Below are positions 1-49,682 of a stretch of DNA of 49,682 nucleotides, piece after piece. Both the position numbers and the translations under genes were made by a program. The stretch comes from a bacterium (lineage in GTDB: Bacteria; Patescibacteriota; Patescibacteriia; UBA9934; GWF2-40-263), in NCBI GenBank assembly GCA_021789915.1, contig JAJYIV010000006.1, positions 1 to 49,682 of the forward strand. The letters are read 5' to 3'. The notes below the pieces were generated by a model. It searched no databases. It saw only the letters and a program-made list of their open reading frames with translations, and was not told the origin of the DNA. Position 1 is the stretch's first letter; the number at the start of each line of letters is the position of its first letter.

Positions 1-1068
1 AGCCAGGAGCTGCTCTTCCTCTTCGCCCTGGCCTGGTGCTTCCTCGTGGCGGGCGGGCTGTCCTTCCTCGGCTTCGGGGTGCAGCTCGGCGCCCTGGCGG
101 CGGGCGTCACGCTGGCGGGCACGGCCTTCGCGCGCGAGATCCAGGCGCGCCTGCGCTCGCTGCGCGACATATTCCTCATCGTCTTTTTCATCCTGCTCGG
201 CACGCAGCTTTCGGGCTGGTCGCCCGCCTCCTTCGCCATACCGCTCGTCGCCTTCACGCTGTTCGTCCTGCTCGCCAAACCGCTGCTCGCCGTGCCCGTG
301 CTGCGGGCGCTCGGCGAGCATCCGCGCACGGCGTTCTTGACCGGCACCGCCATGGCGCAGGTGTCCGAGTTTTCCTTCGTCCTGCTCGCGGCCGGCGCTT
401 CGCTTGGGCACGTGGCGCCCGGCGTCCCGCCCCTCATCGTCGCCGTGGGGCTTGCGTCCATCGCCGGCAGCTCGTACTTCATGGAGCACAACGAAGGGAT
501 GTACGCCGCGCTGCGCCCGCTGTTCCGGTGGATGGAACCGCTGCCGTCGGCGCCGCGTCGCCGCCCGCGCGGGGTGCCCGCGCCCCGGGTGGCGATGTTC
601 GGCGTGCACCGCGTCGGCTTCGCGTCGCTGGAGACGCTGCACGACCTCGGCCTCCCGTACGTCATCGTGGACTACGATCCGCAGGTCGTGCGCGAGCTGT
701 CGGCGCGGGACGAGCCGGTCGTCTACGGCGACGCCGCGGACGAGCTGTTCCTGGCGGACTTCGGCGCGCCGCGCATCCCGTTCATCATCTCCACCATTCC
801 GGACGCGTCCGTCTCGCTGGCGCTGCTCGCCTTCCTGCGCTCGCGCCATTACGCGGGCACGGCCGTCGTCGCCGCGCGCACGCCCGCCGAGGCCGCCGCG
901 TGCTACCGCGCCGGGGCCGCGTACGTCATCGTGCCGAGCGTGCTGGGCGGCGAACGCTTCCGCGAGCTGTTGAAACGCACGCGCACGCGCGGCGCCTCCT
1001 GGCGTTTGCTGGGCCGCCGGGCGCGGACGAACCTTCAGGCATATGGCCGCGTTTCTCCCGTCGCTTGA
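1..1068 (+). CDS. Cation:proton antiporter (CPA2/Kef type), C-terminal part
   Basis: The gene is open at the left edge of the window, so its N-terminus is missing; 355 codons are visible. The first ~160 visible residues form several hydrophobic helices rich in Gly and Ala, typical of the membrane domain of KefB/CPA2 sodium (or potassium):proton exchangers. From about residue 197 a cytosolic Rossmann-like domain begins (VAMFGVHRVG, followed by a beta strand ending VDYDP), matching a TrkA-N/RCK nucleotide-binding domain that gates such transporters. The usual GxGxxG is relaxed to GxxxxG. It would exchange monovalent cations for protons across the cytoplasmic membrane. The stop codon overlaps the next gene by 26 nt, so the two are probably co-transcribed. 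The family call is firm; ion specificity cannot be read from the sequence. Confidence 0.85.
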   Translation, partial: SQELLFLFALAWCFLVAGGLSFLGFGVQLGALAAGVTLAGTAFAREIQARLRSLRDIFLIVFFILLGTQLSGWSPASFAIPLVAFTLFVLLAKPLLAVPVLRALGEHPRTAFLTGTAMAQVSEFSFVLLAAGASLGHVAPGVPPLIVAVGLASIAGSSYFMEHNEGMYAALRPLFRWMEPLPSAPRRRPRGVPAPRVAMFGVHRVGFASLETLHDLGLPYVIVDYDPQVVRELSARDEPVVYGDAADELFLADFGAPRIPFIISTIPDASVSLALLAFLRSRHYAGTAVVAARTPAEAAACYRAGAAYVIVPSVLGGERFRELLKRTRTRGASWRLLGRRARTNLQAYGRVSPVA

Positions 1069-2551
1069 CGTTCCCGCGCTCCGGCGGGAACCGGCGTTGG
1101 TCAACGACGGCGCGCCGGCCCTGCCGCGCGAGCCGGGCCGTCCCAGCCGCGAGCAGAAAGTCCTGGACGCGGTGCGCGGCGTCCTCGTCCTTTCCGGCGG
1201 GGAGGATCCGGTCGCGGCGCGGGGCGCGGCCGCCCTCACGGCCGAGCGCCTGGGCACGGCCCTGGAGCGGGAGCTGGAAAACATCGCGCGGTCGAAGGCG
1301 GAGGCGCCGCGCACGCGCGCGCTGGAGCGCGCGCAGATGCGCGCCGCGCTCGCGCAGGCGTTCCGCGACGTGGAGGGGCGGGCGGCGCACGCGGGCCGGC
1401 CCGTGTCCCTGCTGGCGGCCAAGCGGCTGGAGACGGCGGAAGGGAAGCGCTTGCTCGCATACGCGAACGTGGGCGGCCACCGCCTGTACGTCTGGCGCCG
1501 CGGCGCCTTGGCGATGCTCGCCGCGCCGGACGCGCCGCTCATGCGCGAGGCGCACGACGGGCGCATCAGCCATGCGGAGGCCCGCCGCGCCGTCGACCGG
1601 CTCGGCGAACGCCGGGAGCGCGAGCTTTCCGTCGGGTTTTTCGACGCCGAACCCGGGGACGCCTTCATCGCCCTGTCCGCCGGCGTCGCGGACCGTCTGC
1701 CGGAATCGACGGTCGTCGAAGTCCTGGCGCATGCCAGGGACGCGCGGCGCGCGGAAGATGAATTGCAGCGCCTGGCGCATGAGAAGTCGCTGGAGTCCGG
1801 CGACGGACGCGCCGAAGCGGCCGACATGGCCGCGTCGATTTTGGCGATCCCGTCCGGACGGACGGAGCCGGCCGCCGTGCCGGAGCCAATGGATCGCGCG
1901 AGCCGCATCGCGCTCGAGAACCGCTTGCGGCGGGAAATCGAAGACGCGGAAAGCTACGCGAGGACGCGCGCGCGGGCGCTCGGCCTTCCGCCGGGAAGCC
2001 CGCGGGCGTCGCCCGACCCCCTCATCCGTTCGCTGCGCCGGCAGACGTGGGAAAAGGAACGTCGCCTGGCGGAACTGGAATTGGAAGCGCTGCGCGCCGA
2101 CGTGCCCAGGCGCTATGCCCGCGACGAAGCGCATCCGGACCTGGTCCGAAACGACCGGCGGCAGCTGCGCCGCGTCGTCGGCTACGATGCGCGGAAGGAC
2201 GTCTACCTCGTCGAAGATCCGGCGCGGGGAGCCGAGGCGGCGCATCACCGTTCCCTCGTTCCGCGCTTCGAGCTGGAAGCCTGGCAGCCGGCCGCCATGC
2301 TGCCGTTATTCATGAACGACCGCTTTTCGCTGGCGCTGGAAGCCGGCCGTCCGCCGGAAGATTGGCTGATCGTCAACCCGTCCGTCGACGAGCGGGGACG
2401 CGTGTTCATTATCGACGACAAAGGCGCGCGCGCGAAATTCGTTCCGGCGTCCGAGGTCCGTGCGGCCGTGCACGAGCGGCTGCGCCACGCGCAGGGCGTC
2501 GTCGGGCGCCTGCACGCGACCGCGCGGCTGCTGGCGCGCGAGCGGAGATGA
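1043..2551 (+). CDS. Degenerate PP2C-like domain protein with unknown C-terminal domain
   Basis: This 502-residue protein has no signal peptide or membrane helix. Residues ~85-270 resemble a PP2C/SpoIIE-type phosphatase fold: AYANVGGHRLYVWRRG corresponds to the usual 'ANVGDSRxYxxRxG', GDAFIALSAGVADRLPE to 'GDxxLLxSDGLxD', and a final strand ADMAASILAI to the last core strand. The metal-binding Asp residues expected in those motifs are absent (VGG for VGD, SAG for SDG), so it is probably not an active phosphatase. A charged helical linker (~280-355) leads to a compact C-terminal domain (~365-480: 'RRVVGYDARKDVYLVEDP', 'WLIVNPSVDERGRVFIID') that I do not recognise. Its start overlaps the antiporter's end, suggesting translational coupling. 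The PP2C relationship is my inference from motif spacing. Confidence 0.6.
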   Translation: MAAFLPSLDVPALRREPALVNDGAPALPREPGRPSREQKVLDAVRGVLVLSGGEDPVAARGAAALTAERLGTALERELENIARSKAEAPRTRALERAQMRAALAQAFRDVEGRAAHAGRPVSLLAAKRLETAEGKRLLAYANVGGHRLYVWRRGALAMLAAPDAPLMREAHDGRISHAEARRAVDRLGERRERELSVGFFDAEPGDAFIALSAGVADRLPESTVVEVLAHARDARRAEDELQRLAHEKSLESGDGRAEAADMAASILAIPSGRTEPAAVPEPMDRASRIALENRLRREIEDAESYARTRARALGLPPGSPRASPDPLIRSLRRQTWEKERRLAELELEALRADVPRRYARDEAHPDLVRNDRRQLRRVVGYDARKDVYLVEDPARGAEAAHHRSLVPRFELEAWQPAAMLPLFMNDRFSLALEAGRPPEDWLIVNPSVDERGRVFIIDDKGARAKFVPASEVRAAVHERLRHAQGVVGRLHATARLLARERR

Positions 2552-2565
2552 GGGTGTTGGGCGTG

Positions 2566-2664
2566 AGGTTCTAGGTTTTAGGTTCTAGGTGATCGGTGCT
2601 CGCCCTGACTCCTGACGCCCTTGACGCGCGGCGGCCCATCCGCTGTGCTTTTCTTTTGGCGCTC
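2566..2664. repeat. Degenerate tandem tract (TAGGTTC type)
   Basis: Immediately after the PP2C-like gene the sequence becomes a run of near-identical 7-8 nt units (ggttctaggttttaggttc, then 'ctgactcctgac'). The same kind of unit recurs in opposite orientation after tgt (21211-21242). No coding signal. The tract lies just upstream of the hrcA promoter. Confidence 0.6.
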
Positions 2665-2693
2665 TTGACCGTCGATTGCTGGCACTCTAGAAT
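2665..2693 (+). promoter_or_regulatory. Promoter of the hrcA operon
   Basis: TTGACC at 2665-2670 and TAGAAT at 2688-2693 are separated by exactly 17 nt, a good housekeeping-sigma promoter. The -10 box falls inside the CIRCE spacer, so HrcA bound there would block RNA polymerase. The expected start of transcription is near 2700, leaving a ~115 nt leader before hrcA. Confidence 0.8.
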
Positions 2694-2705
2694 GACGAGT
2701 GCTAG
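2679..2705. promoter_or_regulatory. CIRCE operator (HrcA binding site)
   Basis: Inverted repeat CTGGCACTC - 9 nt - GAGTGCTAG matches the CIRCE consensus TTAGCACTC-N9-GAGTGCTAA in the whole core (GCACTC/GAGTGC) and in spacer length; only the outer two or three bases differ. It sits on the promoter of hrcA itself, the expected arrangement for autoregulated class I heat-shock genes. I see no CIRCE directly in front of grpE, dnaK or dnaJ. Confidence 0.92.
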
Positions 2706-2708
2706 AAG

Positions 2709-2810
2709 AAAGCCGTTAGCCGACAGCCATCAGCCGTCAGGACGAAACACGCGGGCTACTTCCTCCTCGATACTTTCTACTTCCTGTTCACGACTAAAGG
2801 CTAAAAGCTG
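2709..2810. repeat. Degenerate AGCCGTTAGCC/AGCCATCAGCC tract in the hrcA leader
   Basis: The transcribed leader between CIRCE and hrcA contains short degenerate tandem units ('agccgttagccgacagcc', then 'ctaaaggctaaaagctg'). They belong to the same class of tracts found at 10407-10432, 21775-21842 and 40963-40991. No ribosome-binding site stands out before the hrcA ATG. Confidence 0.5.
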
Positions 2811-2816
2811 TCCGTT

Positions 2817-3515
2817 ATGAACCCCCGCCAGTCCTCCATCCTCAAGGCCGTCATCGAGGAATACGTCCGTACGGCGGAGCCGGTCGGCTCCAAGTCCGTC
2901 ACGGAGGATCTTGGCGTCTCGCCGGCCACGATCCGCAACGAGATGGCGGCGCTCGAGCAGGAAGGCTTTCTTGCGCAGCCGCACACCTCCGCCGGCCGCG
3001 TGCCGACGGAAAAGGCTTACCTCTTTTACTTGCAGCACTGCGTGCATCCGCGCTCGTCGCCCGGCGCCGAGCGCAAGCTCAAGCACGCCGTCGAGGAGGC
3101 GGGCGGCCCCGAGACGGCGCTGCGCACCATGGCCCGCACGCTCGGCGAGCTCTCCGGCGAGATGGCCGTCGTCGCCTACGATCCGGAGCGCAGCTATTAC
3201 GCCGGCGTCTCCAATCTCTTCGACAAGCCGGACTTTCACGACCTGGCGGTGATGAAGGCGATGTCCCAGCTGATCGATCATTTCGACGAAGTGGTCGCCG
3301 AAGCCTTCACGCTCGTCCCGTCCGACGAGCCAAAGGTCTTCATCGGCGGCGACAATCCGTTCGGCAAGGACATGTCATCCATCCTGGTCAAAGTGCGGTT
3401 CCCGAGCGGCCACGTCGGTATGATCGGCCTGGTCGGCCCCAAGCGCATGGACTACGGCCGCAACCTGGGCCTGGTCGAGCGCACGCTGGAACTCTTGGAT
3501 GATGCAAACGAATAA
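2817..3515 (+). CDS. hrcA: Heat-inducible transcription repressor HrcA (short form)
   Basis: The N-terminal ~70 residues are a typical HrcA winged helix: MNPRQSSILKAVIEEYVRTAEPVGSKS, then the recognition helix region SPATIRNEMAALEQEGFL and QPHTSAGRVPTEKAY. The C-terminus retains 'FIGGDNPFG' and 'GMIGLVGPKRMDY', the conserved end of the family. At 232 residues it is about 100 shorter than typical HrcA (~340); the inserted dimerisation domain is reduced. It represses chaperone genes by binding the CIRCE site found 112 nt upstream, so it should autoregulate. Next in order are grpE and, after two insertions, dnaK and dnaJ. Confidence 0.95.
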   Translation: MNPRQSSILKAVIEEYVRTAEPVGSKSVTEDLGVSPATIRNEMAALEQEGFLAQPHTSAGRVPTEKAYLFYLQHCVHPRSSPGAERKLKHAVEEAGGPETALRTMARTLGELSGEMAVVAYDPERSYYAGVSNLFDKPDFHDLAVMKAMSQLIDHFDEVVAEAFTLVPSDEPKVFIGGDNPFGKDMSSILVKVRFPSGHVGMIGLVGPKRMDYGRNLGLVERTLELLDDANE

Positions 3516-3537
3516 ACGCTGATCAACGCATAACCAC

Positions 3538-3607
3538 TTGTCATCCTGAGCGCAGCGAAGGATCCGTCGACAGATCCTTCGGTCGCTGCGCTCCCTCAGG
3601 ATGACAA
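3538..3607. repeat. Palindromic repeat, 'GTCATCCTGAG' family (intergenic copy)
   Basis: About 70 nt forming a long imperfect hairpin: TTGTCATCCTGAGCGCAGCG on the left, the complementary CTCAGGATGACAA at the right end, with GGATC/GATCC near the centre. It fills the hrcA-grpE gap. Related palindromes occur in grpE, tgt, around the GIY-YIG gene and at 26604-26708. Confidence 0.85.
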
Positions 3608-3620
3608 AGAACAAGAACCT

Positions 3621-4208
3621 ATGCCTGACGACGAACAGCAGCCGTCCGCCGAAGAACCCGTCATCGACGACCTGGAGCAGAAATGCGACGAGGCCGTCGC
3701 GGGCTGGAAGCGCGCGCTGGCCGATTACGACAACTTGAAGAAAGACTTGTCGAAAGAGCGCGCGGAGATGATCAAGCACGCCGCGTGGCGCGCGGCGCAG
3801 GCCTTCCTGCCGGTGCTCGACAACTTCGACGCGGCGCTCAAGTTTCAGCCGGAGGCTGATCCGCCTCTGGCGGACACGCCTGCATGGCAAAAGCTCCAGG
3901 GTTGGCTGCAAGGCATCCTCTTCATCCGCGCGCAACTCGAAAAGGCGCTGGAAGACCTCGGCCTTGAGCCCTTCGGCGCCGTCGGCGACGCGTTCGATCC
4001 GAACATGCACGAAGCGGTCGATTCTCGCGCCGAGTCCGCCGCCCCCTCCCGTGTCATCCCGAGCGACAGCGAGGGATCACGTGATTCCTCGCCTTCGGCT
4101 CGGAATGACACAGGGTCGGAGCACATCGCGGAAATCGTCCGCCGCGGCTGGAAACTGGGCGAGCAGGTCGTGCGCCCCGCGCAGGTCGTCGTCGGCTCAT
4201 CCGTTTGA
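3621..4208 (+). CDS. grpE: Nucleotide exchange factor GrpE with in-frame palindromic repeat insertion
   Basis: GrpE exchanges ADP on DnaK. Residues ~15-60 form the expected coiled coil (EQKCDEAVAGWKRALADYDN, KKDLSKERAEMIKHAAWRA), followed by LPVLDNFDAAL, and the beta-wing motif is visible (FDPNMHEAVD ... IVRRGWKLGEQVVRPAQVVV). Between these two wing segments, at about residues 144-163, a foreign peptide (VIPSDSEGSRDSSPSARND) is encoded by a complete copy of the genome's palindromic repeat. It falls in a surface loop of the C-terminal beta domain and keeps the frame, so the protein is probably still functional. The total of 195 residues is normal for the family. Confidence 0.93.
   Translation: MPDDEQQPSAEEPVIDDLEQKCDEAVAGWKRALADYDNLKKDLSKERAEMIKHAAWRAAQAFLPVLDNFDAALKFQPEADPPLADTPAWQKLQGWLQGILFIRAQLEKALEDLGLEPFGAVGDAFDPNMHEAVDSRAESAAPSRVIPSDSEGSRDSSPSARNDTGSEHIAEIVRRGWKLGEQVVRPAQVVVGSSV
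4051..4111. repeat. Palindromic repeat inside grpE, read in frame
   Basis: GTGTCATCCCGAGCGACAGC at the left and CTCGGAATGACAC at the right pair as inverted repeats around GGGATCAC/GTGATTCC. The ~60 nt unit is open in the grpE frame and adds about 20 residues, like the coding palindromic elements described in Rickettsia. Confidence 0.88.
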
Positions 4209-4210
4209 CT

Positions 4211-4585
4211 ATGCAACCCCGCTTCTACGCGTTCGACATGAACGGCGTCGTCGTGAAACGGCTGCACCCGTTCGTCTCGGAAGCCGCGTCGCTCGTCGAG
4301 CCGAATCCGCCGGTGGTCGAAGCCATCCGCCGGCTCAAGGCGCAGGGACACGTCATCATCCTGTTCTCGACGATCGGCGCCAATCTCGTCCGCCGGTTCT
4401 GCGACGCGCACGACATCCCGTACGATTACGTCAACGAGAATCCGCGCTACCCGAATACGAATCCCGGCAAGCCCGTCGCCACCGTGTACGTCGACGACCG
4501 CGCGGTGTGCTATCGCGGGCAGAGCGCGGACGAACTGGTGGAAGAGCTGAACGCCTTCACGCCGTACCGGCCGGACGTGGCATGA
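4211..4585 (+). CDS. HAD-superfamily-like protein with variant D-x-N motif
   Basis: This 124-residue protein (ATG at 4211; an upstream TTG at 4205 overlapping the grpE stop is possible) has HAD-like motifs in order: FDMNGVVV at residues 8-15 (catalytic D9, but Asn where the second Asp of DxD is usual), ILFSTIGA (motif II Ser/Thr) and VATVYVDDRAV (motif IV acidic pair). The protein is short and has no cap domain, like small HAD phosphatases or the BT0820-type family. Losing the second Asp normally abolishes phosphomonoesterase activity, so its reaction is uncertain. It follows grpE by 2 nt and is probably in its transcript. Confidence 0.65.
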   Translation: MQPRFYAFDMNGVVVKRLHPFVSEAASLVEPNPPVVEAIRRLKAQGHVIILFSTIGANLVRRFCDAHDIPYDYVNENPRYPNTNPGKPVATVYVDDRAVCYRGQSADELVEELNAFTPYRPDVA

Positions 4586-4589
4586 AGAA

Positions 4590-4736
4590 ATGGCGCGCAA
4601 CTTGCTCGACGACCTCGTCCGTCGCGTGGGAGCGGCGGGCGACCTCACCGTGCTGCGCGATCACTTCGGCTCGGACAAGGAGCTCTTCATGCACGTCCTG
4701 GGCCACAAAACCGCGGTGCGGTACAGGGAGTTCTAA
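4590..4736 (+). CDS. Small hypothetical protein (48 aa)
   Basis: An ATG 4 nt after the HAD-like stop opens a 48-residue frame with typical host codon use. It is a charged helical peptide (ARNLLDDLVRRVGAAGDLTV, then LRDHFGSDKELFMHVLGHKT). No known family is recognised. The tight spacing to the previous gene and the absence of any other frame argue that it is real. It is the last host-like gene before the low-GC insert. Confidence 0.45.
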   Translation: MARNLLDDLVRRVGAAGDLTVLRDHFGSDKELFMHVLGHKTAVRYREF

Positions 4737-4788
4737 AACGTAAGCAGCGCGAGTGTGATTGTTGGAGGATGATTAATTTCTGAAACCT

Positions 4789-4956
4789 ATGTCTGTCGTT
4801 CATGAAAAGTGTCCTAATCCTCATTGTCCCGACCCTGAAGAGCAGAAAGGCACGTGCGGATTAGATGAACTGCTCCTTGAGTGCAAGGTATGCGGAGTGC
4901 GGTTCAAAAGAGGAGAGACAAAATTCGATCCGTCGAAAGCAGAGTTTCTTGGATAA
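4789..4956 (+). CDS. Small zinc-ribbon-like protein (55 aa), low-GC insert
   Basis: A 55-residue protein with paired cysteines: KCPNPHC (Cys-x4-Cys) near the start, a further Cys in GTCGL, and ECKVCGVRF (Cys-x2-Cys) in the middle. The spacing suggests a small zinc ribbon. GC is clearly lower than in the flanking chaperone genes. GGAGG lies about 20 nt upstream of the ATG, which is far. The next gene starts 21 nt after the stop behind AGGAGG, so the three low-GC genes look like one transferred unit. Function unknown. Confidence 0.55.
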   Translation: MSVVHEKCPNPHCPDPEEQKGTCGLDELLLECKVCGVRFKRGETKFDPSKAEFLG

Positions 4957-4977
4957 AGGAGGCGAGGAAAATTCAAT

Positions 4978-5514
4978 ATGTTCCCGCACTACTTTCAGAG
5001 GTCCCCGACAAACATTTGGAACGTGATTTCGTCAATTGCCACAGCCACTGCTGCACTTGCTGCTTTGTACTCTGTGTGGCAGGCCAATCAAATTGCGCGG
5101 GCGGCAAATGAGTCGAGAAAGGATGAATTTTTACCGATCATTTATCCAGCGAAAGGTGAACTTGTAGTCGATAGAAAAGATGATGACGTGGTCGGCTCAA
5201 GAGTAAGGCTTACATTACAGAACGGAGGAGTAGGCCTTGCAAGAAATATAAGGTTAGATTGGAAAGGTGAACTAATACACGAATGCCTCCCTTTCTTAAC
5301 TCCAGGAACACATACTGAAATAGATGCTCTTCTTCCAGATCAGAATGAGATTTTCATAAATAGAATAACACATCCCTTCATTATCAAATACCTTGATGCT
5401 TATGGTCGTGAATTTAAAACGGAAGCTTCTATTGTAAGAAAATCCGAGATCCCCCTCCGTTATCAAGTAGACGTAAACGATTGGAGTTTTAAACCTCCCA
5501 ACGATGTTGTGTAA
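4978..5514 (+). CDS. Membrane-anchored hypothetical protein, low-GC insert
   Basis: This 178-residue protein has one hydrophobic segment near its N-terminus (ISSIATATAALAALYSVW, ~residues 17-34) followed by QANQIARAANESRKDEFLP and a soluble, probably beta-rich domain. The layout matches common uncharacterised proteins with a short N-terminal anchor and a domain resembling a small beta sandwich ('RVRLTLQNGGVGLARNIRL'). An AGGAGG lies upstream of the ATG. Codon use is AT-rich compared with neighbouring genes. I assign no function. Confidence 0.7.
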   Translation: MFPHYFQRSPTNIWNVISSIATATAALAALYSVWQANQIARAANESRKDEFLPIIYPAKGELVVDRKDDDVVGSRVRLTLQNGGVGLARNIRLDWKGELIHECLPFLTPGTHTEIDALLPDQNEIFINRITHPFIIKYLDAYGREFKTEASIVRKSEIPLRYQVDVNDWSFKPPNDVV

Positions 5515-5520
5515 GCATGT

Positions 5521-7922
<2,402 letters not shown>

Positions 7923-7933
7923 CATTACTAGAT

Positions 7934-8305
7934 ATGCAAACTAATCTGTTCGCAATCTGCGATGCCGCCGCGGTTACTCAGGAAGGGAAGTTGGTCGTCC
8001 ACGGAATTTTTGATAGTATTAAAGCAAAGCAGGTTCCCGTTATCCATCCGTCAATGACGGTCATCTTCCAGATTAAAGATGCACCTTCTATCGCCTCCCT
8101 CTCCTTGCGTCTGCGGGATGTAATGCTTGAAAAAACCATTCAGGAGATTCCCATTCCGTCCAATCCAATTATTCAAAATGGCAAGCTTGGAGGCGTGCTC
8201 AATCTTGTGGGCGTAAAGTTGGAATCCTTCGGAACTTATAAAGCTTCGCTATTGATCAATGGCCAAGAGATTGCGTCCACGAGCTTCACTTTGGATAAGG
8301 TTTAG
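7934..8305 (+). CDS. DUF6941-like hypothetical protein in the dnaK-tail insert
   Basis: This 123-residue soluble protein starts MQTNLFAICDAAAVTQEGK and continues LVVHGIFDSIKAKQVPV. That opening (a short beta strand, 'CD.A..tqeGKL.v.GiFD') and the beta-strand-rich remainder resemble the uncharacterised DUF6941 family. GC is lower than in dnaK. It lies 11 nt after dnaK, inside the segment bracketed by the duplicated dnaK tail, and is followed by a second small gene after 1 nt. Function unknown; family named from memory of its opening motif. Confidence 0.6.
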   Translation: MQTNLFAICDAAAVTQEGKLVVHGIFDSIKAKQVPVIHPSMTVIFQIKDAPSIASLSLRLRDVMLEKTIQEIPIPSNPIIQNGKLGGVLNLVGVKLESFGTYKASLLINGQEIASTSFTLDKV

Positions 8306-8306
8306 T

Positions 8307-8609
8307 ATGTCTGCCGAAGAGTGGCTTGTTGTACCCCCTTCTCCTCTTTCCGAGCCAATCGGTCAACATCAAACTTCCTCAGCCACAACCTCTAGTTTTG
8401 TCTGGAATACGATTGTAGTTGTGGCTGCCGTTGTTGCAATAATTCATGCATTTGCAGATGAAACCATTCGGATCCTACATGAGGTTAGCGATCGCCCAGT
8501 TAGGGTCGATTTCTCAATCGAGCAAGGAGACTTAAGAGCGAAAAGCTCAATTCAGACATTCCCCAAGGACAGTCCGGTGGACGCGGAGTTCAAGGAGAAG
8601 AAGGACTAA
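8307..8609 (+). CDS. Small membrane protein whose C-terminus is a displaced dnaK tail
   Basis: A 100-residue product with one transmembrane helix (FVWNTIVVVAAVVAIIHAFA, ~residues 33-52). The last 11 residues ([11 protein letters not shown]) are the same as the DnaK C-terminus apart from the final residue. The preceding part is AT-rich, while the tail uses GC-rich host codons. The simplest reading is that an inserted gene lost its own 3' end and reads in frame into the original dnaK terminus left behind by the insertion. ATG at 8307 is chosen because it lies directly after the upstream stop. Confidence 0.6.
   Translation: MSAEEWLVVPPSPLSEPIGQHQTSSATTSSFVWNTIVVVAAVVAIIHAFADETIRILHEVSDRPVRVDFSIEQGDLRAKSSIQTFPKDSPVDAEFKEKKD
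8574..8609 (+). repeat. Direct repeat, distal copy (displaced dnaK 3' end)
   Basis: Second copy of the last 36 nt of dnaK, 687 nt downstream (229 codons, so it stays in the dnaK frame). It uses ttc/aag/gac where the proximal copy has ttt/aaa/gaa, so this copy looks like the native, GC-rich one. Confidence 0.85.
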
Positions 8610-8619
8610 TTCTCACCCT

Positions 8620-8650
8620 GTGTCATCCTGAGGCCGTTAGGCCGAGGGAT
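8620..8650. repeat. Left arm of a palindromic repeat split by a GIY-YIG gene
   Basis: GTGTCATCCTGAGG followed by GAGGGATCTCT. Its complement (AGAGATCCCTC ... CTCAGGATGACACA) stands at 8951-8995 on the other side of the GIY-YIG gene. Confidence 0.82.
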
Positions 8651-8945
8651 CTCTCCCCCAACGTAGGTCTGGAAAGAGATCTCGCCGCATCGGATTTGTC
8701 GTGTCGATCAACGCTTCCTTTCGATCACGGCGCCATCGCTTCAGCTGTTTTTCACGGGTAAGTGCTCCGTAGACATAGTCCGTCATCTCGTAGTAAAGCA
8801 GCTTTCGGACGTTGTATCGCTTCGTGAATCCATCAATTTTTCCCGCGCGATGCTCCTCTGTTCGACGAAGTAGGTTGTTCGTCACGCCAATGTACAGAAC
8901 CGAACCCGTTGGATTCGAAAGGATATAGACGAAGTATGAGCGCAT
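8637..8945 (-). CDS. GIY-YIG nuclease-family protein nested in a palindromic repeat
   Basis: A 102-residue single-domain protein: VYILSN near the start, then LYIGVTNNLLRRTEEH (the GIY-YIG signature with the conserved Tyr/Gly and Arg), ending in LYYEM and a basic helix (REKQLKRWRRDRKEAL). It belongs to the small UhuB/UPF0213-like group of stand-alone GIY-YIG proteins with likely DNA endonuclease activity. Its last residues (GRDPSA) and stop codon are coded by the left repeat arm. It is transcribed against the surrounding chaperone genes and has lower GC, consistent with a selfish or repeat-associated gene. Confidence 0.9.
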   Translation of the reverse strand: MRSYFVYILSNPTGSVLYIGVTNNLLRRTEEHRAGKIDGFTKRYNVRKLLYYEMTDYVYGALTREKQLKRWRRDRKEALIDTTNPMRRDLFPDLRWGRDPSA

Positions 8946-8950
8946 AATAC

Positions 8951-8995
8951 GAGAGATCCCTCGCCCCGACGGACGTCGGGGCTCAGGATGACACA
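8951..8995. repeat. Right arm of the split palindromic repeat
   Basis: AGAGATCCCTCGCC ... CTCAGGATGACACA, containing a smaller hairpin (CCCCGAC/GTCGGGG). It pairs with 8620-8650 so that the GIY-YIG gene occupies the apex of one palindrome. Confidence 0.82.
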
Positions 8996-9073
8996 GGTAA
9001 AGTTAAGCCCGCGTTCGCTGTCCCAATATCTGTTTGGACGGGATGACACGGAGTGAATGAGCAAAACAGAAAA

Positions 9074-9106
9074 TCCCCCGTCAGCTCTTGCGAGCCGCTC
9101 GGGGGA
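9074..9106. terminator. Hairpin with T-rich flank on the minus strand
   Basis: TCCCCCG at 9074-9080 pairs with CGGGGGA at 9100-9106, with an inner GCTC/GAGC pair. On the minus strand it is followed by ATTTTC. It could stop minus-strand transcription entering the GIY-YIG region, or form part of the ybaK leader. The rest of 8996-9173 holds no gene I can support. Confidence 0.45.
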
Positions 9107-9173
9107 AATCCTGGACACCAGGAGTGTGGTGAACGCATTACACCAGAAAAAATGTCGCTTGTCAAATGTGTGT

Positions 9174-9632
9174 ATGTCTCCCCATGAGCAAGTGATCGCG
9201 AAATTGAACGCCGCCGGCGTGCCGTTCGAGACGGCGCATCACGAGCCGACGCGGACGAGTGAAGATGCTTCGCGCATTCGCGGCGTCGAGATGCACAGCG
9301 GCGCGAAGGCGCTCGTCGTGCGCGGCCACAAGACGGGCGCGCATTACCTTTGCGTCATTCCCGCCGACCTCAAGTTGGACAGCAAGGCGGTGAAGACCGT
9401 GTTCGGCGAACCGGTCGGATTCGCTTCCGATCTTGAAGCCGTGACGGGCTGCGTCCCCGGATCCATGCCGCCGTTCGGTTCCATCTTCGGCCTGCGCACG
9501 GTCGTCGATCCGCGCCTTGGCGACAACGAGACGATCAACTTCAACGCCGGGTCGCTGACGGATTCCGTGCGCATGCGGTACGATGACTGGCGCAACGTCG
9601 AACATCCCGAAGTCGCCCTGATCGCGAAATAG
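9174..9632 (+). CDS. YbaK/EbsC-family aminoacyl-tRNA deacylase
   Basis: A 152-residue single-domain protein of the YbaK/ProX fold, which hydrolyses mischarged tRNAs (for example Ala- or Cys-tRNA-Pro). Visible family features are SGAKALVVRG with the conserved lysine, HYLCVIPADLKLD, the loop TGCVPGSMPPFG, and the final DNETINFNAGSLTDSVRM. The ATG at 9174 fits the family N-terminus (SPHEQVIAKLNAAGVPFETA); an in-frame ATG at 9057 would add 39 unrelated residues. The next gene begins 4 nt after the stop. The precise tRNA substrate is not deducible. Confidence 0.88.
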   Translation: MSPHEQVIAKLNAAGVPFETAHHEPTRTSEDASRIRGVEMHSGAKALVVRGHKTGAHYLCVIPADLKLDSKAVKTVFGEPVGFASDLEAVTGCVPGSMPPFGSIFGLRTVVDPRLGDNETINFNAGSLTDSVRMRYDDWRNVEHPEVALIAK

Positions 9633-9636
9633 CCTT

Positions 9637-10314
9637 ATGCCCATGCGCGGCGTCATCTTCGACCTGGACGGAACGCTTGTCGACACCGAAGTCGTCTGGA
9701 ACGCGGCGCTGGACGACTTGCTGTCGTCGAAGTACGGGCAATCGTTCGACCTGAGGACAAAACCGGAGATGATGGGCAAGCCAAAGGAGGAAGCCGCCGC
9801 AGTGTTCAAGCGGCTGTACCGCCTGCCGACGGGCGTTGATGATCTGATCGCCGAACGTCTGGCGTCGTACGCGCGGATGCGTGAGCAGATGGGCGTGGTG
9901 CAACCCATGCCCGGCGCGGACGCGCTCGTGCGCGCGCTGCATGCGGCGGGCGTGCCGCTTGGCGTGGCGACCAGCGAAAACCGTCCGCGCACGGAAGACA
10001 CGCTGCGGCGGCTCGGCTGGGATGCGCTGTTCTCCGCCGTGACAGTGTCCGACGAAGTGCTGCGCGGCAAACCGGCGCCGGACATCTACGCGGAGGCGGC
10101 CAGACGGCTCGGCTGCGGGGCGCGCGAGTGCGTCGCCGTCGAGGACGCGCCCGCGGGCGTCGAAAGCGCGAGGGCGGCCGGCCTCAAAGTGATCGGCGTG
10201 CGCGACGCGCGTTGGGGCGTGGATCTCTCGGCGGCCGATCTCGTCGTCCCGTCGCTGACCGATCTCACCGTCGATCGCCTGCGCGCCCTCGTCGTCACTG
10301 GCAACCACCCCTGA
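9637..10314 (+). CDS. HAD-family phosphatase, beta-phosphoglucomutase-like
   Basis: A 225-residue HAD subfamily IA protein. Motif I is VIFDLDGTLVDTE (D9, D11), the Thr/Ser motif is in GVATSENRPRTEDTL, the conserved lysine is in GKPAPDIY, and motif IV is VAVEDAPAGVESARAAG. A helical cap of about 70 residues follows motif I, as in PGM-B, YniC or phosphoglycolate-type phosphatases. It should remove phosphate from, or isomerise, a small sugar phosphate in the cytosol. It is probably co-transcribed with the upstream YbaK-like gene. Confidence 0.88.
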   Translation: MPMRGVIFDLDGTLVDTEVVWNAALDDLLSSKYGQSFDLRTKPEMMGKPKEEAAAVFKRLYRLPTGVDDLIAERLASYARMREQMGVVQPMPGADALVRALHAAGVPLGVATSENRPRTEDTLRRLGWDALFSAVTVSDEVLRGKPAPDIYAEAARRLGCGARECVAVEDAPAGVESARAAGLKVIGVRDARWGVDLSAADLVVPSLTDLTVDRLRALVVTGNHP

Positions 10315-10316
10315 CC

Positions 10317-10372
10317 CCTTCCTTCGACTCCCCTTCGGCAAGCTCAGGGTCGCTCAGGACAGGCTCTTAGAA
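10317..10372. repeat. Dispersed repeat, 'TTCGACTCCCCTTCGG' family
   Basis: CCTTCGACTCCCCTTCGGCA, then GCTCAGGGTCGCTCAGGACA and GGCTCTTAG. The reverse complement recurs after tgt (21124-21175), and a shortened relative is read in frame in secA (48052-48095). Confidence 0.78.
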
Positions 10373-10406
10373 AGGAGGGGATGCAGAAACGGCGTCGTCT
10401 GTCTCA

Positions 10407-10432
10407 AGCTAACGGCTAACAGCTAACGGCTT
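10407..10432. repeat. AGCTAACGG tandem tract
   Basis: Three degenerate units (gctaacggctaacagctaac). Similar tracts precede hrcA and flank the four-helix-bundle gene. Confidence 0.5.
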
Positions 10433-10436
10433 TTCT

Positions 10437-10664
10437 ATGACCCCCGTCACGCTCGAAGACCACATCCTCGCGTACTACGAGCAGGCCACCGGCTGCTCGA
10501 GCCTCTTCGTCTCGCCGCCGCCGACCGAATGCGACTCACAGGTGCAGACGGCGTACGCGTTCAGCAAGACGCACGCGCTCACGATCATCCTCGCCCTGTT
10601 TTTCGTGCTGGCGATCCTGCAGATGATTTTTGCGACGCTGTTTCCGGCGAAGGGGAAGCATTGA
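10437..10664 (+). CDS. Small single-pass membrane protein
   Basis: This 75-residue protein has a polar N-terminal half with two cysteines (GCSSLFVSPPPTECDS) and a C-terminal hydrophobic helix (LTIILALFFVLAILQMIFAT) followed by a basic end (KGKH). Codon use matches the host. No known family is recognised. It lies between the HAD phosphatase and dnaJ, separated from dnaJ by a palindromic repeat. Inferred orientation: N-terminus outside, C-terminus in the cytosol (positive-inside rule). Confidence 0.6.
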   Translation: MTPVTLEDHILAYYEQATGCSSLFVSPPPTECDSQVQTAYAFSKTHALTIILALFFVLAILQMIFATLFPAKGKH

Positions 10665-10673
10665 TTCCCCGTT

Positions 10674-10750
10674 CGTCATTGCGAGGGAGCGTAGCGACCG
10701 AAGCAATCTCCGGAGATTGCTTCGCTCCCGTTGGTCGCTCGCAATGACGA
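10674..10750. repeat. Palindromic repeat, 'CGTCATTGCGAG' family
   Basis: CGTCATTGCGAGGGAGCG at the left pairs with CGCTCGCAATGACG at the right; GAAGCAATCTCC/GGAGATTGCTTC forms the apex. It is the same core as in the two MITE-like copies at 19645 and 28674, but without their GAGACC ends. Confidence 0.85.
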
Positions 10751-10755
10751 GACCT

Positions 10756-11856
10756 ATGCCCAAAGACTATTACAAAATCCTCGGCGTCGGGAAAAGCGCC
10801 AGCGCGGAAGATCTGAAAAAGGCCTTCCGCTCTTTGGCGCACAAATACCATCCCGACAAGCCGGGCGGCGACGCGGAGAAGTTCAAGGAGATCAACGAGG
10901 CCTACCAGGTGCTCGGCGATCCGCAAAAGCGGACGCAGTACGACCAGTTCGGATCCGGCGCCTTCGACGGCTCCGGCGGCGGCAATCCGTTCGGCCAGGG
11001 CTTCGGAGGCTTTTCCGCCGCAGGCGGACCAGCCGGCGGCTGGGATTTCTCCGGCTTCCAGGGCGGCGCCGGATTCGAGGACCTGGGCGACCTCTTTGGC
11101 GGCATGTTCGGGTTCGGCGGCGGACGTCGGCAGACGGCGCGCGGCAACGACATCCAGGTCGATGTGGAGCTGCCATTCCGCGACGCGGTATTCGGCGTCG
11201 ATCGCGAGGTGGCGCTGACGAAGCCGACGACGTGCGCGCGCTGCGGGGGCGTGGGCGCGGAACCGGGCAGCAAGATGAAGACGTGCCAGGAGTGCGGCGG
11301 CAAGGGCGTGAAGACGGTGACGCAGCGCACCATGCTCGGCACCATCCAGTCCCGTGTGGCGTGTCCGGCCTGCGACGGGGAAGGCGAGGTTCCGGAGACG
11401 CCCTGCACGGAATGCCATGGGTCGGGCATCGCGCGGCGCAAGACGTCGCTCGCCGTGACGATTCCGCCCGGCACGGATGATGGCGTGGTCTACCGTGTGC
11501 GCGGCGAAGGCGAGGCCGTGCGCGGCGGGCAGGCGGGCGACTTGCTTGTGCACGTGCACGTGGGCCGCGATCCGCGCTTCGCGCGCGACGGCTCCACGAT
11601 CCGCTCGTCGGCGAAGATCGGCTTCACGCAGGCGGCGCTCGGCGGGACGATCGACGCGGAGACGCTGGACGGCAAGGTGGAGCTGAAGATCCCCGCGGGC
11701 ACGCAGGGCGGCGCGCAGTTCCGCCTGCGCGGCAAGGGCGTGCCCACGCGCCACGGGCGCGGCGATCAAATCGTCACGGTCGAGGTCGTGACGCCGACCA
11801 AGCTGACGAAAGAGCAGCGCGCGCTCATCGAAAAGCTGGATTTGCGCGAAGAATAG
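10756..11856 (+). CDS. dnaJ: Chaperone protein DnaJ
   Basis: A 366-residue type I DnaJ. The J domain (residues 1-70) has YYKILGVGKSASAEDLKKAF and the HPD motif in KYHPDKPGG. A Gly/Phe-rich stretch follows (~75-135). Four zinc-binding repeats are intact: CARCGGVG, CQECGGKG, CPACDGEG and CTECHGSG. The C-terminal substrate domain contains DLLVHVHVGRDPRF. It stimulates DnaK ATPase and delivers clients. The ATG at 10756 is right at the J domain; an upstream in-frame start would add residues coded by the palindromic repeat. Terminator directly after the stop. Confidence 0.97.
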   Translation: MPKDYYKILGVGKSASAEDLKKAFRSLAHKYHPDKPGGDAEKFKEINEAYQVLGDPQKRTQYDQFGSGAFDGSGGGNPFGQGFGGFSAAGGPAGGWDFSGFQGGAGFEDLGDLFGGMFGFGGGRRQTARGNDIQVDVELPFRDAVFGVDREVALTKPTTCARCGGVGAEPGSKMKTCQECGGKGVKTVTQRTMLGTIQSRVACPACDGEGEVPETPCTECHGSGIARRKTSLAVTIPPGTDDGVVYRVRGEGEAVRGGQAGDLLVHVHVGRDPRFARDGSTIRSSAKIGFTQAALGGTIDAETLDGKVELKIPAGTQGGAQFRLRGKGVPTRHGRGDQIVTVEVVTPTKLTKEQRALIEKLDLREE

Positions 11857-11880
11857 CCCCGGCTTCGGCCGGGGTTTCGG
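11857..11880 (+). terminator. Terminator after dnaJ
   Basis: CCCCGGC-TTCG-GCCGGGG (perfect 7-bp stem, stable UUCG tetraloop) starts immediately after the dnaJ stop and is followed by TTTCGGTT. Confidence 0.82.
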
Positions 11881-11897
11881 TTGTCCACAGGCGACGA

Positions 11898-11926
11898 TTG
11901 ACGTCACCGCGGCCGCGGCGTAATGT
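11898..11926 (+). promoter_or_regulatory. Promoter of the trpR-like/GCS2/deacylase operon
   Basis: TTGACG (11898-11903), 17-nt spacer, TAATGT (11921-11926). Transcription would start near 11933, 15 nt before the TrpR-like ATG. Confidence 0.7.
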
Positions 11927-11947
11927 TTCTTTGTAACGGTACATGGT

Positions 11948-12274
11948 ATGACGAACACGAAACTGACAACCCGGCAGGCCGAACGCCTGATGGACGATGT
12001 TCTGGACGTCTTGCAGGCCATCGCGTCGAACAAACATTTGCTCCGCGCGTTCCTGCGCGACTTGCTGACGCCGGTCGAGTACCGCGACACGGCGCTGCGT
12101 TGGCGCATCGTCCGTTTGCTCCACGAGGGCGTTCCGCAACGGGACATCGCCGAATCTCTCGGCGTCAGCCTCTCCAAAATCACCCGCGGGTCGCGGGAAC
12201 TCATGGACGAGGCCGGCGGGTTCGCGGAAGTGCTCCGCGGCCGTTCCCGCGCACAAGGAGTCCGTCGTGGCTAA
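11948..12274 (+). CDS. TrpR/YerC-YecD family DNA-binding protein
   Basis: A 108-residue all-helical protein of the TrpR superfamily. After an N-terminal helix it has FLRDLLTPVEYRDTALRWRI, then a helix-turn-helix (GVPQRDIAESLGVSLSKITR), followed by GSRELM, corresponding to TrpR's reading head. It most resembles the YerC/YecD branch, whose ligand is unknown, rather than true TrpR, and there are no tryptophan biosynthesis genes here. Being first in an operon with a ligase and a deacylase it may regulate that operon. The next gene overlaps its end by 8 nt. Confidence 0.85.
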   Translation: MTNTKLTTRQAERLMDDVLDVLQAIASNKHLLRAFLRDLLTPVEYRDTALRWRIVRLLHEGVPQRDIAESLGVSLSKITRGSRELMDEAGGFAEVLRGRSRAQGVRRG

Positions 12275-13082
12275 GCCGTCCGTCGTCCCAACCCTTCAGA
12301 AATTTCTTTCCCATTTCTCCTTCGACCCGTCCCGCGCCGGTTTCCTCGGCGTGGAACGGGAGTTCTTCCTCGAATCCGTGGGACGGTGCCGATGTTCGTT
12401 CCCCGGCTCGCGGGCGAACCTCGTTCCGCGCGCCCCCGACTTTCTCGCAGCTGTCCGCGACGATCACTGGACGTACGAGCTTTCCGCCTGCCAGGTGGAA
12501 CATCGCACCGATCCGTGCGTCGATCTATGTGTGCTGCACGACGATCTGGAGAACGGCCTGGCGCGCGGGCAGGAGGTCGCGTACCGGCTCGGGATGGAGA
12601 TCGCCCCGCGGGAAGTCGCTCCGCTGGACATGCCGCTCGAGAACTATCCCGAGCCGCGCTACGATCATCTGCGCGCGCACGTCCTGTCGCCGGAGCGCTA
12701 TCTGGCGGCCTGTCGCGTGACGGGGACCCATGTCCACTACGGCGTCGGTTCCGTCGAGGAAGCGCTCGCCGTCTACAACCGTCTGGTCCGCGCGTTGCCC
12801 GTCTTCTTGGACGCGGGCGACGGGTCCGACGGCGAACGGTTGCGGCTGTACCGCATCGCCGCGCCCGCCTGCGACCCGCCGCCGCTCGCGACCGTCGAGG
12901 AATTCTACGCGCACGCGGTGGAGGCCGGCTTCGCCGACAACCCCCGCAACTGCTGGGACCTGGTGCGCATCTCGCGCCACGGGACCGTCGAAGTGCGCGC
13001 GTTCGGCGCGCCGCGCGACACAGAGACCGTCCTTTCCTGGGCGCGCCTCGTCCGCGGTTTCGCCGTGGGCCGTTACAGCTGA
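12267..13082 (+). CDS. GCS2-type carboxylate-amine ligase-like protein
   Basis: A 271-residue member of the glutamate-cysteine ligase family 2 (YbdK-like). Visible conserved parts: GFLGVEREFFL (metal/ATP-site Glu pair), YELSACQVEHRTDPC, RVTGTHVHYGV with two His, and WDLVRISRHGTVEVRAFGAP near the end. The family joins an amino acid's amine to a glutamate carboxylate using ATP. At ~100 residues shorter than YbdK it is a compact version. It starts with GTG within the end of the TrpR-like gene behind AGGAG, so translation is coupled. The real substrates are unknown. Confidence 0.78.
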   Translation: MAKPSVVPTLQKFLSHFSFDPSRAGFLGVEREFFLESVGRCRCSFPGSRANLVPRAPDFLAAVRDDHWTYELSACQVEHRTDPCVDLCVLHDDLENGLARGQEVAYRLGMEIAPREVAPLDMPLENYPEPRYDHLRAHVLSPERYLAACRVTGTHVHYGVGSVEEALAVYNRLVRALPVFLDAGDGSDGERLRLYRIAAPACDPPPLATVEEFYAHAVEAGFADNPRNCWDLVRISRHGTVEVRAFGAPRDTETVLSWARLVRGFAVGRYS

Positions 13083-13173
13083 CCGTCTTCTCGGCGGACG
13101 CCTCCTCTCCGGAGCCCGTCCGCCATTTTCCCCGGCTGCCGACCCGTTCGGCGTCCGAGGAAACGTTCTTGCT

Positions 13174-14112
13174 ATGCCTCTTCCCCCATTCGTCTGGACC
13201 GTCCGCGGAACGACGCCTGGTCCGACTGTGATGCTGCTCGGCGGCGTGCACGGCGACGAACCCGTCGGCACCGTGCTGGTCGACCGGCTGCGTTTCGCGT
13301 TCGGTCTGGCCGGCGTCGCCGCCGAGACCGAATCGGACGACGTGCGCGGCACGCTCGTGCTTGCGTATGGGAATCCCGTCGCGCTGCGCCGGTGTACGCG
13401 CGCGGCGGAAGGCCGGCGCGATCTGAACCGCTGGTTCTTGCCGAAGGACATCGGCCGCGCCCCGTCCGAAACGGATGCGGAAGACCTGCGCCGCGCCCGC
13501 GCGCTCGCGCCGCTCCTCGCTGCCGCGTCATACGCACTGGACCTCCACGGTTCGAGTTCCGACAGCCCGCCCTTTCTCTGCGCCCTGTCCATCACCGCCC
13601 GCCATCGCGCGCTCGCGCCGCTGTTCGACGTGCCGTACGTGCTGGGAGATCCGCATGGTTTTCTGGCCGCGGATCTTGGCTTACGGGAAGCTGGAACAAC
13701 CGATGGGTGGGTCGGCCGGCACGGGGGATGCGGCTTCGGGTACGAGACTGGACGGCAGGACGATTTCTCCCGGGCGGAAATCGCCTGGGCCGGCGTGCGC
13801 CGATTTCTCGTCGCGACGGGCGTTCTCGCGCCGGAAGCGGATGAGCGCTGTTTCGGTCTACGTCCAGCACCTCCCGCGGCGCCGCCGGTTTTTTACGAGC
13901 TCCTCTGCTGCACGGCCGCGGAAGAGGACGGATTCCGCTATCTGCCGGGACGGAACCAGGGATGGACGCCGGTTCGGACGGGAGAACCGATTGGCCAGTA
14001 TCCGAGCCGGCGGCTCGTCTGCGCGGGGATGGGCGGCCTGCTGGTGTTCCCGAAGGCACCTCGCTTGGTGCGGCGCGGAGAGAATCTCTTCTACGTCGCG
14101 GCGAAGACATAA
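13174..14112 (+). CDS. Succinylglutamate desuccinylase/aspartoacylase-like metallo-deacylase
   Basis: A 312-residue M14-like zinc enzyme (AstE/AspA family). Metal ligands appear as GGVHGDEPVG (H-x2-E at about residues 25-28) and DLHGSSSDSP, with the substrate-binding stretch NPVALRRCTRAAEGRRDLNR between them. The C-terminal part is a beta barrel-like region typical of the family. It would hydrolyse an amide such as an N-acylated amino acid. ATG 13174 follows GAGGAAA. It trails the GCS2-like gene by 91 nt with no terminator between, so ligase and deacylase are probably co-expressed. Confidence 0.82.
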   Translation: MPLPPFVWTVRGTTPGPTVMLLGGVHGDEPVGTVLVDRLRFAFGLAGVAAETESDDVRGTLVLAYGNPVALRRCTRAAEGRRDLNRWFLPKDIGRAPSETDAEDLRRARALAPLLAAASYALDLHGSSSDSPPFLCALSITARHRALAPLFDVPYVLGDPHGFLAADLGLREAGTTDGWVGRHGGCGFGYETGRQDDFSRAEIAWAGVRRFLVATGVLAPEADERCFGLRPAPPAAPPVFYELLCCTAAEEDGFRYLPGRNQGWTPVRTGEPIGQYPSRRLVCAGMGGLLVFPKAPRLVRRGENLFYVAAKT

Positions 14113-14146
14113 AAATCCGCCGTCGCTCCAGACGGAGCTTCGGCGG
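14111..14146 (-). terminator. Terminator of the minus-strand gene 14186-15226
   Basis: CCGCCG-tc-GCTCC-agac-GGAGC-tt-CGGCGG; on the minus strand it ends in ATTTTT. It may also slow plus-strand transcription from the deacylase gene. Confidence 0.78.
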
Positions 14147-14185
14147 GCAGGTCGGCCGTTCCCGCGTGCGGGAGCGGCTGTTCGT

Positions 14186-15226
14186 TTACGGAACGCGCAC
14201 GTGCAATTCCTGCGCGCGCCGCAGGAAGGCGTCGAGCCGTTCTTGCATGCCGGCGAGCAGGCGCGGAGCCTGCAAGTCCTCGGGCGATCTCCTCATGTGG
14301 GCGGCGGTCGCGTCGATCCTCCGCCGGCACGCGGCGATCCGATCCGGCAGCTGGTGCCGTTCCGTCCTTAGCTCCGGCGGCACGACGCTCTGCGCGTGCC
14401 GGTTCTCCGCTTTCGGGCGCTCTGGCTTTTCCGGCGGCGCCGCGGTTTCCCGATTCCCCGTCTGTCGCGCAAAGAGCGCGAGAAGATCTTGGATTTGGCG
14501 GCGCGTCGGCGGAAACTTCGGCGTGAACAAGACCGGCAGGAACACCGGGACGCCGCTCGCGTCCCGACGGCCGGGCAAGAGGCTGAGCGCGGCGTTCTCA
14601 ATCGTCAGCGGTTGGCCGCCGCCGAAGCGCGCATCCAGCGCGTGCCGCGTGCGCATCGGGATGTGCCGGCGGGCGATCTCCCATGAGCATCCCTCGACGT
14701 CGATGACGGAGATGCCGGTCGGCGCGTACCGGGTGATGATGCCTGCATGGCGCGCGGGATAGTCCGGGCGGTTCATCCGCGCAAGCCGGTGAATGCGCGC
14801 CTGCAGCGTCGAGCCGATCCATTTTCCGCCGGGACCGACGCGCAGGAAGACCGGTTCCGCCGGGCCCGTCCCCGCGCGCCAATGCTCGGCGAGCCGCCGC
14901 AGCATGCGCGCGGCGGCCGGCGCCTCGCGGTCCGACCACGTCTCCGCGTACAGCCGGATCGCATCCGTGATGTACGGGGGCGCTTTGAGGAAGAAATCCA
15001 TCTTCGCGAGATCGTCGAGCGCAAGCGTCGACTGCACCTCGATCGGACGGGGGAGCGGTCCGCGCCGATCGCACGCGATGAGCACGTCGACGACGTGCCG
15101 GGAGCGGTCGATCCATTCATGGCGCACCACTTCCAGGCCCTCGCGGGTCAAGCCCTCCGCGAGGGCGTTTTCGTTTCTGCTTCCAGCTTTTTTTCTTTTC
15201 TTCTCCTTTCTTTCCGCCGCCGACAT
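14186..15226 (-). CDS. Hypothetical protein, possible PD-(D/E)xK nuclease-like N-terminal half
   Basis: This 346-residue basic protein starts at an ATG with AGGAGG 5 nt upstream on the minus strand (15231-15236); a longer in-frame start lacks such a site. After a Lys/Arg-rich start (AERKEKKRKKAGSRNENALA), residues ~20-70 read as helix, strand VVDVLIA with two Asp, then IEVQSTL: an Asp ... Glu-x-Gln order compatible with a degenerate PD-(D/E)xK fold. The C-terminal third is proline-rich then a charged coiled coil. No family is recognised; the nuclease idea is inference only. It is divergently oriented to the ABC exporter gene. Confidence 0.6.
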   Translation of the reverse strand: MSAAERKEKKRKKAGSRNENALAEGLTREGLEVVRHEWIDRSRHVVDVLIACDRRGPLPRPIEVQSTLALDDLAKMDFFLKAPPYITDAIRLYAETWSDREAPAAARMLRRLAEHWRAGTGPAEPVFLRVGPGGKWIGSTLQARIHRLARMNRPDYPARHAGIITRYAPTGISVIDVEGCSWEIARRHIPMRTRHALDARFGGGQPLTIENAALSLLPGRRDASGVPVFLPVLFTPKFPPTRRQIQDLLALFARQTGNRETAAPPEKPERPKAENRHAQSVVPPELRTERHQLPDRIAACRRRIDATAAHMRRSPEDLQAPRLLAGMQERLDAFLRRAQELHVRVP

Positions 15227-15251
15227 TCCACCTCCTTGTCTTGGGTGCCTT

Positions 15252-15274
15252 CCATCCCGCCCCGTGCGGGATGG
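15252..15274. repeat. Perfect 9-bp hairpin between divergent genes
   Basis: CCATCCCGC-CCCGT-GCGGGATGG lies between the divergent starts of the 346-residue protein and the ABC exporter. No T-run follows on either strand. It could be a regulatory site or a short palindromic repeat. Confidence 0.5.
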
Positions 15275-15309
15275 CACAACCTAGCAATGATTCTTCGTCG
15301 CGTCAAACG

Positions 15310-15318
15310 TGCTACAAT
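15310..15318 (+). promoter_or_regulatory. Extended -10 promoter of the ABC exporter gene
   Basis: TGC-TACAAT is an extended -10 element; no convincing -35 is visible. The ATG comes only 10 nt after the -10, so the mRNA would have almost no leader. Confidence 0.6.
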
Positions 15319-15328
15319 GCGCGCGACT

Positions 15329-17092
15329 ATGGAGGTGACGAGGAGGAACATTTTATCGGCATTCTGGTCGCAGGCGCGGCGGTATCGCTGGCGGTACGCG
15401 GCCGCGGTGCTCGCGGCGGTGCTGGGCGCCGTCGCGCAGATGCTGGAGCCGGTGGCGGGCAAGTGGATTTTGGACGCGCTCGCGACGCCGCCGTTTGACG
15501 CGCCGCTCATCGGGCGCCTGTTCGCGTTCCTGGCCGCGCTGCTGGTCGGCAGCTGGCTGTTCGGCCGCGTGATGTGGCTCCTCTTGAGCGCCTTCGAAGC
15601 GCGCCTGCAGGCGCGCGCCAAGGAGCGGGTGTTCGCGCGGCTCGTCCGCCGTTCCGCCGGCTTTTTCTCCGACGCGCACGTCGGCCAGATCGTCCACGAC
15701 ATCCGCCGCTTCGGCGACAGCTTCACGGATTTGGACATGGCGGTGCTCACGAACTTCCTGCCGGCCGGCATCACCGTCGTGTCGTTCACCGTCATCCTGT
15801 TCTGGCGCTCCACGCTCATGGCCGCCGTGTTCGCCGTCTGGGTCGTGCTGCTGACGTGGCTGCAGTGGTGGTTCGCCAAGATCCGGCAGCACGCGCGCGA
15901 AGTGGCGCGCGCCGCCGCGACCGCCGCGAGCGCGTACATGGCCGACGCCGTCAACAACGCGGCGGCCATCAAGACGTTCGCGCGCGAGGCGTTCGAGGAC
16001 GCGCGCGTCTCGGCGCACTACGATCGCGCCGCGACGATCGAGCGGCGCGAGTGGTTCACGGACGAGTGGCTGTGGAGCGGGCAGAGCGTGCTGTTCCTCG
16101 CGCTGAACGTCTTCCTGCTGTGGGAAGTGCTGTCCGGCATCGGCCGCGGGCGCTTCACCCTCGGCGACTTCGTGCTGATGCAGGGCTACATGGGGCTGCT
16201 GTGGAGCTTCTTCGGCAACCTCACCAACTTCTTCCGCCAGGTGCCGCGCCTAATGGCGGATGCCGTGCCGGCGACGCAGTGGCTGCGCGAGGATCCGGAG
16301 ATCCTGGATGCGCCGGACGCGCGGCCGCTGCGCGTGCGCGGCGGGGAGATCGCCTTCGACCGCGTGTCGTTCGCCTACGCCAACGGCAAGCCGGTGCTGC
16401 GCGACTTTTCGCTGCGCGTGGCGCCGGGCGAGAAGATCGCGCTGGTCGGCCCGTCGGGCGCGGGCAAGAGCACGGTGACGAAACTGCTGTACCGGTTCTA
16501 CGACACCACGAAGGGGCGCGTCATGATCGACGGGCAGGACGTCGCGCGCGTGACGCAGGAGAGTCTGCGCCGGCAACTCTCGCTCGTCCCGCAGGACCCG
16601 GCGCTGTTCCATCGGTCCGTGGCCGACAACATCCGCTACGCGCGGCCGGGCGCGCCGGCGCGCGACGTGGAGCGCGCCGCCCACCGCGCGCACTGCCACG
16701 AATTCGTCCGCATGCTGCCGCGCGGCTATCAAACGCTGGTCGGCGAGCGCGGCGTGAAGCTGTCCGGCGGCGAGCGCCAGCGCGTGGCGATCGCGCGCGC
16801 CATCCTCGCCGACGCGCCGATCCTCGTGCTCGACGAGGCGACGTCGAGCCTGGACTCGGCGTCCGAGGCGCTGATCCAGGACGCGCTGCGCCGCCTCATG
16901 CGCGACAAGACGGTGATCGTCATCGCGCACCGGCTGTCGACGATCATGGAGATGGACCGGATCGTGGTGATGGAGCGCGGCCGCGTGGCGGACATCGGCA
17001 CGCACGAGCAGCTGCTGCGCCGCGACGGCACGTACCGGCACTTGTGGGAATTGCAAAGCGGCGGGTATATCACGGAAGAAGAACAGGAGTGA
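15329..17092 (+). CDS. ABC exporter (fused permease-ATPase)
   Basis: A 587-residue half-transporter. Six hydrophobic segments occupy residues ~15-310. The ATPase domain has Walker A VGPSGAGKST (~residue 372), Q-loop LVPQDPALF, signature KLSGGERQRVAIARA, Walker B ILVLDEATSSLDS and the H-loop IAHRLSTI. It acts as a homo- or heterodimer exporting lipids, peptides or drugs (MsbA/LmrA-like). The ATG at 15329 lies near the predicted transcription start; the in-frame GTG at 15335 is an alternative, and a GAGGAGG further inside has no good start codon after it. Neighbours give no substrate hint. Confidence 0.93.
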   Translation: MEVTRRNILSAFWSQARRYRWRYAAAVLAAVLGAVAQMLEPVAGKWILDALATPPFDAPLIGRLFAFLAALLVGSWLFGRVMWLLLSAFEARLQARAKERVFARLVRRSAGFFSDAHVGQIVHDIRRFGDSFTDLDMAVLTNFLPAGITVVSFTVILFWRSTLMAAVFAVWVVLLTWLQWWFAKIRQHAREVARAAATAASAYMADAVNNAAAIKTFAREAFEDARVSAHYDRAATIERREWFTDEWLWSGQSVLFLALNVFLLWEVLSGIGRGRFTLGDFVLMQGYMGLLWSFFGNLTNFFRQVPRLMADAVPATQWLREDPEILDAPDARPLRVRGGEIAFDRVSFAYANGKPVLRDFSLRVAPGEKIALVGPSGAGKSTVTKLLYRFYDTTKGRVMIDGQDVARVTQESLRRQLSLVPQDPALFHRSVADNIRYARPGAPARDVERAAHRAHCHEFVRMLPRGYQTLVGERGVKLSGGERQRVAIARAILADAPILVLDEATSSLDSASEALIQDALRRLMRDKTVIVIAHRLSTIMEMDRIVVMERGRVADIGTHEQLLRRDGTYRHLWELQSGGYITEEEQE

Positions 17093-17150
17093 TGGAGTCA
17101 GAAGTCAGGAGTCAGGGCGAAGGAGTAGCCGTCAGCCACCAGCCGCGTTC
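17093..17150. repeat. GGAGTCA tandem tract after the ABC gene
   Basis: Degenerate units ggagtcagaagtcaggagtc followed by 'agccgtcagccaccagccg'. Same class as the tract read in frame at 25268-25320. Confidence 0.6.
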
Positions 17151-17164
17151 AGCGACGCACGCGC

Positions 17165-17206
17165 GAAAAAATCCGGCCGGCCCCGAGAACGGGGGCGGCC
17201 GGTTTG
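17165..17206 (-). terminator. Terminator of the minus-strand gene 17223-17834
   Basis: Stem CCGGCCGGCCCC / GGGGGCGGCCGG with loop gagaac (17173-17202). On the minus strand it ends in ATTTTTTCG; on the plus strand TTT follows, so it may act in both directions for the ABC gene. Confidence 0.82.
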
Positions 17207-17222
17207 CGTTGACGGCGAAGCG

Positions 17223-17834
17223 TCAGGACGCGGATGCGCCGTCGTCGGGTGCGCTCCCGTCTGCCGGCGCCTCCTTGGGCGCGGCCGGATCGACGATGCG
17301 CTGCGCCAGATCCTCGGTCTCCTTGGCGCACAAGCGCAGCTCGCCGACGAGAGTGCTCGGCATGCCTTCGTCGAAGTGCGATGCGATGCGCAGACGACGC
17401 GCGAGCGCGCGCAGGCGATAGCTCGCTTCGTCCTGGTCGGCGACGTCTTCCGGATCGAATTCATCGCCGTCGAACCCGCGCAACCGTTCGGACTCGACGC
17501 GCATCTCGGCGGCGATTGCATCCAGCTCCTCCGCCACGTCCTTGGGAAGTCCCGGGACGGCTTGGACGACGACCACGCGGTCTCTCACCGCGGACACGTC
17601 GTCGCCGACGGCCTCGAGCCGCTTGGCCTCGCTTTCTTCCTCTTCCTCGTCCGGTTCCGCCGCCGGATCCGTCTCGTCGGGCGGCGGCGAACCGGCATCG
17701 GACCGGGCGACGAAAAAGTCGGCCCTCAACGCCACGGCCACTATCGCTATAATCGCGAGCACGGCAATCGTGATGACGAAAGCCAGCAGGATTGTATCGG
17801 CGACATTCTGGGCGCTGCAAAGAACGACGGGCAT
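17223..17834 (-). CDS. Single-pass membrane protein with acidic linker
   Basis: A 203-residue protein. One transmembrane helix lies near the N-terminus (LLAFVITIAVLAIIAIVAVA, ~residues 16-35), followed by a Pro/Asp/Glu-rich linker (PDEEEEESEAKRLE) and a helical cytosolic domain rich in charged residues; the C-terminal ~20 residues are Ala/Asp/Pro-rich. No family is recognised. The start at 17834 is supported by GGAGAAACC just upstream on the minus strand; a longer frame upstream lacks such a site. It has its own terminator and no close neighbour on its strand. Confidence 0.6.
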   Translation of the reverse strand: MPVVLCSAQNVADTILLAFVITIAVLAIIAIVAVALRADFFVARSDAGSPPPDETDPAAEPDEEEEESEAKRLEAVGDDVSAVRDRVVVVQAVPGLPKDVAEELDAIAAEMRVESERLRGFDGDEFDPEDVADQDEASYRLRALARRLRIASHFDEGMPSTLVGELRLCAKETEDLAQRIVDPAAPKEAPADGSAPDDGASAS

Positions 17835-17925
17835 GGTTTCTCCTCTCGGTTTCCGTCCGACGCGGACGAGCGAACCGAGCCGGGAGAGTAGCACCGGTTT
17901 CGCCGGCGGTCAAGGCGATCGGAAC

Positions 17926-17962
17926 AAAAAATCCGCCGAGGCTCCCACGGGAGCGTCAGCGG
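17926..17962 (-). terminator. Terminator of the minus-strand gene 17977-18774
   Basis: CCGC-cgag-GCTCCC-ac-GGGAGC-gtca-GCGG, ending in ATTTTTTG on the minus strand. Confidence 0.78.
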
Positions 17963-17976
17963 ACAAGCGTCGCACG

Positions 17977-18774
17977 TCAGGGATCCGGCGCAGCGCGGAA
18001 CAGGATGATCCGCACGGGGCCGGCCTCTTCGAGAACTTCCACGCGCAGGCCGCTCGCCTGCGCCAGGCGCCAGGCGAACACGCGCGTGTCCGTCACGGGC
18101 GTTCCGTCGGCCTTCACGGCGGGGAAGCGCTCGCCGTCGGAGCCGTCCTCGCGCAGCACGCGCAGCGGCTTCCCGTCGCGTTCGACGACGGCGTCGCCGC
18201 GAACGACGTCATGGCGCAGCACGTCGCCCGGCTGCAGCTCCGTCGATCCGCCGCGCAGCGTCGCGAAGCGCGGCAGGTCCGCCGCGCGCGGCGCGGGCGA
18301 AATGGCGCGCAGCGTCAGGTCCGCGAGCGACAGGATGCGCGCGTCGCCGTTCTTCGGGTCCGGCAGGACGGGCCAGGAGCCGTAGCGACAGAACGTCCGA
18401 CCCGTGAAGCCGGGGAAGTCCCGCACGTACGGCAGATGCGTCACGAGCACGACCGTTTCGAAGCAGCCCTGCTGCCGGATGATGTCCAGCACGGCCCGGT
18501 CGTCGCGCGGGTGATCGGCATCGGCGTGCAGCGCCTCATGCAGCGTCATCTGCGGCAGGCCGAAGGCGACGCGCAGGATTTCCGCGGACGCCTGGGCCTG
18601 GGGAGCCGTCGACGCCAGCAGCACGGTGGACGCAGGCGCCAGGGACGGCTTCAGCAAGGGCGCCAGCGCGCGCATCTGCGCTTCGCCCAGCCGGCTCAGC
18701 CGCCGCGAACGCCGGTCGAACGAACCGTTGCGGACGAGGATCAGGGTCTTCGTCGCCGTCCTTTTCGCTTCCAT
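17977..18774 (-). CDS. SixA-like histidine phosphatase homologue with RNG in place of RHG
   Basis: A 265-residue protein. The first ~150 residues follow the phosphohistidine phosphatase/SixA layout: LILVRNGSF, LSRLGEAQMRALAPLL, TVLLASTAPQAQASAEIL and VVLVTHLPYV. The RHG motif whose His forms the phospho-enzyme intermediate reads RNG, and the second-Arg region (SPxxRAxQT) reads STAPQAQAS, so it is probably catalytically dead although the second His (THLP) is kept. Residues ~150-265 form an additional domain of unknown type. The start has AAGGAG 6 nt upstream. A pseudo-enzyme that binds phosphoproteins or ligands is plausible. Confidence 0.7.
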   Translation of the reverse strand: MEAKRTATKTLILVRNGSFDRRSRRLSRLGEAQMRALAPLLKPSLAPASTVLLASTAPQAQASAEILRVAFGLPQMTLHEALHADADHPRDDRAVLDIIRQQGCFETVVLVTHLPYVRDFPGFTGRTFCRYGSWPVLPDPKNGDARILSLADLTLRAISPAPRAADLPRFATLRGGSTELQPGDVLRHDVVRGDAVVERDGKPLRVLREDGSDGERFPAVKADGTPVTDTRVFAWRLAQASGLRVEVLEEAGPVRIILFRAAPDP

Positions 18775-18843
18775 GGGATGCTCCTTGTGTCGAAGGATCG
18801 ACGCGCTTGTCTTCTCACGCCGCCGCGCCGCTGTCAATCGCAA

Positions 18844-18869
18844 GAAAAAAGACGCTCCGGAGGAGCGTC
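18844..18869 (-). terminator. Terminator of the minus-strand gene 18878-19585
   Basis: GACGCTCC-gga-GGAGCGTC, perfect 8-bp stem, followed on the minus strand by TTTTTTCTTG. Confidence 0.85.
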
Positions 18870-18877
18870 CGCGCGCG

Positions 18878-19585
18878 TCACGGCATCGCGTCTTTGCCGA
18901 AGGCCTGCTCGAGCAGGTCGCGGTGCTTGAGAAACGACGCGGAAGACGTCTTGGCCAGCCGCTCCAGATGCGGCCGCGGCTCGACGCCCTCGTTCTTTGC
19001 CTGGCGCGCGAGTTCCTGGAGGACGCGCATCCGGTCGGCCGGTTTCGACGCCATCCGGCCGAGCACGACCACGAGGTGCGGGAGCGCGCATTCCGCGCCC
19101 AGAAATTGCAGGCCGCGGAACGCGTAGACGGCGTCGTTCCCGGTGATGAACGACTCCCAGAACTTTTGCATCCGCTGCCGGAACGCCGCGTCCCGCGACG
19201 CGCGCTCCATCGGCCACAGCGCCATGAAGGCGTTTCGGCGGACGGCTCGGCGCACATCGCGGTCCGCGAGGCCCATCGCCCGCCGATGCGCGCGCAGCAC
19301 GTCATCGGCGAGCCGCGGGTCGGCGAGCAGGCGCACGCACACGAGCGCGCGGATCATCGCCAGCGCGTCGAGGCGTTCCGCCGCCGCGTCCAGGAAATCC
19401 GCAAGCCGCAACACCGGCTCGTCTTGGCGGCCGCCGAGTTCCCAGGCTTCCGCGTAGGCTTCCTCGAGCGCGCCCGGTTCGCCGAATTTCTCATCCGTGA
19501 GAAAGCGGAACTCCTGCGGAAATATCGATTGGCAGAAATCCTCGAACGTCGTCGGGCCTTCCGCCATCTTCTTCTCCTCGGCCAT
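18878..19585 (-). CDS. Hypothetical helical protein (235 aa)
   Basis: Almost entirely alpha-helical, with no signal peptide or membrane segment. It is rich in Arg, Ala and Asp with amphipathic helices (EPVLRLADFLDAAAERLDAL, then VCVRLLADPRLADDVLRA), reminiscent of HEAT/TPR-like scaffolds but without a clear repeat period. The start at 19585 is well supported by AGGAGG 7 nt upstream. It stands alone between its own terminator and the MITE-like element. No homologue recognised. Confidence 0.6.
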   Translation of the reverse strand: MAEEKKMAEGPTTFEDFCQSIFPQEFRFLTDEKFGEPGALEEAYAEAWELGGRQDEPVLRLADFLDAAAERLDALAMIRALVCVRLLADPRLADDVLRAHRRAMGLADRDVRRAVRRNAFMALWPMERASRDAAFRQRMQKFWESFITGNDAVYAFRGLQFLGAECALPHLVVVLGRMASKPADRMRVLQELARQAKNEGVEPRPHLERLAKTSSASFLKHRDLLEQAFGKDAMP

Positions 19586-19644
19586 GTCTCACCTCCTGCG
19601 GGAAAGGTTGGCGCGAGAGGGCGGGGAAGTCAAGACGCGGAGTG

Positions 19645-21110
<1,466 letters not shown>

Positions 21111-21123
21111 TTATCCTCCCCTG

Positions 21124-21175
21124 CCAAGAGCCTGCCCTGAGCGACCCTGAGCCTGCCGAAGGGGAGTCGAAGGGG
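21124..21175. repeat. Dispersed repeat, reverse copy of the 10317-10372 family
   Basis: CCAAGAGCCTGCCCTGAGCG, then ACCCTGAGCCTGCCGAAGGG and GAGTCGAAGG, the reverse complement of the copy before the 75-residue membrane protein with a few substitutions. Confidence 0.8.
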
Positions 21176-21210
21176 GAGGTCTGGAGGGGGGTTCGATCGA
21201 GCGCCGAGCG

Positions 21211-21242
21211 CCTAGAACCTGAAACCTAGAACCTGAAACCTA
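21211..21242. repeat. CCTAGAACCTGAAA tandem tract
   Basis: Two and a half near-perfect 14-nt units (cctagaacctgaaacctaga...), the inverse of the tract at 2566-2592. Confidence 0.75.
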
Positions 21243-21251
21243 ACGCCCGCC

Positions 21252-21752
21252 TCACGCCTTCTCCAGTCGATGCGCGTGCAAGTACCGCCACTCGTGCCAA
21301 GTCAGGACGATCACGACGAGATCGAGCACGGTCACGGCAATAAGCCACGCGGAGTGCGTGAACCAGTAGCGATAGCCTTGATAGGCGATGAACAGGCCGA
21401 AGACGACCAGGGCGACGGGGTAATACCACAGCCGCTTGCGCAGCAGGCCGACGATCAGCCACAGCTTGAGGACGCCGTGGGCGAACAGGTAGGCGGCGAT
21501 GAAATGCTCGGTGCCGACGGACAGATTTTGCGCCGCCTGCAGGAGGGCGTTGGCGACGCGGTCGTGCGGATCCTCCGCGAATTCGTCCCTGGTGACCCAC
21601 TCGACCAGGCGAAGAACCGCCGGCTGCGTCACGAAGAACGCCGCCGCGCCCCCGATCATCTCCACGACGGCGTCCGCTCCTTTGGCCCACAGGCTGACGT
21701 CAAAAAACAGCCGGATGTTTTTTTCGTTCCACCAACGCGGCGCGCGCAGCAT
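21252..21752 (-). CDS. DUF2127-like integral membrane protein
   Basis: A 166-residue protein with about four transmembrane helices and the DUF2127 layout: an N-terminal LFFDVSLWAKGADAVVEMIG, a central FIAAYLFAHGVLKLWLIVGL with conserved His and Lys, and 'LWYYPVALVVFGLFIAYQ'. The conserved core is 'K...E...G...F...H...K...GLLR..LWYYP'. Function of the family is unknown. ATG at 21752 is chosen; a GTG at 21770 would add six residues. A TATCCT just upstream on the minus strand could serve as a -10, making the transcript nearly leaderless. Confidence 0.8.
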   Translation of the reverse strand: MLRAPRWWNEKNIRLFFDVSLWAKGADAVVEMIGGAAAFFVTQPAVLRLVEWVTRDEFAEDPHDRVANALLQAAQNLSVGTEHFIAAYLFAHGVLKLWLIVGLLRKRLWYYPVALVVFGLFIAYQGYRYWFTHSAWLIAVTVLDLVVIVLTWHEWRYLHAHRLEKA

Positions 21753-21774
21753 ATGCGGACAGGATAGCACGGGC

Positions 21775-21841
21775 GGTAGGGTGTAGGCAGTAGGAAGTAG
21801 CTCGCGTCCCTCGCCCTAGCTACCAGCTACCAGCTACCAGC
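21775..21841. repeat. AGCTACC tandem tract
   Basis: Units such as tagctaccagctaccagcta occupy the divergent region and form the -35 region of the downstream promoter. Confidence 0.7.
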
Positions 21842-21850
21842 TGCTATAAT
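21842..21850 (+). promoter_or_regulatory. Extended -10 promoter of the Clp operon
   Basis: TGC-TATAAT is a consensus extended -10. The ATG of the next gene begins 10 nt after it, about 3 nt past the expected transcription start, so this mRNA is probably leaderless. No -35; the position is filled by the AGCTACC tract. Confidence 0.75.
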
Positions 21851-21859
21851 GCGGGCGGT

Positions 21860-22234
21860 ATGGCGCAGACGACCGCGGCGTTGGCCGCCCGTTATTTCTT
21901 CGTCGACTTGCTGGGCGGGATCGCGATGTTCCCGTTGTGGTGGTATTCGCGCGGGACGGCGTTGACGTTGGCGTGGGCCCGTCGCAGCGTCGGCGGCGCG
22001 TCGCGCGCCACGGGATTCGGCGTGTGGGCGCGCAACCTCTTCGTCCCGATGTTCGGCGAGCGCGGCGCGGAAGGGCGCATCATCAGCTTTTTCATGCGGC
22101 TCGTCATGGTGATCTTCCGCGGCGCCGCCGTGGCGGCCTGGACGGTCGTGGTCGCCGCCCTGGTCCTCGCCTACCTCTTCGCGCCCGTCGCCGCCGCCGC
22201 GGGAATCGTCTTCAACGCTTCCGGCGTCCTATGA
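21860..22234 (+). CDS. Small membrane protein coupled to the Clp ATPase
   Basis: A 124-residue protein with two hydrophobic regions (FFVDLLGGIAMFPLWWYSRG near the start; VMVIFRGAAVAAWTVVVAAL to the end) separated by a basic, Gly-rich loop (ARRSVGGASRATGFGVWARN). No family is recognised. Its stop codon overlaps the ATG of the Clp ATPase gene (ATGA), indicating translational coupling and probably a physical partnership at the membrane. Confidence 0.75.
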   Translation: MAQTTAALAARYFFVDLLGGIAMFPLWWYSRGTALTLAWARRSVGGASRATGFGVWARNLFVPMFGERGAEGRIISFFMRLVMVIFRGAAVAAWTVVVAALVLAYLFAPVAAAAGIVFNASGVL

Positions 22235-24849
22235 CTCCCGAACGTTTCCAACCGACGCTGGGATTGGCCATCGGCGGCCGGACGTTCGCCTGGAATGAAC
22301 GCACCGACGCGTCCGCCCGCCTCCTCCGCCAGGGCCGCGACGCCGCCGCCGCCAGCGTCAACGTCGCCGTCGCCGCCGTCGCCGCCGTCGCCGTTCTTTT
22401 GGCCGTCCAGCAGGCGTTTTTCGTGACGGGCGCGTCCGTCCTGCGGACAAGCGACGTCTGGCGCGCGCCGTCGCTGGCGGGATTTCTTCTCTCGCTTGCC
22501 GCGTTGTGCGCGTGTTTCCTCTTCTATCGCCGCGTCGAGGCGCGTCATCGCCGGATCTCGATGCCGTCCGCCCGCGGGGCGGAGGCCGCATCCCCGCAGC
22601 CGCTCGCCGGCGCGCGCTTCGAGAATGCCGCGGAACTGTTTTCGCCCGCCGCGCGCGCGGCCGTGGAGGAAGCCGCCGGTTTCGCCGAGAAATACGGCCG
22701 TCCGTCCGTCGCCCCGCTGCATCTGGCCGTCGGCGCCATGTCGGGCAACGACGTCGCCCTGCTGTTCGCGCGCCTCGGCATCTCCTTCGACGCGGTGAAG
22801 GATCCGCTGGCGCATCGCCTGGCCTCCCTGCCGCCGTCGTCCACCGCCGGATTCGAGCCGGACGCCGAAGCCGTCCTGCTGTCGGCCCTCGCGGATGCCT
22901 GGCGCGACGGGCAGCCGTCCGTCGAACCGCTGGACGTGTTCGCGGCGGCGGTGAAGCGTGATCCATTCCTCGTCGAGCTGTTTTACGGACTGAGCGTGGA
23001 CGAATCGATGTTCGCCAATGCCGCGGCCTGGATCCGCATCGGCGCCAAACTGCGCGAGCGGTATCTGCGCTTCCGCCGCGCGGCCGCCTTCAAGCCGACG
23101 GGCAACATGGACCGCGCCATGACGGCCGTGTACGCGCCGAACCTCGACGCGGCGTCCCAGGATCTGACGGCCGCCGCCGCGCGCGGAGCGACCGCCCTGC
23201 TCATCGGCCGCGAGCGGGAAATGGCCACGCTCTTCCGCGCGATCGAAGGCGGGCGGCGCAGCGTCCTGCTGGTCGGCTCGCCGGGCGTCGGTAAGGAGGC
23301 CCTGCTCGAGGGACTGGCGGAGCGCATGGTGGAGGAAGACGTGCCGAAGCCCCTGCAGGACAAGCGACTGCTGCGCCTGGCCCTGCCGGAACTGCTCGCC
23401 GGCGCCGAGCCGGCCGAATTGCAGGAGCGCCTGCTCGTCGTGCTGGGAGAGGCCGTGCGCGCGCGCAACGTCGTCCTCGCCTTGCCCGACGTGGACCAGG
23501 TGCTCGCGGTGCCGGCATGCGAAACCGTCCTGTCCGACGTCCTCGCGCGCGGCCTCGTGTTCGCCGTCGCGACGACGACGCCCGAGGCGTATGCCGGATC
23601 GCTGGAGCGCGCCGCCCTTGGCCGCGTCTTCCAGGACGTCGACGTCTCCGAGCCGACCGGCGACGAGGCGATCCGCATCCTGGAATCCAAGGTCGGATTT
23701 CTGGAGGCGGAACACGGCGTCCTCTTTTCCTATCAGGCCGTGGCCCAGGCCGTCGCGCTGACGGACCGCTACATGCACGAGACGTTCCTGCCGGAAAAGG
23801 CCATCGAGCTGTGCCGCGAAGTCGCCTTGCACGTGGCCAGGACGCGCGGGCGCGACAGCACCGTGACGGGCGAGGACGTGGCGGAGATCGTGGCGGAGAA
23901 GACGCGCATCCCCGTGACGCACGTGGCGCAGGAGGAAAAGGACGCGCTGCTGCATTTGGAAGAGCGCATGCACGGGCGCGTCATCGGCCAGGACGAGGCC
24001 GTGAGCGCCGTGGCAGCCGCCCTGCGCCGGGCCCGCGCCGCGCTGCGCAGCGAGAACCGGCCCATCGCCGTCTTCCTCTTCCTGGGGCCCACGGGCGTGG
24101 GCAAGACGGAGCTGGCCAAAACGGTGGCCGAGGCGTATTTCGGCAGCGAGGACGCGATGATCCGGCTGGACATGTCCGAATACCAGCGGCCCGACAGCGT
24201 GGCGCGGCTCCTCGGCGTGCCGGGCTCGGGGCAGGGAGGGCTGCTGACGGAAGCCGTGCGCCACAACCCGTTTTCCATCGTCCTGCTGGACGAATTGGAA
24301 AAGGCGAACGCCGACGTCCTCAATCTCTTCCTGCAGGTCTTCGACGACGGCCGCCTGACCGACGCCGCCGGCCGGACCGTCGACTTCACGAACGCCGTCA
24401 TCATCTGCACGTCCAATGCGGGCGCCGGCTTCGTGCAGGACGCGGTGGCCGCCGGCACGAGCGTGGAGCAGATCAGGACGCAGCTGCTCGAGCGGGAGCT
24501 GCGCGGCGTCTACCGTCCGGAATTCCTCAACCGCTTCGACGGCGTGATCGTCTTCAAGCCGCTGTCGCTGGAGGACGTCCAAAAGATCGCGCGCCTGCTG
24601 GTGGCCCAGGTCGGTTCGCGCCTGGAGCCGAAGGGCATTCATTTCCGCGCCACGGACGAGGCGGTCGCGGCGCTGGCCCGCAAGGGGTATGATCCGGTCT
24701 TCGGCGCGCGGCCGCTGCGGCGCGTCGTGCAGGAAGACGTCGAAAACGCCATCGCCAACGCCTTGCTCGAGGGCCGCGTCCAGCGCCGGGACACGATTGT
24801 GCTCACGGAAGGAGGCGGCATCGAGGTCGAGCCGGCGCCGGCGCTTTAA
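22231..24849 (+). CDS. Membrane-anchored Clp/Hsp100 ATPase with degenerate first AAA domain
   Basis: 872 residues. Two transmembrane helices lie at ~37-61 and ~76-95, then a Clp-N-like region (~130-280), then two AAA+ domains. The first has Walker A GSPGVGKEAL (Glu instead of Ser/Thr) and no acidic Walker B (VVLALPDVDQVL), so it probably does not hydrolyse ATP. The second is intact: GPTGVGKTELAK, VLLDELEKAN, TSNAGA, the Arg finger region RPEFLNRFD and sensor 2 GARPLRR. I see neither a ClpP-docking loop (no IGF/VGF after TSNAGA) nor a ClpB middle domain. It is likely a membrane-bound unfoldase acting with the coupled small membrane protein. Confidence 0.9.
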   Translation: MTPERFQPTLGLAIGGRTFAWNERTDASARLLRQGRDAAAASVNVAVAAVAAVAVLLAVQQAFFVTGASVLRTSDVWRAPSLAGFLLSLAALCACFLFYRRVEARHRRISMPSARGAEAASPQPLAGARFENAAELFSPAARAAVEEAAGFAEKYGRPSVAPLHLAVGAMSGNDVALLFARLGISFDAVKDPLAHRLASLPPSSTAGFEPDAEAVLLSALADAWRDGQPSVEPLDVFAAAVKRDPFLVELFYGLSVDESMFANAAAWIRIGAKLRERYLRFRRAAAFKPTGNMDRAMTAVYAPNLDAASQDLTAAAARGATALLIGREREMATLFRAIEGGRRSVLLVGSPGVGKEALLEGLAERMVEEDVPKPLQDKRLLRLALPELLAGAEPAELQERLLVVLGEAVRARNVVLALPDVDQVLAVPACETVLSDVLARGLVFAVATTTPEAYAGSLERAALGRVFQDVDVSEPTGDEAIRILESKVGFLEAEHGVLFSYQAVAQAVALTDRYMHETFLPEKAIELCREVALHVARTRGRDSTVTGEDVAEIVAEKTRIPVTHVAQEEKDALLHLEERMHGRVIGQDEAVSAVAAALRRARAALRSENRPIAVFLFLGPTGVGKTELAKTVAEAYFGSEDAMIRLDMSEYQRPDSVARLLGVPGSGQGGLLTEAVRHNPFSIVLLDELEKANADVLNLFLQVFDDGRLTDAAGRTVDFTNAVIICTSNAGAGFVQDAVAAGTSVEQIRTQLLERELRGVYRPEFLNRFDGVIVFKPLSLEDVQKIARLLVAQVGSRLEPKGIHFRATDEAVAALARKGYDPVFGARPLRRVVQEDVENAIANALLEGRVQRRDTIVLTEGGGIEVEPAPAL

Positions 24850-24854
24850 TTCTT

Positions 24855-24882
24855 CGAGACCTCTGAAAGGTCTCCTTCATCT
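24855..24882 (+). terminator. Weak hairpin after the Clp gene
   Basis: GAGACCT-ctga-AAGGTCTC followed by CTTCATCTTT. The stem is short; it may be a partial terminator. Confidence 0.45.
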
Positions 24883-24889
24883 TTCGCCT

Positions 24890-26569
24890 ATGGCCGAAGC
24901 TTTCCCGCAGCCGTTCTCGTCCGCCCCAGAACGCGCGGCTCCCGCGCGCGCCGCCATTCGGTTCGTCGGCACGCCCGACGACGCCTGGGCCAAGCTGGAA
25001 CTGGCGGAACACGCGCGCCGGTTCGCTTCCCGCGCCCTCGGCGTCCGCCAGGAGGACGTGGAAGAAGCCCTGGGCGCGTGGGAGCGGGACGAGACGCGCC
25101 CGCTGCGGCTGCCGAGCGCGGATCCGGCGGCCGTCGCCCGCTTTGCGGTCGGCCTCCGCAGGAAGTTTCCATCCCTCTTCGAGGTCGGCCGCGCGGACGA
25201 CGAAGCGTTCATGCGCGCGCCGACGCCGAAGAAGGCGCCTCTTCATCTTGTTCCGGAGCCGCCGGCGGGAGGCGGGAGTCAGGAGTCAGGAGTGAGGAGT
25301 CAGGAGTCAGGGCGAAAGGAAAAAAAGCCCGCGTTCCGCCGCCAGCGGAAACCGCCCGCGCCGACCGGCATCGGCGTCATGCGTCGTCCGCCGCGCGAGT
25401 ACGACCCGAACGCCGTCCGCCGCGTCGAGCCGCCGCCGCGCCCGCGTCCGCCGGAAGACGAGGATGACGTCTTTGATCTGCCGGCGCCGGAGCTTGCGCC
25501 CGCGCCGGAATCGCGCGAAAAGCGTTTCGTCCGTCTGACGATCACCAAGAATCGCGAGCATGCGCCGCGATTGGAACGGTGGCGCGAGGAATATCGCCGC
25601 GACCATCCGGTTTTTTCCCGTTGGCATTCGTCCGGATTGGAGCAGGCGGAAATCGAGCACGCCGGCGAACGGCTCCGTGCCATTCTTTTCACGCTGTTGG
25701 AAGATTGCCCCGGGTGGTCCGAGCGCATCGCGGATGCGAAGCACGTCGCCTCGTGGGTGTGGTCCGGTCATCCGTTTTCCAAAACGTTCACCCTTGCCGG
25801 AACCGGCACGCGCGTGCGCCGCGAGACGCGCAAGCGGTGCCTCCGCGAGCTGGCGGAAGAGGGATGGAACGTGCGCTACGAGCAGGTCGCTTCGGAAGCG
25901 CCGCCGGAAAAGAAGGAACGGCGCCTTGCCGAGCCGCCGCGTTTCCGGCTGACGCTGCGGTTGGATCCCGGCGTGGTCGCCGCGCGGCGGAAGGAACTCG
26001 AGGAGTCGCACGGTTCGCTGGAGCCGTTTCAGATCGAGAGAATGCTGCAGGAAGATTTCGTGCGCCGCCTGCACGTAAAATTGTCCCATCTGTTGTTCGA
26101 CAGCCCGGTTCGATCATCCGATGGAGATCCATTGGCCGTCGACCTCGTCCTGCGCGCCTGGGACCGCAAGCCGGGCGAGCCGGCGCCGCATGTCGATCTG
26201 CCGCGGGAAAAAAGCAGGCGCGGACGGAATAAGGACAGCGGATGGGAACAGGAACGTCGCGCAAAAATCCTTCTCGACCTGGCGAAGGACGGATTGCTGG
26301 TGGATTTCGAACAGGCGGGCGGAAAGAAAGCGCCGCCGTCCGTCCGGGAACCGTTGGGATATGAAGAAGAACTTTTCGACGCCGGCGCGCCGGAACGCGG
26401 CAAGCCGAAACCGTCCGTGTTCGAAGCCCCGACGTCGCAATCGATGAGGCGGGAGGTTTTGGAAAAAGGTTGGAATCAGATAGACCACGCGCGCCGCGGG
26501 ACAAACGCGAAACCTCCGCGCAAGCAATATCGTCGAGGTGACTCAGGCGGCCGATCGGCGGAGATGTGA
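24890..26569 (+). CDS. Large hypothetical protein with in-frame GGAGTCA repeat
   Basis: A 559-residue soluble protein. Residues ~25-110 form a helical domain. About residues 125-145 (GGGSQESGVRSQESGRKEKK) are coded by the genome's GGAGTCA tandem tract. A basic/proline-rich linker follows (PPRPRPPEDEDDVFDLPAPE), then two domains of similar plan (~210-340 and ~355-470), each starting RFVRLTITK/RFRLTLRLD and having helices plus an 'RRAKILLDLAKDGLLVDFEQ' / 'RKRCLRELAEEGWNVRYEQ' segment. That internal similarity suggests a duplicated wHTH-like domain, perhaps nucleic-acid binding. No family recognised; start ATG follows the Clp gene by 40 nt. Confidence 0.65.
   Translation: MAEAFPQPFSSAPERAAPARAAIRFVGTPDDAWAKLELAEHARRFASRALGVRQEDVEEALGAWERDETRPLRLPSADPAAVARFAVGLRRKFPSLFEVGRADDEAFMRAPTPKKAPLHLVPEPPAGGGSQESGVRSQESGRKEKKPAFRRQRKPPAPTGIGVMRRPPREYDPNAVRRVEPPPRPRPPEDEDDVFDLPAPELAPAPESREKRFVRLTITKNREHAPRLERWREEYRRDHPVFSRWHSSGLEQAEIEHAGERLRAILFTLLEDCPGWSERIADAKHVASWVWSGHPFSKTFTLAGTGTRVRRETRKRCLRELAEEGWNVRYEQVASEAPPEKKERRLAEPPRFRLTLRLDPGVVAARRKELEESHGSLEPFQIERMLQEDFVRRLHVKLSHLLFDSPVRSSDGDPLAVDLVLRAWDRKPGEPAPHVDLPREKSRRGRNKDSGWEQERRAKILLDLAKDGLLVDFEQAGGKKAPPSVREPLGYEEELFDAGAPERGKPKPSVFEAPTSQSMRREVLEKGWNQIDHARRGTNAKPPRKQYRRGDSGGRSAEM
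25268..25320. repeat. GGAGTCA tandem tract inside a coding region
   Basis: Units gggagtcaggagtcaggagt and gaggagtcaggagtcagggc. The total keeps the reading frame; it codes for SQESGVRSQESG. Confidence 0.85.
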
Positions 26570-26603
26570 GACGCCTCTGCAAAACCCTTCTTGTGTCATC
26601 CAG

Positions 26604-26708
26604 AGCTTCTTGCGTCATTCCGACCCCGCCTGCATGCAGGCGGGGCGAGGGATCACGAGCATGCGCGTAATCCTCCCCCCGACGGACCTCGGGGTCGGAA
26701 TGACGCAG
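26604..26708. repeat. Palindromic repeat, 'GTCATTCCGACCCC' variant
   Basis: TGCGTCATTCCGACCCC at the left and GGGGTCGGAATGACGCA at the right are perfect inverted copies; GCCTGCATGCAGGC and CGAGGGATCACG lie inside. A GAGAC...CTGCAAAACCC end-like motif precedes it at about 26570-26587, resembling the left end of the MITE-like element. The whole gap 26570-26757 is repeat sequence. Confidence 0.8.
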
Positions 26709-26757
26709 GGGGGACGATGGCTCGACGAGAACGGACTTTTTCGGAGGTCCTTTGAAC

Positions 26758-27795
26758 ATGCCTTTTGAAAAGATCATCTGGTTCCTGGCGGCTTTTCTCC
26801 TCGCGGCGCTCGCGTCCGCGGGCGTGATTCGCGTTGCCAGGCGCTTCGGCATCGTCGACCGACCGGGCGCGCGCAAAATCCACGCGCGGCCGATGCCGCT
26901 CTTGGGCGGGCTCGCCATCTACGCCACGCTGGCCGCCTGCCTCATCACCGTGCTGATCGTCTCGCCCACGCTCACGTCCGGACTGGTAACGCTGCGGCAG
27001 TACGCCGGCTTCCTGCTGGGCGGCCTGGTGCTCGTCGTCGGCGGCGCGCTGGACGACGCCTTCAATCTGCCGCCGCGGCTCTCCATCCTGCCGCCGCTGC
27101 TCTCCGCGCTCGTCGCCGTCGCCTTCGGCACGCAGGTGAGCAAGCTGACGAATCCCTTGGGCGGCGTGTTCCTCGTGCCCGCGTGGCTGTCGGATCTCCT
27201 CGTCTTCGTCTGGCTGATGGTCGTGATGTACACGACCAAGCTGTTGGACGGCCTGGACGGGCTGGCGGCCGGCGTCGCGGCGATCGGCGCGGCGATGGTG
27301 CTGCTGCTGTCGCTGACGGCGGCGTACTTCCAGCCGGACGTGGCGCTCCTGTCGTCCATCGTGCTGGGCGCGCTGCTCGGCTTCCTCGCGTGGAACTTCC
27401 ATCCGGCGAAGCTGTTCCTCGGCGAAGGCGGCAGCACCTTGGTAGGCTACGCGCTGGGTACGCTGGCCGTGATTTCCGGCGGCAAGCTCGCCATCGCGCT
27501 TTTGGTCGTCGGCATTCCGCTGCTCGACGTCGCGTGGACGGTGCTGCGCCGCGTCCGCGCGGGCGGTTGGAAAAGCGCCTTCCGCGGCGACCGGCGGCAC
27601 CTCCATCACCGGCTGCTCGACATCGGCTGGAGCCAGCGTCGCATCGTCCTGTCGTACTATGCCGCGGCGGCCGCCTTCGGCCTTTCGGCGCTCTTCCTGC
27701 AAAGCCGCGAGAAGCTGTTCGCCCTCGGCCTGCTCTCCGTCGCCATGCTGTTCATCGTCGCTTGGGTTCTTCGATATGAACGCCAACGTGCGTAA
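26758..27795 (+). CDS. WecA/TagO/MraY-family undecaprenyl-phosphate sugar-1-phosphate transferase
   Basis: A 345-residue polytopic protein with about ten transmembrane helices. Landmarks of the family: the first cytosolic loop RPGARKIHARPMPLLGGLA, GGALDDAFN (catalytic DD), KLLDGLDGLAAG, FLGEGGST (Glu where GDxGS is usual) and the C-terminal RRHLHHRLLD loop characteristic of WecA/TagO rather than MraY. It transfers a HexNAc-1-phosphate from UDP-sugar to undecaprenyl phosphate, starting a cell-surface polymer. GGAGG stands 10 nt before the ATG; a TTG at 26752 is possible. It overlaps the DUF192 gene by 20 nt. Confidence 0.9.
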   Translation: MPFEKIIWFLAAFLLAALASAGVIRVARRFGIVDRPGARKIHARPMPLLGGLAIYATLAACLITVLIVSPTLTSGLVTLRQYAGFLLGGLVLVVGGALDDAFNLPPRLSILPPLLSALVAVAFGTQVSKLTNPLGGVFLVPAWLSDLLVFVWLMVVMYTTKLLDGLDGLAAGVAAIGAAMVLLLSLTAAYFQPDVALLSSIVLGALLGFLAWNFHPAKLFLGEGGSTLVGYALGTLAVISGGKLAIALLVVGIPLLDVAWTVLRRVRAGGWKSAFRGDRRHLHHRLLDIGWSQRRIVLSYYAAAAAFGLSALFLQSREKLFALGLLSVAMLFIVAWVLRYERQRA

Positions 27796-28279
27796 ACTCG
27801 CGGCGCTTGCGGCCGCGGTCGTCATTCTGGCCGCCGGTTTTGCGCTTCTGCCGCCGCTGCTCGAGCAGCGGACGCTGAAGCCCGACGCGTCCGTCGTGTT
27901 GCCGGACAAGACGGCGTACGACGTGCGCATCGCCGACACGCCCGCCGCCCGCAGCCAGGGCCTCGGCGGCCTGGCGAGCCTCAAGCCGAACCAGGGCATG
28001 CTGTTCGTCTTTCCGGATGCCGAGCGCCCGATCTTCTGGATGAAGGACATGCGATTTCCGATCGACATCATTTGGCTGTCCAAAGGCGTCGTAGTCGACG
28101 AGGAGCTTGATGCGCCGGTGCCTCCCATCCCGTCGCAGCCGGAAGCGCGGTATCTGCCAGAGGCGGATGCGGACATGGTGCTGGAGGTGTCCGCGGGCAC
28201 ATTCGTCGCGCATCATCTGGCCAACGGGGATCGTCTTGACGTCCGCCTGCCCGCCGGGTACACTCGTCCCGCTAATTAA
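27776..28279 (+). CDS. DUF192 family exported protein
   Basis: A 167-residue protein with an N-terminal hydrophobic segment ([20 protein letters not shown]), an anchor or signal, then a DUF192 domain: [55 protein letters not shown] and the final [20 protein letters not shown]. The WMKNM-like core and the IDI(I/V)W strand are diagnostic. The family's role is unknown. It overlaps the wecA-like gene, and its 3' end carries the promoter of rplU. Confidence 0.88.
28236..28264 (+). promoter_or_regulatory. Promoter of rplU
   Basis: TTGACG (28236-28241), 17-nt spacer, TACACT (28259-28264), located inside the end of the DUF192 gene. Predicted start ~28271. Confidence 0.7.
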
Positions 28280-28295
28280 TGATCGCAGGCAAGAT

Positions 28296-28317
28296 CCCGC
28301 CGCTCGCGAGCGGCGGG
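28296..28317 (+). promoter_or_regulatory. Perfect hairpin in the rplU leader
   Basis: CCCGCCGCTCG followed directly by its reverse complement CGAGCGGCGGG, a 22-nt perfect palindrome in the ~70 nt leader. Ribosomal protein operons are often autoregulated through leader structures, so it may serve that role. No T-run follows. Confidence 0.5.
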
Positions 28318-28340
28318 AGGGGCCGCGAGCGCAAAACGAT

Positions 28341-28658
28341 ATGGTGGCCGTGATTCAAACGGGAGGCAAGCAATACATCGTCAAGGAAGGGCAGACGCTG
28401 CGCGTCGAATGGCGCAAGGACGCCGAGCCGGGTTCCAAGATCGAGCTCGACGCGCTCCTCGTCGGCAACGAGGACGGCAGCAACGTGAAAGTCGGCGCGC
28501 CGACGGTCGCCGGCGCCAAGGTGACGGCGCTGGTCGCCGCGCACGGCAAAGCGGACAAGGTTTCGGTGGTGAAGTTCAAGGCCAAGAGCCGCTACCGCCG
28601 CAATGTCGGCCACCGCCAGCCGTTCACGGAACTCACGATCGAAAAAATCACGGCCTAG
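28341..28658 (+). CDS. rplU: 50S ribosomal protein L21
   Basis: 105 residues, normal length. It starts [20 protein letters not shown] and contains the family signature [20 protein letters not shown] near the C-terminus. L21 binds 23S rRNA. The usual partner rpmA (L27) is not present downstream in this window: a terminator and a MITE-like element follow at once. Confidence 0.97.
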
Positions 28659-28672
28659 CGCCGTGATTTCGT
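28645..28672 (+). terminator. Terminator of rplU overlapping its stop codon
   Basis: AAATCACGGC-ctagc-GCCGTGATTT, perfect 10-bp stem with the TAG stop in the loop, followed by CGTT. The MITE-like insertion begins 5 nt later and its target duplication includes the terminator tail. Confidence 0.85.
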
Positions 28673-28673
28673 T

Positions 28674-28861
28674 GAGACCGTTGCAAAACTCCTTTACTCG
28701 TCATTGCGAGGACCCCGCCTGCATGCAGGCGGGGGACGAAGCAATCCTGCCGTTTCCTTCGAGAATGGAAGGATTGCTTCCCCTTCGCTTTCGCTCAGGG
28801 CTTCGGCCCTTCGGGCCTCCGGCTGTTCGGTCGCTCGCAAGACGAGTTTTACAACGGTCTC
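28674..28861. mobile_element. MITE-like element, copy 2, with 6-bp target duplication
   Basis: 188 nt. The left end GAGACCGTTGCAAAACT and right end AGTTTTACAACGGTCTC are inverted copies with one mismatch. It contains the CGTCATTGCGAG arm and the GCCTGCATGCAGGC motif of copy 1, with a longer, diverged centre. TTCGTT flanks it on both sides (28668-28673 and 28862-28867). No coding capacity. Confidence 0.9.
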
Positions 28862-28939
28862 TTCGTTTGGCGTTGACGCATCGGCGGAAAGATGATAGAC
28901 CATCGCCGTCCGTCAACCCTTTTCAGAGGAGGTTCGGTC

Positions 28940-29545
28940 ATGTTCTTTCCAAGGAATTGGATGGTCTTCGTCCTGAAGATCGTCTCGGTGGCGATGTTGA
29001 CCGCCGTCATTCTCCCGAACGTGAAAGATCAGACGTACCCTCGCGCGCTTCCGTCGCTCTTCTTGCTGGTCGGCTTTTTGTGGCTGCTCGTCGGTTTTCC
29101 CGCGTACGTCGCCGGCATCTTGGCGGAGCAGCACAAGCAAACGCTCGTCCGCGTGCGCGCGGCGCACGAGCTGGCGGATATCGATGCCACATTGTTCGAG
29201 CCCGGCATCAGGTTGACGCCGCCGGCGCCGGCTTTGTCCCGTGTTCTGTTTGATCTGTATCCCGACTCTGAACGTCCGAAACGGCGCTCTGATTTGCGCG
29301 GCGTGAAAGATGCCGTCCTCGGCGCCGTCCGCGGTCAGCTGCGCGTCGGAGAGCGGATCAATGAAGACGGGTTGCAGCTCGTCTCGCCGACCCGGTGGAA
29401 AGTGAAGACGAACTCGGGGCGGACGATCACCGTCGACCTCGCCCACGTGTGCGACAAGAACGGAAGGCTGCGCGCCGAGATTGAGGCGCACGAGCAGGAG
29501 CTGAATCCGTCGCCCGCGGACGCACCGCCTTCGTCGACGCCCTAG
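28940..29545 (+). CDS. Two-helix membrane protein of unknown function
   Basis: A 201-residue product with two transmembrane helices (MVFVLKIVSVAMLTAVILP, LPSLFLLVGFLWLLVGFPAY) in the first 65 residues, then a soluble domain that ends with strand-rich 'DGLQLVSPTRWKVKTNSGRT' and a charged tail. GAGGAGG lies at a good distance before the ATG at 28940. No family recognised. Its own terminator follows. Confidence 0.65.
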   Translation: MFFPRNWMVFVLKIVSVAMLTAVILPNVKDQTYPRALPSLFLLVGFLWLLVGFPAYVAGILAEQHKQTLVRVRAAHELADIDATLFEPGIRLTPPAPALSRVLFDLYPDSERPKRRSDLRGVKDAVLGAVRGQLRVGERINEDGLQLVSPTRWKVKTNSGRTITVDLAHVCDKNGRLRAEIEAHEQELNPSPADAPPSSTP

Positions 29546-29566
29546 CCGCCGCGCGCCGAACATCTG

Positions 29567-29598
29567 CCGGCTGTCCCCTCAGGACGGCCGGATTTTTT
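29567..29598 (+). terminator. Terminator after the gene 28940-29545
   Basis: CCGGCTGTCC-cctca-GGACGGCCGG (one G-T pair) then ATTTTTTG. Confidence 0.88.
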
Positions 29599-29606
29599 GT
29601 CGGCAA

Positions 29607-29633
29607 GAAAAAAGACGGCGCGCGAACGCCGTC
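29607..29633 (-). terminator. Terminator of the minus-strand gene 29652-30065
   Basis: GACGGCG-cgcgaa-CGCCGTC, followed on the minus strand by TTTTTTCTTG. Confidence 0.82.
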
Positions 29634-29651
29634 CGGGAGAAGAAGACCGTG

Positions 29652-30065
29652 TCAGCTGGGGAATGTCCGCGACATGCCGAGCCGTTTGCCGTCCGGGCCT
29701 TTCGTCTGCGCGGCAAGCGCCCAGCCGATGATCACCGTCGCGAAGTACCAGCCGGTGTATGCGCCCGCGCCGGCGAAGTTCTTCGCGAGGAAGCCGTCCA
29801 ACAGCGCGCCGCCCCATCCCTTGTTCAGGAAATGGATGCCCGCAAACAGGCACGACACGCCGGCGAGCGCACAGGCGCTCATGAGGATGGTCGCGCGCGC
29901 TTCGTCTTGGTCCGTCTGTTCCAGCCGGCCGGTATGCCGTTGCCGGGCGCGGCGCCTGTCTCCGGCGAGCAGATTTTGCGTCGCCCAGTAGCAGGTGAGC
30001 GCCCACGAGAGCGCGTTCGCGACGAAGAGGATCGCCGCGAAAAGCAGAGCCATGTGCGGGGTCAT
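29652..30065 (-). CDS. Small polytopic membrane protein
   Basis: A 137-residue protein with about four hydrophobic segments (MALLFAAILFVANALSWALT; ILMSACALAGVSCLFAGIHF; AYTGWYFATVIIGWALAA) and a basic loop RRRARQRHTGR between the first two. The start is set by GGAGG 6 nt before the ATG on the minus strand; a longer frame (to 30110) has no such site. No family recognised. It lies convergent with the preceding plus-strand gene, each with its own terminator. Confidence 0.6.
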   Translation of the reverse strand: MTPHMALLFAAILFVANALSWALTCYWATQNLLAGDRRRARQRHTGRLEQTDQDEARATILMSACALAGVSCLFAGIHFLNKGWGGALLDGFLAKNFAGAGAYTGWYFATVIIGWALAAQTKGPDGKRLGMSRTFPS

Positions 30066-30140
30066 GCGAACCTCCGGGGAAAAGAACGGCGAGCGCCGGC
30101 AGTTCATCATGTGCCGCAGTCCGCGTCAAGACGCGTACGC

Positions 30141-30168
30141 AAACCAAACCCCGCCCATGAGGGCGGGG
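30141..30168 (-). terminator. Terminator downstream of the tRNA gene
   Basis: CCCCGCCC-atga-GGGCGGGG with TTTGGTTT following on the minus strand, 18 nt beyond the tRNA 3' end. Confidence 0.75.
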
Positions 30169-30185
30169 CGGTGGTCCCGGGTTTG

Positions 30186-30257
30186 TGGACCCGACCGGAT
30201 TTGAACCGGCAATCCTCGTTGTCAAAGCGAGTAGGGTACCGTTACCCTCACGGGCCC
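30186..30257 (-). tRNA. tRNA gene with an abnormal anticodon arm (Val-GAC or Gln-UUG-like loop)
   Basis: 72 nt on the minus strand. The acceptor stem GGGCCCG/CGGGTCC, D arm AGGG-TAACGGTA-CCCT, and T arm GCCGG-TTCAAAT-CCGGT are canonical; A73 is the discriminator and CCA is not encoded. The anticodon arm is CTCG-CTTTGACAA-CGAG: four pairs and a nine-base loop, or five pairs with a C-A mismatch closing TTTGACA. The loop contains both a canonical Val(GAC) loop (TTGACAA) and a canonical Gln(UUG) loop (CTTTGAC), so the identity is uncertain; A73 favours Val. A strict 7-base count would give anticodon UGA with an unusual C37. Confidence 0.8.
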
Positions 30258-30282
30258 AGAGTCCGGCCCGGGATGAAAACGA

Positions 30283-30324
30283 AAGAATCCCCCAATGCCT
30301 AAAACAGGCAGATGGGGGATTCTT
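30283..30324. terminator. Long hairpin downstream of recR
   Basis: AAGAATCCCCCA and TGGGGGATTCTT form a perfect 12-bp stem with an inner GCCT/AGGC pair. It separates recR (minus) from the tRNA gene. The flank TTTCGTTTTC on the minus strand fits a recR terminator. Confidence 0.65.
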
Positions 30325-30417
30325 GTCGTGACAACGAAGTAAATCCGTAAGGATCCTACTCGCTTGCAGATATTTCAGCAGACTTTTTTGCCATTGTCAA
30401 TGGGTGCCTGTGGAAAA

Positions 30418-31023
30418 CTACATGGTCCTCCGTCCCTTGAGCGCGTCGCCGAGCGTCACTTCGTCGGCATATTCGATCGAGGCTCCGATCGGCAAGCCGC
30501 GCGCCAGGCGCGTAACCGCGCGGCCGAACGGCGCGAGTTGTTTGGCCAGATACAAAATTGTGGTTTCGCCCTGCACGTTGGGCGAGAAGGCCAGAATGAT
30601 CTCGCGGATCGTTTCGTCCGCCCGCACGCGCTCGACGAGCTCGCGCACGCGCAGCGCGTCGGGCGTGACGCCCTCGATCGGGTTCAGCGTCCCGCCGAGC
30701 ACGTGGTACAGCCCCTTGTAGGCGTCGGTGGATTCCATCGTCGCGATGTCGCGGCTCTCCTCGACCACGCACAGCAGCGACGCGTCGCGCCGCGCGTCGG
30801 TGCAGATCTCGCAGACGCCGCCGCCCGCGGTGTAGGTGTAGCAGCGGCTGCAGGTCTGGATGCGCTCGCCCAGCGCGACCAGCGCCCGGGCCACGGACTC
30901 GATGTCCGCCTTCGGCTGCTTGAGCAAATAAAACACGTACCGAAGGGCGGTCTTCGGCCCGACGCCCGGCAGCCGCGCCAGGGCGGCCGCCGCGTTCTGG
31001 ATGGGTTCGGGGAAGCGGCGCAT
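30418..31023 (-). CDS. recR: Recombination protein RecR
   Basis: 201 residues, normal length. Helix-hairpin-helix LARLPGVGPKTALRYVFYLL at the N-terminus, a C4 zinc finger with Cys at 58, 61, 71 and 74 (CSRCYTYTAGGGVCEIC), and a Toprim domain (LLCVVEESRDIATMEST, then IILAFSPNVQGETTILYLAK). It works with RecF/RecO to load RecA at gaps. It follows ybaB on the same strand with a 24-nt gap, the usual ybaB-recR pairing. Confidence 0.96.
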   Translation of the reverse strand: MRRFPEPIQNAAAALARLPGVGPKTALRYVFYLLKQPKADIESVARALVALGERIQTCSRCYTYTAGGGVCEICTDARRDASLLCVVEESRDIATMESTDAYKGLYHVLGGTLNPIEGVTPDALRVRELVERVRADETIREIILAFSPNVQGETTILYLAKQLAPFGRAVTRLARGLPIGASIEYADEVTLGDALKGRRTM

Positions 31024-31047
31024 GGGAGGAGGCGCAGCCGGGCCATT

Positions 31048-31353
31048 CTACCCGCCGAGGTTCTTGAGCATATCCAGGCCGCCCATGTCCTTGATCTTGG
31101 TCGCCATCTGGGCATGCAGCTTCTTCACGGCGTCATTCACCGCGTCCTTGACGGCATCCTGCAGTTTGGCGCGGTCCTTGAGCATCTCGTCGTCGATCTG
31201 CACGTCCAAAATGCGCTGATTGCCGTTCATCCTCGTCTTGACCTTGCCCCAGGCGCCCGAACCTTCGACGACGACTTCCTCCATCGCGGACTGCATCTGC
31301 TTGGCCTGGTCGCGCATGTCTTTTACGGCCTTGATTTTGGAGAACATGGACAT
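31048..31353 (-). CDS. ybaB: YbaB/EbfC family nucleoid-associated protein
   Basis: A 101-residue protein with the YbaB pattern: an N-terminal helix (FSKIKAVKDMRDQAKQMQSA), strand 'VVVEGSGAWGKVKTRMNGNQ', then RILDVQIDDEML and a C-terminal helix. YbaB dimers bind DNA as tweezers. It sits between dnaB and recR, as in many bacteria. Start 31353 (MSM) or 31347 are both possible. Confidence 0.93.
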   Translation of the reverse strand: MSMFSKIKAVKDMRDQAKQMQSAMEEVVVEGSGAWGKVKTRMNGNQRILDVQIDDEMLKDRAKLQDAVKDAVNDAVKKLHAQMATKIKDMGGLDMLKNLGG

Positions 31354-31377
31354 AGGGAAGTGATTGAGTGGCGGAGG

Positions 31378-31437
31378 GATGGAGTCAGGGCGAAGGAGTG
31401 GCAGCAAGTAACTGGTAGCTGTGGCGAGAGACGCGAG
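31378..31437. repeat. GGAGTCAGGGCGAAGGAGT tract between dnaB and ybaB
   Basis: Degenerate units 'ggagtcagggcgaaggagtg' and 'aactggtagctgtggcg' fill the gap on the side of the dnaB stop. Confidence 0.5.
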
Positions 31438-32949
31438 CTAACGCCGAGATCCAGCGGATGCGTCGCTGCCCATGGAGTCCACGGGCGGCGGCGGGACGGC
31501 GCTGGCGGCCGGGGGCGGACCGGACGGCGGGGCGGTTGCCATCGGGGCGAAGCCCGCGGCGGCCGGGGTGTTGGCCGGCGGCGGGACATAGGAGCCGCGC
31601 GCCAGGTTTTGGAACGACGTGCGCTTGCTGTCGAAGAACAGCCGCATCATGCCGGTCGGCCCGTTGCGGTGCTTGGCGATGTGGATCTCGGCGACGGTCT
31701 TCTCCTCCGGCGCCAGATCCTCCTCGCGGTAGTTGCGGTCGGCCGACTTGCGGTAGATGAACATCACCACGTCGGCGTCCTGCTCGATGGAACCCGAGTC
31801 GCGCAGATGCGAGAGGCGCGGGATGGCCGGTTTGTTGAGCTCCACCGCGCGCGACAGCTGCGCCAGCGCGAGCACCGGCACGTTCAGCTCCTTGGCGATC
31901 TGCTTCAATCCGCGCGAAATCTCGGACACTTCCTGCACGCGGTTGTCGCTGCTGGCGTTCTTGTTGCGTCCTTCCATCAGCTGCAGGTAGTCGACGATGA
32001 CGAGGCCGAGCCCGTGCTCCATCTGCAATCTTCGCGCCTTGGTGCGCATCTCCATGATGGTGAGCGACGCCGTGTCGTCGATGAAGATGGGCGCTTCCGA
32101 CAGCACGCCGAGCGTGTGGGCGATGCGCGGGAAGTCGTCGTCGCGGTCGGACAGGTGGCCGGTGCGCAGCTTCCACAGATCGATGTTCGCTTCCGCGCAG
32201 ATCATGCGGTCCACCAGCTGCTCCTTGGACATCTCCAGCGAGAACACCGCCACGGGCTTCTTGCTGCGCACGGCGACGTGGCGGGCGACGTCCAGGGCCA
32301 GCGACGTCTTGCCCACGGAAGGGCGGGCGGCCAGGACGACGAGGTCGGACTTCTGCAGGCCGGCCAGCAGGTTGTCCAAATCCGTGAAGCCGGTCGGCAC
32401 GCCGCGCAGCTTGCCCTTGTCGCGGTGCAGCTCGTCGATGCGCTCGAAGGCGTCCTCCAGCACGCTGCGGATCGGCACGAACGTGTTCTTGAGGTGCTGC
32501 TGGGAGACGGCGAAAAGCGCGCGCTCGGCCTCGTCCAGCGTGGCGTCCACCTCGCTCGCCTCGTCGAAGCCGAGCTGGCTGATGGTGGAGGCCGCCGAGA
32601 GCAGGCGGCGCAGCGTCGATTTTTTCTGCACGATGTCGGCGTAATGCGCCACGTGCGCGGCGGTCGGGACGGCATTGGACAGCTCCACGAGATACGCGCG
32701 CCCGCCGATGCGCGCGAGCGAGCCTTTCTCCTCCAGCCGGTTGCCCAGGGCCAGCAGGTCGATCGGATCATGACGCTCGTAGAGTTCGAGCATCGCCTCG
32801 TAGATGAGGCGGTGGGCGTCGCGGTAGAAGTCCTCCGGACGGAGGACGTCGGCGATTTTGAGCATCGCTTCCTTGTCGATCAAAAGCGCGCCGAGCAGCG
32901 ATTGCTCGGCCTCAAGATTGTGCGGAGGAATGCGCTCGACGCCGGCCAT
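31438..32949 (-). CDS. dnaB: Replicative DNA helicase DnaB
   Basis: 503 residues. The N-terminal DnaB domain starts PPHNLEAEQSLLGALLIDKE. The RecA-like helicase domain shows GVPTGFTDLDNLLAGLQKSD, Walker A AARPSVGKTSLA, Walker B LVIVDYLQLM, and SRAVELNKPAIPRLSHLRDS with GSIEQDADVVMFIYR. The last ~50 residues are Pro/Ala-rich and probably disordered, as in some actinobacterial and CPR DnaB proteins. It unwinds the fork as a hexamer. MAGVERIPPHN at 32949 is the family start. Confidence 0.97.
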   Translation of the reverse strand: MAGVERIPPHNLEAEQSLLGALLIDKEAMLKIADVLRPEDFYRDAHRLIYEAMLELYERHDPIDLLALGNRLEEKGSLARIGGRAYLVELSNAVPTAAHVAHYADIVQKKSTLRRLLSAASTISQLGFDEASEVDATLDEAERALFAVSQQHLKNTFVPIRSVLEDAFERIDELHRDKGKLRGVPTGFTDLDNLLAGLQKSDLVVLAARPSVGKTSLALDVARHVAVRSKKPVAVFSLEMSKEQLVDRMICAEANIDLWKLRTGHLSDRDDDFPRIAHTLGVLSEAPIFIDDTASLTIMEMRTKARRLQMEHGLGLVIVDYLQLMEGRNKNASSDNRVQEVSEISRGLKQIAKELNVPVLALAQLSRAVELNKPAIPRLSHLRDSGSIEQDADVVMFIYRKSADRNYREEDLAPEEKTVAEIHIAKHRNGPTGMMRLFFDSKRTSFQNLARGSYVPPPANTPAAAGFAPMATAPPSGPPPAASAVPPPPVDSMGSDASAGSRR

Positions 32950-33011
32950 ACCGCGACGACAGGTCGCCCGTATCTTACGGACCCGCCGTCCGGCGGGCAA
33001 GGGATAACCTG

Positions 33012-33020
33012 TGGTATACT
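33012..33020 (+). promoter_or_regulatory. Extended -10 promoter of the permease gene
   Basis: TGG-TATACT upstream of the ATG at 33038; expected start ~33027, leaving an 11-nt leader. No clear -35. Confidence 0.55.
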
Positions 33021-33037
33021 TGTGCGCAGATTTCCCT

Positions 33038-34183
33038 ATGCTCCAGCCGGATTTCAAGTCCCTGCGCGCCGTGGGCACGTTCGTCGGATCCATCGTGGGC
33101 GCGGGCATTCTCGGATTGCCGTACGTCTTCGCCCAAAGCGGGCCGGAGATCGGCGCCGCCTGGCTGCTGGTGCTGGGCGCCGTCATGCTCGGCATCTTTT
33201 TGATGTACGCGGAGGTCGTCTTGAAGACGCCCGGCCATCACCGCATCGGCGGCTACGTGGAAGCCCATCTCGGCCGGCGCTGGGGCCTGTTCGCGACCGT
33301 GGTATTCGCGGGCGCCGTGATGGGCGCCATGACGGCGTATGTCATCCTCGGCAGCGGCTTCTTGTACGGCCTGCTGCATCCGTGGATCGGCGGCAGCCGG
33401 ATCCTCTACGCGCTGGCCATGACGGCCGTGGCGGCGGCGGCCACGTGGCGCGGCACGAGGTTCACGTCGCGGATGGAAGGCGTGGTCGTCGGCATCCTCC
33501 TGTTCCTGTTCGGCTTCGTGATCCTGGCGTCGCTGCCGTACGTCGCCTGGCAGAATCTCGCCGCGGCGCGCGCGGACGGCCTGCTGCTGCCCTACGGCGT
33601 CATCCTCTTCGCCCTGTCCGGTCTGGGCGTCGTGCCGGAAATCAGCGTCGTGCTCGGCGCGCGGCGGCGGCGCCTGCCGCACGCCATCACCGTCGGCCTG
33701 TTCACGGTGGTCATGCTCTACCTGCTGTTTTCGCTGTCCGTCGTCGGCGTCACCGGCTCGGCCACGACGCCGGAAGCGTTTGACGGCCTGACGGCCGTGC
33801 TGGGCGGCAGCTTCGGCGCCGTCAGTTTCCTGCTCGGTTCCCTCATCGTGCTCTCCGTGTTTTCCATGAGCTCGCTGCAGCTGCGGCATTCCCTCCAATA
33901 CGACGTGCGCGTGCCGCGCACCATCGCCTGGGTCCTCGCTTCCTTCCCGCCCGTCATCCTCTACCTGCTGGGCGTGAACATGTTCATCAGCCTCATCGGA
34001 TTCGTCGGCTCCGTGTTCGCAGGCCTGGTCGGCATCATCATCATCCTTACGTATGAACGGATGCGCCGCAGCCCGGTGTGCAAGGAGTATCGCTGCATGA
34101 ACATCCCGTCGCCGGTCAGCCTTGTCATCGCGCTGATGTTCGGCGCCGGCGTCGTCGTGGAAATCGTTTCGCTGCTGCATTGA
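33038..34183 (+). CDS. Amino acid permease (AAAP / aromatic amino acid family)
   Basis: A 381-residue protein with about eleven transmembrane helices. TM1 carries the LeuT-fold unwound motif GSIVGAGILGLPYVFAQSG, close to TyrP/Mtr/SdaC-type permeases. Later LLPYGVILFALSGLGVVPEI corresponds to TM6. It probably imports an amino acid by proton symport, which suits an organism with limited biosynthesis. It is divergent from dnaB and followed by another membrane protein gene. Confidence 0.88.
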   Translation: MLQPDFKSLRAVGTFVGSIVGAGILGLPYVFAQSGPEIGAAWLLVLGAVMLGIFLMYAEVVLKTPGHHRIGGYVEAHLGRRWGLFATVVFAGAVMGAMTAYVILGSGFLYGLLHPWIGGSRILYALAMTAVAAAATWRGTRFTSRMEGVVVGILLFLFGFVILASLPYVAWQNLAAARADGLLLPYGVILFALSGLGVVPEISVVLGARRRRLPHAITVGLFTVVMLYLLFSLSVVGVTGSATTPEAFDGLTAVLGGSFGAVSFLLGSLIVLSVFSMSSLQLRHSLQYDVRVPRTIAWVLASFPPVILYLLGVNMFISLIGFVGSVFAGLVGIIIILTYERMRRSPVCKEYRCMNIPSPVSLVIALMFGAGVVVEIVSLLH

Positions 34184-34266
34184 CGAAACCGCGTGTTCGT
34201 GCTAGCCTTTCGCGTCCGACGGGTTCGGACCAACCGCATTTCGCGGCTGAAAGAAGGAGGAGCAAG

Positions 34267-34833
34267 ATGGAAGAGGCGGTTGACTTTTCGTCATCGTCAT
34301 ACGCATTCGCGGGCTTCGTGGCTGGTGCCATCGGCCTGACGGCTTCGGTGGCAGCCGACGTCGGATGTCCTGCTCCGGTGTTCGCGATGTGGGCGATGCT
34401 CGCCGCGATCGCCGTCGGTGCGGCCGCTCTCGTTGTCGGCGCCGCGTTGCGCCGGACGAAACACGCGGACGAGGCGTTGGACTTTTACGGGTTCGGCCTG
34501 GCCTCCCTTGGCGCATGCGCGGCGCTCGTGCCGCTGTTCGCCGCCTGCCACGGCGCGTCGGTGGAAGGGGCCGCGGTCCTGTTCGTCGTTCTGACCCTCG
34601 GCGTGGTCATCGAGCAGGCGCGCGTCATCTTCCGCCTCGGAGGCGCATGGGATTTCTGGGGCCCGTACGGCGTCGCCATCACGACCATCGAGGCCTTGGC
34701 GGTGCTTGGGTCCATCGTCAGCGCGTCTGCGGATGCGCGGTACTCGAGCGCGCTGATCGGTTTGATCTCTCCGTTCGTCCTTGTCGTGGCCTTTCATCCA
34801 TACGGCAAAAAAGGCCACGAAACGTGGACGTAA
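34267..34833 (+). CDS. Polytopic membrane protein of unknown function
   Basis: A 188-residue protein with about five transmembrane helices (for example FAGFVAGAIGLTASVAADVG; FAMWAMLAAIAVGAAALVVG; ISPFVLVVAFHPYG) and short loops. AAGGAGGAG stands right before the ATG. No family recognised. It ends in a hairpin terminator that overlaps the end of the convergent folD gene. Confidence 0.65.
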   Translation: MEEAVDFSSSSYAFAGFVAGAIGLTASVAADVGCPAPVFAMWAMLAAIAVGAAALVVGAALRRTKHADEALDFYGFGLASLGACAALVPLFAACHGASVEGAAVLFVVLTLGVVIEQARVIFRLGGAWDFWGPYGVAITTIEALAVLGSIVSASADARYSSALIGLISPFVLVVAFHPYGKKGHETWT

Positions 34834-34851
34834 GGCCGTCAAGGCTCGCTG

Positions 34852-35706
34852 TCAAGCTCTCTCTACTCCCGCACCCGTGCGGGAGTTTTTCGTTGCCGCC
34901 CGCGCGACGTTCAGCAGCAGGTAGGCGACGGTGAGCGGGCCGACGCCGCCGGGCACGGGCGAAATCCACCCGGCCACCGGATCGACGGATGCGCGGTCCG
35001 CATCACCGACGGTTTTGCCGTCGAGCTTGGTCGTCCCGACGTCGATGACGATGGCGCCGGGCTTCAGCATCGCGCCGGTGATGAGCCCAGGACGCCCCAC
35101 GGCCGTCATCACGATGTCGGCGCGTTTCGTTTTGTCCGCCAGCGCCAAGTCGTCCGGTGACGCCGTGACGGAGGAGACGCCGCGCGCCTTGAGCAAGGCG
35201 ACCAATGGTCGGGCGAACAGGCTGCTGCAGACGAGCACGGCGGATTTTCCGGCAAGCGGTTCCTTGGTCGCCTCTAGCAGTTTCATGATGCCCAGATGGA
35301 CGGGAGGCGCCAGCGACGGACGACCCGCTTCCAGCGCCGCGACGTTTTCCGGATGGAAACCGTCGACGTCCTTGCGCGGGTCGACGGCGGCGACGATCCG
35401 GTCGGCGTCCTGCGAGGGCAGAGGAAGCTGGACCAGGATGCCGTCCATGTCGGAGCGTGCGTTGAGTGCGGCGATGTCGGCCAGCAAAACTTCTTCGCTT
35501 GTTCCGGCTGGATACAATTTTTTCTCAAATCGAATGCCGGCGTCGGCGCAGGCCTTCTCCTTAAGCCCGACATAGAGATGCGACGCCGGATCGTCGCCGA
35601 CCAGAATCACGGCCAGGCCCGGCTTGGCCTCCATCGCCGCGACGCGCCCCTTCACCTTGGCGCGCACGGCGTCCGCCAGCGATTTCCCGTCGAGGATACG
35701 AACCAT
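34852..35706 (-). CDS. folD: Bifunctional FolD (methylene-THF dehydrogenase/cyclohydrolase)
   Basis: 284 residues, full length. Catalytic YVGLKEKAC (Tyr and Lys), GILVQLPLPSQ, KDVDGFHPEN and the C-terminal PVPGGVGPLTVAYLL are intact. The usual NADP loop GRSxxVGxP reads CSSLFARP, and the PCTPxG motif reads APPVHLG, so cofactor binding may be altered. It interconverts 5,10-methylene-THF and 10-formyl-THF. It begins 6 nt after glyA on the same strand: the pair feeds one-carbon units from serine into purine and formyl-Met synthesis. Its last ~15 codons overlap a terminator of the opposite strand. Confidence 0.95.
   Translation of the reverse strand: MVRILDGKSLADAVRAKVKGRVAAMEAKPGLAVILVGDDPASHLYVGLKEKACADAGIRFEKKLYPAGTSEEVLLADIAALNARSDMDGILVQLPLPSQDADRIVAAVDPRKDVDGFHPENVAALEAGRPSLAPPVHLGIMKLLEATKEPLAGKSAVLVCSSLFARPLVALLKARGVSSVTASPDDLALADKTKRADIVMTAVGRPGLITGAMLKPGAIVIDVGTTKLDGKTVGDADRASVDPVAGWISPVPGGVGPLTVAYLLLNVARAATKNSRTGAGVERA
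34866..34890 (+). terminator. Plus-strand terminator located inside the folD 3' end
   Basis: CTCCCGCACC-CGTGCGGGAG followed by TTTTT. It ends transcription of the membrane protein gene while coding part of ATKNSRTGAGV in folD on the other strand. Confidence 0.85.
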
Positions 35707-35712
35707 AGCGGC

Positions 35713-36954
35713 TTAATACGCGAGCCCGTCGTAGAGCGGGAATCGGCTCGTCAGCTTCTTCACGTCTTCCTTGATCGCGGCGAGGCGCGTGGCATCATCT
35801 TTTGCGGCAATCGCCTCGTCGATCCAGCCGGCGATCTGCTTCATCTCTTCTTCCTTCATGCCGCGCGTCGTCAGGGCCGGCGTACCGAGGCGGATGCCCG
35901 AGGGATCCATCGGTCCGCGCGGGTCGTCGGGAATGGCGTTCTTGTTGACCGTGATGCCGGCCGCGTCCAGCGCATTCTGCGCCTCCTTGCCCGTGGCGCC
36001 CTTCGCCGTCACGTCGACAAGCAACAGGTGGTTTTCCGTCCCTCCGTGCACCAGCCTGTGGCCGCGGGCGCGCAATTCTTCTTCAAGAACCTTGGCGTTT
36101 TTCTTGATTTGCCGCGCATATTCCTTGAACGACGGATCCAACGCTTCCTTGAACGCGACGGCCTTGGCGGCGATGACGTTCTCATGCGGACCGCCCTGCA
36201 AGCCGGGGAACACCGCCTTGTCGACGGCCTTGGCATGGACGGCCTTGCATAAAATCATCCCGCCGCGCGGACCGCGCAGCGTCTTGTGCGTCGTGGTCGT
36301 CACGATATCAAAGAGCGGAACCGGATTGGCCATTTCGCCGGCGGCGATCAGTCCCGCGATGTGCGCGATGTCGGCCATCGTGTAGGCGCCGATTTCGTCC
36401 GCGATCCGCTTGACGCGCGCGTAGTCGATGTCGCGCGTGTAGGCCGAGTAGCCCATGAGGATCAGCTTTGGCTTGTGCGCCAGTGCCAGGTTGCGCAGGT
36501 TTGCGTAATCGATGGCGCCGTCGGGCGTCGTCTTGTAGCCGACGAAGCGGAAAATGTTGGCAGGGAACGTCGCCGGATGGCCATGCGTGAGGTGTCCGCC
36601 GTGCGACAGGTCCATGCCGAGGACGGTGTCGCCGGGCTTCAGCAGGGCGGTGTAGGCGGCAAGGTTGGCAGGGGCGCCCGACAACGGCTGGACATTCGCA
36701 TGCTCCGCTTTGAACAATTCCTTTGCTCGAGTAATGGCGAGGTTCTCGATCTCGTCGATGAACCGGCAGCCGCCGTAATAGCGCTTGCCGGGCACGCCCT
36801 CGGCGTACTTGTTGGTGGCAACGGACCCGAGCGCCTCCAGGACGGCCGGGGAGACGAAATTTTCCGATGGAATCATTTCCAGGCCTTCGCGCTGGCGGTC
36901 GAGTTCCTGTTGGAGCGATCGGGCGATATCGGGATCAACGGCGCGCAATGTCAT
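35713..36954 (-). CDS. glyA: Serine hydroxymethyltransferase
   Basis: 413 residues. Landmarks: [50 protein letters not shown], the PLP-lysine motif [14 protein letters not shown] and [20 protein letters not shown] near the end. It converts serine and THF to glycine and methylene-THF. ATG 36954 gives the conserved N-terminus; a longer open frame upstream is shadow. A promoter is visible at 37028-37057. It is co-directional and nearly contiguous with folD. Confidence 0.97.
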
Positions 36955-37027
36955 AGCGAAAAATGGATTCGGGTGGATGAAGGGCCGACAAGCGGAAGGA
37001 AAAGCTAGGACATGGGCGAATGGCCGT

Positions 37028-37057
37028 ATTGTACGGATCGGGCGGCGTGCAGGGCAA
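37028..37057 (-). promoter_or_regulatory. Promoter of glyA-folD
   Basis: On the minus strand TTGCCC (37057-37052), 18-nt spacer, TACAAT (37033-37028). Transcription would start near 37021, ~65 nt before glyA. Confidence 0.6.
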
Positions 37058-37067
37058 GAGCGGGCGG

Positions 37068-37096
37068 TTGACATGCGCCCCGAGAATCGGATAGGT
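37068..37096 (+). promoter_or_regulatory. Possible divergent promoter of the gene at 37167
   Basis: A perfect -35 TTGACA at 37068-37073; the -10 is poor (GATAGG/TAGGTT around 37090-37097). It lies back to back with the glyA promoter. Confidence 0.4.
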
Positions 37097-37166
37097 TTCA
37101 GCGTCGCGCTGATGCCCGCGGCACGCTCATCCTTTCCCATGGCATCGAATGAGACGAGGTTTGCGG

Positions 37167-37865
37167 ATGGAAGCGCGATCTCTCCCTCCTGCGTCGGAGA
37201 TCGGCCGGGGCCGCTTGTTGGAAGCGGCGGTTCGGCTGGTCCTGGATCGGCCCGGAAGCGAAGAGGCGGAAGAAGCGGTTCGGTATCTCACGGAGCATGG
37301 GCCGGCGTCGCGCCACCTGTCCGTCTGCCCGCTGCCCGTGGATGACGAACGCCTCGAGGACAACTTCGTCCGGATCCAGGTGCACGGAGCCCTGCACCGG
37401 TGCGAGGCGCTCGTCGTTTGGGACGCTCCGCCGGAACCGTGGCTCGGTCTGGCGGCGCTCATTCTTGGCCGCTTCATGCGCAACCTGCTCGTGCACGACG
37501 CTGGCCGGGAGTTCTTCGGCCAGCCGGTCGGTTCCGTTCCCGAGTTCGCCGAGCGGCAGGCGCTCGAACAGCTGGGCCGCCGCGCCCATGCCGAGGCGCA
37601 CGTCTTCGCCTTCAATTTCCTGATCGACGGATCCTCCTGTCCGTCGTCGAAGGCGCGCGGTTTTGCCGCCGAGGCCCGCCGCAGACTGGGGATCGGGGCT
37701 TTCGGACTCACCTGCCTGGACTGGTGCCTCGAACAGCGCATCGTTCCTTCGCCGTCGGAGACCTTCCGCGTCCAGGCGGCGCAGCTGCTCGGCCGCATCT
37801 TCGCGCCGGTGGCAGAAGGGTCTTTGAGAGAAGAGAATGAACGGGCCCTTCTGTTTGCCGATTAG
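37167..37865 (+). CDS. Hypothetical protein (232 aa)
   Basis: A soluble alpha/beta protein without a recognised family. The N-terminal half is helical ([20 protein letters not shown]), and the centre contains [20 protein letters not shown] and a hydrophobic helix [20 protein letters not shown]. Cysteines are scattered, with no zinc motif. Two starts are possible (37149 or 37167); GAGG sits closer to 37167. A strong terminator follows, so it is a single-gene unit between glyA and murC. Confidence 0.6.
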
Positions 37866-37878
37866 ACGCCGCCGCTTG

Positions 37879-37945
37879 CCGCCCGCTTCCCGCTTGGGAA
37901 CCGGGCGGCCCGTCCTGTCTCTCGCGAGAGGCGGGATCTTTTTTT
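37879..37945 (+). terminator. Tandem hairpin terminator before murC
   Basis: First hairpin CCGCCCG-c-TTCCC-gctt-GGGAA-c-CGGGCGG (37879-37908), then CTCTCGCGAGAG inside CCCG/CGGG, then a run of eight T (37938-37945). Confidence 0.85.
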
Positions 37946-37976
37946 GTCCGTCCGTTTCCGGTACGCTGAGGGCGCT

Positions 37977-39368
37977 ATGTTCGACGACATCCAACGCGTG
38001 CACGTGATCGGCGCGGGCGGCATCGGCGCCTCCGCGGCGGCCAAGTGGTTTTTGGCGGAAGGCAAGCGCGTCACCGGCTCGGACGCGGCCGCGTCGGACC
38101 TCACGCGCGATCTGGAGCGGCGCGGCATTCCCGTCACGATCGGCCATGATCTTGAGGCGGTTCGCGGCGCCGATCTCGTCCTGTTTTCGCCCGCCGTGCC
38201 GGATACGGATCCGGGGCGCGCCGAAGCCGCGGCGCTTGGCGTGCGCCAGATTTCCTATCCGCAATTTCTCGGCGAGCTCTCGCGAGCGCACACGACCGTC
38301 GCCGTTTCAGGCACCAATGGCAAAAGCACGACGACGGCCATGCTCGGCCTCATCCTCGAGGCTGCCGGACTCGATCCGCTGGTCATCGTCGGGTCGCTCG
38401 TGCCGGGATTCCCCGACGGCAATCTGCGCCACGGGCTCGGCCGCTTTTTCGTCGTCGAAGCGTGCGAGTACCGCGCGCACATGCTCAACCTTGAGCCGGA
38501 GATGGTCGTGCTGACCAATGTGGAGGCCGACCACCTGGACTATTTCCGCGACCTCGACCACATTCGCGACACGTTCCAGACGTTCTTGGACAAACTGAAA
38601 GGGAAGGGCCTGGCGGTGTTGAACGCGGACGATCCGGAGAGCGCCAAGCTCGGCGCCGACCGCGCGGTGCGATATGGCGCGGGACCGGCGGCGGATTATG
38701 TCGCGGGCGAGCGGCGCGTGGCGGCGGGGCATCAAGCGTTTTCGGTCACGCGACCCGCCTCCTCGGGCGGGGAGGGAATCGACGAAACGCTTGGCGATCT
38801 TGTCCTGCGCGTGCCGGGCGCGTTCAACGTCGCCAACGCCCTGGCGGCGGCGTCCGCGGCGCTCGAGCTGGGCGTGCCGTTCGATGCGTGCCAGCGCGTG
38901 CTGCGGGACTTTTCCGGCATCTGGCGGCGCTTCGAGCGCGTCGGCGAGTGGCGCGGGGCCGAGATCATCTCCGATTACGGCCATCATCCCACGGCCATTC
39001 GCGGCACGCTGGAAGCCGCGCGCGAATTCTTCCCCAAGCGCCGCGTCGTCCTGTGCTTCCAGCCGCATCAGCACGCCCGCACGCGCGAGCTCTTCGACGA
39101 GTTCGTCGATGCGCTCAAGGGAGCGGACGCGCTCGTGCTGCCGGAGATCTACCGCGTCAGCGGCCGGACGGACGAAAACGAAGGAGAGATTTCCAGCCGC
39201 GACTTGGCGGAGCGCATCCGCGCGGCGGCGCCCGGCTTGACCGTGCGCTATGCGCGCGATTTGAAGGAAGCGCGGCGCGAGCTGGAAGAGCTGGTCCGCG
39301 CGGGCGACGTCGTCATCGTCCAGGGCGCCGGCGACGTGGACCGGGTGGCGCGCGAGCTCGTCGCGTGA
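37977..39368 (+). CDS. murC: UDP-N-acetylmuramate-L-alanine ligase (MurC)
   Basis: 463 residues. Rossmann start RVHVIGAGGIGASAAAKWFL, ATP loop VAVSGTNGKSTTTAMLGLIL, acidic EACEYRAHMLNLEPEMVVLT followed by NVEADHLDYF, and the C-terminal SDYGHHPTAIRGTLEAAREF with FQPHQHARTR, all typical of MurC. It adds L-Ala to UDP-MurNAc in the cytosol. The related recycling ligase Mpl is less likely because murB follows. It lies with murB in a wall-precursor cluster that is interrupted by a Fic gene. ATG 37977 is chosen over an in-frame ATG at 37944 that falls in the terminator T-run. Confidence 0.93.
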   Translation: MFDDIQRVHVIGAGGIGASAAAKWFLAEGKRVTGSDAAASDLTRDLERRGIPVTIGHDLEAVRGADLVLFSPAVPDTDPGRAEAAALGVRQISYPQFLGELSRAHTTVAVSGTNGKSTTTAMLGLILEAAGLDPLVIVGSLVPGFPDGNLRHGLGRFFVVEACEYRAHMLNLEPEMVVLTNVEADHLDYFRDLDHIRDTFQTFLDKLKGKGLAVLNADDPESAKLGADRAVRYGAGPAADYVAGERRVAAGHQAFSVTRPASSGGEGIDETLGDLVLRVPGAFNVANALAAASAALELGVPFDACQRVLRDFSGIWRRFERVGEWRGAEIISDYGHHPTAIRGTLEAAREFFPKRRVVLCFQPHQHARTRELFDEFVDALKGADALVLPEIYRVSGRTDENEGEISSRDLAERIRAAAPGLTVRYARDLKEARRELEELVRAGDVVIVQGAGDVDRVARELVA

Positions 39369-39381
39369 ACTTGGGTTGCCG

Positions 39382-39410
39382 TTGAAAACGGCCTGGAAAT
39401 GTTGTAAAAT
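39382..39410 (+). promoter_or_regulatory. Promoter of the fic gene
   Basis: TTGAAA (39382-39387), 17-nt spacer, TAAAAT (39405-39410). The expected transcription start coincides with the fic ATG at 39417, so the mRNA is probably leaderless. Confidence 0.72.
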
Positions 39411-39416
39411 CGCCTT

Positions 39417-39959
39417 ATGCAAGGTCTCGACGAGATCAGCAAGCAACGTGCCGTCAAGCTGTTCGGAAGTGCCGAACTGGCCGGTTTTGAAATCGGCACG
39501 ACGCGCGGCTTGCAGCAGATCCACGCGTACCTGTTCAGCGGGCTTTACGATTTTGCCGGGCGCATCCGCACGAAGGACTTGAGCAAAGGCGGGTTCCGCT
39601 TTGCCTCGCATCTCTACCTTCCCGAGAGTCTGGCGAAAATCGAACGGATGCCGGAGACGACGTTCGAGGAGATCGTGGCGAAATACGTCGAGATGAACGT
39701 GGCGCACCCGTTCATGGAGGGCAACGGACGGAGCATGCGCATCTGGCTGGATTTGATGCTGAAGAAATCGCTGAAGAAATGCGTGGACTGGGCAAAGGTG
39801 AACAAGGCGGATTATTTGAGCGCCATGGAGCGCAGCCCGGTGAACGCGCTTGAGATCCGCGAGCTTCTCCGCGGGGCGCAGACGGAAAAAATCGACGACC
39901 GCGACGTGTTCATGAAGGGCGTGGAGCAATCCTATCATTACGAGGAACCGGGTTTCTGA
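39417..39959 (+). CDS. Fic-domain protein adenylyltransferase, class III-like
   Basis: A single-domain 180-residue Fic protein. The active-site loop [12 protein letters not shown] (His97, Glu101, Arg105) is intact, so AMP transfer to a target hydroxyl is expected. The C-terminal SYHYEE (Ser172, Glu176) matches the inhibitory (S/T)xxxE motif placed at the C-terminus in class III Fic proteins such as NmFic, although the usual final Gly/Asn is Glu. The similarity extends to [15 protein letters not shown] and [16 protein letters not shown]. It lies between murC and murB with its own promoter. Target unknown; gyrase subunit B is the known one for some relatives. Confidence 0.92.
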
Positions 39960-40005
39960 ACCATGACGCAAACGCCTCGCGAAGGGACGCCGTTGTTTTC
40001 CTGTT

Positions 40006-40965
40006 ATGCCCGACCTCACCCAACCGCTGCGAGATCTGTTCGGCGCGCGGCTCAAGCTCGACGAGCCGATGAGCCGGCACACGCATTTCCGCATCGGCGG
40101 ACCGGCGCGCTGGTTCGTCGAGGCGAAGACGGAAGAGGAGATCGTGCGGGCACTCGCGTCGGCGAAGGAAGCGGGCGTACCGACGTTCGTCCTCGGCGGC
40201 GGCTCCAACACGCTCGTCTCCGACCAAGGCTTCGGCGGCCTCGTGGTTCAGGTCGCCATGCGCGGCATTTCGATCGACGGGACGACGGTGACGGCCGGCG
40301 CGGGCGTGCCGTCGGCGGCGTTGGCGCGGTCGACGGCGGACGCCGGGCTGGAAGGACTCGAATGGATGATCACGCTGCCGGGGACCGTCGGCGGCGCCGT
40401 GCACGGCAATGCCGGCTGTTTCGGCGGCGAGACGAAGGATCGTCTCTCCTCCGTCCGTCTTCTGCGCGACGGATCCATCATCGACGTCGCGCCGTCCGCG
40501 CTCGCGTTCGGCTACCGCGACAGCGCGCTCAAACATTCCTCCGACGTCGTGCTGCGCGCGACGTTCGTCCTGCGCGCCGGCGACGCGTCGCTGCTCAGAC
40601 GCCGGATGGAAGATCAGCTCGCCGCGCGCAAGGAGACTCAGCCGCTGAACGCGGGGTCGGCCGGCTGCGTGTTCAAGAACTGCGGGATTCGCGACGACGC
40701 GGAAGCGTCGCGCCTGGCGGGCGAGATTCCCGAGGCGATGCGCTCCGCTCGCCGCGTCTCGGCCGGCTGGCTCGTGGAGCAGGCTGACCTCAAAGGGAAA
40801 AAGATCGGGCGGGCCCAGATCAGCCCGGCGCACGGCAACTTCATCGTCAACCTGGGCGGCGCCACGGCGGAGGAGGTGGTGCAGCTCGTCGCCGTCGCGA
40901 AGACGCGCGTGCGGGACCGCTTCGGTCTTCAACTCCGCGAGGAAATCCAATACCTAGGCTTTTAG
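40006..40965 (+). CDS. murB: UDP-N-acetylenolpyruvoylglucosamine reductase (MurB)
   Basis: 319 residues. FAD-binding motifs FRIGGPARWFVEA, VLGGGSNTLVSD and LPGTVGGAVHGNAGCFGGET are present, as are NAGSAGCVFKN with the proton-donor Ser, RVSAGWLVEQADLKGKKIG and the final EEIQYLG with the catalytic Glu. It reduces the enolpyruvyl group to make UDP-MurNAc, the substrate of MurC. 46 nt without a gene separate it from fic. Confidence 0.97.
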   Translation: MPDLTQPLRDLFGARLKLDEPMSRHTHFRIGGPARWFVEAKTEEEIVRALASAKEAGVPTFVLGGGSNTLVSDQGFGGLVVQVAMRGISIDGTTVTAGAGVPSAALARSTADAGLEGLEWMITLPGTVGGAVHGNAGCFGGETKDRLSSVRLLRDGSIIDVAPSALAFGYRDSALKHSSDVVLRATFVLRAGDASLLRRRMEDQLAARKETQPLNAGSAGCVFKNCGIRDDAEASRLAGEIPEAMRSARRVSAGWLVEQADLKGKKIGRAQISPAHGNFIVNLGGATAEEVVQLVAVAKTRVRDRFGLQLREEIQYLGF

Positions 40966-40991
40966 CTGTTAGCTCTCAGCCTTTAGCCAGA
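40963..40991. repeat. TTAGCTG tandem tract, left of the four-helix-bundle gene
   Basis: tagctgttagctctcagcct then ttagcc; the same class as 41346-41372, so this tract type brackets the gene. Confidence 0.55.
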
Positions 40992-40994
40992 ATT

Positions 40995-41354
40995 ATGCCG
41001 TCGGATTATCACAGGCTTGATGCATGGAATCAAGGAATGGACATCACCCGTTCTACGTATCGTCTTACCTCGTTGCTTCCCAAGCCCGAGCAATTTGGCC
41101 TGACGAGTCAGATGCGCCGCGCGGCTGTCTCAATTCCTTCCAATATTGCTGAAGGACGGATGCGAGGGACGGATCGCGATTTTCGTCAGTTTCTGTTGAT
41201 TGCCCTCGGTTCGTCCGCCGAACTGCAAACGCAGTTGCAACTCGTCGCGGAGCTCTATACACTTGATGCGTCTGCGATCGCCACGTTAGCGAAACAGTTA
41301 GACGAACAGATGAAAATGCTCAATCGTTTCATTGCTTCCTTGTCTAGCCGATAG
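40995..41354 (+). CDS. Four-helix-bundle protein (23S rRNA-IVP/S23 family)
   Basis: A 119-residue protein with the family's conserved parts: LDAWNQGMDITRSTYRLTSL, LTSQMRRAAVSIPSNIAEGR and FLLIALGSSAELQTQLQLVA. The fold is known from proteins encoded in 23S rRNA intervening sequences and from the DGR accessory protein Avd; no DGR or rRNA is present here. GC is lower than in its neighbours and AGCTAAC-type tracts flank it, suggesting acquisition. Function unknown, perhaps nucleic-acid binding as a pentamer. Confidence 0.9.
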   Translation: MPSDYHRLDAWNQGMDITRSTYRLTSLLPKPEQFGLTSQMRRAAVSIPSNIAEGRMRGTDRDFRQFLLIALGSSAELQTQLQLVAELYTLDASAIATLAKQLDEQMKMLNRFIASLSSR

Positions 41355-41372
41355 CCAATAGCTCACAGTCCG
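41346..41372. repeat. AGCCGATAGCC tandem tract, right of the four-helix-bundle gene
   Basis: agccgatagccaatagctca overlaps the end of the gene and is followed by a run of C before the hpf start. Confidence 0.55.
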
Positions 41373-41382
41373 CCCCCCCCCT

Positions 41383-41724
41383 ATGACCATCGATTTCAAA
41401 GGCCTCAACATGGAACTGACGGATGCCATCAAGGCGCGCGTGCAAGAAAAGATGGACGGACTCGCCAAATTGACGGCCGGGTTCGACCAAGTCGCCAATG
41501 CGCAGGTGGAGGTCGGCAAGACGTCGCATCACCACAACAAAGGCCAGGTTTTCCGCTGCGAGATCAACCTGCGCGCGCCCGGCGGCGAGCTGCGCGCCGA
41601 GGAGGAACGCGAGGATCTGTACGAGGCGATCGACGTCGCCGTCGGCGAGATGAAGCGCCTGCTCGTCGAGCGCAAGGAGCGGTTGGACGAGCGCGGCAAC
41701 GGCCCGCGGCCGGGGAAGGAATAG
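41383..41724 (+). CDS. hpf: Ribosome hibernation promoting factor (HPF/RaiA, short form)
   Basis: 113 residues. It begins MTIDFKGLNMELTDAIKARV and has the family pattern with a basic, His-rich loop (VGKTSHHHNKGQVFRCEINL) and DLYEAIDVAVGEMKRLLVER. The short form dimerises or inactivates ribosomes at the decoding centre in stationary phase. It lacks the C-terminal dimerisation domain of long HPF. The next gene starts 8 nt after its stop. Confidence 0.93.
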   Translation: MTIDFKGLNMELTDAIKARVQEKMDGLAKLTAGFDQVANAQVEVGKTSHHHNKGQVFRCEINLRAPGGELRAEEEREDLYEAIDVAVGEMKRLLVERKERLDERGNGPRPGKE

Positions 41725-41732
41725 CGGCGCGT

Positions 41733-44714
41733 ATGCCGGAACGGGTGGGACAACCGAAGGTCACGTCGCCGGAGGCGCCGCCGGTACTTCCCCCGCTTCC
41801 GCGCGCGGCGGGAGAGCGCGCTTCGCTTCGGCCGCCGGCCATGCCGCCCGCGCCCGCCGTCCCTGCGTCCGCCGGCACGACGGACGACTATTTCGCGCGC
41901 ACGCAGGAGGAACTGCGCGCCTTGAACGGCCGATTGGAACAGCTTCGCGCCCGCCGCGCGGAGCTGCAGGAACAAAATGCGAAGCGCATCGCGGAAGAAG
42001 CGCGCCAGGCGGAGGACGCCGGGAAAGCCCTGGTCAAACAGCTGGAAAATGTTTCCGCCGAGCAGGCGGATGATTTGCGTTTCGCCCGCGCGGAAGCGAT
42101 CCGGCGGCTGACGGCCCTCCGGACGGTGCAGCAGCATTGGGACGATGAAGCGGCCATCGAGGCGACACTGAAGTTGGAAGGATTGAACGGCGAGTTTTCG
42201 GACGTGATCGAACGGGCGCGCGAGGTGAACCTGGTCGAGGCGGACATCGCCGCGTACGAACGGAGGGCGAAGGCGCTCGCGCAGGACATTGAGCGCCTGC
42301 GCCCGGTCATGGAAGAAATGGCGCATCTCAAGGCTTCCTCCGCGGCGGCCGAGCGGCATCTCGAAAGCCAGGCGGACGTCCTCTCCGACGCCAAGCAGCG
42401 GCAGTCCCTGGTGGAAGGCGCGCTGGACCGCCTGCAGGAGCCTCTCGGCGCTCTCGCCCATTTCGGCGCGCAGGTTTTGACGCTGGAAGGAAACGCCGGA
42501 CAGCAAGACGCCGGCGAGCTTGAGGCGGCGCGGGCGGACGCCGGTCTTGGATTGCGCCGCGCGCGGCGCGCGTTCCTGGACGCGCGGGCCGGAAAGCCGG
42601 CGTTCAAGACGAACGCCGCGACGGCTTGGATGGACGATCCGGCGCACGCGGACGCTCCGCCGCCGCGGGCGATGCGGCTCGTCGCGCTGGAGGAGGCCGC
42701 CCTGCGGCAGGACGCGGAATCCGCCGCGAAACTCGTCGATGGATTGCGGCCCGACGCGAAGAAGCCGCTCGTCCTCGCCGAGGACGAGGCGCGGACGCTG
42801 CTCGAATCCGCCGCGTTCGCCGGCGCGGCGCTGTCGAAAGACCTGCAAGCCGCCGTGCAACCCTACCGCAAAAAAGACTGGTTCAAGCTGCTGGCCCCGG
42901 CCGCCTTCGCCGCCGCGATGGAATCGGGCGACGCGGACGCGTCGGAGACGGCGTGGACGCTGTGGCTCCCCTCGCTGTCGGAACAAAGGCGCGGCGTCGC
43001 CGCGGCCTTCCTGATCGAGGCGCTGCGCGGCACGGATCGTGCCGACGACATGCGCCTGGAAGGGCTGTACGATGCGGGCCTCGATCTTGCGGACAAGGAC
43101 GAGGACGACCGCGTGGGCGGCCTGCGCCTGCTGGAGGAAAAGTTCTCGCTGCCGGAAATCGCCTCGCTGTACGTCCACGCGTTCGCGACGCTCCCGGGCA
43201 AGGAGTTCGAAAACGATCCCAAGGACGACGTCGATATTCTCGGTCCGCTCTCTCACCGCCTGGCGCCGCTTGAGGCGTATTTGGCGTCCGTCGGCAAGGA
43301 GAGCCTGCGCACGTTCTCGCGCCGCGGCGCCAAGGCAAAAGAGGCGAGCGAGCGCGTCTCGTCCGCTTTCCAGCATCTGTTCGACGATCAGCTTTTGGCC
43401 GGCCGCCGCGCCGCCCCGTATCTGCGCCTGAACTATCTTCTCGACCAGCCAATCGTCCTGCCCCCGTGGACGGAAGGCGTGCGCGATCCCTCCCAGCAGA
43501 AGGCGATCGAGGAGGCGAAGCAGGAGGCGGGGAAGTGGGTGAATGCGGAAAAGGTGCCCGAGGAAATGATGAAAGACGTTCGAAAGCGCTTACGAAGACT
43601 TTATGAAGAATTCAATAGAACGGTACCTGCTGTTCCGGCGCTAGCGGGTCTTAGCGGAGACTGGGCGCGATGGATGATGAAAAAGGAGGAAACATTGTCA
43701 AACGCATGGGAAAACGGGATGGATAGTTCGCTTTTGGTCGGTTTCGTAAAATCGGCATGGAGGTCGTATCTTCAAAAGATTGATGAGGCGAAGAGACGGA
43801 GAAAGAACGAGGTCTCCGTCGACGATGCGGCGAGAATCGTCAGGATGGAAGGCAGCGATGCGCTGCGCCGACTGATGCAACGGATGGCGTGTGACATGGC
43901 GATGGTCGAACATTCCTTCCGCGTTTACGCGCGCACGGACAAAAATTGGCGCATCGATTCGGATGCCGGCAACCGTGTCGCGTCGTATCAGGCGGAGCAC
44001 GGCGATGTGAAGGCGGCGATGGAAACGCTGCGGATCACGACGGGCAGCAAGGACGTGGGTGCCGAGGCCGTCGTCGGAAAATTGCTCGAAGGCAAGGACG
44101 TCGATGGAGCCAAGCGCGCCATAGAAGTTCTCCGGGAAAAAGACGCGGAGGGGGCCGTCCATGTGACGAGCGAAGATCAAGCTCGCCTATTTAGCATGCT
44201 GGCGCAGGCGCAGTTCGACGCGGGCGATCAAGCGGGAGGGGAGGCCACGGTGGAACAAATGCCGAAGGGGGATATGCGCGACGCATTGCTGCGCGACGTG
44301 GCGTTTTTGCGGCAGAACAAGGGCGACGTCAAGGGCGCGCTCACCATCTTATATGGAATTTCCGACGTCCATCTGCGCGAACGCGGATTAGAAATCCTCG
44401 CCGTCGATGCGGCGAAGAAAGGAGATTTTCGGACGCCTGCCAAGGCGCTAAGCGGCGTCAGCGAGCGGAGAGAAGCGCTGTATCGAAAGGTTTTCGACGC
44501 CATGTCGGAGGCCGGCGGCGCGAACGAAGCCGTCGAGCTGGCGCTGAACATGCGCGATGCGGATGCGCGTCAGCATGCATTGGGCGGAATCGCGTCCTCT
44601 CTGACGGAAAAAGGCGCGTTCGACCAGGCACGCGAAGTTACAGGCAGAATGACGGACGATGCGTTCCGAAAGGAAACGGTGAAAGCGATCGAAGCGCGGC
44701 GCGCGAAGACATAG
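41733..44714 (+). CDS. Large coiled-coil and helical-repeat protein (993 aa)
   Basis: No known family. Residues 1-50 are Pro/Ala-rich and disordered. Residues ~55-260 form a long coiled coil (RTQEELRALNGRLEQLRARR; EEARQAEDAGKALVKQLENV). The middle (~290-660) is helical. Residues ~740-990 look like a TPR/alpha-solenoid of ~36-residue units (ASYQAEHGDVKAAMETLRIT; LFSMLAQAQFDAGDQAGGEA; LRQNKGDVKGALTILYGISD). No signal peptide. Local GC dips around 43560-43860, suggesting a mosaic origin of the central part. It starts 8 nt after hpf. Probably a scaffold. Confidence 0.75.
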   Translation: MPERVGQPKVTSPEAPPVLPPLPRAAGERASLRPPAMPPAPAVPASAGTTDDYFARTQEELRALNGRLEQLRARRAELQEQNAKRIAEEARQAEDAGKALVKQLENVSAEQADDLRFARAEAIRRLTALRTVQQHWDDEAAIEATLKLEGLNGEFSDVIERAREVNLVEADIAAYERRAKALAQDIERLRPVMEEMAHLKASSAAAERHLESQADVLSDAKQRQSLVEGALDRLQEPLGALAHFGAQVLTLEGNAGQQDAGELEAARADAGLGLRRARRAFLDARAGKPAFKTNAATAWMDDPAHADAPPPRAMRLVALEEAALRQDAESAAKLVDGLRPDAKKPLVLAEDEARTLLESAAFAGAALSKDLQAAVQPYRKKDWFKLLAPAAFAAAMESGDADASETAWTLWLPSLSEQRRGVAAAFLIEALRGTDRADDMRLEGLYDAGLDLADKDEDDRVGGLRLLEEKFSLPEIASLYVHAFATLPGKEFENDPKDDVDILGPLSHRLAPLEAYLASVGKESLRTFSRRGAKAKEASERVSSAFQHLFDDQLLAGRRAAPYLRLNYLLDQPIVLPPWTEGVRDPSQQKAIEEAKQEAGKWVNAEKVPEEMMKDVRKRLRRLYEEFNRTVPAVPALAGLSGDWARWMMKKEETLSNAWENGMDSSLLVGFVKSAWRSYLQKIDEAKRRRKNEVSVDDAARIVRMEGSDALRRLMQRMACDMAMVEHSFRVYARTDKNWRIDSDAGNRVASYQAEHGDVKAAMETLRITTGSKDVGAEAVVGKLLEGKDVDGAKRAIEVLREKDAEGAVHVTSEDQARLFSMLAQAQFDAGDQAGGEATVEQMPKGDMRDALLRDVAFLRQNKGDVKGALTILYGISDVHLRERGLEILAVDAAKKGDFRTPAKALSGVSERREALYRKVFDAMSEAGGANEAVELALNMRDADARQHALGGIASSLTEKGAFDQAREVTGRMTDDAFRKETVKAIEARRAKT

Positions 44715-44720
44715 CGCGAC

Positions 44721-44748
44721 AAAAAATCCCCGCGGGCGCGAGCGGGGA
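44721..44748 (-). terminator. Terminator of the minus-strand gene 44752-45186
   Basis: TCCCCGC-gggcgcga-GCGGGGA preceded on the plus strand by AAAAAA, so the minus strand ends in TTTTTTG. Confidence 0.78.
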
Positions 44749-44751
44749 GCG

Positions 44752-45186
44752 TCAGTGAGGGTCGGCGCATTCTTGCGAGGCGGCCTGCGGGTCCCGGAAG
44801 AAGGCGAGAATCTCGCCGACCTGCGGCAGGCACGGGCACGCGAAGGAAAACGTCTGCAGGCCGGCCACGTGCAGCACGGCGTAGACGGATCCGTCATCGA
44901 ACACGATGGCGGTGCCGAACGCACGATCGCCGCCGTCGACGACGTGGATGGATCGGATCCGGTGTTCCAAGTTCACTTCCCTGGCGCGGCAGACGCCATC
45001 GGCAACTTCCAGGGCTTGGCGGTACGCCGCCTCGCCGCGCGTTTTCATGTGTTCGACGAACGAAGGAAGCGACAGCGCGAGTCCCGCCTGCAGCGTGCGC
45101 GTGTCGACGATCGGGCGCAGCGCGCGTTCCCGGCAGACCCAGACGGGCGGCACGAGGTGGGCCAGCGGGCCGGTCGCAAGCGTCAT
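44752..45186 (-). CDS. Hypothetical protein (144 aa)
   Basis: A small soluble protein with no family recognised. The N-terminal part is hydrophobic but not a clear membrane helix ([20 protein letters not shown]), and the C-terminal half is strand-rich ([38 protein letters not shown]) with several cysteines. AAAGGAGG lies before the ATG on the minus strand. It is divergent from secA. Confidence 0.55.
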
Positions 45187-45316
45187 GGAAGGACCTCCTT
45201 TCCGCGCGGGCTTTGCGCCCGCCGCTTGCCTCGACGATACGGCACGCGCCGCCGCGCGTCAACCATCCTTCCTCTTGTTTTTCCCGTCCCGTTCGGGCAA
45301 GATAGGCGGCGTTCCT

Positions 45317-48265
<2,949 letters not shown>

Positions 48266-48284
48266 TGTATACCCACGAAGCGGA

Positions 48285-48310
48285 GCCCCACCCTTCGCGA
48301 AGGGCGGGGC
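48285..48310. repeat. Palindromic element between the two secA tails
   Basis: GCCCCACCCTTCG followed by CGAAGGGCGGGGC: a 26-nt palindrome with one mismatched pair. Confidence 0.75.
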
Positions 48311-48349
48311 GACAACGGGAAGAAGTTCAAGAAGTGCCATGGCGCGTGA
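48311..48349 (+). pseudogene. Displaced secA 3' end (zinc-domain remnant)
   Basis: Codons for DNGKKFKKCHGA and a stop, in the same frame as secA and 90 nt from the matching KKFKHCHG codons. It resembles the canonical SecA terminus better than the current one and uses GC-rich codons. Confidence 0.75.
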
Positions 48350-48356
48350 GCCGGAG

Positions 48357-48384
48357 AAAACCTGCCGGACGTCCGGCAGGTTTT
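48357..48384 (+). terminator. Terminator of secA
   Basis: AAAACCTGCCGGAC joined to GTCCGGCAGGTTTT, a perfect 28-nt palindrome. It follows the displaced secA stop by 8 nt, which supports that stop as the ancestral gene end. Confidence 0.88.
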
Positions 48385-48418
48385 GTGCCGCCCAGCCGTT
48401 TGACATGCGCGCCGCTCC

Positions 48419-49411
48419 GTGCGTCGGCTGGTGTTCTCGTCCAGTTTCTACAAAAACGCCTGGCACGACGTGGGAGAGACGCTGCGCGACAAGAACGTTG
48501 TGTACCGCCACGGTTGGCGGATCGTCTTCTGCGAGGAGCACACGGTGGTCGTCGACGGCCACTTCGCCGAACCGCGGAAGGGCCTCTTCGCGCGCTACGT
48601 CAACTGGGGATACAAGAATCCGCCCGAGACAACGTGTGATTTCGGCAGACGGGTGCCGTGGAGCATCCCGAAGTTCATCCCGTTCCTCTTCGTCCAGTCG
48701 CTCCGCCTGGTCGGCTTCTCCCTGCTCGTCGCATTGCGGACGATCGTGTTGTCCGCCGCGCTCGCCTTCGGCGCGCGCGCCAAGCCGCGCGGCCTATTCA
48801 AGACCGCCGGCCTCGGAAGCCAGGACAAGTCCGAGGACTTCTTCGTCGCCTTGTTCGGAGGCGGGATGTTCGACGAGTGGCGCGACGGGCCGGAGGATTG
48901 GTTCACGCGCACGGACGGAAAAGGCCGGCGGCGCGGAAAGCTCGCGTGCAAGCTCCTGACGCCCGCGTACTGGCTCCTCGCCGCCTTCGTCTTCATCAGC
49001 TTCCGCCAGTGGCATCTGGCGCCGTCGTCCGGGTGGCGTTTCTCCATGTATGCCATTGTCGCCCTCGGTCTGCTGACCTCCGCCACGCTCCTCATCATCA
49101 CCATCGCGGCCATGTTCGCTGTCGTGTTCGGCGAACGACTGAACAAGCGCCTGGATGCGCGCCGCGCCGGCCGTCGGGAGAAGCAGCGCGCCAAGGAAGA
49201 CGAACGGCGGGCGCGAGAGGAGCGCAAAGAGGAAGAGGCGCGGAAGCGCGTGTCGATGATCTTGAGCCGGCAGCTGGCGCCGCTCGCCTGCGACGCGACG
49301 AAGCCGCGGGCCCCGACGCATGCGGCCCTGCCAAAGTCGGCCAGGAAATTCTCCACTTGGTACGTCAGCAAGAAAGCCGACAGCTGCCAGCCGTACGAGA
49401 AGAAGAAGTAG
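48419..49411 (+). CDS. Membrane protein with charged coiled-coil tail
   Basis: 330 residues. The start is probably GTG (48419, or 48431 in frame); no ATG fits. Two or three transmembrane regions are visible (FIPFLFVQSLRLVGFSLLVA; LTPAYWLLAAFVFISF; MYAIVALGLLTSATLLIITI), then a strongly charged helix (RREKQRAKEDERRAREERKE) and a basic tail. No family recognised. A TTGACA at 48400-48405 precedes it but no matching -10 is seen. Confidence 0.6.
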   Translation: MRRLVFSSSFYKNAWHDVGETLRDKNVVYRHGWRIVFCEEHTVVVDGHFAEPRKGLFARYVNWGYKNPPETTCDFGRRVPWSIPKFIPFLFVQSLRLVGFSLLVALRTIVLSAALAFGARAKPRGLFKTAGLGSQDKSEDFFVALFGGGMFDEWRDGPEDWFTRTDGKGRRRGKLACKLLTPAYWLLAAFVFISFRQWHLAPSSGWRFSMYAIVALGLLTSATLLIITIAAMFAVVFGERLNKRLDARRAGRREKQRAKEDERRAREERKEEEARKRVSMILSRQLAPLACDATKPRAPTHAALPKSARKFSTWYVSKKADSCQPYEKKK

Positions 49412-49415
49412 CGCG

Positions 49416-49457
49416 CCGCGCGCTTCCCCGCCTCTTGGGGAACGCGCGGCTTTTTCG
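49416..49457 (+). terminator. Terminator after the membrane protein gene
   Basis: CCGCGCG-c-TTCCCC-gcctctt-GGGGAA-c-GCGCGG followed by CTTTTTCG. Confidence 0.88.
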
Positions 49458-49547
49458 TTCTACGAAAAGGGGTCGGATCTTGAGGATGTGCATTTCTTGA
49501 CGCCGCCCGGCATCCGTGGTAATTCGCAGATGCCTTTTTGATCCGCC
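49458..49547. other. Intergenic stretch with possible remnant of a dispersed element
   Basis: The start 'aaaggggtcggatcttgagg' resembles the edges of REP/IS200-associated repeats in other genomes, but no second copy is visible here. TCCGCC/GGCGGA forms a small hairpin around 49542. No gene seen. Confidence 0.3.
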
Positions 49548-49682
49548 ATGGCGGCGGACGGGGCGCAGGAGCGTTCCTTGGGAAACATCGATTTGGGTCC
49601 GATCAACGAGCACTTGGTGGGCGTCGGCATGCGCGATGCCGTATACCGCGCGATGGGGCTTGTCCGCGGGCTGCGTTTCAGA
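49548..49682 (+). CDS. Start of a cut-off gene, unknown product
   Basis: An ATG opens 45 codons that run off the right edge (AADGAQERSLGNIDLGPINE, then HLVGVGMRDAVYRAMGLVRG). Codon use is host-like. Too little is visible to name a product, and no ribosome-binding site stands out. Confidence 0.4.
   Translation, partial: MAADGAQERSLGNIDLGPINEHLVGVGMRDAVYRAMGLVRGLRFR

Follow-up and report, generated by a model that had tools for sequence, protein, structure and literature searches.

What is the relationship between a small nuclease gene and the two inverted copies of a hairpin repeat between which it lies? We addressed this question at a locus of a Patescibacteria genome (1.06 Mb in 41 contigs), within an analysed stretch of 49,682 nucleotides, hereafter the window. 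The gene (8637-8945, minus strand) is an intact open reading frame of 102 amino acids matching PF01541 with 60 bits. Its product belongs to the GIY-YIG nuclease superfamily, as shown by the presence of the domain and of the catalytic Y, Y-x-G, R, H, E and N. Comparison with 78 relatives revealed that Y18, G20, R28, H32 and N84 are invariant and that Y7 and E65 are kept in at least 90% of them, a conservation that fits an intact GIY-YIG active site. The folds closest to the AF2 model of the protein (pLDDT 90.7) were UPF0213 BH0048, Slx1 and the UvrC N-domain. A search of the PDB by sequence returned weak GIY-YIG matches and nothing stronger.

The initial annotation had placed the gene at the apex of one split palindrome. 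Inverted arms do flank the gene: positions 8617-8635 and 8979-8997 are 95% complementary, and positions 8634-8655 and 8951-8972 are 86% complementary. It was also correct that the stop codon (8637-8639) and the final codons, encoding GRDPSA, are written in the left arm, that is, in the downstream hairpin unit. The arms are not the halves of a single hairpin, however. The downstream unit (8621-8653, plus strand) reads TGTC, ATCCT, GA, GGCC-GTTA-GGCC, GA, GGGAT and CTC. The upstream unit, 5' of the gene (8953-8993, minus strand), consists of a TGTC tag, ATCCT, a tandem GA, an inner stem formed by GCCCCGACG/CGTCGGGGC, GA, GGGAT and a CTC tail; folded as DNA, it reached -11.9 kcal/mol (z -3.2). 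Complementarity between the arms is limited to their outer (TGTCATCCTGAG) and innermost (GAGGGATCTCTC) parts and their inner stems are unlike, indicating that each arm is a stand-alone hairpin. A single long palindrome split by the gene was thus ruled out: there are two complete hairpins, each with its own inner stem. Together, arm, gene and arm make up a proposed composite mobile unit (8617-8997) with tags pointing outward and CCTG/CAGG at its flanks.

The repeat is abundant in the host genome, where it was counted, as in the other genomes, by pattern searches. With at most one mismatch, TGTCATCCTGAG occurs 9 times in the window for 0.09 expected, and the exact 12-mer is present in 32 copies genome-wide (reversed control, 0). 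Among 41 units from this genome, 33 fit a common scheme with a YGTC tag, an outer stem ATCCY/RGGAT, a 5'GA/3'GA tandem mismatch, and a variable inner stem and loop. The outer stem and the tandem G.A are kept while both sides of the inner stem vary, and the inner loop and stem, of variable size, are often GC-GNA-GC. DNA hairpins of very high stability are known to result from tandem sheared G.A pairs and from GCGNAGC or GCGAAAGC loops. Since standard folding parameters predicted little stability for the shortest unit (z 0.03), high stability of the repeat hairpins is what we infer.

Gene-free copies in the host genome are mainly dimers, in which two units in inverted orientation have their tags pointing outward, as in the gene-filled element. 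In the window, such dimers lie at 3539-3606 and 20402-20459, and a CCCGAG variant at 4052-4110. A single complete unit (7845-7872, minus strand) falls in frame within the stretch of dnaK that encodes the C-terminal tail. Further degenerate or rearranged copies were seen at 26594-26650 and 9041-9052. Separately, the final 42 nt of dnaK (7881-7922) recur with 88% identity at 8568-8609, beyond two inserted ORFs (DUF6941 and an unknown ORF); the second inserted ORF therefore has a DnaK-like tail.

Bracketing by repeat arms was then considered beyond this locus. The host genome carries five GIY-YIG genes. The two members of the window subfamily (L001 and L002) are bracketed; UvrC and the two other genes are not. 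Since the second gene of the subfamily is also bracketed, the idea of a chance insertion fails within this subfamily. Strong relatives of the window gene were drawn from many phyla; in 95 of 128 (74%) the inverted arms beat all shuffles, versus 5/29 (17%) for another GIY-YIG subfamily and 6/131 (5%) for random segments taken from these loci. The motif pair YGTCAY upstream and RTGACR downstream was found around 85/128 window-type genes, 0/29 genes of the other subfamily and 2/131 random segments. About a quarter of the window-type genes have no detectable bracket. Thus, the composite arm-gene-arm layout suggested by the initial annotation is a regular one, and orthologous sites free of the element are known. 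Its genome-wide regularity holds for the window subfamily but not for GIY-YIG genes of other subfamilies. Universal bracketing of GIY-YIG genes is ruled out by UvrC and the L003-type subfamily, and the unbracketed genes of other subfamilies serve, as expected, as a control.

Gene and repeat are partners across the phylum. In 287 genomes, mostly one per genus and not phylogenetically independent, at least 10 repeats were found in 50/87 gene-positive versus 5/199 gene-negative genomes (Fisher p 3e-26; MAG data, one repeat pattern counted per genome). The median was 13 repeats with the gene and 1 without, whereas a reversed control pattern was equally frequent in both groups. The co-occurrence held for the 60 closest relatives as well. 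In some gene-positive genomes the copy number of the counted pattern is low, for which other repeat types may be the reason. A RAYT or another Y1 transposase was ruled out as partner of the repeats: Y1 (RAYT-type) transposase genes are frequent in the phylum genomes, and no link to repeat number was detected there (p 0.64).

A signal of specificity was found at a single position of the protein. The arms fall into two classes, with either tandem-G.A stems or plain Watson-Crick stems of 8-9 bp with GAAA or CTTGA-type loops. The mutual information between residue 75 and arm class was 0.80, the highest of 500 permutation maxima being 0.64. Residue 75 is K or R in 25/25 loci with G.A arms, and W or Y in 29/31 loci with Watson-Crick arms. 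In the window protein it is R75 (codon 8721-8723, minus strand), at the start of helix 73-83 in the AF2 model. This match was assayed again in 60 loci new to the analysis. Both arms could be classified in 30, and all 30 fit, with 11 K/R residues in G.A loci, 19 W residues in Watson-Crick loci and no discordant case. The two arms of a gene always belonged to the same class in these loci. Genome G442 contains both hairpin classes, and each gene there has matching arms (L223; L311 and L323). On the best tree built without the residue-75 helix, both traits change 11 times; this tree is poorly resolved, and only 2-3 independent pairs lie on its well-supported branches. Overall, arm similarity is correlated with protein identity weakly though significantly (r 0.17), and the single-residue signal is far stronger. 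These matches strongly support a partnership of enzyme and repeat, and would allow the hairpin class read by the enzyme to be predicted from one residue, 75. Because this residue predicts the kind of hairpin that surrounds the gene, the enzyme is probably the partner of the repeats.

The whole unit is polymorphic at orthologous sites. At the xseA-xseB junction of genus g4, genome G021 reads TTGGTGTAGTG, then at the boundary TGTCATTGCGAG, the gene and CTCGCAATGACA, and past the second boundary CATTATGAAA. Its congener G003 is element-free and reads CTTGTATGACC. The difference between them is therefore the entire arm-gene-arm unit, with no obvious target-site duplication, such as would mark an insertion sequence or MITE of a DDE transposase, at this one clean site. 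A split transketolase site carries the element in G023 but not in G005. At a third site, G032 has no element, G035 a bare dimer, and G005 the gene along with dimers. The arm-gene-arm unit is thus likely to be mobile.

In the Taylorbacteria genome G096, 132 near-identical units were counted, and about 1 kb from an intact GIY-YIG gene lies a decayed second copy (L289, G096:C22) that has arms of its own. The bare dimers of this genome (L283-L302) are often located within larger inverted repeats, GGACTTACGC.../...GCGTAAGTCC and GTAACCGCTCACA.../...TGTGAGCGGTTAC, an arrangement that suggests insertion into the middle of other palindromic elements.

The gap between dnaN and recF in Bradyrhizobium displayed several states: near-empty, occupied by CGTC REPs, by the GIY element or by an internal deletion of it, or by a quite different nuclease element. 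In the sampled strains the GIY element was intact in 14 cases and broken in 3, and in L153 an internal deletion had reduced it to a gene-free dimer. The different element, seen in about 25 strains (L146-L215; for example L212, L148 and L151), carries a second, unrelated putative nuclease gene, DUF559-like by eye, between inverted copies of a different repeat (CCCTCTCCCCTTGTGGGAGAGGG ... CCCCTCACCCG); L188 is remnant-like. This gene and its own repeat are possibly another nuclease-repeat pair. The GIY gene of Bradyrhizobium is constant in position and under strong purifying selection (dN/dS 0.07).

Altogether, we consider it quite likely that the locus is a composite element, in which a GIY-YIG gene lies between inverted copies of a hairpin repeat that its product recognises, and of which the gene-free units are non-autonomous relatives. 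Since the Bradyrhizobium gene is fixed in place under purifying selection, a host-useful function fits too: the repeats would be marks at which the nuclease cuts incoming or replicating single-stranded DNA, in control of transformation or recombination, and would spread by other means. Such a role is reported for Ssn, a nuclease of Neisseria meningitidis, with its repeat. This explanation does not account well for orthologous sites with or without an entire arm-gene-arm unit, and a selfish element is suggested by the broken copies and by the presence of several paralogues in one genome, each of which has a distinct arm variant. We judge it unlikely as the main explanation, although the two ideas are not exclusive.

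A homing-like gene appears more doubtful still. Here, the double-stranded palindrome would be cut at its centre and the gene copied into the break, the arms being the halves of the interrupted target. GIY-YIG domains are known from homing nucleases, of which they are classical examples (PMC1564403), and gene-free dimers and filled element share their orientation in the host genome, so that the latter looks like a dimer interrupted in the middle by a gene. But the arms of one gene are often unlike in stem sequence while sharing a hairpin class, so that each arm counts as a unit. Moreover, empty congener sites lack arms altogether, and L153 of Bradyrhizobium illustrates the opposite route, from gene-bearing element to dimer. 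A homing-like route in two steps would still be compatible with these observations. Finally, simple hitch-hiking of a gene found by chance in intergenic places where hairpins collect is hardly credible: different palindromes do accumulate at the same intergenic sites, but the unbracketed state of other GIY genes and of random segments of the same loci mainly refutes it, and it leaves the residue-75 match and the gene-repeat co-occurrence unexplained.

For the composite element we infer hairpin-specific single-strand cleavage, a cut position and a transfer step, as follows. A unit made single-stranded on the lagging strand, during DNA uptake or in repair would fold into a hairpin with its YGTC tag. 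The nuclease would read this hairpin, residue 75 separating the two stem types (K/R for tandem G.A, W for Watson-Crick), and would nick the strand nearby. The freed end, or a copy of the filled unit arising from repair, could then be joined or copied elsewhere, by which units and arm-gene-arm elements would multiply. The enzyme is probably the long-missing reader of these hairpin repeats, and perhaps it also spreads them.

The initial annotation had compared the locus with RAYT proteins and REP sequences. The comparison is apt for the partnership of enzyme and repeat, as indicated by bracketing, co-occurrence, the residue-75 match and element-free sites. As in REPtrons with GTAG REPs, a gene lies between inverted hairpin repeats that are also scattered singly and as dimers. 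However, RAYT is a HUH/Y1 transposase and the window enzyme, a GIY-YIG nuclease, is no RAYT; Y1 genes are unlinked to the repeats. Slx1, UPF0213 and the UvrC N-domain, the nearest solved folds, differ in that they are nucleases of housekeeping or of structure-specific repair, and that no repeats bracket their genes.

A closer parallel may be Ssn (about 2025, Neisseria meningitidis and homologues), which is reportedly a site-specific single-strand GIY-YIG nuclease with a many-copy repeat, acting in the control of transformation. Both cases associate a small single-domain GIY-YIG enzyme with a genome-wide repeat, and a many-copy cognate repeat is present here. The window enzyme is probably of the Ssn kind, the defining cleavage of single-stranded DNA being a prediction here. 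Neither the two-sided arms nor the two classes of hairpin and their link to residue 75 are known from the Ssn work. Full-text literature searches, whose reach did not extend to the Ssn work, returned no paper describing an association between GIY-YIG genes and REP-type repeats.

The nearest known repeats are the CGTC-tagged REPs, which include dRS3 of Neisseria and RPE-4/RPE-6 of Rickettsia. According to Di Nocera et al. 2013 (PMC3733652), they are without a dedicated transposase, and this survey left the cause of their spread open. The window repeat shares with them a YGTC tag, a stem beginning with AT (tag and stem start in 33/41 own-genome units) and occurrence as dimers. The arms in Bradyrhizobium, L107, L118 and many other relatives share the 8-9 bp stem, the 4-5 nt loop and the CCA-type tail and fall under the definition of Di Nocera et al.; the arm class with plain Watson-Crick stems corresponds to these REPs. 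In contrast, the window repeat lacks the 8-9 bp Watson-Crick stem, the 4-5 nt loop and the CCA tail, and has a 5-bp outer stem, the tandem G.A, a variable inner stem and a CTC/CTG tail. Judged by these features, it is a sister class of the CGTC REPs. A broader proposal, for and against which we find the balance even, is that this GIY-YIG subfamily supplies the dedicated mobiliser so far missing for the CGTC-type REP super-family, and also for the sister tandem-G.A class, across Bacteria, a GIY-YIG nuclease replacing the HUH transposase and residue 75 largely setting the hairpin class. For the spread of these REPs, among them dRS3 and certain palindromes of Rickettsia, this would provide a candidate enzyme in many phyla along with a statistical link. 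With such a candidate and a hairpin class predicted from one residue, the question becomes testable with a few oligonucleotides and point mutants. If the proposal is true, these enzymes would be compact nucleases with a predictable hairpin preference.
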